Assembly: GCA_034687125.1 (NCBI GenBank)
Contig: JAQGBZ010000007.1
Span: forward strand, 434,001 to 498,000
DNA length: 64,000 nt
Origin: Neelides folsomi
Lineage: Eukaryota; Arthropoda; Collembola; Neelipleona; Neelidae
Direction of reading: 5' to 3'
This document shows, piece after piece, positions 1 to 64,000 of the stretch. Position numbers and translations under genes: made by a program. Numbering within the stretch: the first letter of the stretch is position 1; each line of letters starts with the position of its first letter. The notes below the pieces were generated by a model. That model saw only the letters and a program-made list of their open reading frames with translations, searched no databases and was not told where the DNA came from.

Positions 1-251
1 GTGGAATAAAGTTCAATTCCCGTTAATATCATATAGTACATAGCTATCTTTCATTATAAAATAAGATATTAGCTATATTTATACTTTTGCAAATAGAAAT
101 GAAAAGTGAATACCTAGTAAATTTGGGTTTTTCTAACGATGAGTACTTTATGTAATAATACTATATGTACAGATATATAGGATTTGTGCTAAAAAATATA
201 GTTAAGTATTATATGAATAGTAAGAAGCAGAGATATGGGCTTGAATCTCAC

Positions 252-835
252 CGGCAAAGATCCGGATCCGCTGTCCGAAGCATGTGAAGTTCGATCGTCA
301 TCAATGTGCCCGTTTCCGTTCATTTCTTTTTCAATGTGACTGGCGTTGAGGTTCGTGGTCTCTGCTGGCCTTGGCACGGGAGTCTAATAAAGATGAAAAA
401 CACTTGTTCATACTTTCCAACTTGTTTATTTAAAATATGAAGGTGAAACGTTGTGCGACTCAAAATTAACTCTACCTTGAGGTATAAGACATTGGGCATG
501 GCCCCTGTGACAACTATACTCTTTGACTTGTAGTAGTCGTCAGCGACGTCGTCGAGGACCAGGAGTTTCGTCTCGTTGGGAATTGCCTTGATTCGTTGGA
601 CCACTTGCTTGTGGTTCTCGTTGGCAATGTTCGTCCCGTTCACTTCCATGATCCGATCTTGGGACTTGAGTCCTGCAGCCTCCGCCGGCGATCCCGGATC
701 GACCTTCCCAATGTACTGCCCAGGCTTAGACTTTTCTCCATGGAGGTTGAAGCCATAGCCGTCGAAGTCGTCCCATTTGAACAAATGACAGAGTCTTGGC
801 GGCGGAGCGTCCCCCAAGCTCTCGCTCGCCATCAT
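252..835 (-). CDS. NHERF1-like: NHERF-type PDZ scaffold protein, 5' part of the gene (runs off the left edge)
   Basis: Two coding exons are visible, 835-476 and 383-252, joined in phase 0 by a 92-bp intron (GTAGAG...TTATTAG). They encode the first ~164 residues. A donor (GTGAGA) follows 252, so the rest lies beyond the window. Residues ~14-96 form a PDZ domain with the carboxylate-binding loop GYGF (residues 26-29) in the context '[10 protein letters not shown]', which is characteristic of the first PDZ of NHERF1/2 (SLC9A3R1/2). '[12 protein letters not shown]' and 'DRIMEVNG' are also diagnostic. NHERF proteins sit under the plasma membrane, bind C-terminal PDZ ligands of transporters and receptors, and link them through an ERM-binding tail to actin. 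The segment after the PDZ (exon 2) is polar and Ser/Asp-rich, as in the family's linkers. The start is taken as the Met-Met at 835/832, because upstream sequence is not conserved-looking. The number of PDZ domains and the ERM tail cannot be seen. Confidence 0.85.
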
Positions 836-3800
836 GAAGGAAAGTGAAGAAGAAGGAAGAAGTTCACGTGGAGTCCTCGGTGGCGAGGGAGAGTGTTGTT
901 CGTTGACAGGTAATTGAATGTCCTGAATGCCCGCAGCTCTCGCGGTTCCTCCTCATTTAAGAAGTGTTGGAGCGAGTGGTCGGGACGTTGGAGAACTCCA
1001 CTTTCGACGAGGATGGGAAAGACTGGTGAGGACGACGAGGTTCGACAAGACAAACGAAACCACTTTCCGACCCAAGGATGAAACCTCCCATTTAATTTAG
1101 AGAGACGTGAAGGCTCCTCTTTCCCTCAACCTCCCCTTCTTCTGTTCAATCCCCCTCGAGCAAGTGGTTGCCTCCCTCACCCTCTGCAATCAAGCTCTCA
1201 TCCCTCAACCTGCACGAGGTACACCCCACTCTCACTTACATTCGCATTCACTAATAGAAACGAGATCTGTCCTCTTCGTACACAATTACAACATGTGCTT
1301 CCGGTTCCCCGCGTGTGCCTCACAACATAACGCAAACGGACGTTAAAAGGATAATGATACAATACTTATAAAGAGCTCTAACATTCCCGTATTATACCAT
1401 ACAATTAAGAATTAATTGCCGTTTAATTCATATACCTACACATATTACCTAAAAATTTTGTACCAAAATATCTTTATTCTCACAAACTCACAACACTGAC
1501 AAGTTGTGAGTCAAAAGTCGTTAAAATCTATTCAAAAGGAATAGGTATGCATTTGTTGCAAATTCCCCGAAAACAATTTTTCGCACATTTGAATACATGA
1601 AATTTAAATGAATTTTTAATACGAGATCGGTCGTGTTCAAAAGAATAGAGACTTGAACTCTGAATTGGATTCCCCTTTTTTAAATTGAATAATGGACTGA
1701 AGATGAAAGTGAATAACTGAATGGCGACAATGGGATTTTGACATTTAATGGTGGTGTTTAAATGGAAAACATTTGTAAGGAGTCTAAAGAAGATTGGTTT
1801 CTCACAAAAAGATAGGAATTACATGCCTACTACATAAGTACATAACTTCTAATATATAGATACTTTGTACAGGACAAATTTAGGCTTCCCATTCAACATC
1901 CTCATTGAAAGAAGAATGAAAGTAGAAACTTGGTAGCTTTCGCATATTTGAAACTATTGATTGATTGATCAATTGATCACAAACGTCAAGTATATTTATA
2001 AGTTTCAACTTCTCATAAATTCATTTGGATATAAAGATTCTAACTAAATGTAAGTAAAGATATATGCACATATCCTTATGAGGGTCTTACATTTATATAA
2101 TTCATCTCTAATTACAATTACATACTTTCTCATAAATGTTTAGTAAAGACAAAAGTATTTTTATCTTCTTCATATCTCTAATAAGTAAATTTACGAAATT
2201 ACCTACACATACATGTAACAATATTCTTACATATAATTATAACAATGTAAGTTAAATTGTAATTTACAGTTTCAGCTTATCAAATTAATCCGAACTTGAT
2301 CGTTCTTTATTCACGCGCCCACTTAAATTAAATTTTAAAAGGAGTATGGGGGTATTGAATAAACTCATAAGAATGATTTGGATCAATCTCTTCTTAAGCC
2401 GAGGAGAGATTCGGCATATTGCTTCATTGAGGGGCGGAACAAGTCAAAGAAAATCAAGGGATGTCGTTGACAAAATAGGAATGATGAATGGGCGGGACAA
2501 TGTCCATCAGAATAGACGAGAGATTGAACCAAAATGACCGCCAATTAGCAGTCCTTAAAAGGATTCTCACACTCATATTCTCAAATTACTTATCAAGTCA
2601 TTTAATGAAATCATTCATAGTTTGAATTACTGGCCAATCAGAACTCTGAGAAATGACATCCTTTCTCTTACATATATATAAAAGTTACTAGCCGTAAACC
2701 TCTCTCGAATTCAATTTAATATTCATCTAAAATTATCTTGACAACTAAATAGGATAATTAAATAAAAGTATGTACAAAATTATTTAATGACTATTTTATA
2801 GCAAGATTTATTTTAGCATTTCACCCCAGTATATTCATATAACTTTGTGGGCATCATGCAACAATTACAACATGCCGTGATAATTATTTGAGAAAACTGA
2901 AAAAATTGTCATTATTAAATAAAGATTTAAATAAAAAAAGATTTAAAAGATTAAAATACCAATTCATTTCACTTTTCACTCTATATTTTAATTGTATTCG
3001 AAATTTACATTTCAAATATTGATAAAATCAAACTTCTTTGGTCTAATTTAATAATAATAATAATAATTTGTACTATTGAAGAAATAACATAACATATTTA
3101 AATGAATTAAAATTGAACAATCTTTGCCTTATTGTAATCATAACCCAATTTAAATTTGTGTATTGGCACGATAAATAGAAGATACAATTTTCATTTATTA
3201 TTTAAAATACCAAAAAGTTAAACTAAAAAATTGCATGTGATTCAGATTTATTGTAAGCATCATTTATTAAATTATTGCAGAAATGCACGCTTAATTTGCA
3301 ACTACATTTTTATTTTAGCAATAGTCGTTCGATGTTAAATACTTTTGTATAAGAGATTGCGCGACAGGAAAGGATCTATGTTGAGTTAAGGTGACGTCAC
3401 TGCCATTTTCTGAATGCAACTCGCCTCTCTTCACATGTTTAAAATATTCCTATCATCTTATGCCCAAAGCTCGTGAGTCTATTTACTACATTTGGAAATT
3501 ATAACTCATGAAAGGAGTCTTTCGCGCAAAAGGGGAAAATATTCGTTTAAAGTAGGGGATATTTATGTGCTTCAGAAACGCATTTTATTTAACAGAGTCT
3601 TAGGAAATATTTTAAAAAACCATCTTTCTGTTAAAAGTAAACAAAGATCTATTATTTTTAATTTTTAATGGGGTTTAACGTTCAATTGTGTCCATCTTGC
3701 TTATTTTAGCATTTTGTTATTTTTGTTATGAATATAGTTTAGGTTTAAGTTTGGATTGGCGATGCGCATTTGTTATATCCTTTCGCTACTTATATCTCAC

Positions 3801-4610
3801 ACAATGTGACGGCGAACTCTCATTGACTCCTTTCCAAATCTTATTAATTTCAATCAAAAAATTCATCGTAAATTATTCATCGCCACATCGAGAGTCGTCT
3901 TCCAGTTTGGCTCAACGGTTGTCCAACATTGTCTTCAAAGACCCTTCGCAAGAACTTAATACAGGTCAGGGAGAAGTCCATTTTGAAAGAATAGGTCAGA
4001 TCTTAAATTATTTTGCAAAAAGAGGTCTCTTCCCTTCAACTCCGTTTCTTGTTCAATTTTGGCACACACCTCAGGATTCCTAAATACATGTATATTTTTG
4101 GTTTCTAACTTTTACAAGTCGAGTAAGGACTTAATGGAACAGCCCATTTAGAATTCATTGATACCTCAACAATTTAAAATGTCTAATGCAAATTGATTTC
4201 TGCAACATTAGAATATATTTATTACCAAATTACAATTAGAAAGCCAGGGCAGGGCGTTGGTATATTTCATATTATAGACTATTTAATAATTATTCTTTAT
4301 AAATTATTTTAATGGTGTAATTTATTTTCAGGTGAAGTTCTAACGCCCAAATTAACCCTCGTTCACCGAAGTCGAATATCGCTCACAATGAGCGAACTTG
4401 GATCGAAAATGAATTTATTTGAAAGATCAACCTTGAATGAATGTCCGATGATAAAATGCTCAATGAAGAGTTAAATTAAACTGCATTGAAGGAGGAAAAT
4501 AATTGGCATAAATCAATTTCACTTCAGCGCTTTCACGTCGTCGATATGACTTCTGAATTTGAGACGTTTCTTAAATAATCTTCTAAAATAATTGGCGATT
4601 GGAACAAAAT
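836..4610. other. Intergenic region between NHERF-like and DUSP, divergent promoters
   Basis: The first ~250 bp upstream of the NHERF-like start is more GC-rich and probably holds its promoter and 5' UTR. From ~1350 to ~3350 the DNA is AT-rich, with a short AAT microsatellite at ~3046-3065 and no convincing coding. From ~3360 onward composition rises again: a CRE, a possible 5'-UTR donor (GTGAGT, ~3473) and an acceptor (TTTTCAG, ~4332) suggest non-coding first exon(s) of the downstream phosphatase. A 131-codon open frame at 3688-4083 looks like no protein I know and is probably transcribed leader or chance. Confidence 0.5.
3392..3399. promoter_or_regulatory. Consensus palindromic CRE (CREB/ATF site)
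   Basis: A perfect TGACGTCA octamer occurs ~1.2 kb upstream of the phosphatase start codon. It lies just before a candidate leader exon ending in GTGAGT at ~3473. CREB/ATF and some AP-1 dimers bind this octamer. Functional use is inferred only from position. Confidence 0.4.
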
Positions 4611-7184
4611 ATGGCTTTTAAAAGTCCAAAAATTCATAATCTCTCCCCTTCACAATTGACAAATATTATTAAAGACAATTCCAAAAAGGTAACTAAATAA
4701 CTAAAACCCGTTAAATTGATTTAACAATTATTGAATCAGTGAATTGAACATTTCTAACATTTTGATGAATCTTTTAGGCCAAACTAATTGATTGCAGAAC
4801 CTTTATTGAATATAATGACAATCACATTATCGGATCAGTAAATGTTTGTTGTTCCAAGCTAATTAAACGTCGCCTTGTTCAAGAAAAGGTAAAATACTTA
4901 ACTGATAAATCTGCACATTATTAGAATCTATTACATATATTTTCAGATTTTAATTATTAATTTGGTGTATAGATTTCTTTGAAAGACCTTTTGGTTCACT
5001 GTCGAATTGAAATTGAAGAAACTTCAGAAGTTGTTGTTTATGACCAGAAAACTGCCGTTATTGAAGATGTTTCTCCAGATAGTTTCATTGCCATCTTAGT
5101 CAAAAAGCTTGTCCAAGTATTTGACAAAGTCTCTTTATTATCAGGTCTTGCCCCATTCTAAATTACAATCAAATTCAAAAAACTGCAACTAATTAAAGTT
5201 CGAAGGAGAAAATTATTTTTCTGTTTAATTAGGAGGATTTTTGAGCTTTCATCTTATATATCCGGATTTATGTGAGAATAAAATATGGAAATATCCTGGA
5301 CTCACAACACTTTCTCAACCCTGCTTACCTATTTCAAGTATCGGAGCAACGAGAATTCTTCCGTTCCTTTATTTGGGTTCGGAGGAAGATGCTAACAATA
5401 GAGATCTTCTTCAGGTGATAACCATGATTTCGATAGATGAAAAATTATTCATGTGAGTTAACTATAATGACCAATTTTAATATCATTTACTTTATTTAAT
5501 TATTTTCAGAGTCACAATATAACGTACGAACTAAATGTAAGCAACAAATGTCCGAAGCCAGATTTTATAACTGATGGTCATTTCTTGAGAATTCCCGTCA
5601 ATGATAGTCATAATGAAAGACTTCTACCATTTTTCTGCGAAGCCTTCCAATTTATAGGTAAGAAAGATTAATTATTTCAATTTCTAATAATCCTAATATT
5701 ATTTTCACATGGATAAAATTCCAATTAATTATTTGTTTAGATAAAGTTCGAGAATCGAATGACAGTGTTCTTGTTCATTGTTTGGCTGGAATTTCGAGGT
5801 CTCCTACGGTTGCCATCGCCTATGTGATGCGCCATATGCAATTGAACTGCGAAGACGCTTACCGCTATGTGAAAGCGAAACGAGCAAGCATATCTCCCAA
5901 CTTCAATTTTTTAGGCCAATTGTTGGAATATGAGGGAGAATTGATCTCGGAGAGAATTGTGGCAGTGAGTCCGGAGAGTGGAAGAGATTCAGCATCTTCT
6001 TCCCAACCTTTAAGCAGCTGTTCTGTACGTTCCAATCATTTTCTTCAAGTTCATTTTAAAACCACATTGGTCCAATTCTCACTTTCTCATCTAATTTCAA
6101 TTTCCAATTGCTCAGGAATCTTTTCTTCCTTCTTTGGCTCTCTCGACGCCCCCGCCGACGCCACCACCTTCAGAAGTCCAAGGAAAACGGTGCAATTTGT
6201 CTCTTCGCATTTCTCCCTTTGCCCTGACTTCCAACTCAGGGTCAAGCGATCTGAGTCCGACGAGTGCCATGGCCCGACTTCAGTTCTGCTCTGTCGAAGC
6301 CGGGAAGGAAAATCGGTCCCTCGGACTTCCGCTGCGACCAACGAGGCTGCTAAAAGAGCAAACGACTGTGAGTTCTATTCAGGAGGAGGAAGAGAGGAGT
6401 TCGAGTCGGGAGACGAGCAAGTCTCTAACTCGGAAGTCAATTTCCATCTCTGTCTCCAAAGGGTTTCGGAATCGAAAATTCTCGGCTGAACAGAGTTTTG
6501 AGAGAACCGGAGACTTTGTAGAACTTGACCCCAAGCACAGCGGATATGATGGGAAGAACAAGAAATGTCGAGTCCACAAGATCTCATTGGAGAAGGATGT
6601 GGAGATTCAAGGGCTTCCTTCGCTCGGAGCTCATGGAACTTCCTATTCTCGTTCTGACTCGGGAAGCACGAGCGGAATCGGCTCTGAGATTTCCGAACCA
6701 CATGACATGCCGGCAACATGGGACCTTTGCGACTCGGCCTCTACCATTGACGATGGCGTTTTCTCAGATTTTGGACTCCATTCAAGGGTTCCTAAATCTC
6801 CTCCAAGGCAGCTTCAAGTATACAATTTTAATTATTTTTCTTTTTCTCGGTTCCTTTAAAATGGTCATTTATTCATTTGGTCATTGTTTTTAGCTTTTGT
6901 CGTCTGATAGCGGCCATTGGTCTGAAGAAGGACCGTCGTCATCAGCCTCGTCGCATCTGGATGGCAGGAACAGCAACATGAGTGGGATGGGTGAAGGGTC
7001 GAAAGGAAGAAGACCAGACATCTTGTTCCTTGAAAGGTCGAGTTCGGACGAGAAGCGAAGGAGCTTTGCAGGAACTTCAGCTGACTGGGTTGAGGAAAAA
7101 CCTCTTCCGAAACGGTGGAGTTTGGCTGAAGAACTTGTTGAAGAGACTGGGAGTCCTACAATCTCCATCTCTCACAACACTTGA
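4611..7184 (+). CDS. DUSP8/16-like: MAP kinase phosphatase, DUSP8/DUSP16 type
   Basis: Eight exons can be joined in phase: 4611-4688, 4778-4888, 4973-5144, 5233-5414, 5510-5657, 5741-6024, 6116-6817 and 6894-7184. They give ~655 aa. Residues ~10-145 form the rhodanese/CH2-like MAPK-docking domain ('LIDCRTFIEYNDNHI'), including the basic kinase-interaction motif 'KLIKRRLV'. Residues ~160-300 form the dual-specificity phosphatase domain, with 'RILPFLYLGS', the general-acid loop 'RIPVNDSHNE', and the P-loop HC-LAGIS-R with Cys244 and Arg250. 'SPNFNFLGQLLEYE' is a hallmark of the DUSP8/16 branch. Enzymes of this family dephosphorylate Thr and Tyr in the activation loop of JNK and p38. The C-terminal ~330 residues are Ser-rich and low complexity, as in DUSP8/16 (known there for regulation and localisation). 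The start Met matches family N-termini, and all junctions are canonical. An upstream acceptor at ~4332 suggests a non-coding leader exon. Confidence 0.93.
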
Positions 7185-9676
7185 GCCCCTCTTGAAGGAA
7201 TGGACGATGAAAGCAATCAGAGTAACTCTGTGACTAGCTTTATACTCTTTATTGTTCATTGAAGTACACTATATATTATATTATATAGCTAATTGATTGG
7301 GGATTAATCGATTAATAGGACACGAACCGAGAATCTTTTTCTTTGCAGTATTTCTCTTCTAATCACAATAATGCATTTACACCCCTCTTTAAGTTTAACT
7401 TCAAATGTTCACTTGTACATAACATATTAAGTATTTAACAAGATTTAATTAATAATATTTAATCATTGTAATTAAGGTTCAATGAATCACCTCCACTCGA
7501 TGAAAGTAATCAAAGATGTTCAAGTTTTAATCACCCAAAAAGATATTATAGAGCTAAATGGAGAATTGTAATTCAGTTCTCCTGTACTACTGTATATATA
7601 TTATTACAAAAAGTTGTTTGTAATCGAAGGTGTTTCTTTTCTGCTTTAAGGACTGGTCGAAAGTCAAATAGCCTCATTCATACAATTTGCCCATGAATCT
7701 CAAAAATGTAATAGTTATTTTTTTAAATAGTGTAAACACTTTGGCAAAAACTTGACAAGGTTCAGCCGTGAGTCTAATCATTACTAATGAGTAATTGCGT
7801 AATAAGTCTTATTAAACGATGATAAAATCAATTGTTATAAAGTTTACACGTATTATATCATTCACGAAACAATATGAAATTATCATTGCTAGTGTATAAG
7901 ATAACTAGATGAAAAAACTGAATGGTTTTGGGTGGTTAAAATGTGGAAATTAATGAGTGATTTAAGTAAATATATGAGACATTAATTGTGAGCACAGTGA
8001 GCATTAAGCACTATTAAACTACTAGTTAAATTTAATATAAATTATTAAGTGTGTACTTTAATTATAATAATAAGAGCAGGGCCGGCTTTAAGCATAGGCG
8101 GACTAGGGGGCCGCCTAGGGCCTCAAAAAATTGTCCTTAATTGAATTAAAAATTTTCTCGGGACCAAAAAGTCCAGTTAAAGATTTTTGATCCGAACTTT
8201 TAAAAATTTTTTTGAGACCTGAAGATCCCTTTAGAAATTTTTGTTCTCGATTTTTAAAAATTTTCTCGGGACCTAAAGTTCTAGAAGGTAGCAGATTTTT
8301 GTTTAAATTTTAAAAAAATATGGGATATTCATTATGCGAAATAAAAGATTTTGAGATAAACTAATACATAAAACTGTATCAAGAAAACCTTATATAACTT
8401 AAATATAAAACTTGGGGGCCTCAAAATTCTCCTTGCCTAGGGCTTCAAAATTTTTACCAAGCTATAAGGCCGGCCCTGAGGAAGAGAAAATGCAAGATAC
8501 TTACCACACCGTGTAAAAGATTGGTAGGATGTTACAGAGCATTTGAGACCTTTCTACGTTTATTCATTCAAACACACATTACCAATTTAAATTACTTACG
8601 AGTGCAATCATATTATTTTAATTTAAAACAATTTAACTCCTTATATTCAGACTATCTATTTATATATACCTACTACATAGTTATATATTTGTAAAAATAG
8701 GAAGCAAAGAATTGAGAAATTATTAAGCCATAATTAAAATGACTCACTATACACTCATCAGTCGTTGTTTTTAACTAACGCTTAATACTTATTAACAATA
8801 ATTAAGCCGTGTAATCAATATTTATATACCTTATTATTTTATTATTAATAATTATATATTGTAAAAGTACTCAAACGAACTTGCGTTATGCACTATAATT
8901 TATATTAACTTTATTCGTGTATTTACAGATAGTAAGATATATATTTGAAGATTATAAATTTGCAAATCTAATTGTGCAGCTAATTTTCGGTATGAAATGG
9001 TCAATCATGATGAAATGATGGTTTTAAAATTTTAAATATAAAGATTGACTTCTATTGACTTTAATTTAAAAGCCTTGAACAAAATTAAGTTTAAGTATCG
9101 TTAATTAAAAGTTTATTAGGATTATGAAATTAATCTTTTACCCCATAAGTTATATATTTATATACCTGGTATGTAATGTCAAGGTATATTTAAAAATACT
9201 TACCTAATCATGATTTTTAGAAATTTTGACTCTTAATGATTGTTTCCCAAGAACAATTAATCGCAAAAATAAGTTGAGTGGATAAATACAATTATGGAAT
9301 AGCAATCATGAAATGTTAGGTGCTTTATGAATTGTTTAATCTAATGTTCAAATTTATCCTTTTATTTACAGTTTGTATTATTTATTAAAACTTCTGCTAA
9401 CCTAGGTCTTGCGAACGTTCATGACCACTTAATAATATCTGTATTTTATATTTAATTATGGATGAACATTAATTACAATTACATGTGTATGCACTCATGT
9501 TTTTGAAGAAATAAATTTGACAATTGTTATATGTTTTTTTCGTTTAATTGGAATTATTTTGAACGATTTACATCATAAGAGAATTAGAAATAAATTGAAA
9601 CGTATAGTAAACCTATAACTTAAAATAGGAATATAAAGGTGGTCAATAAAAATAACGAAGATTCCGACAAGCTAAA
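7185..9676. other. Intergenic DNA between convergent DUSP and SNRPE
   Basis: This is AT-rich sequence holding the 3' UTRs of the two convergent genes and one miniature transposon (8077-8478, listed separately). I see no further coding or RNA gene. Short homopolymer and TA-rich simple sequence are common, for example around 8810-8860. Confidence 0.6.
8077..8478. mobile_element. hAT-like miniature inverted-repeat element (MITE)
   Basis: A ~402-bp element is bounded by terminal inverted repeats. The left end begins CAGGGCCGGCTTTAAGC, and the right end reads CAGGGCCGGCCTTATAGC on the opposite strand. The flanking octamers AATAAGAG (left) and AGGAAGAG (right) match at 6 of 8 bases, fitting an aged 8-bp target-site duplication of hAT type. 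Subterminal copies of 'GCCTAGGGCCTC'-like sequence lie at both ends, and diverged internal copies of 'AATTTTCTCGGGACC' are present. There is no transposase reading frame, so it is non-autonomous. Confidence 0.75.
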
Positions 9677-10294
9677 TTATGTTGTTTCCGGGTTTGCACT
9701 TTGAATCACGGTAATGTTGTCTCCTTTTAACATTATCCGACCTAATAAAATTCAAAAATTAATTCAAATCTGATGATTATATTTCTTAAATTGATTTTAT
9801 TTGGATAGACCGATAGACAAAGGAAAATTAAATGTTTAAAGATTTACCACAAGCACTTCTCGTCCCCTTTTTGAGATTAACTTCCTCGGCATCGTCAAGA
9901 ACGAGGTTCATATACTCATCAAATCCAATGATATGGCCTTCGATTCGAAGATGAACATTTTCGTACAGCCACACGTTAACTCTCGACCGATTTTGAAGGT
10001 AGCGGAAAATGAGGTTCTGAAAGATGAAAGAACCCAATTAGATAGCTATTTATATTAAATGATAACAGATTTAATAACATCGAGGTCTTTAATTGGCGTA
10101 TTAAAAGTTATGCATCTTTTTAAATACTTCTTTCCAACTCCTAATATTTATATAAAGGGTAAATTAGACATAAATAAACTTAACCAATTTAGGATTTTGT
10201 GAATGAATCAATTAATTATAATAATAGTAAATGGACTTACAATGGGCTGGACCATCACCTTCTGCACTTTCTGTCCCTGTTGTTTATAAGCCAT
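9677..10294 (-). CDS. SNRPE: Small nuclear ribonucleoprotein E (SmE)
   Basis: Three exons, 10294-10241, 10016-9848 and 9741-9677, give 95 aa in phase. Known animal SmE is 92 aa. The N-terminus '[18 protein letters not shown]' and the following '[12 protein letters not shown]' are nearly identical to known animal SmE. Sm motif 1 is seen in '[21 protein letters not shown]' (shown in part) and Sm motif 2 in '[14 protein letters not shown]'. SmE joins SmF and SmG in the heptameric ring that clamps the Sm site of U1, U2, U4 and U5 snRNAs during snRNP assembly. Introns are 224 and 106 bp. The gene is convergent with the phosphatase gene. The first Met of the conserved N-terminus sets the start. The frame stays open upstream, but that part is unlike SmE and probably represents leader. 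Confidence 0.96.
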
Positions 10295-10852
10295 CTTGAC
10301 TGAATGTCCAATTAACTTTAAAATCAAAATTCCGATTAGAAATCCTTTAATGCCGGCTGAGACGCTCGTTCGCGAAAAAGGATCTGTGTGCGATGATGCC
10401 GAAATTCTTAGCGCTCTGATCGCCAATAGCCAAAGTTCCATTTAGTTCCATGTGAGAATAATGAGATTTGGCATTTAGCAAGGAAAGCATAGTGGAAGAT
10501 TCGATCACAATTTACGCTCTCGTTTCCTTCTTGGGAGAGTGAGAAAATGAAATGAAAATGGTTTTTTGCATTAATTTAATTTAGTAATCAATCACAGTTT
10601 CACTTTCATGGTAAAAATGTTAATAAAAGCAGGTAAACATTTTGAATAAATATTTATTACAGAAAATATTTGATTATTTATTAACTTATAATATTTAAAA
10701 ATTAAAATTAAATTCAAATACTTGCTTGCCGAAGTGAACCCATACCCTTGTTTAAAACATTAAATAAATATAATATATATATGTATTTATTACCCATTAT
10801 GATTTAAATTGTTAATTAAAATTGATGTGTATGACATTCCAGACTTTGTAAA
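10295..10852. other. Intergenic: SNRPE promoter and 3' flank of the secreted array
   Basis: The first ~250 bp presumably hold the SNRPE promoter and leader (mixed composition, no TATA seen). From ~10560 the DNA is AT-rich and belongs to the 3' side of the first array gene. No other gene is seen. Confidence 0.45.
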
Positions 10853-12133
10853 TCATCCAGTCATGAATCTTGAAAGGGCGAGGTTTGAAAGGAGGCTTCC
10901 AACTTGTGAATAGACTTTGTTCTCCGTCGTTACTTTGGCGTCATGAAGGATCTCATCACTGCACATCTTGTTAAATTTCCCACAGATATTTGACTTCGGA
11001 TCTGAAGTGATCTCGGGAGCGACGAATCTTGTAATTGTAGATCTAAAGAAGAAAGTTCAAGTAAATAATACCTGTATATGTGTAGTATTTGTAGTTTTAA
11101 CACTAAACCAATATTATGTCATTTTATCATAATCACCCTTTTAATCATATATGATTAAAAAGGTAAATAAGGTTTAAATCAGGTTAAACAATGATTAGAT
11201 TTGTTCAAAAATGATAAGTTGAATAAAATTGTTAAGTTAAAGTTAAATGATAAAATCATTAGATGAAAAGATATGTCAAATGGTTTTTCCGTCCTTTACA
11301 GCATAATGTCAAAGATTCTGTTTCGGATTGAAGATGAATTTTCTTCACGGGCTTGCATAGCTGCCATGTAATTGCAAACAACCTTTTTGATACAAATGTT
11401 CCTCTTCTTGTTTGGCAAATAGTACAACGACCCAACATTTTCAAAAAACTTTGAAAAACTTGGTCCCTCTTCCTCTTCCCACATTGACCTACTCCAAACA
11501 AATCATTATTTTATATTAAACTTACGTTTTTACTAAATTATTCAATATTGCAATTATTTTCATTGATTCATTAATCACATCTTGATTCATTAATCACAGT
11601 TTTAATATTATTAAAACTGATAAAAAACAAAGGTTATGAATATCGCTAATTTATTGAACGTAAAAAATGAATTGATGTGTTAAAATTTGCAAACCTGAGC
11701 CGGTCAACAGATCGTCCAAATGGTCCGGCTTGATCGCTGAGTTCTAATGGAATGTTCATATCAAAGACGTCAATGGATCTCCCAGATCCCGAGTTTGCCT
11801 TCAGCAGCTGCAGAATGTTGTTGATGAGGAAAGCACCAAGGGCGAGGAGGGAAATGATGGAGACGGGGTCGAGCGTGATCGCCCCGTTTCCGCCTCCTCC
11901 TTGGTAACCTTTGGCCTCTCCATGGCTGCTCGTGCCTAGGATTCATCCACTTACATAAATAAAAGATTCCAAGAGAAGGATTTAACGTTACTGGCAGCCG
12001 CTTGGAGCGAAAAATGCTTCAACTTCCCAATGTAATCACTAAACTTTGAGGAAATGAGATGAGCCAAAGGCCGGCCGGCCTCCACCGCGCCGAACACCAC
12101 GACGAGGACGAGGAGAAGGGAAATGAACTTCAT
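10853..12133 (-). CDS. Secreted/membrane-anchored array protein 1 (four-Cys, LDPxSI family)
   Basis: Exons 12133-11992, 11935-11695, 11488-11300 and 11042-10853 join in phase to 253 aa. A clear signal peptide opens the protein ('MKFISLLLVLVVVFGAVEA'). A short Gly-rich stretch is followed by 'LDPVSIISLLALGAFL', a hydrophobic helix long enough to span a membrane, then 'GRSIDVFDMNIPLELSD', which recurs almost unchanged in the array gene at 17-19 kb. The C-terminal half has two cysteine pairs, 'CIKKVVC' and 'CGKFNKMC'. I do not recognise a named family. It is the first of five same-strand paralogues, so local tandem duplication is likely. Low similarity between copies outside the helix and cysteine regions suggests old duplication or fast divergence. 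Secretion or surface anchoring in cuticle-making or glandular epithelium is only a guess from composition. Confidence 0.75.
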
Positions 12134-13220
12134 GTTGAGCTGAGACGGAGGGTGCAGACTTGTCGGCGGTTTTGAGAAGAATGCAGCCGCCCATGAGAAT
12201 GTGTACATTGATAAACTCGGAGGAAAACGGTTTTTCCTTGGAAGAGGCTCAATGGAGGATTCGTCGACTCCCTCTTGGCCTCCACCCTGTTGGACGAAGA
12301 ATCCTCTGGTTTGGAAAGAGAATAAAGGGTGTAACTGTGACAAGGCAGTTAGAAGTGAGAGACAGCCTATTTACCTCATCACATGTCCCTCTGGAACTCT
12401 TTCTCGCCAGCCCTGACTCAAAGGGCCAACTGTACATGATGGTGAGATCAGAGGATCCATTATCTCCACATCTCTCATTTCCCGTTCGTCATGCAATTAA
12501 CGACACGGCGCCTTCCCCGCTGGAGATCTCAAAAATTCATTTTTCACAAATGTGTGTCTCCAAATCCAAATGAGGGCCAACGCCTGTTCCAAGTCCAGAG
12601 ATGGCCGAGGAAATGGCCATTCAAATCATAAGTTAGTTCCACTCGTACGAATCCCTGCCTTGGACCCAACAATGGGAAAAGACGAGGAGCTATTGAAACT
12701 ATTATTTACTTAACTTCATTCAACTCAGCCTTTCTTTTCTCTCTTTTGTGTGGGCTATGTCTTGTATAACAAATACCTTTCAATTGACACTCATGTTGGA
12801 AGATGATATAATGTCAACGTTTAGTTATGTATTATGGTGATCATTAAGGAGAACAAGTTGAAGAATGAGACATGAGTTGAACTTCAATGGGATCTTTTAT
12901 TCACAATGAATAACACGGCTCAATTGTAGGAATGCAACCAAGTAAATAGGCTCAATATTATCTAACTGCTTTACTTTATCGCATTTTTATTTAATTTAAA
13001 TATTTTTTTATTCCCGGTGCATTTACTGGATTTACTGTAAATATTAATGATTCTAAAGAAAAGTGATAACATATATTATTTATATCCAATATTTATCTTA
13101 TGATAACAATATATATATTAAATATTAATAATTGAAACTACAAAGTTATAATTAAGTTAAATGTATTATAATTACAGGCGAGATGTATTAAATCATGTGT
13201 ATAAAACAAATACTTTTTAA
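12134..13220. other. Promoter-side island and AT-rich spacer between array genes 1 and 2
   Basis: 12134-12640 is clearly richer in GC than the spacers and is probably promoter and leader of array gene 1. Both strands stay open for over 100 codons here, which I attribute to composition. From ~12700 to 13220 the sequence is AT-rich with no gene seen. Confidence 0.4.
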
Positions 13221-13673
13221 TCACAAATCTTCGTCATCTTCTAAATAATCAATTTTATCTAATGTCATATTTTTTGTGATATTCATCTTTTTGAATTCTT
13301 CGTCTGACAAGATCTTTGAGACCATTCTGAGAACGTGGGCATTCTTTTTCTTAAAGCTGGTCGTGTTCATGTGAGGAATTTGGTTTATTCCGCTTACACC
13401 GGTAAAGATTCCTTGAGGTGGCCGGCTGCTTTCCCCTTTATACTGATTGAAGAAAATGGTGAAAATGAAGGTTACGAATGAGAGAAATCCCAATATGGAA
13501 TAAGGGTCCAAAAGACTTCCGGTCATGTCACGATTGTTGTAACTCCCGTAATGACCTCCCCCTTTTTTGTGAACATTGAATGAATTTCTTTCTTCCACTC
13601 CGCCGATACAACAAATCAACAAACTGAGAAGAGTCGCTAAAATTCCTTTCTTCATTCTTGATCTCATTTCCAA
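13221..13673 (-). CDS. Secreted/membrane-anchored array protein 2, short single-exon form
   Basis: An uninterrupted 150-codon frame. A signal peptide begins at one of three nearby Mets (13673, 13664 or 13655); the third, 'MKKGILATLLSLLICC', has the best signal-peptide shape. It is followed by a Gly/His/Tyr patch ('KKGGGHYGSYNNRD') and 'SLLDPYSILGFLSFVTFIF', the hallmark hydrophobic segment of the array. The C-terminal part is charged, ends in an acidic run, and lacks the two cysteine pairs found in array genes 1, 3, 4 and 5. So this is either a reduced paralogue or a gene whose downstream exon I cannot see. Just upstream of the frame the sequence drops to AT-rich spacer. Expression is not provable from sequence alone. 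Confidence 0.6.
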   Translation of the reverse strand: MEMRSRMKKGILATLLSLLICCIGGVEERNSFNVHKKGGGHYGSYNNRDMTGSLLDPYSILGFLSFVTFIFTIFFNQYKGESSRPPQGIFTGVSGINQIPHMNTTSFKKKNAHVLRMVSKILSDEEFKKMNITKNMTLDKIDYLEDDEDL

Positions 13674-16600
13674 TTAAATGGAGGTTCCTAAAAAGGATAA
13701 ATAATATGATGATCTTCAAACTTGTATGCAATTCCTCTGGCTTGCAAAATGATTTTTACCTGTATGAAAGGAAAGGGCAAATTGTTTGGTTAAAATCTTT
13801 TGGCAAACTGAAGATTTCAAAGGGTCTCTTTACGTTTTGTACAAACTGCACGATGTCTTTGTTTTTAATAGTTTTCTTGTCAAACATTCGCACAATTAAT
13901 TTCACTAGCTCTCAAATGCTCAAGTTAAACTGCACATATGTTGTAATGGAAATTGTAATGTACCTTATACATATGCATGTAATCCCCATATGGAGAAGAT
14001 TTTCCGAATAATTCCAATTAATGGGAAGTTTAAGGGATAATTTACAAAGAGTGGAATTGAAATTGGCCAATAAAAGAAGATGTAAATGCTTTGGTTGCTG
14101 ACTTTATGATTCACTAGAGGTCAATGACATATTGTATAACTAGTCAAAGTTTTTATTTAGAATTCCGTAAATTGAAATTTTTAACTCAAAAATTGTCTGT
14201 ATGGTGAAATACAAATTTAAATCTTTAATCAAAATTATGTGACAATCATCAATTTCATCAATTGTATTCATGTTCTATCTTCATTGTTCAGTTGTAATAA
14301 TTTAACTTTTGTGTCAAAATAAACCCTGTAGTTTTAATAGGTTTGTAAGTAAGTAAGTAAATTAATTAGTTTTAATTAACCCATACATAAATATGATACT
14401 TCTATTTTTATTTGGCTATAATGATTGATAATGCTTAAGGATCCTTCACATTAAGTTTCTAAATTCAATTACTTTTTTCTTCGGGTTTTCTTGTCTAAAG
14501 AGTAATTTTTTCTGGCAATACGTTTAAATCTAATCGGAGTCTAAAGAATGACAATGACACATGCTATTTTTGACACTATTCCCCGCAAAATCATGAAGGC
14601 TTGAAGATTGAAGTTGGTTAAGTATTAAGAAGATTTGATGATTGAGGTTTTTTACTTTTCACAGTCCTTTTATCTCTTCAATAAACCTTAAAGTTTTTTC
14701 CTTGACTATATAGATACAAATGTATAATTGCAATTACTCCATTACTGTATATATATACGTATATAGATTTAGAAGATATTATGTATTTAACATTAGAGTT
14801 TATAGTTCAAATTCAGGCGTTTGATTTAGCTTTTATGTACAATACTAGTTTTAATATGAGTTGTATAATAATTTTTATATGAAATGTTTAGAATACTACT
14901 TTTAAGTTGCAAATGGTGCCAAGAAAAACATTCGTATATATAGTATCTAAATTGAGTAACGCTTAGGTATCAGTTTAAAGTTTGATTAATAAATACACGT
15001 ATCAATCACTCATATTAAAATATTGTGCTGGAATGGATAAATATTATCTTATTCTATAATAAATATATATATATACCTAAGTGGAAGTGGGACAATGGTA
15101 TTCAATATTTTAGACTTTAAAAATTTTGGTCATTTCCATTTGAAGAATTACTATTTTGCTATTAAACACATTCAATTAAATTCCCAGGTTGTATTTGAGT
15201 GAGAAATGTTGAGGATAAGTAATTTTATTTCCAGAAGATAAACAACAAAGCATTTGGGAACCACATTCGATGGGTTTGATTACTCCTTGGTTAAATTCAC
15301 CGTATCATCTTTTCCGTTATTCTTCTTTCATTGATTTGTAAATATTTTACACTTTTATAGTATACTAACTTGGCAAATAAACGTTTATTTATACAGCAAT
15401 TTTCAATTGCTTGAATAAGAAAAGAATAAAATGTACATTTAATCCTCGTATATGGTATTTACTTATAATTTTATAATAAATGGGTATACTATAGTACATT
15501 ACATATGTATATACTCTTTCTTACATTTAGGTACATCGTACATACAAACATATATCTGTAACTTACTATGTATGTATTGTTGTTTGTGTACTTGTATGGT
15601 TAATTAAATATTCAACCATTGCATTAAGTGAAATCTTCTACAAGGTATATTTAAATTTATATTAATACTTACAAGAACAACAAGAGCTTATTATACATGA
15701 ATTTAGTTATTTTAAATAAAAATAAAATATTTTCTAAGCATTTATAATTAACTATTTTTGCTAATTATTACTAAACACCAAATATATAAGTAATGTACTG
15801 GTATACACCTATTTACCTAACACTTTTATGTTGTTTTCTATTTGTTATTTTATTAAAGCTTAAACGAGCCAAATGACCATCGAAGCCCGCTGTGTCGTTG
15901 ACCCTCGAATTCGTTTCCTATTTATTAATTTTGAATTAAGATGGTAAGATGGCTGTGATATTTTATTTGGTGAATTGCTTTTTCTCTACTTCTCTAAAAT
16001 TCCTAAATTTAAGAATTTCATAGCATGTAGCATGTACTAAAAGTTAGCCCTGGTCCTTGTAATATATTAAATATATGTAGAGATGATAAAAGATAAAACG
16101 CATTTCTATTATAGTAAATGCTTGAATATTATCAATATTGTACATTCAGGGTGACCATTTTAAATTGCAATGGGAGAAACGCACATATTTATTATAAGCA
16201 ATGTAATAGGTATTATTAAAAATAATTTATGCGGCTTCATATAAGATTTTCGGAATTATGTCCATTCAGTTCAAGACATAATTCTACTCTTCTTCGTAGA
16301 TTGTCAAATACGTTGATTAGCATCTTACTTAGTAGTTATCTAATACAGCACTGCTTGAATGTTTTGTTTTAATTCGTCAATGGTTAATTAACAAGATGGA
16401 ATTCATTTCGATTTTCTATTAAGCCATTCGAATTATTTTTAATAATATTAGATTGCTATAATATTTATGCCTTTCTCCCATTGCAATTCATAATGGTCAC
16501 CATTACATACATACCTAAATACCTACATATATGCATATTATTGATTATTGATTGGCATGTTAATTAAATATAGATATACATAACCATTAATATGGGCACA

Positions 16601-17095
16601 CTACAACTAGAATCAATTTATGTGAATGAATTGAAATGTCATGGTTGGGTGAAAGTTTTGAGTTTTATGATCATTGTGGCCATTCTCAAACCATAATGAA
16701 TGCATTGTGATGAATATTATTCATAAAAACATTTATTTGATATTTTCGTCGATAACAAATATAATTTAAATAAAAACAGTACACATTTAATATTATATAA
16801 ATATCATACATTTTGCTTGTAGTAATATTAATCTACTTGTAATAACTTTGATATGAAGGACAGGTCCTCCGAGTCGGGATTAGAAACTCTCTCGTCCCCG
16901 ACCCCGTCCCATCTCGTAAGCTTCATTTAGTATTTGTGGAAGTTGATTGAGGGCAAGGTGGACTTGGTAGAGAATTTGGCAGAGAATAACTGTCATCTTC
17001 CCTCGATCTCCGATGCTCGTCGCAGAAGAATTAAATAAAGGAGTTGAGCTAATGGAGCGGAATGTGATGTGTGGGCTCATTGTGTGCCTCATCAT
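13674..17095. other. 3.4-kb AT-rich spacer inside the secreted array
   Basis: No coding exon is supported. A 117-codon plus-strand frame near 13658-14011 resembles nothing known. The spacer contains a GTAA microsatellite near 14345-14360, TA/TATG simple sequence, and a ~350-bp inverted-repeat element at 16150-16501 (listed separately). Confidence 0.5.
16150..16501. mobile_element. Inverted-repeat miniature element (TIR about 40 bp)
   Basis: The left end reads GGTGACCATTTTAAATTGC followed by AATGGGAGAAA. The right end, on the opposite strand, reads GGTGACCATTATGAATTGC followed by AATGGGAGAAA. The repeats can be followed for ~40 bp with few mismatches. The ~270-bp interior has no long reading frame. 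No convincing target duplication was found; TA occurs near both flanks. This is consistent with a non-autonomous DNA transposon, superfamily undetermined. Confidence 0.65.
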
Positions 17096-18941
17096 TTAGA
17101 GCTTGTGGGAAGTGGGGCATTCCTTCACCACCTTGTCACAGTTCACGTCCTCGCCCTTCTCCACTCGCTTCCGGATCGACCTCACAAACTCGCTGGCTGA
17201 CTTGTCCTTCACAAAAGCTCCGAGCCCGAACCTGGAACATTTCAATGTGCAAAAGCCCCTCCGTCCAACCCTTACATGTAGAGCTTGGTGAGATATCCCT
17301 CGTCGTCGTCCTCCTCGACCGCCAAGCGACACATGTAGACCTTAGCACAGGCCGGCTTCTCGACCACGTTCTTGTACCCTACATAGAGCCTGTCGAGCTT
17401 TTCAAGGATGGCCGCAAAGGTCGAGTCCTCCTCGGCCCCGCGCTTGTTCCTCACCGTCGGCGTCCCCAGGATTCTCTGGACAGAGGGAGATGAGCGGAGG
17501 CGAGGAAAGAGCCGGGACTTACGTCCAAAGAGTTCATGAACTTAGTGTCTGGGACATGGAAGTCAGAGAGGGCGAGGGGAGTGTTGAGGTCAACAACGTC
17601 TAGAGAGCGGGCGGACGTGTTAAGCAGAGTGAGGAGGAGCTGCAAAAGAAAAGCACCAAAGGCGAGTGCAGCAAGGAGAGAGAAAGGGTCGAGGCCGCCG
17701 TAAGAGCCGCTCCTGAAACACCAGTCCTCATTGTCATTGTCAGGGGAAAGGAATGAGTTGATTCGGTCAGGGACAGTTCAACGTCGTCAATGCTCCTCTG
17801 TGGAGAAAGACAACTTACGTCCTCCGACCCTCCGTTCCCAACGATGTCAGACAGACCCAGCGGGACATCGAGGTCGAAAACGTCGAGCGACCTTCCACTG
17901 GCCGCATTCGAATTGTTCAACAAATTGAATATGACATTAAATAGAAAGACGCCGAAGCCGAGGGTGGCCAGAATGGCATACGGATCCAAATAATTCCTGC
18001 CCAGTGGTCAATTCAATTTCATCTTCCAACAATCCAACATTGGCGAAGGAATGGTTAACAACAACAAAATTTGGAGTTACCGCGGAGACTTACCCATAGC
18101 TGACATGATGTCCGTAGCCGCCTCCGCCATGGCCGTAGCTCTCGTGCCCGTATCCTCCGCGGCTCTCCATGGCGTCCTCGCCCATGTTCCCGACCACACG
18201 GTTCGTCAGCTTCTTGACCGTCACCATTCCCTGGAGGAGGGTTTTGGCTGCAGAGGTAAGATTTGCCACAGGGTCAGACTCTTCGATCGGGGCTCCGTCT
18301 CTATATTTCTTCAGCTCTTCCAGTCCGTAGCCCATCAGCTCCATGATCCCTGTCTTTTGACCGTCTCGTTTGTTCTGTTGTTGGTCCCAAAATTCCACCA
18401 TGCGATTTCCGGAAGACACGAGGTGTTTGAGAGGGCCGAGGAAGCTCTTGGGCATTTCTTGGTCAACCAACCCGATGAGCTTCTGTGTTACAATTGCACT
18501 CATGACAGTGTTGAATCCTTGGCCCAGGAGCTGAAAAGGCCCGTTGTCGACACTCGGTTTCTTCGGGGATGTCTGAGACCCGTCGCGGGTCTTTGGTTCG
18601 CCCCACTTCCCACCCGCTGTCGTCCCGTTCGATTCATAGGTGTTGAAGGAGTTGAAAGAATTGAGGGCCTCGGTCTTGGCCCAGCTCTTTTCTCCCGTCT
18701 TCTTCTTGATGGTTTTGTGCCTCGGGAATTCCTTGGTCACTTCGGACGGAGAATAGTGGAAGGCATAGCCACGCGACTCCTTCTTCGGGGCGGGGGCCAC
18801 TCCACGGACCATTTTGGTCCGAAGATCGTAGAGAGTCCCGAGCTGCCCTTGCACCACCCGCCCGACCGAATTCATGTCCACCTGGGAGGAGAGGGGGAGG
18901 GAAAGACACGACACGACGAGGACTGCAGCGAAAGTCTTCAT
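17096..18941 (-). CDS. Secreted Gly/His-rich array protein 3 with two alternative internal exons
   Basis: Exon 1 (18941-18094) carries the signal peptide 'MKTFAAVLVVSCLSLPLSS', ~200 residues of unfamiliar sequence, two amphipathic or hydrophobic stretches, and a Gly/His/Tyr tail ('GYGHESYGHGGGGYGHH'), and ends in phase 2. Exons 2a (17996-17819) and 2b (17712-17523) are homologous to each other. Each encodes 'LDP(Y/F)(A/S)xLA-L-FG-FL' plus 'RSLDVxDLxxPLxLSD'. Exon 4 (17475-17276) and exon 5 (17231-17096) encode a Cys-paired domain ('CAKVYMC', 'CDKVVKEC'). With 2a the protein is 453 aa, with 2b 457 aa. Phase permits either 2a or 2b but not both: joining 2a to 2b shifts the frame and hits a stop inside 2b. 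Introns are very short (97, 106, 47 and 44 bp). A TATA-like box lies 58 bp upstream of the ATG. Function is unknown; extracellular or surface-anchored is inferred. Confidence 0.8.
17523..17712 (-). other. Alternative exon 2b of array gene 3
   Basis: 190 nt with the same entry and exit phases as exon 2a (acceptor GTTTCAG, donor GAC|GTAAGT). It encodes 'GGLDPFSLLAALAFGAFL' and 'RSLDVVDLNTPLALSD'. Read after exon 2a instead of exon 1, it would be out of frame and reach a TAA, so inclusion of both is unproductive. Confidence 0.75.
17819..17996 (-). other. Alternative exon 2a of array gene 3
   Basis: 178 nt. It enters in phase 2, completing a Gly codon with exon 1, and leaves in phase 0 at GAC|GTAAGT. 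The acceptor is CTGGGCAG. It encodes a ~20-residue hydrophobic helix after 'NYLDPYAILATLGFG' and then 'GRSLDVFDLDVPLGLSD'. It is homologous to exon 2b, 106 bp downstream. Confidence 0.75.
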
Positions 18942-20620
18942 GTTCTGTGACTGGTGACTGTCGAGGAAAGTCTGGAGAAGAGGGACGAGTCGAAGGCTCT
19001 TATATCTGCTCTGCGAATCAACTCCCTCTTCCCCTCGCGGTCCACGCCAGTGAACTTGGGAAATAACTACAACACTAATCGTCCTACAGTCGTACTCAGG
19101 CCGGAATCCGCGACTCCTTTTCCGCTCTGTGGCTCTTGACAAGTTCCCCTCCCTCTTCTATTCTCTTTCTCGTTTCGGTCCATGGGATTCCTCGAGAGTC
19201 CCTTTTTTCCCTACGGCTTCTTCAACAACCCATCCGGCTCGATGGACTTTTTTCTCCCTCCTTTCGACTTGAATGAGCCGTGTTTGAGGAGCCTTTTTCT
19301 CGAGGAAGTTCGAAGAGGATGGATATGGTGAGGTCCCAGACCCGGTTACTTCGTGACCTCCTCTCCCCGCTTCATCGGAGTTCGGAAAACCAAACCGGAG
19401 TAATTACACATATCCAACATTCCTCGGTCCCATTACGGTGACGGCCCCATGGGGAAGTAGAAACCACCGAGGCCGGTCGAAAGTTGTTCATATTTATATA
19501 CACACCTTCTCTCTTTCTCTCCCTTTGTCAATATGCTCACAACCATTGTTCAATGATTGTATTAAAACAACGATCCTTTCAGCTCATTCATTCCCTTCAT
19601 GGCAAATCATAAAAGTTTTTAATTTTATTCTTTCCAATATTTCTACTTCCTTTCTCTCACTTTCTCTCAATAACCATGTCATTATTAATTAATATTCAAA
19701 TTTGTGCCCAAAGTCGTTCATCCATGTTTCATGATTATGTAATTGAGATTAAATATCTCTTTCCGACTTCGAGTAAAATTAATTCTAAAAATCATTTTAT
19801 ACCGACGTTGCAATAATAATGTACAGATAGATATACATAATAGTAATAAAATAGTAATATTCACACATGTTGTACCTACATAATAGTTAAATATGACAGA
19901 TATGTATCTTGACTCAATGTGTATGTTATAAATAAAAGGTATGGTTAAATCTGCGCATCAGTTTGAAGCATAGTAGATCTACTAAGGATTCATGTACAGA
20001 TATATGCATTGTAAGATACTTTTCAATTATTATGTATTTATTAAATCTTGTTAAACTTATTTAAGAGGAATATGCTAGTGGTTTTTCCTGTCAAAATATC
20101 TCGAGTTCCAAAGAGTAAATGCGTAAGTTGCATGAACACAGTTGCAAAGAAAATTGCAATAGCATGGTACAATATCACATCCTACATATATGGCAATAAT
20201 GGTAAAAAGCATAACTGTCCTATTACTCCTATTACAAACATGTGACGTTATACTTTAAATTAAGTTTTGCTCTTTAAATGAAATACATCTCATCTCTAAT
20301 ATTTATTGTTACTCAAAAATACGTACTTGGGTAAATAATGATATTAATGATACACACTTTGTAGCTTTGGGAGAAAATATGAATATAGGTATTACTAATA
20401 TAAATTAAATTATGGAAAAGTTGCCTTTTATGAATTTCAATTGTTTCTTCATTTGATGAGCCAAAACCGTAAAGAGAAATTTTATTGATCATGCATGTAA
20501 TATTATAAGTAGTATTTAGGATAAACAGTGAAGTTTTGATTCGAAACAATTCTTCAAATGTGGGCCGTCCAATATGGGAAGCGGACCATTGGATTTTTTC
20601 AAACAAAGAGTATTTATTGC
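18942..20620. other. Array gene 3 promoter side and AT-rich spacer
   Basis: 18942-19450 is GC-richer and holds the promoter of array gene 3. From ~19500 the sequence becomes pyrimidine-rich and then AT-rich, with no supported gene. Confidence 0.45.
18999..19004 (-). promoter_or_regulatory. TATA-like box of array gene 3
   Basis: On the minus strand TATAAG, in the context GATATAAGAG, lies 58 bp before the start codon. That leaves room for a start site ~30 bp downstream and a leader of ~30 nt. This is the most convincing core promoter in the array. Confidence 0.5.
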
Positions 20621-22444
20621 CTATAATAAGTGTACCGAGACAGAGGATGGACTGCAATTAGTTGAATGGTTACAACCGACAGTGGAAATTGGGAGTGGCA
20701 CTAAATTTTGACGTGAATTTCCATCTTCTACTTCCAGAACCTTGGAATCTTCTCCCTTCTGAACCTCCTCATTTTCATCATTTTTGCTAGAACAGAGAAA
20801 AAATGGAGATTCATAGGAGAATAAATATTTAAATTGACCATACATTATTTTGGTCTTGAGGAAGGAACAGCGATTGGTGTCCAAGCACTTTCTCCGCTTC
20901 GTCCTTTCACTGTTTTGTAAAGGGAAGAATTGTTTTTCATTCTTTGGGGTGTTTGGAATTGAGGTAGACAGAAGATGGTCAGGAGGTGTGAAGGTGAGCG
21001 GAGTCGCGATAGAAAAATCTCGCTTCCCCATTGGCATCATCATTGATTGCTGAAAGAGCATGCCCAAATAAACCAGGAAAGCGAGTCCACCTAGAATTGA
21101 AAATGGGTCCAGGCCTCCTCCTATTCCGCCGTATCCGCCTCCTCCGTGACCGCCTCCGTGACCGCCTCCGTGACCGCCTCCGTGACCTCCTCCATGACCA
21201 CCGCCGTAACCCCCTCCATGACCTCCACCTCCACCGTAGGTCGAAAAGCTAATGAGGTCAAATAATTTAATAAGTAGACAAGTGAATCTAATCTTTTTAA
21301 AATTAATTTATATAGTGCATAGTACTATATACTTAAGTATATGGCTACAATCCGTTAAAATTCTAAAATTAGCTTTTTATTTTAAAATTAAAAATGATTT
21401 TGTTCCAAGTGGATGAATTTAAGCTTATGTGATAGGAATGTGAAAGGAGAAGAATTAAATTTCATATCTGACCTGTAGTGACCTGCTCCCACAGAACTAT
21501 CATACAGACTCGAGTGTCCTTTTCCCGTTCCACCTACAAATAGGAAATGAATGAACAATTTAAGAGGCCATTTGATTACCAATGTATGAACCATAGTCGT
21601 CGTATCCCTTCCCGTAACCGTCGTGAGAATCCAAATAAAGACCTTCAGCTCCGTGTTCATATCCAGTTCTTCCAACTCCTGTTATGGGTTCTTGATGCCC
21701 TTTATTCAACAACTTCATCTTTCCTTTGAGCCTCAGACGGTTTTTGTATCTTCTCCTATAGGATCTCACTGAAGGATCCGGCTCTTGGTCTGACACGAGA
21801 TCATCGTCACTCCGGGACATGGGCCTATCCAAACCGCCATCATTTTTGTCTCTTATTTCATTGGGAGCTCCATTGTGGTTGACAAAGTCTTGGAAGCTAT
21901 TCGTTTCTAAAAGCTTCTCGATCAGATCCCACCGCGGGTCATACTCTTCAGGGACTCTCATGGAGTTGAGAACGATGGCCAAGGACGGCGTGTAGGGAAT
22001 GAGACTCGTTAGGAACGAATTGAACTTCCTCACAATCCGCTCGCGAATGGTGGGATGGATCCTTTTCCGGAGCTGGGAAATTCTCCTAAGCGTCTGTCGA
22101 CTCGGAATGAACCTCTGAATCCAATTCCCTTCATTTCCCCCATGGTGTGAGGTATAAAAGAGGGAGCTGATTAAACTCCAGGCTCCAGCCGCAGCGGCTG
22201 AGTTCTTCAGGTTCCCATATGACCTCGTGGATGATTTTAATGGCTGAGGTTCATTTACCTTCCCTGAAGAAGAACTTTGCCTTTCGAGAATTTTCCTCAT
22301 CCCCACGAGATCCGAGAGCTTCTTTGACAAAATGGTTTTTTCCCTCGTGTAATTTGTCCTGAGGTCGGGAGGTTCATCGCTCAGGACCGTGTGCCACTTG
22401 AGGAAGGAAATGAATAACAAGAGGAGCCAAGCACTTCTCTCCAT
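20621..22444 (-). CDS. Secreted Gly/His-repeat array protein 4
   Basis: Exons 22444-21580, 21533-21473 and 21248-20621 join in phase to 517 aa, the largest array member. The first ATG gives the signal peptide 'MERSAWLLLLFISFLKW'. Exon 1 is long and mostly basic or polar, with a Ser-rich part and a Gly/Tyr end ('YDDYGSYIG'). Exon 3 opens with a GGHGGG-type repeat built from a 12-bp DNA repeat, then the family segment 'LDPFSILGGLAFLVYLG', a Pro/Thr-rich region and two cysteine pairs ('CLDTNRC', 'CNHSTNC'). The last exon is read without interruption; an unseen intron in its distal half (near 20800) cannot be excluded. No named family is recognised. Shared exon plan (signal peptide, Gly-rich, LDP helix, Cys pairs) ties it to genes 1, 3 and 5. 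Confidence 0.75.
21135..21222 (-). repeat. 12-bp minisatellite coding Gly-His-Gly repeats
   Basis: About seven tandem copies of a 12-bp unit (plus strand CGCCTCCGTGAC). The central three or four copies are identical; outer copies carry one to three changes. Translated, it gives a GGHGGG-style repeat in array gene 4. Confidence 0.8.
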
Positions 22445-23851
22445 GATCACTTCCACACAGGGAAATTGATCACCCGGTCAGAAAAGGCGGTGAGGAAATT
22501 GATGTTTGTGGTCGGAGGTTTTTCCTTGCCTTGTTGCTTTCACTGTGGAGGTAATTAAAAAGAGAGATTAGTGAAGAAACTCTCAGAGACGACTGATGAG
22601 CAAATGTGTGGTGAGGATGGGTAGAACAACGTTAGCTAATCAAACTATGTATCCACCGATCTACTTGAGTAATATGTATGGAGAAGAAGGGCTATGTTGT
22701 AAGGCCCCCAATTTTTGGAACCAGTTCCGCTTTCCGCTAGTCGACTCTTTTTTTTGAGAAAAACAATACATGGGTTGACTTTACGGCTCGCTTTCCGGTT
22801 GGGAAGTTTCTATCACCTACTGTTAAGCCACTGGTGAAGATCCTGAACCCTTGGAGGAACCATCAAATTCTTCACGCAAATTCTTTTTAAATCATTCCAC
22901 TGAAAGACAAATAAAGGACAGGAGTGGAACTCCCCCGTTCTTGTTTTCCCTAACGGAATTCTCAAGACTTTTGGCCACGTACTTCCTAGCACACTCTCCT
23001 CCTACTCTCTTTACTACCAAGATGTTTAATTGTCTTCCGCAGGTCTGACAATTCAAGACCTGAGCAGATGCGTCCCCTTCCGTTGTCCTCCTTCCTCTCT
23101 CTCATTACATCTCCACTCAACCGATCCCGAGATACCAAAAGAGATAACAACTAAAAACTTCACTCAAAAACATGTAATCTTGTAATCATCTCCCCAACAA
23201 TGCCACCATGAAGACTTGCCAAAGACATTTATGAGATTATCTAATCAAGATGCACCCGATATTATGAACATGATCCAATTGCGAATTTAAACTTTTCACA
23301 TGTTTGATGTTTATGTTTGCGTGCTTTGACATGCGTGATGACAAGCTTTCTGCCTAATTAAATTGAACAAAAAGACAAATTTTAATAACAATATAATTAA
23401 TATATAAAATCCATACATGTACTTACATGATGCAAACACTATAATATTATTTAGAGATAGTTTTATAAAATTAAAACAATTATTAAATAGAAAAACTAAA
23501 ACATGCAATATAAAATTTAAAATGTTATAAGATTAAAAAGACATTTGTAAATATTAAATACCCAAAAGGTTTTACTTATAATCACTTATAAATATATATA
23601 TATTGGAATCTTCAATAAGTCATAATCAATGCCGATTACAATTTTTATTTTTTCGAATTTGTAATATTCTATTTACATGTAAATGTATATATCCTGGTTG
23701 ATTTGCTTATGGTTTGAAGTAAATCATAAATCTTTTATTTCCTTATATTACCAAGGATTAATGTATTTTTATATACTCGAAAAAAATAAAAATTGTAATC
23801 GGAATTGATCATGACTTATTGAAGATTCCATTAGTATACAGCTTTGCAAAA
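22445..23851. other. Array gene 4 upstream region and spacer
   Basis: 22445-23110 is of mixed composition and probably promoter. The remainder is AT-rich and contains a long hairpin at 23604-23830 (listed separately), close behind the stop codon of array gene 5. No gene is seen. Confidence 0.45.
23604..23830. repeat. Long inverted repeat (about 52-bp near-perfect arms)
   Basis: The left arm starts TTGGAATCTTCAATAAGTCA and continues to about 23656. The right arm (23775-23830) is its reverse complement with only about three or four differences. A ~120-bp AT-rich loop separates them. TA lies immediately outside each arm, which would fit a Tc1/mariner-type MITE. The arms could also fold as a hairpin RNA if transcribed. 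Confidence 0.75.
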
Positions 23852-24908
23852 TCAATGGATCCTTTTGAATGTTGAACTTCTTTTTTCTCCTTCACAAAAT
23901 TTGCTAATAGTTGGATTTTTGCATTTTTGAGGATTTCCCGCGATGCTCTTGACAGTCCTCACTATTTCGTCTCCATCAGGAACAAATTTCTTTACAGTGC
24001 TCCTACATATCAATAAATAACTTTTATTATGGAACATTAAGCGAAATAAAATTTGATTTATATGGCAAAGATCATCGAAGAAAGCCGAAATAAAAATTAG
24101 TTAAACTTACATGACCATTCTTCCAATAGGGCTTTTGAAATACTCCGGAGGAATTGGCGTTGCTGCCAGAGTTTCACAGGCATATTGTCGAACGCATTGG
24201 TATTCATTTGGGTCTTTTTGGTAAGCATAGATCCAAGGATAAATCCCATATTTTTCTGACGAACTCTGAAATGACCTCTTGAGGGAATCTTCCTTTTCTG
24301 ACCAAGAAGTGTTGACGAGCCAATCAAACACTTTGGTCATAATTTCAGCTTCTCCTTCCCCTAATCCAAGAATGGAAGGCAAATTCCAAGACACACTTCC
24401 AAGCCCACCCGAACGGAAAGCTGAGAGAAAATACAAAAGTAGATAAATAATACAAAATAGATAAATAACGAATATTGGAAGTTCTTAAAACCCTCCAATA
24501 TTTATTTAAATGTAATATTTATTAATTAACTATTACCATTGATATATAAATGAGTTTTTTATAATTTTCCCAAGGGTTTATTAAATTAAAAAATGATTTA
24601 CCTGTTCCTCCAAGTAGTTGAAAGAAAAGAGCCCCAATGAGGGCCGCGAAGGCTGATACTGCGATCAGAGTGGTCAAATCGATCCCGCCGGAGTAACTTC
24701 CATAGTAATCATACTGCCTTGGGAGTGAATTGGACGACACCCGGGCCACTTCGAGGTTTCTACCACGAAAACGATCCTGAATTCCCTTAGAGCCTCCTTC
24801 GTGAGGTCGAAGACGTCGCCACTCAACTTGGGCTGAAGAGACGCCAAAATAGAAGAAAAGAGAAAAGAATAAAAAACTGGCTTTCAAAGTCCTGCACCTC
24901 CCCTCCAT
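23852..24908 (-). CDS. Secreted/membrane-anchored array protein 5 (four-Cys family)
   Basis: Exons 24908-24602, 24420-24111 and 24002-23852 join in phase to 255 aa. The signal peptide is in 'LKASFLFFSLFFYFGVSSA'. It is followed by a basic region, a Tyr/Gly patch ('YDYYGSYSGG') and a hydrophobic helix 'IDLTTLIAVSAFAALIG', matching the LDPxSIL segment in position but diverged. The C-terminal part has two cysteine pairs, 'CVRQYAC' and 'CKNPTISKFC', the same arrangement as array genes 1 and 3. The second intron position, between the cysteine pairs in phase 2, is shared with array genes 1 and 3 and supports common descent. Function unknown. Confidence 0.75.
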
Positions 24909-26772
24909 TTTGGAAGATTTTCTTTGACCTAACGAGTTTCAGAGCATTGACAACTCAATCCCACCAAGGCGAATGTCAAGTTTGAAATGAATCAATAAGA
25001 AGAATTTCAATTATATTTGTCATCATTTTCACGCTTCATTTGGTCTCAGAATCATCCACTTTTCATGTGTGAAATATTTAATCAACCCATGACGAATGAC
25101 ATCCTTCACGTTCTTTTCTTACCTTTTTTCACTCGTCTCCCAATGGACCAGAACCCGCAACATCTTCATCCAAATTCAACCATATATGTATCATCAAACC
25201 CACTTATACTCAACCCCACGATCAATGAATTTAAATAGGAGATACAAATTACAGTATTAAATAGAAACTTAAAATATATGTATTATTTCACTTCATTGCT
25301 TCTAATATCCACTCACAGGTATCTGTTTAAATAAGTATTAGGATCTATATATACGAAATTGTAAAAGTTTCATTGTTAAGATATAATCATAGATGAATTT
25401 ATGTATCCACTAACGTGGAAAAATACTTTTACGGACATAAATATTGAACAAATGTGAAGTTCATTAGTCCATAGTTGTAGCGTACAGTTTACTGGTTTAC
25501 CTCCTTTTGAACATTTACTATGATCTATGATGATTTTTATTTCATTATTTGGTAGGTAGGTAGTGCACTTAACTTACTATGCATTATAAACCTGTATAAG
25601 TTCTATAGCGTTTGCAAAAAGCATTTTTCTTCAATAACAGCAATTTCCAAGATATTTAGAATAATAAATTTAAAGTGTGTAATTACTTTATAGATAAAGA
25701 TACAAATTATATAAACACAGTATATATAATTTTTAAGACAATATCATATTACTATGACCCATTGAAAAATCAAATTGTCAATGTTAAATATGTAGATAGC
25801 AGTTATTCAAAGAATTATTTTAATAAACACTCAATAACTTCAGGTTATTGTATCTACATAATAATATTTTAAACATAAAATAATTACCGACGACTTTAGC
25901 CATTAGCCATAAAAGAATTAGGTATGTAATTTAAGTTCAATAGATACCGATATACCATCTATATACACATTGCATATTTTATTAGCAACAATTTTTGGAA
26001 TGTTTAATAAATGGGAATTAAGTTAATGTTAAATATTGACAGCATGCAGGTTCTTAAACGAATCATTAACGAATAGTTTAAACATTTACTTAAAAAATCA
26101 ATTTGTACTCATAAAACTGTTTCTCATTATAATCGACTTTAATTGAGGTTTCAGAACAGACTTGGTTACTGTCAATAGCGGAATGGAAATATATACTTTG
26201 TAGGTATATATGCCATGCCATTTATGTAAATTATATATAGACATAAAATACATATTATAAATACACTACCTGAATTCATTAATTCCAACAGGTAGTTTTA
26301 ACTTCTCGCCCAAGGCACAACGTTTCTCACGACGAAGAGAGAGATTCCCTCTTCTTGAACTACTCTTAAGCTCCAAATCAAATTTCTGCATGGGACTTGA
26401 AATTCAAATCTCAAATCAAATCAAATGTCAATCAATGAAGAGATCGTGTAATGTAAAACAATACTTTCTGTATATCAATACCGTTGGGAAGTTTACGAAC
26501 ACGAAAGTTATTATTTAAAGTGTAAAGTTATATAATATAACCAACCCACTTGTTACATACCAAAATATATTCTATTCCAAGAAACGGAAATGGAGTGAGG
26601 ATTGTGATTCAACGATATGAAACCAAATGAAAATTGTTAACTCCTTTCCAAAGGTTCGTACACAATATTTATTTAATACTCCACATAAAGAGTGTTATAA
26701 TATCAATCCAAATTGGCTTACTGCCATAATTGAAATAATTAAAGTTTAAATAATTTTGTTTTTAGAAGGGAA
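24909..26772. other. AT-rich spacer between the array and DNAJC22
   Basis: No coding exon is supported. An acceptor (TTTTTAG) six bases before the DNAJC22 ATG indicates that a leader intron, and therefore a non-coding exon, of that gene lies somewhere here, perhaps near 26300-26660. Confidence 0.45.
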
Positions 26773-28324
26773 ATGACGAAGAGCCTCGTATTGACATATT
26801 TATTTTGGGGAATTGGTGGATGGTTCGGTTTACATCATTTTTATCTCGGAAGAGATCGACAGGCCTTCATTTGGTGGAGCCTTGTAGCTGGATATGGAGG
26901 CCTTGGATGGATTGTTGATTTATTTAAAATACCAAGGTTAGACTTTAAATCATATTGATTTTAAACACTATTATTTGATTTATTTAGTTACATAACCATT
27001 CTTTAACCATTCTGTTATTTAATACTTTTAGATATGTAAAAGAAGCCAATTATGATTCCAATTTTGAAAAGGAGTATATTGAAACAATAAAGAAAACTAC
27101 ACGTGTATGTTATATTAAATTACATTTCACAGTTTTTTAGATTATGAATTGATAATTGAGGCTTTATGTAATAAACGTGTTTTCTGGTATTCAATTTCAG
27201 CCTCCATTCTCATTATATCGATTCATTGGTGGAATCGCATTTGGTAATTTATTATCGTGGGTGATATACAAAGCAATTCCAGAAGAAACAATTTTTGGAT
27301 ATTCATTAACTCCACTCTTCATACTTATTCCAATTGGTGCTGCTTTTGGTAATTTTAATAATTAACAAACATTTACACTTAATTCTCTAAAGAAATTAAT
27401 TAATTAATTATTCCTGTATTTATTTTTATTAAGGGGTGTACACTGTTGGAAACATTGGATTTGAAGAAGGTCCCTTCATTCCTTGTCTCATTGCTTCTTA
27501 CATTCCAACAATCTCCTGGTTGTACTTTGGAGAGCCAAATTATTATCCTAGTTCATTAATTGCAGCCTTCGCCTTCAGATATAATGTTAAATGGAGAAGA
27601 AAGCCTGTTAAACGACGTCCTTTATGGAAGTAAGTAGATTTATAATTTAATAAACTATCAAGAGTATTAGAAGCCCAATGTAAATATATTATATACGTGT
27701 ATAAAATTCTGAACAAATGTAATGTGATTTTAGGCGAGTTTTAATTCTGGGTGGTTGTGGACTTTTATATGCTTCACTGTGGTCTTCTTTCCTTTATTTT
27801 AACTTCTCAATGCCAAATGAGCACGGCGAGACAATCAAGTTTAGAGATTCATTGAAGAATCTTTTGAACTCTCAACTTGGAAAAGAATTTCAGGAATCTG
27901 TTAGAACTTTATGGGAATTTTACAAAGCTCATGGATGGGGATCCGTTTGGAACGAGGTATGAGAGTTTAACATATAGTTATTTATCTTTGATGAACAATT
28001 AATAGCGTTTAAGATGGAAGATAATTTGGATAAGAGAGCATTAATTTGAAATGTTTTATATAGTTTCTTGTGAAATTGGATCCGCTGGGTGAACGAAATG
28101 CTTTGAAAGTTTTGGGACTTCCTGCGGGTTCGAGCCAAGAAGAAATAAAAGCAAGATGGAGAGTTCTGTCCAAAAAATATCACCCGGATAAATTTTTGGA
28201 CCCTAAAGAGAAAGAAATCGCAACGGAAAAATTTATGGAGATTAAATCAGCTTTTGATAAGTTGTTTCAGATATCTAGTAAAAGAAGTAAAAAGGCTAGA
28301 TTGACGCCACATGATGAAATGTGA
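26773..28324 (+). CDS. DNAJC22: DNAJC22 / wurst: TM2-like multi-pass membrane J-domain protein
   Basis: Exons 26773-26936, 27032-27104, 27201-27348, 27434-27629, 27734-27956 and 28064-28324 join in phase to 354 aa; human DNAJC22 is 341 aa. The N-terminus 'LFWGIGGWFGLHHFYLGRD' is the TM2-type hairpin of this family. Several further hydrophobic spans follow ('RFIGGIAFGNLLSW', 'GGCGLLYASLWSSFLYF'). The last exon is a J domain with the Hsc70-contacting HPD in 'KKYHPDKF' and the approach 'ALKVLGLPAGSSQEEIK'. Drosophila wurst is a clathrin/Hsc70-linked protein needed for endocytosis and for tracheal liquid clearance; the same role is inferred here from orthology. The start Met is the only one that gives the conserved opening. 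Confidence 0.93.
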
Positions 28325-29506
28325 TATAGGGTATTTAATAGTTTATAAAATATGTACTTGGAATATATTAATAATTTATTTACTACCTCTTTATACACAA
28401 TATATTTCAAGTGTCAAATTATTTTATTTTCTAGTTTTAAAATTAGCCGATATTTACATTTACCATTGGTGTAACAAGTTGTTATTTTTAAATTTTAATT
28501 ATGTTATATCAATAGATCTGATCTTACCTGAATAGAACTATGTAAGGAAGGATAATTTTATCTTCTTCAATTTCTTGAAAAATTGTTTTAATTCATATAT
28601 AGTAACAATATATGGCAACTTCATTAAATTATGAACTTTGCATTAAAAACTTGATAATTGTAATGAATAATAAAAAAAATTCCTAATTTTCAAATTCGTG
28701 TATGCGTTAGAGAATAACTATATCTTTAATTTATGCTTATTACGAGATATACTAATCGTTTGGAGTTAAAAATAAATCTTTTTATCTTAAGATTTCAAGT
28801 TTTAATCATCTTCAACCTTTCCATCATATACATTTAAACATTAACAAATTAAGAGCCATATATGGAACGGATTATGTATGGTATACACAATAGATAGATG
28901 CATATATAAAATATGTACATGTGTACTATATTATAACAGAATGAACGTGTACCGCGTACCAAATAAGAATTTCTATTTATTAGATGCTATTCAACTCTTG
29001 ACCTTGGTATCTCTTATTTGTTTACTTGCAATCTGTCATGTGCTCAGAAGATTCTTCTTTCCTCTCTCTATTGCATTTAAATTAAAAGAAATAGTCGTAA
29101 AATTCATGCGTATAATTTTAAATTGCACTCTACCACTATAATATTTACATATATTAATATTAATGTAGGATACTTTCATAATAATATATTGCGTATAGGG
29201 ATACTTTGACTATTGAATAAAAATAATACAAAAGTTTTAGGCATTTTATAATTTAAGAACAATCAAACATGGAGAGAAATTAATTAAGGTGAGTAAGGAT
29301 AATACATAAATATTATCTTATATAAAAAGGCATATGTTTAAATATTATGTGTTATTAAATAGATAAGCATAAATATTATATGCATACATAGGTATTAATT
29401 TAGATCAATACTTAATTTTATGTATGTGTATTTCCTATATAAATTCAGCCTAAATTAATAAGCCGCTCGAGCTTATATTAACGATTAATTTCTAATATAC
29501 TTATAA
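28325..29506. other. AT-rich spacer between DNAJC22 and the P450 gene
   Basis: 3' UTR of DNAJC22, followed by TA-rich simple sequence and the presumed P450 promoter. An 87-codon frame at 28878-29141 looks like no known protein. No gene is supported. Confidence 0.45.
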
Positions 29507-32101
29507 ATGAATCTACTCAATCAGCTTTTATACTCGGATCGGAGAAACGTCTTACGTCTTTGCAATATGTTATTAAAATTACGATCAAGTCATCTGAAAA
29601 GTTCTTATTCAACTCTCGTAATTAAAAACTCAAATGAAATTAAAAGTTTTGACAAAATTCCGGGGCCATTCCGCATACCAATTTGGGGCAATATTCATTT
29701 ATACAAATTGGGTAAGGAATATTTACTTAATTAACTATTCATTTTAATGGTTACACTTCTAATTACCGATTTGAATTTTGAATCACAATTTACTTAAATT
29801 AATTGGTTGAATTGAATTTCAATTAGGGGTTTTCAGTATCCTCGATTATCATAATGTTCTTGTGAGGCTATTTGAGATGTATGGGCCAGTTGTTCGTCAA
29901 GACATAGGGAATAGAACAATCATTCATCTTTTTGATCCCGATGATGTGAGAACTGCCATCAATGCTGAAGGGAAAATGCCTGTCGTTCCTCCACTTCAGG
30001 AAACAACTCAACTTTACAGGCAAAAGAGAAAACTTTCCCTTGGACTTGGAAATACGTAAGAAGATCTTTAGTATAACACACCTCTTGTATTTAGTATATT
30101 TTATTATAATTATTTAGCTAATAATTTAATATTTTTAGCAATCATGAAGAATGGTACAAGTTGCGAAAAGCAATTCAACAAATGATGTTAAGACCAAAAG
30201 AAGTTTATCATTATTTGCCTCTGGTAGATCAAGTCGCTAGAGATTTTGTGAACAAAATTGAAAGCAGCATGAACAAAGAGAATCAAATTCCAAACTTGAA
30301 AAATCTAATTTCTAAATGGAGTCTTGAATGTAATTTGAACTAACTTCGAGATTCGAAATTTTTACCTTATAAATAATATGAATCAATATTCAATTATTAT
30401 TAAAATTTTGCATTTGATTGCATTTTTGTGATTCAGCATCCGGAATGATTTGTTTTGAGAAACGTATTGGATGTTTTGATGCTAACGAAGAACTTGCTAA
30501 TAAACTCATACAGGCCAATACAGAAATATTTCTTACAGGAGGAATTCTCAAATTTTCACTTCCAATTTACAAATATTTTATGACTCCCAAATGGAAAAGA
30601 TTCCTTGAAGCTGAAGATTTCTTTTTCTCGTAATGAATCAAATTCCAATCTTATTTCTTTCAATAAAAATATGATTAGTATTTAAATTGTTTTTATTTGG
30701 AATGTAATAATTGTATTTGGGTTATATGTTTTTGTATTTGGATATGAATAGTGTAGCACAAGGATTGGTTAATGAAACAATATTAGAAATCAAAGAACTT
30801 AAACAGAAAGGAGAACTTAGCGAAAACCAATTCAATTTCCTTTCATATCTTCTCTCGAGAGATGAATTGACAGAGAAGGACGTTACAATTATTACGCTCT
30901 CCTTATTCGGAGATGGCTTAAGCACGGTACTATATGTATTTATTATAAAAATTAAATTTAATATGCTTAATGATCGATATGCCAAGTTAAATATATTTTT
31001 ATCATTACCTATGTCGATTTATCAATGTTGCTCTTATTCTTTATTAAAACACTACTCTTTCAGACTGCACCAAGTTTAAACTACAATCTTTACTGTTTGG
31101 CTAAAAATCAAGAAGTCCAGGAGAAACTGTTTGAGGAAATTGATAAACATACAAATCCATCAGAAACAATTTCTATAAACATGATCAATAATCTAAACTT
31201 GCTCAAAGCATCAGTTAAAGAAGCATTTCGGTTTGCGATAGCTTTAAGAAGTTATATAATTATTCACCATGTCATAAGTAGACATTATATCGGTATTACA
31301 GGTATTGTATTGTAGTTTACTTATCTTGTGCATAATTGATATATCTAGTTTGTACCCAATCGGAACTGAAGTGTCGAGAGTCATCCAAACAGATCTAATT
31401 TTTGGAAATTATTCAGTTCCTGCCGGGGTAAGAATTAATTCCCCCTCCCCTCTTTGTCATTTAATGTCTTAATATTTATAAGAAAAACAATGTTACAAGT
31501 TACAATGGTATTTGGTAATGAAACATGCTTTACATTTTTGCGTTTAATTTTTAGACCCACGTGGATTTCAATCAGTACGTTCAATTTAAAAATCCGAAAT
31601 ACTTTGCCAACCCATTATCATTTCGCCCCGATAGGTATGTAATATTAATACTAATATTTAATAATTATTGAATCATATTTTGATCAAGTAGCTATGAATC
31701 TATGTAAATTTTTATAAACATATATGGTTTATTTCTTGTAAACATTTCATAGATGGATGAGATCGGATGAGAGCAGCAGCCTTTCTACTCATCCTTACTT
31801 GCTCATTCCCTTTGGTCACGGAACCAGAATGTGTGCAGGTAATGTCTATTTAACAGATTTAAATACAGATTGATTATTATATAAAATATGTAGTTCGCTA
31901 CAATTACAAGCATTTAACAGGGTCAAATCATTGTATGTTTTAGGCCGAAGATTTGCTGAGCAAGATTTGTATACAGTTCTTACAAGGATTCTCCAAAAGT
32001 TTCGTTTAGAACTGATCAACCCAGACGAGGACATTGGACAAATTTACTATACGCTTCTTTATCCCAAAAGACAATTAAACATTAAATTCATCAAGAGATA
32101 G
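29507..32101 (+). CDS. Mitochondrial-clan cytochrome P450 (possibly CYP302A1-like)
   Basis: Eleven exons join in phase: 29507-29711, 29827-30055, 30139-30329, 30437-30629, 30752-30926, 31064-31230, 31349-31427, 31555-31634, 31753-31838 and 31944-32101 (ten listed here; the first may be preceded by a leader). They give ~520 aa, a normal P450 length. Landmarks are a Ser/Arg-rich N-terminus without a membrane anchor (mitochondrial presequence style), '[13 protein letters not shown]', the I-helix 'FGDGLSTTAPSL', the K-helix ExxR in 'KEAFR', 'FRPDRW', and the haem loop '[18 protein letters not shown]' with Cys467. The 'R-RFAEQ' end and lack of anchor fit the mitochondrial clan. The I-helix resembles, from memory, the ecdysteroid 22-hydroxylase CYP302A1 (disembodied). 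That assignment needs a tree, and other mitochondrial CYPs remain possible. Confidence 0.88.
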
Positions 32102-32783
32102 TAAAATTTCTTGATTTTAAAAACCCTTCATCACACATCCAACTATACTCTATATGAAACGATTATTATTATAATTATTATTACAATTGCTCAATTAATT
32201 TATTTATCTTTTTAATACTAGTTTTAGAGTTAATCGATAAATACCATGTCAAATGTTAGCTCAAAATGGAATAAAGTATATCACTTTACAACACATTTAG
32301 TCCATAATTATTGTTCATTGGTAGTAGAATGATTGCAAACTACACCACCTATAAATATGTAATACTTTAGGTCTTCTTTACCTAATACTAACTTTAAGTA
32401 ATAATTCATCATAGTATTGTTCTTGTATTTAAATGCATATGTAAATGCTTAAGTATAATCTCGCTTATAATTCTTGTTATTAGCATATTGACGTTATTAA
32501 TTGTAAGTGTCAAATTAGAAAAAAACAAGAGGCCCAGAATAGGAATACAGTCTGGGCATATTGAAACATTTTTTCAAGACTATATCTAATAAGTGCGAGT
32601 AGTCCAAGTTGTTGGATGAATATTGGAATCGCTCGCTTCCATAATTCGTGAAATTGGACTTTTAAGTTTTAAATCAAATTAGTTGTATTTTTAGTTTGCC
32701 CGTTAGCCTATATTAATTTTATCCCTACGTTTATTTTAAATAAACTATTTTTATCTAAACTCGCTAACAGCGTCGCACTCAAA
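32102..32783. other. Spacer between the P450 gene and MFAP1
   Basis: AT-rich 3' flank of the P450 gene, then the promoter and leader of MFAP1 in the last ~250 bp. No other gene is seen. Confidence 0.45.
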
Positions 32784-34402
32784 ATGGCTGGTAAAGGGAA
32801 TACGATTTTTCCAATTCAATCGACGGCAGGAGCCATTCTAGTTACAAATGATAAGGGTAAGTAATATAAAAAATGACCCAATTTAATAATGTTATTAATG
32901 TTACAATCTTGCAAATTCACTTTTATTTGGATATGCATTGAAGATAAATATAAATTGATTAATTATCTTTTATTGTCTTGTAGGAAAGCATTCCATGGAA
33001 AAGGTGAAAGTTCACAGATATGTTTCGGGGAAACGTCCAGAATACGCTCCGCAAAGTTCAAGTGAAGAAGAAAGCGAGGACGAAGGGTTCATTCCTCCTC
33101 CACCACCAGGAGTTAAAATAAAAGAGGAAGTGGAGGAAATTGTATATCCGGAGATTGACCTCTCAGAGGCAGCCAAATATGACTCTCGACTTCGTCGACT
33201 CCAGAGGATGGACGAAGAGAGGTCACGCTATGGAATTGAAGATCCTGAGATATTAGACGATGGCGAGGAGGAAAGACCAGGAAGACGTCATGACCCAGAC
33301 TCGGACGAAGAAGAAGTTGAAGCCGACGAGGACGAGATCGAGAAGCGGAGAGCCTTTTTGAGGCAAAGAGGCCTTGAGAAAAACGACGAAGAACTTCTCA
33401 TGAAGGAAGAGGAAAAGGAGAGCGGCTCAGAAGAAAGTGATTCCGAATATGAGGAATATACTGATTCAGAAGAAGAAGCTCGCCCACGAATGAAACCCGT
33501 ATTTGTTAAAAAGCGGGACAGAGTGACAGTTAACAAGGAAATGGAGGAAAAAGAACGGGCCGAGACGGAAAGAATAAATCGTCGAAACGATGAACGGCGA
33601 AAGGAAACCCTCAAGATCGTCGAAGAAGAAATTCGTAGGGAAAGAGGTGGAGCTGATACGGAAAAGGATGCTTCCAACACTGTCGCCAAACTCACTGATG
33701 TAAACACCGATGATGAAAATGAAGAAGCTGAGTATGAAGCTTGGAAATTAAGAGAACTCAAGAGGATTAAGAGAGATCGAGACGAACGCGATTTGTATGA
33801 ATAATTTTAATAATTTTGTATTTGATTGTATTTTATAAATATGATAACTTTATTTTATTTATTTACTTAATTATAAATGGACTCATTATTTTTATTTCAG
33901 GATTGAGAAAGAACGTCAAGAAATTGATAGAATCCACAGTTTGACAGAGGAAGAAAGAAGAGCTGAATTGAAGCTCAAACCCAAATTGGTCTCAAATAAA
34001 GCACAGAAAGGAAAATACAAGTTTCTGCAAAAGTATTATCATCGTGGAGTCTTTTATCTGGTAATGCCATTTAGATTCAATTCATGTTTTTACCAATTTT
34101 ATCATTTATTATTTTCATTTCAGGATAAAGAAGACGAAGTCTTCAAACGGGATTACTCTGCTCCGACCCTGGAAGATCATTTCGATAAAACAATCCTTCC
34201 AAAAGTCATGCAAGTGAAGAACTTTGGAAGGAGCGGCCGCACCAAATACACCCATTTGGTTGATCAAGATACGACCAGTTTTGATTCTGCCTGGGTTTCT
34301 GAAACAACCCAAAATCTCAAATTCCACTCAACCCAAGCTGCTGGAGTTAAACAAGTTTTTGAAAAACCCTCATCTAAAAAACGAAAAATGGATACGGATT
34401 AA
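32784..34402 (+). CDS. MFAP1: Microfibrillar-associated protein 1, spliceosomal factor
   Basis: Four exons, 32784-32856, 32984-33794, 33901-34060 and 34124-34402, give 440 aa (human 439 aa). Despite its name the protein is nuclear and part of the spliceosomal B complex, where it works with Prp38 and contacts the U4/U6.U5 tri-snRNP. The N-terminal half is strongly acidic and charged, with 'RRLQRMDEERSRYGIEDPE'. The C-terminal half has the family signatures 'LTEEERRAELK', 'KGKYKFLQKYYHRG', 'DYSAPTLEDHFDK', and 'FGRSGRTKYTHLVDQDTT', ending in a basic nuclear-type tail 'SSKKRKM'. The exon 2 donor is an inner GTATGA rather than the downstream stop, which restores the conserved 'RDLIEKERQEI'. AATAAA-type signals follow at ~34440. 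Confidence 0.96.
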
Positions 34403-36255
34403 TCTTTATTATTGTCATTTAATTGTTCATTTACAAACTAATAAATGTAATAAATTTTAATTGACAAATACTATATAAATATTTCATTAAAATATACAAT
34501 TTTGTTCCACATTTGACAAAATATTAACTAATCGTTTGGTAATTATTAAATTTGGCGAACAAAAGCAATCATCAGTTAATTGAAACCAATTTGTTGTTCT
34601 GTTTTAATAGGTAGACTCGGAAAGTAAGAAAGCAATTAAGATTTTATTAAAATAGGACTTCTTCTGATCATTTTAAATATACTCGTAAGTATACCCATTT
34701 TTATAAGTTTCGAGAAAAGTGTGAATCTTTTATTTTGATATCTGTTCTCGTTGTTTAAGCTTTAAAAGGATTTGCGTGAAAATTAGTATTTGCTCTCAAG
34801 TATTGACTAAACATGAATTTTCATTTCGTTCGTGAGAGACCATCATTAGTGAATTCTGAATATTAAAATGAGGCGTGAACTATTGATATGCAGATATGTA
34901 AGTTTATTTTTACTACTAGTAAAATAGTTAAATATGAATGTAAAATAATATTCAGAATATTCATTATATGAAATATATTTTGTTAAATTCGATGAGAAGA
35001 TCATTCAAGATACCAAAGCTCATTTGTCGAAAGTCACCATTGAGCTCAAAATTATTCCATCGAGCTTTCGCATTTAAAGATAATGATTTATTTAAAATAT
35101 ATCTTTCCTAATAATACCTCTACATACTTATGTAGTTAATGCAAAAAAAGGATTTCATTACTCAAGACAAACACTTTATTCACAGAAAGTAAAGCTTGCT
35201 AAAACAAATTCTATAGAGTACATACATACGTAAATATGTAATTTAATATTAAAAGGCTTATTATTCTACACACAAGAAATATTTTACACATGTATGTATA
35301 TTTTTGTAATAGAATTTAACCATACATACATACACGTGAATTTAAATACGCAATACATATTGAGATTTTATTACTAACTTGTGACATACTCATAAACCTC
35401 TTTTATTACTAGAAACAATTTTGATTCAAATTTCATAAACTTAATTCATCTGCTCTACTTATTTTAAACACACCTAATACTCTCTTGATATTTTTCCTCG
35501 CATTTATTTAACAATTTATGCGTTAATAACTACTTTATTAGTTTTAGACATCAATCACAATATAACATATATTTAGTATTTACGATACTTGAGATTTATC
35601 CTAATACACAGTAATCACAGTGCAGGATAAACACTTACTTTATGTTAATTTGCATATAATAGTAGTTACATAAATAAGTAGTTGAACCTTTATAAATGTA
35701 GATACGTGTAAATACTTAGACAACCCTTTTTAAAATATCTAATTACATTATATAGCATTTTAAGGTTATTGAATAGCAACTACATTTTAAATAATTTAAA
35801 CTACTGTATATTTTAGATAATGTGCTGACTGTTACAATATTAATAATATTATTATAACATTATTATAATGGACGTAAATGGACGTATTTGATTTATGGTG
35901 GATTTATTGCCTTATTTAACGACGATCCTCATCGACAAATAAACACGGCTTCGTTCACCAAATGTTGTATGGGAGGAATTGCAATTATGATTATATTTGA
36001 TTAAAAGACCAACTAAAGCTCTATAACTTCTTTACTTCAAATTGAGTGAAAATGTGAAAAATATTGATTCGAAATGATCTACAGGACATGGAGCCTAATT
36101 GGTAGAATTCCTTCCGTGAGAGTGGGAATGAAGAAGCCACATCAAATCGGTGTAATAATATATATATAAGGAGCTGCAAGTATAGTTTAGTATGTCAATA
36201 ATGGAGCCCGCATCTCCTACCCGTAGGACGTATGTTCTGTACGTGTCGGAGTTTC
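34403..36255. other. AT-rich spacer between MFAP1 and the Ly6 gene (convergent)
   Basis: 3' UTR of MFAP1 with AATAAA near 34439, then long AT-rich DNA with TACA/TATG simple repeats (for example near 35220 and 35320). Nothing coding is supported. Confidence 0.5.
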
Positions 36256-37012
36256 TCATGAAAGGAAAGCCAAAGCGACGAGGGCCGGGAGGATCAAAAT
36301 GGCTCCGAACGTCACAACGATTCTTCCGCTGTTGCAGTCGTCGTCTCCGCAGCAATGCATCTCTGAGATCTCCTTCGCCCCCACATCGGCCTCCTTGGCT
36401 CCACCACCCCCGCCGCCGCTCGCCAGGAGCTGCCGAACTAATAGCCGAGGTGAACCGATGGAATTAATTAGGGGAGGGGAGCGGAAGGGACCTCGCATGC
36501 CTCCGGAGGCCTCGAATCAATAGCCGTCTCGGGGGTAGAATGGAATCGTGCGTGACTCCGAGGGCATTAATGGCTCACAATCCCCAATTAATTTATCCAT
36601 TTAACCCAGGACGGGAAGTATGGTAGTGGAACGTTGTGGGAGATGAGCCTAAGGGAACTTACTTGTCCTTTGTTTGGGAGCGTCGTTAGTGAGTTCTTCG
36701 GGTCGGAGAGGTGCAGCCCGGGTTTTTCTCGTGTCTCTCCCAACACATCGCTTGGAGTCCCCGCAGAGGCGATCTGTCTCGCCGTTCATTAGCTTCATTT
36801 TCTGGAAAAAACAACCCCGGGATATGTAATTGTGAAGCGGCCTATGATTGATAAAAGGAGCTCACGATGCATTTGTTCTCCTTCGGCTTGCATTGGGTCG
36901 ACTCGGTCGCCCCGAGCTCGTCGCAGTTGGTGCAAGTGAAGCACTTCAGGGCTGCGGTTTCTCGGAACACCAGGACAACTGCGGAGATGAGGAGGACATG
37001 TCGGGCAATCAT
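36256..37012 (-). CDS. Ly6/three-finger domain protein, probably GPI-anchored
   Basis: Exons 37012-36866, 36801-36663 and 36437-36256 join in phase to 155 aa. A signal peptide ('MIARHVLLISAVVLVF') is followed at once by 'LKCFTCTNC', the opening of the Ly6/uPAR fold. The protein has ten cysteines in the three-finger domain, ending with 'CCGDDDCNSG', the hallmark CC-x3-CN closure. The last ~23 residues are hydrophobic ('VVTFGAILILPALVALAF') with small residues before them, as expected for GPI attachment. Between the seventh and eighth cysteines the second finger is expanded by ~55 residues, including a Gly run. Arthropod Ly6 proteins serve in septate junctions, sleep, cold tolerance and other surface roles; the specific role here is unknown. 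An in-frame upstream Met at 37075 would spoil the signal peptide, so 37012 is preferred. Confidence 0.82.
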
Positions 37013-40000
37013 GGTGTCGGGTCGCGTATAAATCCACAGGGTTGTTCTACTGAGCTTCTCGCATCCTCCGACCACTTGAACAATTAAACAGCGTCTTCCT
37101 CTCCGTTCAACCGCGATTCAACGACTGGGCTCGGCTACCTGGGAAATTGGCTCAAGAAGGGTGCGGTGCCGGAATTGGAGTCGGAGCAACGGTAAGTCGT
37201 AAGGGACGTTCTTATCAGGAAGGAACGGAGCTTTGCGTGTTCGTGATTGGAGAGGGCCAGGTAAGTGAGGAATGGGAAAGTTAGCCAACTCTTCAAGCCC
37301 AAATGTGTGATGGTGTGGAGGTTAAGCGAGCCACGACCATAAAACCCTGTTCCACTAATGCCCCCATCGACCCACACAGATTCCAGGCTCCTTAACTACT
37401 CAATCTTCATCGATCTTCATAAATCCCTGAGGAATCTCGTAAACAAATAGCGGAATCGCCAAAGACATCATCTATCACAGCCTCACTTTCACAATGCTAC
37501 ATAGTTTCTTCTTAATGCCCAGCCTTTCCTCCTCTTTTAATCACCAATGGTTCTTCACTCCCAAACACATTTACCAATAACTAACTATTGTGCTAACCTT
37601 AAACGACTTATGTTTGATAAACGTCGCATTAAATTTTTCTTTCCATTCCTAACTATAAGAATTAAATATTACACATGAGTCTTTACATTATTGGCTTCAT
37701 CTTTGATTATAGTAAGCAAGTATTAAAAGTAATGCTTTTTATGATTCAAAGATATTTTAAATTCATCGTTACAATAAGTATTTGTAAGCCTCATGCATTA
37801 AGAAATATCAGATTTGTCCAATTTTATGATATTTAGGCTATATGATTTACAGGGCCAATCTCATGGTTTTCATGGTTAAGATGAGGCCATAGGTGTTGAG
37901 AGAAAGGTAAGTTCCATAAGTAATACATTGGTCCATGTGGTTTTTAAGGTCCTTGGTTTGCCCTCAAGTCGACGGCATGCGACTGCGGCCCTTGAGAAAG
38001 CTTCTTTTACTTCTTTACCCCATTTGACATCATCACTTGAGTTTAAATGTGACGAGTGTTGGGGCTGAAAGTGTTCCGTATTTCACATTTATTAAGCTGG
38101 TGAAGGGTTTTAAATTGAATACATATGTCTGCATGGCATTTGACATTTCCTTCCATTTTCATCTCTGCCTGTGTTTTTTCAACATTGGAGCAGCTATGTA
38201 AATTTCCCATTTATAGATTTGCAACATAGACTACTTGTATGTATGTATATGCATAGGTTTTGAGGTATTAAGCCACCGAGTGTTTGAGCACCTTCCGTTT
38301 ATTCTGGAGGGTAAATGGAAATGGCATGATGATGATTAGGTTTTAAGGGGAAAGTACTACTTTTTGCTCCTTTTACCGCGCCTATACTCACCCGTTGCGA
38401 ATTCTGCAGTCCCACTCACATCTCGACTCGAATCTATTTATGTAAAGAACATGTCAACATACTTGGCCCATGGCCTATTTACTAAGAACTTGAAAGATTG
38501 GTTGACGGCCATCAGGATCGGATATCTCTACACCAAATCCACCTCTGGTTGGCTTAAGGTCAAGTTAAAGGTTCTTCTTTGAAGTCGAGACGTTTTCCTG
38601 ACTTCAACTCACTCGCCCCAACTCTATGATTCGATTATTTGAGGTAATAAAAGGAAAATTGTATTATCGAGTGAAGGAGAAATTACAAAGTTTCTCTAAT
38701 CGCTCTTTATGATCTCAAGTTCTATTAGCCAATTTGAACAATTAGACATATTTTATGCAATTAATGGAATTTTGGCGCATTATTGTTAACATGGAAGAAG
38801 AAAAAGTATTTTTGTATATTCAGTTACCAACTTGAATGGCCAATATTTAAACGTCAATTCATGTATTGTAATTAAGCATTGAGATTGAGACAGCTAATGA
38901 AATCAAATATCGATTTAAGTATATTTATATGTTACTGAAAGATTATTGCGTGCTCTGTGCATCACATACCTTTGTAATATTATAACATTGAATATATGCA
39001 TTATTTATTATTTTTCAGTAAAAGGGTCCTTGCAAGAAATTCGTAAACTTTATTTGCCAAATTGAATTGAAAAACTGATTTAAAAGGATGTGCAAACTTT
39101 TTTATTAAATAATACATAATTTGATAAATCTGCACTCTGTTTACATTTCTTTTATAGGGACAAAGCGAATAGGAGCATTCAAAATGCTATTCTTCAATTT
39201 TCTCAATCCCGATTCAATCCCGTCTTGGTTCGAATATAAAGAATCGAATTTGCATTTAAAGCCTGCATGAGTTCCTACGTATTTATGAACATTAAGCACA
39301 CTCGTTTTACTCGACATAACTTCTTCGTTTAAGACTCAATGACATGTTTTAAGACTTAAGACAAGGTAAAGAACAAACATGTACATGGAACTGACGGATT
39401 GCTAATGGATTTAATGGGAATGAAAAGTTTTTATGTTCCAGTTCAACGGTATGGAGGATTTAACAGCTAAAATCCTATCAAAATTTCATTGCTTAGTTTG
39501 AGAGAAAAAGTTAAAGCCTTCGATCGTAAAAAATATATTTACTATCAATTACAGTTGACAAACAATGATTCTTAAAACACAATTATTGTATTTCAGAATT
39601 TGGCAAACTCAGGCAAACTCAATAAATTTATATGTATTTATTATTATTAAATGTTATTATTATTAAATGTAATATACAGAAATAACGTAGAGGTTTCAAC
39701 TTACAATATAAGGAAAAATAAATAATAAAATTACCATAAAAATATGATATGTGTTTACTACGCATGCATTTTTTATTTACTTATCTTGATTTTTTAGTCA
39801 CATTTATAATTAGTTCTGTAAATAATTATTATTAATTATGCCAACGCGGTATTTTTAATTAATATGTAAAGCCTAAATACTCGTATTACTTAAACTTGCA
39901 CACTGTGACAATAATATCATAGTTTATAACTATCACATTACAAATAAAAATTTTCATATAAAAATATGCATTTAGTAATTATGCAAACAATTACAACACT

Positions 40001-42224
40001 CAATCTCGGTCAGCAAGTGAACATACCTTATACACCTTGTGTGGCTATTCCGGTATATTTACATAATGGGTACTTTGTATATGTACGTGTTAAGGTTAAG
40101 ATACACGAATCAGCAAAGAAAATTGATTTGTAAGGTAAGTAATTCCCAATATTTGTTACTTGAACTTACTATAACTTGAACAAAATTAAAACTTAAATTG
40201 AAGAATCGAAAATTGATAAAGTTTTTCCTACTTATTAACAAAAGTTTCCCAAAGTTGTTTCCCAACTTTTGGTTGAAATTGGATCAAACAAGATATTTGA
40301 AAATGATGAGGTTATTGGAAAGTAAGTGAAAGTATATCATATCTCATGTTATGTAATATTTCCAGCTAAATTCTGTAATATGAATCAATTGGTATGAAAT
40401 CAAGTCTTTATTGGGCGACTAACTTCTGTCGTGACTCATCATGTGTGAGATCCATGCAATAAATTTAATGCATGAATGGCGAGTTGACCCATTTCAACAT
40501 AATACTTACCAAGTTAGAGTTTGAATTAGTATTGTGTATGTATAAAATACTACGGACATATACATATATATGTGCATATATTATATATTACCTAGAAAGC
40601 ACATATATACATATTAGTAGTAGTATTTTTATATTATTTTAAGAATGTGGATTTTACATTATTCACTTTTAAGTATAAAATTGTTTTTACGTCTTTATAT
40701 TAAATAACAGAAAGTTATATGATATATGAATACCTACCTACTAGTATGTACATACATACATAAATATATACCATTATACTCTAGACTCTAGATACTTATA
40801 TGTGTGAATGTAAGTGCTGCACGAATATGAAATGACATGTTCATTCTCACTCAAACTACTTTTAAGAAGCATTATCGACAGGAGTTTTAACGGCTTTTAC
40901 ATTGGTCCAAAAACTATTCATTAATCACGAAATGAACTTAAATTTAATAATTTAAGATGCAAGTCTGTAACGTACCTATACTGTATATACTGTACTTATT
41001 CATGAGTACCTTGGTATGTATACTTTTATATTCCTACTGTGGTCGCGTAGATTATTTCGTGGCATACTCGATAATTGCTTTCTTTTTTCAACTTATTACT
41101 GCCACATTTAGTACTTATGTAGAGCATGTACAGTAGACTGTTATTTAAGTATAGGTAAAGTTATATCTATATTTACATTAGCTACACATATATGTATTAA
41201 GTAGGTAACGTACATACCATATATGATCAAATATCCCTAGGTTATATAGACCTTCATTATCTAATTCAATGAACTAATGAATTATTTGTCATACAATTTT
41301 GACTGATCTGCTATGGGTGCTACATACTATGTATGCTACTATTTACATATTTTTGTATAGTATATCTGCTCATTGTATTTGTGTCATATACCTTATTCGC
41401 TTGGTCCTTTACTTTGATATTTAAAGTCTCTGTTTGAGTATATACATGTATCTTAATGTTAATGCTAGTAGTTTTATGCAACTACAGACGTCGAGTGAAA
41501 GCTCTGAAGTATTAATTATGTTTACGTGTTTATTTTGCGTGAATCGTGAATTTGGTCAAATTGGTGAGGCCTTGAGTTCTTCAATGTTTTCTACTTTATC
41601 TCAAATTGAAAAATTACACATCTAAACTATTGGAAATGCGCCGAAAGCTTTCAATAGAGACCAAATATCTTCCAAGCAAAAACGTATGAAGTGATTGGAA
41701 AGTAAAATGAAAGTCAATTAATTAAAAGTAAACTTCTATTGTTCTTTACCTATTAGGCTATGGTACTCTTACACCACATAGGTAATTAAAATTAATATTC
41801 TCCTTTACTAAAATTTACAAATATAAATATTTAAATTATTTTGTAAAATAGTAGCCCTTCGTACAATAAAAATCAATTTTTCTAGATACATAAGTAGTTT
41901 ATTTAAATAACAGAGGCACTTGATTTCAAAATTTGATGAAAATTTGAAATAGTAATGAAAAAGTTTGAGAATCCATGTAGAAATAATATTTGCTTTAATC
42001 ATCAATTATGTATGGAATCAACAATGGTATAAACTTGGAATTGGAGACGTCAAAATGAAAGTGAACTGAAGGAGTTGAGTCTTCCGCAATCAGTAGCATT
42101 GTAGTATATGTGTGTTTCTATTGATTTGGCACAGTCAGCTGCCTTTGTCCGTCAATCTGTCTGGGGACGAGGGAGGAAAATAAAGAAGACGAATGAAGAT
42201 CAGCTATGAGACGCAGTTCGGGGT
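37013..42224. other. 5.2-kb intergenic region
   Basis: The first ~500 bp is GC-richer and likely promoter of the Ly6 gene. The rest is AT-rich, with TACA/TATA microsatellites (for example 40550-40600 and 40740-40780). At 39600-39650 there is a motif 'GGCAAACTCAGGCAAACTCA', resembling the subterminal repeats of the element at 54950-55807, next to a duplicated TATTATTATTAAATGT unit. No gene is supported; small frames at 38364-38582 and 41434-41625 look random. Confidence 0.5.
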
Positions 42225-45200
42225 TTAAAATCCTCCGAAGGGCATGTGTCCCAGGTCTTCCTGGCGGAAGTGGAGGCGCGGAGCAAACCTCTGGCTCCCG
42301 GGCGGCCCATTTCCGCCCAAAGGTCCCCCGTAGGGATTCGGAGGTGGGCAGTTGGGGTACGAGGGGGAGTAGGAAGGCCCGGGAAGGTATGGAGGGGCCG
42401 AGTAGGTTCCTCCGGGACTATTGCCGCACTGTCCGTACCCTCCGTAGCCAAACACGGAGGAGGGGGGTGGGGGGCAGTAGGTGGGGCCGAGGGGGTTGAC
42501 CCCGAACCCCGGTCCTAGCTCGTTTTGGTAGTAGCCCGGGTAACTCTGCCCGGCGTAGCCCCCACTGTGGTTATACGGAAGGAATCCGGCCGAGGCGTCG
42601 TAGGAACTGTGACCCATCTGCCCCGACTGATGACCCATTCCTCCTTGGAGGTCAGGATGAGCGCTGATGCAACCCCCGCTTCCACTCAGCGGCAAACCCA
42701 CGTCTGACTCGGCGATGCTGGGAATCTGATCCACCTTAAACAAACACAACTTTGAGTCCCAATCACATGGAGGAAATTGGAGAGTGATATTAAAAGTACT
42801 CGACTCCCTCCAATTTATAATATTTAGATTCCTTGATTGCTTTTATTCACCTTGCTCTAATGTTCCTTTCCAAACAAAAAGGTAATGTGGGGAATTGATA
42901 CAAAAATGACAAAGACATTAAGAATAATTCAACGGTAATTATTACAGGTATACTAACTAGTAAATCAGGGATCTATCGATGACTCTGAAGCTTGCAATTT
43001 TTTTAAAAACGCAGTCTTTTTCAGTATAGAAACTTTAATAACTTAATAAATCTGCCTCTTTTATTTCTGATCTGTTAATATTGTAAGTATTTACGATAAG
43101 TTAAATTTTCATTTGTGTTAAAGAAAGGAAGTGAAGAATAATGAGTAAAATGTTTAAATGTATGTAGTATATTAAGATTTAATATTGAGAAACCTTGCTA
43201 TACTTGGTTTGATGAATATTGTAATTCTTTAAGATTCTTAGGATATTATATTATATTGACAAGTTAATAGATTTTGGTACAATTTGAGTGGGGGGGGGGC
43301 AGAGCGAGAAAGTAGAATTTTTTACGTAATAGTATAAAGGTACAATACAATAGTTTATTCAATAGCGTATATTATTTTATTTATTATATAATTTTATATA
43401 AAAAATCGTAAGACCTACGTTCAGAGAGAAATGTACACGACCGGATGAAATAGAGGAATAGTTGTAGTACTTCAGTATACGAGAACATAGGAAAATCAAT
43501 TGGTACCATATTATTTGGATATGACAAGAGAGCTTGTAGGAAGTGAACGAGAGTGTCTTCCTCGCCCAAGGAATGTATATAGGAAATTAAAAATATGAAT
43601 GATCAATTAAAGGGGCTGTCTGGAGAGAATCAGATGGAGTGGAAGGTTTCGGGTTTTAATTTCCTGGTTGGGCCTTTGGGGTTCTTCCCTTAGTAAATAG
43701 AATGAGGAAACCCTATATGGTGAGTCAATTACCAGAGATTCGAGCCCAGAGAGTGACTTTGAAGACACGTCAAGAGGTTTGTTCTCGTAAGGAGCCATGT
43801 ACGGCATCCCGGATTGCGTCTGCGGAGGGCACTCGAGGGCCTCATCTGCCGAGAATTTCAATTACAGAATGAAGGGGATGGGGATTGAAGTACCGATGGG
43901 TCGGTGGCCCGGAGGCTGCGGCGGGTAGGGCTGATTATCGAAGGGCCGTCCGGATAGATCTTCCAGCCGCGGCTCGTCGTAGGACGAATATCCCGGGAAC
44001 GGGGCTTCCTGCGGGGCCCGCGGGTAGAAGTTCCGGGCGGAGGAGCAGAGGAAGGAGTCGTGGGGCTTCCCTTTGCGTCGGCCCTCCTCCCGCCCGCCGA
44101 GGACGTCGAAGGGCGGGTCGGGGTGGCCGTGGAAGGGGGACGGCGGCGGGGAGCCGCAGGAAATGGCCGCACTGATCTCCGACGACAGATCCGACTGGGT
44201 GGTGAAGGAGTGATGGGAGGGAGAGGGCCCTCCGCTCCCGGTGTTCGAGAGACTCTCCTCCCTCCGTCGTTCTTCCCCGTTCGTCCCGGTGGAGTAGCCG
44301 GAGGAGACCGAGCTTCCTGTCTGCGTCTGACAGTTGCCGATGCTGCTCGGCCGGCTGCTCTCAATTAGGACGTCAGGGCTCGGATTGCCCACTGGCGGCT
44401 CTTCGCGGGTTTTCTTCGGCCGTCCGCGACGACGACGTTGGCCCTCAGGCGGCTTCTCCACCACGCGGCTCTCCTCCTCTTTCACTTTTTTAACGAGACG
44501 CGGAGTGGGAGCCCGCTTTTCCATCCCTTTCCGAGGCCTCCCGCGCTTCTTCTTCTCGGGCACCTGGACGTCGGGAGGCGGGTCGTCTTTGCGCTCCTCG
44601 GCCTCAACCTTTGTGGCTGCTTTCGGCTCATTGAACACAACTTCTGATTCGTCGAGCTCGGTGACCAGACCGTTGAGATAGTCTCGGAACTTTTTCAGAG
44701 CTTTGTAGAACGGAACTTTGTCGGCCGCCCTCGGGAGTTGAGCACAACGGGCACTTGATGAAGGCATCACCCAAATATACTAAAATTCATAATAACCACA
44801 ATTTTATTATGGTCAATACTAACTTTCACTGGAACAAACTTTTTATATAGTAGCCTACTTAAATACATGAATAAATATAGACCTAAGGTAATATATCTCT
44901 GTGTGTACTCTTAATTATGTAAGTACAATTATGTAATACAATACAAAATCAAGAAAAGTACATACTATAATTGTACAATTATTACCTCTATGAATTTTTT
45001 AGATTATAATGATAATAAATACAAGCAAATATTTTATGAAATATATGTATATACTCTACATAGAGTTTTATCTATTATGATTGTAACTTTAACTAATTAA
45101 TTAACTAACTCTAAATTTATATAAAATATTTAGTAAAAGTTAATTAATTTTATTTACCGTATTTGTTCCTTCGACAAAATCTTTTTGTCTTCCGAACGGG

Positions 45201-46562
45201 AAATCTTTCTTCCCTGAAAATACTTCGTAAATGAGCTTGCCGTTGAAAACAGCAATTTTTGGGCGAAATTTTTGAATTTTGTCAAGTAGTATTTGACATC
45301 CTTGTTTAATTTCTCTTCGAGTCAAATCGGCACTTCCCTTTGTAGGCCTTGCGACCATGTTAGTAAATCCAATTCCATTCCGAATTAAATTATGGTCATC
45401 GTCCGAAGTGAGAGGGTCAGGAATAAGGCCAGATAAAAAGAGACATTTCCCTACAAAAACATAATAATTATAATCTTTATACTTTAGTAATTCAAAAAAC
45501 CTTTAATCACCAATTAATTAACATCTTTCTCTTCAAATTGAAAACTTACAGAAATGATTTCCAGGACCAGCGTAATGATGTCCTTTGTAGGCAGCGAATA
45601 AACCCGGATTGATTCCGATCTAAAGAAAGTGATAGAAAAAGTGAGTAAGTCCCAGGCGATTAGCAAGTGAGTCATAGAGGTTATATTCTATGTAAATTAA
45701 CTTACGATGACAATGTCCAAATTTGGTCGTAAATGGTCTGGGAGCGTTCTTAGCGACACTTCTGCTTCGGAAAGTCCGTTGAAGCGTTCATTTCTCCTCT
45801 TGTCTCTTGGATTTAAATCAAGTCCGTCTCGCTCAATGCAATTGCTCCCATTCATCTCTTCCTCACTAGGGATAAGGAAACGTGAGAAATAGTTAATAAA
45901 AGATCACAACGATCGATTTATTTCACAAGGAACAGCCCCATATACATACATCATATCTAACTGCATAGTAAGGTGCTATAGTCCTATGATAATGCACCGA
46001 GTAGGGGGATATAGAGACGATATTTTATCCTGTGTAATGGCCCTCCACATCAACCCATCTCTATCGACCGCCAGTATTGGACAATAATGGATAACAAATA
46101 AATGAGGAATAATGGGAAGAATAGTGATTGAAAAGGATTATGGGGGGACTTACGTTTCCGACTTCCTTCTCCGACCACGTTTCTTCTTAGGGGGCGGGAT
46201 GGCCGAGGTCGGGGCGGGCGAGAGGGTCACGGCGGCCTCTTCCACAAAGGAGTATGGGTCGCCGGGGAAGTGGTCCATCTTTGAAGGGCCGAGTAGGTGT
46301 CGTAGGTGGATCTGGGAGAAGTCGTCGGCGGGGCGGAGTTGCTCCAGCTGTCCGCACTCGTGTCTCTTCGGGGCGCAGATGGGATCCACACAGGTCTCGT
46401 AGCCGTCGTCTCTGGCCGCCGTCTCGACCTTCATGCAACTGGGAGGGGGTGAGCGGGGTCGGAGGGCACGGGGGGACCTTACTTGGGATTCTCCATCCCG
46501 CCGTCGTCCATGGAGGCGCCGAGGAGCTTGGCCGTTTCACAGAACAGGCTCGCGATCTGCAT
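42225..46562 (-). CDS. TDG: Thymine-DNA glycosylase with a long AT-hook and Gly/Pro/Tyr tail
   Basis: Exons 46562-46483, 46438-46154, 45865-45706, 45619-45550, 45450-45158, 44779-43894, 43845-43733 and 42734-42225 join in phase to ~798 aa. TDG removes T or U (and oxidised 5-methylcytosines in vertebrates) from G mismatches in base-excision repair. The catalytic domain is clear: 'DIVIIGINPGLFAAYKGHH' with catalytic Asn179, 'GPGNHFWKCLFLSGLI', 'NGIGFTNMVARPTKGS', 'KIAVFNGKLIYEVFSG' and the DNA-insertion loop 'VMPSSSARCAQLPRA'. AT-hook-like motifs flank it ('KKKRGRRRK' before, 'KKKRGRPRK' and 'RRRGRPKK' after). The C-terminal ~350 residues are low complexity, Pro/Gly/Tyr-rich. Exon 6 may instead read on to a TAA at 43862-43864 (601-aa form), because the 48-nt intron after it is unusually short. 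ATG 46562 is the first in-frame Met of the first exon seen; an earlier exon is not excluded. Confidence 0.92.
42735..43732 (-). other. Last intron of TDG
   Basis: A 998-bp intron (donor CTG|GTAATTG, acceptor TTTAAG). It is AT-rich with a run of ten G at ~43290. Nothing else is recognised. Confidence 0.6.
43846..43893 (-). other. 48-nt candidate micro-intron containing an in-frame stop
   Basis: It opens GTACTTC and closes CTCGGCAG, with a pyrimidine-rich body and a TAATTGA that could act as a branch site. It is a multiple of three and includes a TAA in the TDG frame. The frame is open and protein-like on both sides. Confidence 0.55.
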
Positions 46563-49500
46563 GGTCGGACCACGGGTTGGTGACTTTGGGCGCCATGGGT
46601 CCCGTCCACTCCCTCACTCGACTCGCCGATTCCCCATGGGGGCTGATATGGTGTGTGGAGCGCCGCCTCCTCCGGCGGCTGATATGTTCAGGGCGAAAAG
46701 ATGGCCAGCTACTCCAAGCCTCCCTTTTCCCACTCGTATTGATCTTATGCGGAGAGTAATTGGTGAGGGTTGGACTGGGAAGATGAGACTGAGGCGGAAG
46801 GAGCGGAGAAAGTCGATAGACTCGGCTAGGGGCCGCTCAGGATTCGGAGACTCTTTCAAATCTCGGATCCGATTCGGAGTATTTGGGGACTCGGAGCTCT
46901 CTTTTAGGAAGCGCGGAGACTCCAAGCCCCGAAGATGAAAATCAATAGGCCGAGCCTTCTCCCTGCCTCCACTCAACTCGCAGCCTCCGCCCGGGTCGGA
47001 GTCCATTCTCATCAATAGGCCCTCATTGTCCTTCGACTCCGGCTGCCCGCCGCCCCTTTCTCATGCAAATGAACGGCCGGTCGTCACCGCAGGCCTCCCT
47101 TCATCTCCCGCCTCCCTTCTTCTCCGAGGCCACAATGCCCGCAATTTCACGGCTCAAGTGCCATAATTGATTCCACACGAGAGAAGCAGGGTATGCTAAT
47201 AAGACTCGCCACACTCGTCCTCTCCAGTATTTATTGTACGCACGTAGGTAATTTAGACTCCGTCCCTCATTCTCTTCCATTTATCACGTCTTTCCACTCT
47301 CCTTGGCAATTTGTCCTAATCAAAAGACCATTGGTGACATGGACTCTTTTCAAAGGCCCTCCACTCCCGCTTATCACCAGACCGAAGAAACACTTTCCTC
47401 ACATTTCTCCAAATCTTTTTAAGCCCCTGTTTCCTTCACCGCTCCCTCACCCATTGTCATGTCATGGTACAATAGTCAGAATGAGACAGACGGAAGAGAT
47501 GAGCTCTCAGGCTCTCTAAGGATCTCTCACATTCGTGATTCAACTACCAAACGAGGTGGAGACGACACCAGGGTTTATAATCCATTTACTTACTTTATTG
47601 ACTAATGAAATGCCTTCCTTGTTGTACAGACCTGTCATGTCCACAAGCTTAGTCGGACGATAAATAAGATCCAATTAATGGTCCTACAAAAGGGACTTTA
47701 AACTTCTACTTGAGAACCAATGGCCGGAATTATAGGCAAAGGTTAATGTTAATTCACGCCGTATTTATAGACGGCGGCTAAAATTAACCTGTTTGCATTC
47801 TTCAAAACTAGAACTTTCCTATTTACGCAGACTTTTCTCTTGAGATCTTCAAACGCTGAGGAGTCAATTCCCGAGCAAGGCAAAGCCTTCCTTATAAAAA
47901 GGAGAAAAGAATTGGGTCTCTTGAAGAAGCAAAAATAGGATTGGAATTTGTGTTTGGCATCCCGTCAGTTCCTTTCTCAGTCCTTCAGTTCCTATTAGAC
48001 CTGGAGAAGGAAGATCTGATGCAGTGGGAATCCTCTGCGTCATTTACATTAAACAATATATTTGTTCCTACCAACCATACATATAAATACATCTACCCCT
48101 TTACTGCCCATAAAACATTCCTCCAATTTGAAAAATGTTGCGTCGTATTTAAGACTAAAATAGAAAGTCCACTTAACTGTTCTCTTGCCCATGGCATAGA
48201 GGAGAGCTCTTTGTGAACTGAAGCTTGAAGACCTGCCAGCAACAATTTCCTCTTCTCAACCACTTGGTATATTCCCTACAACTCGCCCGGATTTCACCGA
48301 CGAGCTTCAATACACTCCCTAACAAGAAACGCAAGGGGTCCGAAACGTCTCTTCTTGTAAGTCAAGTCTGTGTAAATGTACCAAGACGTGTCGAGTGAAG
48401 GTTTTCCCAAATAAAGTGCGTGTCTTGTGAATGGTTAATATAAATCGGGATCTGATCAGCATGCCGGCCTCGGTTCAATGGAAAAAGTTCCAAGTAACAA
48501 AAGAGTTCTCTACATTACCTATATATTCAATTGGGATTTATCCATTTACTCAATAAGTAATAAAAGTATAAACATCCATCATGCAAAAAAACCAATATTG
48601 TACATATAAATAAGTGTATAACGATACATACCTAACTACGATTTTAAAGTGTGTGCGTCAGTAAATAATTGAAAATAATTGTTGAACATTATTTGCATTC
48701 ATTTTTGTGACATTGAGAACGTATTATACATATTTTTTTAAATCTACCTATGTGTTGAACATACATAAGTAAGTAAAATAATTTTACATAATTTATTTAC
48801 TATTTAGTAGACTGCGTAAAGTGTTGAGAATCTTGATCCATTGAAATTGATTTAAAAAATCTGAAAGTTTTGTAAAATATTGTAATTCATAATTTCAAAG
48901 TATTGATCAGGGTCTTGAAATAATGTAATTAATGGTTTGGAGGTAAATGGGATAATTTAATGATGATTTGAACGGAGTGTCTGCATTTTGTTGTGGCGAG
49001 CGAGGGAAGTTGAGGAAGCCTTGGTTTGGGAACTGTGGGTTCAAGAGCCATCTGCACATCTGCGGTCTTTTGCTTACAGCTGGGCTCCACGGCGTATCTT
49101 ATTTATATTGGGGAAATGAGACGTCGTGTCTGGTCCTACTTAAGACAGAGTTCAGGTGGAGGAAATGTAGAAACCAAAGGTGTGTGATTGGAGTCAAGAT
49201 TGAGCATGGAACGAGGTTGAGGGGAAAGTTAAAAGTTAAATAGAGGAAATGATCATGGTGTGGTCCGACAGGTGTTTTCCGTCCTCGTTCCTCCCTACCT
49301 TCCTGAAGGTACAACAATGACGGAGTTGTTCTCGTGACTCAAAAGACCCCAAGTACCGATTCGGACCTTAAGGGTTCAAACCACTCGAGACTCTTGAGGA
49401 AGAGTTGGAAAATGGTGACAAAATAAAACATCTTCCCTTTACTTTCAAATCTTCGGCGGAGGGTAAGACTTTCACTATCAATTAATTGTTTTTTAATTTT

Positions 49501-50171
49501 GGCAAATGTGGTTGTGGTAAATATTTTGGAATTAAAATGTCAGGGATTTGGATGAATTTAAAAGGTTTGGAATTTAAAGGATTTGGAATTGTATAACTTT
49601 GTTCCCAATTAAATTACAATTTTTCAAGTTCGATGGATCAACACAATCCTTGAGATTAAATACCAAATTATTACTATGCTTAATTATTAGTAAATATTAG
49701 TTTTTCAAGCTTTTTATTTTGGTTTTATCTTCTCATAATATTAATTGTTTGGAAAAACAAGTTAACTTGCACGTATTCCTATCGATTTTATCATTATCAA
49801 TTTACTTTTAAATAATGTGATTTGTAATCATTTACAACTTTTCTATTTTAGTTAAATTAGTAATTGCGAGCTATTTTTGATTGAATGTTAAACTTTGTCT
49901 AATATTATATGATCGTTACATGATGTCAATTCAAGCACCTCGTTTTGGTTGATAAATAGTAAATTGGTTAATTTTGATATATGACGGCATGTGTGTTAAA
50001 TTATACATAAAGCAGTCAAGGTTTATTTCAACCATTTCTTTACTTTAATTGCTTAATGTTATGCATATAAATAATTGGGAAGTAGATATTTTTATGCGTT
50101 TTATTTGATATGAGTTCAAATCATAATTGGATATCTATCAATCTATTGACTGATGTATTCTTATCTTCTAG
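46563..50171. other. Divergent promoter region between TDG and MAST
   Basis: 46563-47200 is GC-rich with many CpGs and is probably the TDG promoter or leader; a 134-codon minus-strand frame there is attributed to composition. A consensus-like TATA box, TATAAAAAGG, stands near 47892. 47.2-49.4 kb is of middling GC, with several frames under 110 codons that match nothing known. Upstream MAST exon(s) must lie here or further left, because the first recognised MAST exon begins with an acceptor. Confidence 0.45.
47892..47901 (+). promoter_or_regulatory. Possible TATA box on the plus strand
   Basis: TATAAAAAGG sits ~2.3 kb before the first recognised MAST exon, in a region otherwise without gene. 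It could drive a MAST leader exon or an unseen transcript. It is weak evidence by itself. Confidence 0.25.
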
Positions 50172-53100
50172 AGTCGAGAGGGGTTGATTGGAGATTTGAT
50201 CAAAATGGAGACTTTTCATGAAAATAATGAGGAGTCTCACAGATCGCCTGGAAAGAAAACTTCTATCATGGGAATGGGACAACCGATGTGCTCGTCGCTT
50301 TTGGCTCTAAGGTCATTCAGCAGACTCAGTTCAGATGATATTCGACGGCGAAGAAGAAATGATCCCAATTCAAGTAAACCCATCAACAAATTGAATATTT
50401 ATGTTTATCACAAGTTCAAAAATTCAAATATTAATCTGCGTTTTTAAAAATGCATTTATTTGTTCCAAAGTAAAATAATTAGTTTAAATAACTCATTGAC
50501 TCATTAAAATCAATTACAGATTCTGAAATGTCTGGGAGCAACTTGATTCGTATGCGTAAATCATCTTTAGGACAATCAGCACCTTCGCTTTCATCACCTT
50601 CAGTAAGTGCCATAAAATATTTAAATGGAGAAACATCCATGTTCTTTAACTTAATTATATTATTTACTCAAGGATTTGTCTCTGAGTTGTTCGTAATAAG
50701 TTAGGTTTTGCTTCACAAATAAACTAATTAATATATAACTATCAGTATGAGAGAATTTGCATTCAAACTAAACCTCAGTGTAAAGAATATGTTTCATTTA
50801 AAACGATTTACCTTTCCTTTAATTATGTTTCATCATCATTTTAATCAATGTTTTAAATGGGAATTATTCTTTTATGAGGTATGAACTCCCGAAGTTTTAT
50901 CTTGTTCTCTAAATGTCAAATGTAGATAGTAAGCGCGGCATTCATTTGTTTTCTCTTCATTTACATTTGTATTGACCATTGATCAGCACTTACACTAAGT
51001 ATTCTAAATTACATTTGCTTTTAAAAATTTGACCCTATGTAGTAATACACAATGACGAAATGGTTTAAACATGTTTTGGCATGCTTTGTTGAAATTCATA
51101 TGGGAAAAGTGAAATGAAAGCAAATTCTTGCATAGTAGTCAGATCTATTATCACATTTTGCCAAAATATTTAGCATTCTTTTTTAGTTTTTTCCTAGTTG
51201 TTCCGCTTCTTTTGCTCTAATGATTAGATACACGGGAAAGAATATGTCAAGTTCACGGTACAGTTCAAACCATTCTTACTCGTTGATCTTGAACAAGGAA
51301 TACTATATTGTAGTCAAACAATTATTTGAGTAATTTATTTTAAATTGGGTAGCTTCACTTGAAGAAAAAATATTTATAATAGTATTTGTTAAAATGTGAT
51401 ATTAAATATATTCTATAGGCATTATAAGAACTTGATAAATAGTATCATATAATTAAACACAGTCATCGCTAGTCATTTTAAATGAATGTACCTATGCAGT
51501 TATTTGTAAAAATGGCAAATCATATCAAAATCCTTAATCTGTGGATTACAAAAATGCTCATGATTAAGAGACATTTATCAGAGAATGATAATTACTAGGT
51601 ACATTAATCATATGTTAGTTATTGTATCATGTATCATATTTACTTCCTCGTATGAGATAATTTCATCGAATTTTAAACATAACTTGTCATATTTATCTAC
51701 AATGAATATTTTATTAAAATGATCTCATATGTGTTTTGTCGATTGTAGAATTTCATATATCATCATTTAATTAACCCTTAATTACCTAACATGGTATACT
51801 TATACATACTCAAGTTCTCAATTCAATTGGCGCCTTCATAAAGTCAAGAAGTTAATAGCTTCCAAATATATGTAATTTACTTAGTTAAAATATTTATGTA
51901 CTAACTTTAAGTATAGTGCAATTACTGATCTACTACAATAGTTTTTTAAATAGTAGCATATAGTACTTACTTTGAGCATAAAGATTATACTTAATCGATT
52001 AAGCCATTAAGCTAATCAAATACATCTCTAATACAAATACAACTCGGTCACTGGATGGCTTTTAATGTTGATTATTGTATTTAATTTATTAGTAAAATAA
52101 AATATCTATTTAATTGGGCATATTATTAGATTCTCAATATGGTAGTATTATATTCACATATTAGTAATTAATCTAATAAATGAATATTATGGTCAATTCC
52201 GCACAATATACATTATAATAAAGCTTAACATGGATTCTAAATTCATGGATCAGACATTGAACGAGCATTACAATTTTATTACACTCATCAGAGTCACGCT
52301 CCTGACAGGGGTGATGTCGTAAAAGTGGACATTAAATATGAATTGAACACTGGTGGAAATGGAGAGACTAATAAAAAGGGAGACCGAACCATAATTAATT
52401 GACTTGAATGCTTTTAACTCTTTGAAATGGGATATCTTGCTAAAAGCTTCCCATTCCATTGCCTTCAAGTTCTGTTAAATGGTTTATGACAGAAGAGGCT
52501 AATCTGTCCTCGTGGTTGATACCACTTGTCAAATTTACGCAAATGAGCGAAGTTTGACGTTTGAAAGGAAGGGAACTGTTGTTGACTTGTGATGTCATTG
52601 AAGAATCGATAATGAACCCCGTCTATAGTAAACCATTAAAAAAGGGGCGAAATCGGCCAAGGCTTAAACTAATGGTCCTAGTCCATTTTTGTTTAAAGTT
52701 AAATGAGAGGAACTGTATTCAAATCACTCATTTCAGTCATTTCTTCAAATGTGCACTGAGGAGAAAATGTTCTCGAGACGATTATGGGAATTTCGAAGAG
52801 CGTCTCAGAGCCTGGAAAGAAGGGAGAAACGTTCAAAGGCCAAAGCCCACATGGATTCATGATGATGAAATTATGGTAATAGGGCTTTTACATACAGGCC
52901 ATGAGGATCATAAAGTTGATGTGGGATCCGTCTGGTTGGCCCGCATCGGAATACCTTTCCGCGTCCTGGTGGCCAAGAGGGGGGTTAAGATGGGAAGACT
53001 TGCGCCCATGGAAAAATCGATGTGAGCCGACAGAGGCATTTCCCGAGGTTAAGTAGCTGGTCCGGGATTAATCCCATGGATGTGGAGGGATGTATAGGAT

Positions 53101-56100
53101 GGGGTTCTCTTCAAGTTGTTGGGCGGCGGTGCCAAAGAAGCCCTCATTACCGCTCTCTTGGAAACATGACCTAAATGCATGAGAAAAACTTGGATGGTAA
53201 ATTAGAAGGGGGGCTTAGGGGACTGAGAAACCTGGCGCAAGGCAAGGAGCCCGGGTGTTCCGAAAACACTCCCGACTCCTGAATGAGATGAATGAGGGAG
53301 TTGGGACAGACGATGGGCAGACGCCTCCCAGTCACCTCCTCTCACCTTTTTGTCCTCTCTTTGGGAGGGAGGGTGAGGGTCAGTTGATCATCATGTTCTT
53401 GGTTGTGATCCGCCTTGGTGCTACCCGACTTACCCCGACCCGACAAATTTCATAGTCGTCCATTGAAGGATTCCACACGGGTGACCTGCATTTTCTTTTA
53501 CAATATGAGGGATTTCCAGAGACGAGGCGTTTGAATATTATAGGATCGATCTCACATCCAATCGTTTAATCGGATCTCAATATATTATTAATTTACCGCT
53601 CCTACCTTTTTTTAAAAAAATAGGTATTACAATTTTCAAACTAGAAATTTCGTATCGGTATCATTTAGAAAATTTAGATGATCTATTGATCAATGGAGGT
53701 GCATATAATTTATAATCTATAGAGTACTTTCTTAGTGTACTATAGCCGTACCTTTTATATTTACAAATATCGGTATTTTATAATGTACGATGGATTGATA
53801 GGCTATTTAATATGATTCTTATTCTCTGAAGTTTAGTTGATATATTGAGTAAAATACCCACATCACAATAAATATAAATATTTCTCCATTTGCTGTTATT
53901 AGTATTTAATTATATTTTATGGGCAAGGATATAGTAATGAGTACTACATCTTAATATGAAGATGCATTGAACCTAATATTGGTCGATTGTTTTTATTGAA
54001 TTTATTTGAAAGACCCTGATGTTGCAATTACTTAGCGTTCTTGAGTTTGCCCAATTTAGTCGTTTGTGTAGTTAGTAGGGCTCTTCAACGAGGTTTCAAT
54101 TTTGTAGGAAAGTCTACTTTAGATTCCAATCAATGAGAGCATAGGAAAAGTTTATTTAGATTTATTGGACTCTCTGAGTTTTTTTCTCTTTCCATTCAAG
54201 TTTAATGGAGTCGAAGGATACAGAGATTAATCAGGCGACGTCAGGACCAAACAACCTAAATCTCAACTATACAAATGAAGTTTAAAGATTTAATGCTTAC
54301 TTGGTCTTGAATAGTTTACAATTTGATTAATTTAGGATTTGGATAAATACAAATAGCATATTGAGACCCGTTCAAAATATTCAAGACTTATCCATCTCTG
54401 GTTTTCCTATCAATAGAGCTATCAAATTATAATTCATTGACATACCACAGTACAAATATGTACTTTATACTGTATGTGATATTTGAAAGCAAATGAGTAA
54501 TATGAAAATATTACACAGTATCAATGCAGCTGTCTCAAGGTAGTAATTGCTCCGATCCTCCCGATCCCAAAAATGGGACTCCTGAGATTCCATCAGGATT
54601 GCCCCGCAGTTGCTCTGACACGAAACTCCGACAAATCAGACCCAATCTCACTTTACCTCTTCCTTCTGTCACATCTTTAATGCATTTCAAGGTATTTTAT
54701 CAACTCTATTTACATTTCTACCTTCGTGATAACTTTAATTATTGATTAGTTCTGTTTTGTTGTTTATCTCTATGTAGTACATATTTAGGAGAAGCCTTGT
54801 TTCACAAATCTTGTTTTAAGATATGCAGAGTAATACGTATTTTATATACTTTACATACGTAAGTGTACCGATGTACTTACGAATGTATTATGAAAGATGA
54901 AAGTTTTCTTTTTATAACTCATACAAATAATACGGATACCATTTAAGTTGCCTCAAGTTTAATAAACTTTGCCTAAATTTTAAATGTAAGTTTGCCTTCA
55001 TGTGAGTTTGCCTCAATTTTACCTAAATAATAAATCAAGATTGCCTAAATTTTGTGTGTCTATACCTAAATAGTTATAACATATAAGATACCTTAAGAAA
55101 CATTATTTAATATGCAAACTAAGATGGATTATGATAAGAAAAGAGATAGTGTGACGAGTTTAACTTATTATTCAGAAGAACTTATTTTAAATCCTTAACA
55201 AAATGTTCATATTAGACGTAAATTTTAAAAATTGTTGAACATTTTTCAACAGAAATAACTAAACCAATTTATCGAAGTTTTTAAAAATTTACTTAGAGAA
55301 TGGTCTTATCTACTTAAGAAATCCGAATAATCAAAACGCCAAACCTTTTGAAAAAATTTTCTTAATCTTCTATTCATCTTATCACTGCTATGTTATATGG
55401 TAATTGGATTTTGGGTAATATGGGCGTAAAAATGAGAGGAGATAATAAAAATTTCTACATCAAACCAACTAATCAACAACAAATTAAGGAAATTGATATT
55501 TGATAATATTATTCGAAATGAAAAAGTATCGTGGAAATAATTTGAGACATTCAAAGAGTCTCAGATTCGAATTTGGTAAGTTATTTTTAAGGGATCCTGG
55601 GATAATCCATCTTGATTCATATATTGTTTATTTCATCATTTTTTGAATAAAGTTAAAGTTCATTGTTCAATTTTGTTAAAATCATTGTCTTTTTAAATAA
55701 AGGTACTGTTCGTTAAAAATTTAGGCATTCTGAAAGTATATTGAGGCAAACTTACATTTAGGCAAACTCATATTTAAAATTTAGGCAAAGTTGATTAAAA
55801 TTGAGGCGGAAAAATATTAACCCAAATAATACACATTTCTTCATAGTTTATATTTTTAGGCTTACATGGTTAAGCATCTTAATGTTCATGCAAATGGTGA
55901 TCAATTATCATATATTATATTTACTAACATTATGTAAATATTTTTTAATCAGGATATAAAAAGAATGCATGGAAATTTTATATTCAACGAGTTGGAAATT
56001 TTTTGTAAATTCTGAGCTTTAGCTTATGTATTCATGTTGCTGTAAACTGTGTCATTAAGCCGCTTGGTTTCATATGCTTCCTTATGCAAATGCTGGGAAT

Positions 56101-59100
56101 AAGGGTGAACTTTATTTTGAAATGTTGGCATAGGTTAATAGCGAATTAATGACTGACTGTCGTATGAAGTTATTCTTTTAAATAGTTTAATAATTTATTA
56201 AGAGTAATAAAACCGGGCTTTATCAAATGCCGGCTCGACATATTTCTAGTAATTCATTTCGACGAACACACACAGCTTTGATTATCGGAATGTTTGCACA
56301 TTTGAGTTTTGACAATGACTTGGCAAGCATTAGCATAAGGATTCCAAAGGTTGGCATCCGAAAAATGACCTTTGGTAAATTAAAACCTTTCTTCCTTTTA
56401 GGCAAAAAGCCAGGGCATAGAGCCAAATCATACATACATTATTGACTTTATAGATTTTATTGTTGTTGTTCTTATCCACATAGACGACCACTTGTCTGTC
56501 TTTTTTAATTTATTAAAAAATATTCATCAATTATTTAGAGATTTCATCATTTATCACCATCCGATGTTTTATAATACGTTATAGTATAGCACTCAAGGTT
56601 ATAAATACATATAATACAAAGAGCATTTTACAAGTTATTTACTAATAATACATAGTAAAATTTTCAACTCATTGCATTATCATTAATAATTTAATAATAT
56701 ATTGCAATATATTATCATGCGTATTTATATATTGTTTACCTATTAAATCTATTTAATGCTAGTTATTTTTAATGAATGATAATAGGTTAACCAATATCTA
56801 GAATAATAATCAGTCAGAGTAAGAAAAGTAAATTTTTTAATATTTGCAGAAGGAGCTCAATCTTCCCAGAAGACCACGAGTCCAGGAACATAGGAAGAGT
56901 ATTATTTCCAACACATCTCCGACCTTGCCTCCAAGATGTCATTCTCCCATGTCAGGTAATTGAATTTTTTATTTGTTCATAGAAAGCCTTCAAGATAATG
57001 ACATAAATAATCGATTTTGTACCGTATCCCTTTATCTATTCATTAAAAAGCATTTTTTGTTGGATTAATTTGTTGGTTTGGTGAATTTAAGTGAATGAGT
57101 TATTAGAGTAATAAAACGGAAGGGAAATGAAAAGTTGTTGAAATGGAAATTTGTGTAATGTGTAGTATAATTATAATATTATTAACATAAGGTGGGAGCC
57201 CATTAGAAAGTCCTCGGATGTCTCCGAGCCAACATTTCGCCTTTGCATCTGTGAAGAGAGCGGGAGATGGACGGAGATGGTCCGTGGCGTCTCTTCCATC
57301 TTCAGGCTACTGCACGACTCCTGGAAGCTCAGCTCTTTCCGTATGTTTCATTTATCTCCTCTGGGGTCAACTCAATTTTAGGCCAACTCAATTTTGGGTT
57401 TTGTATTATTTAGTCTCAATGTTCGAGTCACGAGAGACTTCATCTGTTGGGAGTTGGAGGTTGCAGCAGCTCGACCAGGGAAGAGGACCGGAACACTTCC
57501 CAGCCTCTTAGGCAATTTTCATCAAATGAGAGTAATCCTAGTCTTGAAGAAGAAGGGCCGAGGTCGCCGCTCCTCCGACCACGATCCAGAAGTCTCAGGT
57601 AAATCCCATAATTGTCTTTATCTCTTTTCAAAACATGAATCATAAATAATACACTTTATTTTATTAATTTTATCTATACCTTTCTCGCGCATTCTATCAA
57701 TCTCCTGCCATTAAATCAGCTAAATTTCTTTATATGACTTTATGCCTTTCTTCTGTCACAAATTCATCAATGAATTTAAATTTTTATCAAGTTGTTTCAT
57801 AAGCTTTTCTTCTTCTTTGTCAAAATTTTTCCTTGATAGATTTTATTAAGAATTTTTCGGCTTCATTAAAATGATAAATTTATGGAACTTGTACAAAACA
57901 TCAACATATTATTCAATTTCATATTTAATTAGTTTTTCTTTACTCTGCTATATTATATATTTATTAATTAAATCTTGTAAACATTTTCATTGTTTTCATA
58001 GTTAAGAGTAGGCATTAAACTTTTAATTGACAATATATGACATCTTTTCATTTGTTGAAAATTTAATTTCTTGTTACACAAATACATAAATATTTATTTA
58101 ATAATAGAGTATTTACATAAGATACAAACTTGTGCTAATTGACTTCTAAGATACGATTATTTAATTATTGATGCTATATAATGTATTTCTTATTCTTCTT
58201 CACGCTGCCTCAGTTTGGCATGGCTATGCATTGCTACGTTAGAGTAAGAGATGGATCTCATATAAACGAAACAATTTCTATCATACTTATTTAATGATTT
58301 TAATGTACATTAGATAGGAATAATTAAGTATTTTGTCTAACGTTTGTTTTCACATTTTAGTAGCCCAATACGATCTCCTGTGATCGAAAACGAAATAGTT
58401 TTAATGAACACTATGTACAAAGAACGATTTCCAAAGGTGAGACCAAATTCATTTTCTTAAATATTAATACGTTTTAATACCATATATAAATATGTTTACA
58501 ATATGATAAAAAATATTTTTATTACTTATGATTTGCCGGTTCGTTGACCCAATTAATTTATTGAGATCATTTTTGAATAAATATATTTTTATCTTTAATA
58601 TAATTGAATATCGTTTCCTTAGTAGTTGAACAATTAAATAGTTCATAATAGATTATCGTTGAGTATAATGGAAGTCAAAAGTTTAATTCCTGGTCAAATA
58701 ATATTCCAGGCTACTCAACAAATGGAGGAGAAATTGAGGAATTTCATCGACGAAAATATCAGTTTGGAGAGTATCGGTGGTTGTGAAAAATTGAGCCCAG
58801 ACTCAATTGCAATAGCCAGATTTGTTCATCATCAAGCAATAGAAATGGCACGGGATTGCCTGCTCAAATCGGAAGAAAAACTCATCTCGAGTCGATATTT
58901 CTTTGAGATGTCGGAGAACTTGGAACGACTGTTGAGTGAGACGAAGGAAAAGTCTCCAGAAGCATCTCAATTCCTCACAGGGCTCATCAAGAAGCTTCTT
59001 CTCATGGTGTCTAGACCGGCTCGACTCCTCGAATGTCTCGAGTTCGATCCTGAAGAATTTTATCTTCTCCTCGAGCAAGCCGAGGGTCAAGCCAAAGTCA

Positions 59101-62100
59101 CACAAGGGTTAAAAACAGACATTCCGCAATATATAATTAATAAGTTGGGACTGAACCGAGATCCCATTGAAGGTAAGAGATCAAAAATTATTAAATTTTA
59201 TATCACAAGGCATAATTGGATTTGACAAGGTTGAAGGATTCCTAACTTTGATTTTTATTTCTAGAGCTACAACGTGAATTGAGTGATAGCTGCCAGAAGG
59301 AGTTCGTTGATCGAGTCTCTTTCACTTCATCAGAGGAGAAGTCGGATTCGGAAGTCAAAGAGGAATTCGACAAGAGTTCAAAAATGCCATCTGAGAATGA
59401 TTTCGAAGTTGTGAAGCTGATTTCTAATGGGGCTTATGGTGCGGTTTCCTTGGTTCGCCATCGGGAAACCAGACAACGATATGCTTTGAAGAAAATTAAC
59501 AAACAGAACCTGATGCTAAGGAATCAAGTGGAACAAGTATTTGCTGAGCGAGACATTATGAGTTTCACTGATAATCCTTTTGTTGTAAGCATGATCTGCA
59601 GCTTTGAAACAAGGGTAAATATAAATTATATATAATTTCAATTTATGGATTTATTTATTTAATACAATTTTAGTTATTTGTACTTTTTAAGAAGTTTAAA
59701 TGTTTAACCAATACATAATATTTTCCTTTTTATTAGAAATATCTCTGCTTGGTTATGGAGTACGTGGAAGGTGGAGATTGTGCCACATTGTTGAAAAACA
59801 TGGGGCCATTGCCATCGGACATGGCTAGGTTCTATTTTGCCGAAACGGTGTTTGCGGTTGAATATCTTCACAGCTACGGAATCGTTCATCGGGATCTCAA
59901 GCCTGATAAGTAAGAGGAAATATATAAAGTTACTTTTTTAATTCAATTTAATTTCCTTTATAGCCTCTTGATAACTGCTCTTGGTCACATCAAACTTACA
60001 GATTTTGGTCTGAGTAAAGTGGGCTTAATGTCATGTAAGGAGAAATCAATTTTCAATATAAACCAATACAATTTGATGGGTCGTGATGCCTTTATTACCC
60101 GCTTTCTCTCTTTTTTAGTGGCAACGAACTTGTACGAAGGGTTTATCGATCGAGAGACTCGACAGTTTTCGGATAAGCAAGTGTTCGGAACGCCGGAATA
60201 CATTGCTCCAGAAGTGATATTACGTCAAGGATATGGAAAGCCAGTGGACTGGTGGTCAATGGGAATCATTTTATATGAATTCATTGTTGGTTGCGTCCCA
60301 TTCTTCGGAGACACGCCCGAGGAGCTGTTTGCTCACACCGTCAATGGTAAGTTTTTTTCTCTCACTCAATATAAATGGGAAATTCCGAGAAGTAGGGCGA
60401 CATTTTATTGTGTGCATCACTTCCAGATGATATTGAATGGCCCTCTGAAGACGAATGGCCCCTTGGAACAGAGGCGAAAGACATGATTACAGCTCTACTC
60501 CAACAAAATCCTCGAGATCGGCTCGGAACGGCTGGAGCTCAGGACGTGAAGGATCATCCTTACTTCCTTGGCCTCGACTGGAACTCCCTATTGAGGCAAA
60601 AAGTGGAGTTTGTTCCGCATTTGGAAAATGATGAAGATACTTCATATTTTGATAGTAATGCCTCTCTCATCCCCTTTAACTTTCCTAAGATATGGACTTT
60701 TGTCCCAAAACGGATATTGTATGGGCTCTTTTATTACTTCCAGCTCGTGTGGATCGATACCAACATGACCTCGAGGTGGATACGGATGACAACGAAGATT
60801 CTCCCCTCTTTGGCTTCTCTTCCTGCTCTCACCGATACAGGAAGAGCCAAAAGGCCCGGGTTTCGCTTGAGACGGAAAGTTCCGGAGAGAGAGTTGATTC
60901 AAGCGGAACCGGAAGCGACGGGTCTGTGACGGCTTCCACTGAGCAGAAACTAGGAAAGAAGGAGATGGAAAGTTGTGAGCCGAAGTTGACAAGCCAATTG
61001 AGCACTCCTGAGTCTTCACAGACCGAGAGCGAGGAAGTTTCACCCCAGCTCTGTCGAAGAAGACGAGTTCACCGGGAACTTCTGCCAAGGTTCTCAATTT
61101 CCTCTAGCAATGAGTCGGAATCCAAAGAGAGTCCCAACACTTCCACATCACACAAAGGATCTTGTGGAGAAACGTGCATTGAATGTTGGAACACCTCAAC
61201 ACCACAAATCATCATTCCGCTTCATCAATCCACTCCAAGAACCGAGAAACTGGCCGAGGGGCATAGCGTGGTCAAAAGCTCCTCGGCTTATAGTCTTTCA
61301 TTGAAAATCCCAATTGAGAAGGACTTTGTCACTACGGCGTCTCATACAGTTCAATCCCCTGGTGGGTCAAGTACAGCCAGTTCTCGTGATACATCACCTT
61401 CTCGAGAACTCCCTCCACTTGTGAACAGCTTAAAGCCGCCGATTATCATTCGTAAAGGACCTCTCGGTCTTGGATTTACGATCAGAGCCATTAAAGTATA
61501 TTTTGGAGATACGAATGTTTTCACAGTTCAACATCTCGTGAAGGATGTGACCGAGGGGAGTCCTGCCTTTGAAGCCGGCCTTCGTACGGGAGATCTCATA
61601 ACACAAGTAAGAACTTGTGGGGGTTTATTCAATTTGTTTCATCTCTAAAAAGAGACATGGTTTGAAATGAAAAATATGGATTTACTCAATTTTTTTAAAT
61701 ATTTGTTTAGGTGAATGGCGAACCAGTCCAAGGACTTTTGCACACACAAGTCCTTCAACTTCTTATGGGCGGAGGGGATCAATTGACTCTTGGAGCTACG
61801 CCTTTAGAAAATACTTCAATCCGATCTGGTGGGAGACGTCGTGAGCCGGGCCAATCCAAAATGGCTCGATCTCCACTTCTTAAGAGTCGAAAGAGTAAGA
61901 GAGAAAGCGTTGAGAAAAGAAGGAAATCTTTGTTTTTGAAAACATTGAGTGGGAAGCGGGCTTCTGCCGAATTGTCTCATTTGCGACTCTCTCTTGGTTC
62001 AATGAGCCCAAGTCGGAGTTTTAGCTCTCTAACGCGGTCGATCGAGAACGAGGGCGATGTTCCTTTACATGGGAAAGGAAGACCTTCAGGCTCTCCAACA

Positions 62101-63105
62101 TTTTCTCGTCCCTTCTCTCTATCTGACTCTCAGCATTCATCGAATTCAAGTCCGTTGAGTTCTCCGGTTTCTTTGCCAGAGAGCCCAGGGATCATCTTAG
62201 CCCCTCACTTTCAACGTCCGTCCAGCCTTCACGGACTGAAACATAAGCTCCATCATCATCCGCACCACCATCACAATTCAAACAAGACGATCCATTCACC
62301 TAATCGACGAAAGTCAGTTGGGCACATTCCACTTAGCCCGCTTGCCCGGACGCCTTCTCCGTCACCGATCTCATCCTCACCCACGAGGTCCCCGAGCCCT
62401 TTAGCTCTTTCTACCCCTCTTGGGCAAGCGGCGAATGGGTCAGGGACAGGGACACCAAAGAAGCCATTTAGCCGAACGAAGCAAGCTGACCCTGGGTCTC
62501 CATTGCTTCGAAGGGCCCTCTCTCCTGATCGCCATTGTCTCCCACGAACAAGCGAAGTGAAAGCGATCTCACCTCTCTGCAATCCAGCCCCCAAAGTCAC
62601 CATCTCGTCACCTCCCAAAGTATCCTTTACATCCCAGTGTCAGCCGACGGGTTCGGTGACCGTGTCGGGAGATCAGGGCTACAGGAGAAGTCGACGAGAC
62701 CAAACAGGGGAAGATACCGTTGAGACTGGTTCCATCCACTCTTTGTCTGTGGAAAGTGGTCATGGAGCGAATGTCAATTCGGCCCCGAAGGCTCTTCCCC
62801 GAATAGCCGAAGAGAAAGATGTGAGCAAGGACGAGGGAGGTGGGGACTTGAAGGGTCAATTGGAGGAGAAGACAGTTGGGAAGGGCCAGAAAGGACGATC
62901 TCCACTTGCTGTGTCGGTGAGGAAGGATGACAAGTCGATGCGGTTGGCGAGTGGAGTCAAAAATGCTGGTACCTCTGAAGAAAGTCATGGTGGGAATCTC
63001 AAAGGAAGCACTAGGCTTTCCACGAATACCTTAAATTCTCTTTCAAAGCCCCACAGTTCATTAGATAAGGATTCCGCTAATAGTAATTTAAAACATTCTA
63101 AATAA
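50172..63105 (+). CDS. MAST: Microtubule-associated serine/threonine kinase (MAST)
   Basis: Exons join in phase: 50172-50373, 50520-50602, 54530-54691, 56850-56955, 57192-57340, 57414-57598, 58361-58436, 58710-59172, 59265-59614, 59737-59909, 59964-60034, 60119-60346, 60427-60654, 60744-61606 and 61711-63105. From ATG 50205 this gives ~1,566 aa. N-terminal family signatures are '[13 protein letters not shown]', 'KELNLPRR' and '[14 protein letters not shown]'. The DUF1908 domain spans ~240-470 ('[14 protein letters not shown]', '[18 protein letters not shown]' region). The kinase domain spans ~510-780, with 'SNGAYGAV', 'YALKKI', 'HRDLKPDN', '[11 protein letters not shown]' and '[19 protein letters not shown]'. 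A PDZ domain spans ~1050-1140 ('[11 protein letters not shown]', '[11 protein letters not shown]'). The tail is a long Ser/Pro/Arg-rich region. MAST kinases are AGC-family enzymes that bind microtubules and PTEN and act at the cortex and synapse. The frame is open from the 50172 acceptor to the ATG, so an upstream coding exon is possible. Confidence 0.95.
50603..54529 (+). other. 3.9-kb MAST intron
   Basis: Mostly AT-rich. A GC-richer island at ~52480-53460 contains a 154-codon plus-strand frame (52561-53025) with no recognisable domain. It could be an alternative promoter or first exon, or chance. Nothing else is supported. Confidence 0.45.
54692..56849 (+). other. 2.2-kb MAST intron holding a TIR element
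   Basis: AT-rich intron. 54950-55807 is an inverted-repeat element (listed separately). The rest shows no coding. Confidence 0.55.
54950..55807. mobile_element. Non-autonomous DNA element with ~100-bp terminal inverted repeats
   Basis: The left end reads GCCTCAAGTTTAATAAAC followed by TTTGCCTAAATTTTAAATGT. The right end, reverse complemented, reads GCCTCAATTTTAATCAAC followed by TTTGCCTAAATTTTAAATAT. Similarity, with shuffled 'TTTGCCTAAAT/TTTGCCTCAAT' units, continues for ~100 bp inward on both sides. The ~650-bp interior has no long frame. No clear target duplication was seen. Superfamily undetermined. Confidence 0.7.
57599..58360 (+). other. MAST intron, AT-rich
   Basis: A 762-bp intron between the '[11 protein letters not shown]' exon and the '[16 protein letters not shown]' exon. 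Nothing is recognised within it. Confidence 0.6.
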
Positions 63106-64000
63106 CTCGTTTCAATCTCCGACGTAGTAGTGAAGCGAGGATATAATAATTTGATATTTTATCATCTGCATGTACTAATATAAATATACAAAGGTTAAAA
63201 ATTTAACATTCTTTAGATTTAACGGAAAAGTAGAAAATGTTTAGATTTTTCGCACTCAAGTATTCTATTATTGTTACCAATTTACTTTTCATATTTTTAA
63301 GAATATGATCCCTGGAAAGATGAAAGTTTTATTTCGTCCTTTTAGCTACAGCTTTTAGAACACCCTGTTCATATTTATTATTATTTTAAACATTATATTC
63401 TATTAATTAATCTGATCAATCATCTCAGGGTTAGAGCTAACATGTTTAAATTATTCATTTAGTTAAGCTCCCTCGAACATTATATACCAAATGACGTACT
63501 TTTCACCTTACATACCTCAATGGTTTGTATATGATTCGGTCGCAGGATTCGGAAAGTGAGGAGTAGAAAAAAATAAGTGAGCGTATGATAAATATTAATA
63601 TTGATTTCATTGTGATATTATCATAGTATTTTTTAATGTTTATCTAAAAGTGTATATTGTTTCTTTAAATTTTTTCATTGTTAACTCAATGTACTGTAGT
63701 TAAAAAAATAGGGTGACTTGTCGATGATGGCGTCACGTCAAATGTTACAAAGTAGTATGCTAAAAATATTATCATATCCCTATGATTTGATATGGCCAAG
63801 TGCTGTCGACCTCGTCGTTCAACAGGGAACATCAGAATGTGACCCCTCGGTCACTCCTGACCATTAAAGCTATAAATGACTTATTGTTAGAGCTAAATGA
63901 AGTGACTATACATATTACTCAACATTGACACAGAACGCACACTGAAAATCACCCAAGATTTGAATTGAGTTTTAATTATTTCATTAAAAATGTTTAAGCC
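63106..64000. other. 3' flank of MAST
   Basis: AT-rich sequence after the MAST stop, presumably 3' UTR then spacer. No further gene is seen before the window ends. Confidence 0.5.

Follow-up and report, generated by a model that had tools for sequence, protein, structure and literature searches.

A probable pair of tandemly duplicated, mutually exclusive exons in an uncharacterised arthropod gene

Gene 3 of the window (the whole stretch of DNA analysed, 64,000 nucleotides long) contains two neighbouring internal exons, 2a and 2b, which resemble each other and have further exons on either side. The question raised by this locus is whether a single transcript can make use of both exons, or whether the gene produces two proteins by using either one or the other. 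The splice sites and models of gene 3, and of the second gene described below, were inferred from sequence. Gene 3 is organised as follows:

18094..18941, minus strand: exon 1, 848 nt, ending in phase 2
17997..18093, minus strand: intron 1, 97 nt, GTAAGT...GGGCAG
17819..17996, minus strand: exon 2a, 178 nt, entered in phase 2 and left in phase 0
17713..17818, minus strand: intron 2a-2b, 106 nt, GTAAGT...TTTCAG
17523..17712, minus strand: exon 2b, 190 nt, with the same phases as 2a
17476..17522, minus strand: intron 3, 47 nt, GTAAGT...GTCCAG
17276..17475, minus strand: exon 4, encoding RNKR (17451-17440) and then the Cys pair CAKVYMC
17232..17275, minus strand: intron 4, 44 nt, GTAAGG...TTCCAG
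17096..17231, minus strand: exon 5, the C-terminal end with a second Cys pair, up to the stop codon

Exon 1 encodes a hydrophobic N-terminus, which reads by eye as a putative signal peptide, and ends in a Gly/Tyr/His-rich region. Both 2a and 2b encode a hydrophobic helix (Kyte-Doolittle maxima over 19 residues of 2.15 and 2.43, respectively), together with GRSLDVFDLDVPLGLSD in 2a and ARSLDVVDLNTPLALSD in 2b, and the motif RSLDVxDLxxPLxLSD is found in both. In gene 3 as in the second gene, the two exons have GT-AG borders, compatible splice sites and the same frame at both ends. The lengths of 2a and 2b are both 1 mod 3 and differ by 12 nt, i.e. by whole codons. The pyrimidine content of their acceptors is low (0.47 for 2a and 0.41 for 2b).

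These phases have a simple consequence, which an earlier note on this DNA had pointed out and which we recomputed: its coordinates, like its reasoning on phases, are correct for the splice sites it named. Each of the two exons completes the codon that exon 1 leaves unfinished and exits in phase 0, so that either alone would give a full protein, of 453 residues with 2a and 457 with 2b. When 2a and 2b are joined at their standard sites, translation stops after 372 residues, within 2b; when neither is included, it stops after 290 residues, and when the 2a-2b intron is retained, after 414. Each productive transcript would thus be expected to carry one of the two exons, while inclusion of both or of neither would shift the frame and presumably lead to nonsense-mediated decay or to a truncated product. 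We consider it likely, from the sequence, that 2a and 2b arose by tandem duplication and form a frame-incompatible pair of mutually exclusive exons in a probably secreted or membrane-associated protein.

That 2a and 2b are copies of one exon, as previously proposed, is borne out by comparison of their products: 26 of 44 residues are identical, with a BLOSUM62 score of 122 that none of 1000 shuffles equalled. The two differ at a proportion of 0.26 of nonsynonymous sites (pN) and 0.82 of synonymous sites (pS). Since the synonymous sites are saturated while pN is 0.26, the pair must be old and under selection on the protein, and is neither a recent duplicate nor an assembly duplicate. We found no further copies, by the exon criteria given below, in introns 1, 3 and 4 of either gene. 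Neither did the intron flanks reveal the edges of the duplicated unit, as nothing in them was alike beyond chance: 45 of 300 shuffles did as well as the alignment of intron 2 with intron 1, and 172 of 300 as well as that of intron 2 with a stretch made up of intron 3 and the opening 60 nt of exon 4.

A search of the source assembly (75,104,828 bases in 840 contigs) with exon 2a gave a match of 80% identity on another contig, C479. The match belongs to a second gene, a diverged copy with the exon order and phases of gene 3, which lies in a locus (L010) whose G+C content is 0.30:

L010 19332-18344: exon 1 of the second gene, 989 nt, phase 2
L010 17629-17440: exon 2a', 190 nt
L010, between 2a' and 2b': intron of 550 nt
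L010 16889-16733: exon 2b', 157 nt
L010, between 2b' and exon 4': intron of 367 nt
L010 16365-16208: exon 4', followed by a 164-nt intron and exon 5'

The frame incompatibility is found here too: the protein would comprise 485 residues with 2a' or 474 with 2b', whereas translation stops after 397 residues when both exons are included and after 345 when neither is. Corresponding exons differ in length by whole codons (12 nt for 2a and 2a', 33 nt for 2b and 2b'). As regards exon 1, 109 of 260 aligned residues are shared between the two genes, and a genome search gave an E value of 5.4e-42 for its second half. Between exons 4 and 4' there is a weak resemblance (7 identities in 21 aligned positions, a figure from the alignment alone); they are linked by their place, their Cys pairs and an RxKR motif. 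Exons 4-5 of gene 3, used as a genome query, did not find the second gene, gene 3 alone being among the matches listed. The exon 1 query had gene 3 and the C479 gene among the matches listed; those with 2a, 2b and the corresponding exon of gene 5, a neighbour of gene 3, each found the same exons, at least 4 in number, and those with 2b' and with the gene-1 exon had only the query itself among the matches listed. Note that C479 may come from another species in the assembly, in which case the comparison would still be one of two diverged genes. Upstream of the second gene on the same contig, two loci (L018 and L019) contain repeated open frames that look, to our eye, like membrane-bound O-acyltransferases.

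The exclusive use of the two exons put forward by the earlier note is backed by the architecture of gene 3 and by the diverged second gene, in which the pairing of exons and the phases recur; that the animal uses the exons in this way is our inference from both. As to the age of the pair, 2b' is closest to 2b (14 of 30 residues identical, score 54, 0/1000 shuffles as good); it also matches 2a' (12 of 30 identical, 2/1000 shuffles as good) and is not clearly like 2a (54/1000) or the gene-5 exon (172/1000). The exon duplication is therefore probably older than the gene duplication, i.e. the 2a/2b pair would predate the event that gave rise to the C479 gene.

The four exon copies are not equally conserved, however, and this bears on another reading of the locus, in which 2a does the work while 2b is a dying duplicate, rarely or never spliced in, whose open frame is a leftover. 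Indeed, conservation between the genes is far higher for 2a (38 of 49 residues identical to 2a', dN 0.18, dS 1.81) than for 2b, and most of the RSLDVxDLxxPLxLSD motif is gone in 2b'. Against this, 2b has kept its helix, motif, splice sites and frame despite saturation with respect to 2a, and 2b' has kept its helix, open frame, splice sites and phases. In all six pairs of exon copies pN is lower than pS, although by a smaller margin for 2b' against 2a (0.40 and 0.63) and against 2a' (0.37 and 0.63), values that rest on 30 codons chosen by local alignment, with synonymous sites near or at saturation. Such an exon is also rare in shuffled sequence: in dinucleotide shuffles of the stretch from 2a to exon 4, a comparable exon (140-205 nt, [CT]AG and GT[AG]AG borders, length 1 mod 3, open, with a hydrophobic window of at least 1.6) appeared in 0/1000 cases for gene 3 and 2/1000 for the second gene, figures that flatter the case since the criteria were set after the exons had been seen. 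We hold decay of 2b to be unlikely, and prefer to regard 2a and 2b as alternately used exons, of which 2b may be the minor or changing one, given that 2b' is less conserved than 2a'.

A separate observation concerns base composition: exon 2b (17523-17712) is rich in pyrimidines (0.69, compared with 0.45 in exon 1) and 52% of its third codon positions are C, a bias that 2b' does not share (21%, with pyrimidines at 0.52).

The frame lock has gaps. The claim that double inclusion is unproductive holds at the named splice sites, but three AGs, ending at 17727, 17640 and 17541, would allow 2a to be joined, in frame and with the frame open, to all or part of 2b. The first, a GAG, lies 14 nt upstream of 2b, and the other two lie within it. 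The second of the three is listed here as a feature:

17640..17641, minus strand: acceptor-like AG within 2b, CTTTTCTTTTGCAG, whose use after 2a would be in frame and retain the final 117 nt of 2b

An alternative acceptor such as this one could include both exons in a further in-frame product, and the pair would then not be strictly exclusive. Among the three AGs, the pyrimidine tract is best at the 17640 site (0.76, compared with 0.41 for the acceptor of 2b itself), and in the second gene, too, there are AGs that are in frame and open, one 32 nt upstream of 2b' and two within it, at 16 and 133 nt. On the other hand, the internal CAG at 17640 corresponds to an aligned CAA codon in the second gene, so that the site is not common to both, the site 14 nt upstream of 2b is a GAG, and, with about one AG in three falling in a suitable phase, chance alone would be expected to yield a few of them. 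In view of this, we deem double inclusion through such a site distinctly improbable, and retain the reading in which one exon or the other is used. Another good-looking acceptor, TTGTCTTTCTCCACAG (17798-17818), ends 21 nt past the 2a donor; if exon 1 were joined to it, the frame would run into a stop about ten codons on, as worked out by hand, and the site is possibly a decoy.

The frame lock would suppress the wrong products without itself blocking the joining of 2a to 2b, which leads to the question of how exclusivity might be enforced. Comparison with the U12 consensus revealed no U12-type donor among the eight donors of the two genes (GTAAGT, GTAAGA, GTAAGG or GTGAGT). The earlier note had invoked steric hindrance between the splice sites of the short 2a-2b intron. 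Gene 3 does resemble the short-intron type in its 106-nt intron and in a branch-like CTGAC 52 nt from the donor, near the 50-nt limit given in the available text of PMC5740500; in addition, a TTGAC read by eye is found about 33 nt from the 2a donor, outside the scanned part. The scan covered the last 70 nt of each intron and found two CTGAC motifs in the 2a-2b intron, the other being 79 nt from the donor; it is weak evidence, as it found no motif in introns 3 and 4 and is therefore unreliable, so that it placed no branch point with confidence. Gene 3 departs from the steric type in its inferred introns of 44 and 47 nt, and the second gene in its matching intron of 550 nt. These lengths speak against steric hindrance as the likely mechanism, and we give it very little credence as the means of enforcing exclusivity.

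Competing RNA structures, i.e. docking and selector sequences as in Dscam, are another conceivable mechanism, and several genes whose exons are mutually exclusive make use of RNA structure, according to the part of PMC6071210 at our disposal. We compared the duplex energies of ten intron/exon pairings with those of shuffled sequences (100 shuffles for gene 3 and 40 for the second gene): the z values ranged from -1.44 to 1.62, with no excess of pairing, although the power of a comparison limited to two genes is low. The intron 1/intron 2 and intron 2/2b' pairings of the second gene speak somewhat for such structures, being reached by 7% of the 40 shuffles, but the alignment of introns 1-3 between the two genes did not exceed chance. 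This mechanism, too, strikes us as highly unlikely here.

Irrespective of how exclusivity might be enforced, the arrangement is of a well-known kind, of which gene 3 would be a further example; this assessment is based on the architecture, the gene itself being nameless. The accessible portion of PMC3228551, which covers Mhc and Dscam, defines tandem-duplicated mutually exclusive exons as neighbouring, homologous, similar in length and identical in phases, and counts, among 16180 exons on the X chromosome of D. melanogaster, 90 (0.56%) that were constitutive or differentially included and fitted this pattern of length, frame and homology. Like this class, exons 2a and 2b are neighbouring internal exons with homology, similar length and shared phases at their ends; they differ from it in that gene 3 has two copies only, that its isoform A has no Pfam match and that one exon per transcript is, for gene 3, a prediction. 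In human, as far as the available text of PMC5740500 goes, 377 clusters (60%; the legend counts 629) are frame-incompatible, potential steric interference concerns 57 clusters (9%), and reads joining the exons were found in 83 of the 377 frame-incompatible clusters. Gene 3 shares with these the frame shift upon joint inclusion; unlike them, it is an uncharacterised arthropod gene, in which skipping both exons is also out of frame. An arthropod source is suggested by 39 matches to the family Chitin_bind_4. A paper search centred on copepods gave nothing on gene 3. The locus illustrates clearly, and in a form that lends itself to testing, how a duplicated exon whose phases are unequal may persist when its copies are used in alternation, with a pair of this type in two diverged genes of one assembly, and it draws attention to a gene without a Pfam match in which the part exchanged is a hydrophobic helix.

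What the exchange might do is more speculative. The switch would swap one hydrophobic helix and the linker that follows, just upstream of an RxKR motif and of a tail with two Cys pairs. The motif occurs early in exon 4 as RNKR (17440-17451), and, in the second gene, as RPKR at a comparable position of exon 4', with Cys pairs downstream of it in both genes. RxKR is the consensus of furin-type cleavage. It could be that the choice between two helices ahead of this furin-like site decides whether the Cys tail is anchored, cleaved or released, and that this switch was kept through the gene duplication; we find this doubtful. If the N-terminus is a signal peptide, as it looks by eye, and a single helix spans the membrane, the RxKR motif would be expected in the cytosol, where furin does not act; this would mean that the helix does not cross the membrane, or else that RxKR is no cleavage site.

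Database searches left isoform A without a family. The Pfam search covered isoform A of gene 3, gene 1 and gene 4: with E values up to 5 it found no family for the first two, and for gene 4 it gave one match, to HRG, with an E value of 0.13, below the cut-off. Isoform A had 0 matches by sequence in the Protein Data Bank with E values up to 10. Structure prediction for exon 1 was useless, with a mean pLDDT of 34.8 for the two sequences.

Gene 3 belongs to a row of five genes between 10850 and 24910, all on the minus strand. According to models drawn by eye, a hydrophobic helix of similar type is encoded by each of them, and genes 1, 3 and 5 of this row also end in two Cys pairs. In gene 5, the same phase-2 junction is obtained, in frame, if the 29 nt at 11926-11954 (GTAAGT...GCAG) are removed as an intron, which, read by eye, would be an unusually short one.
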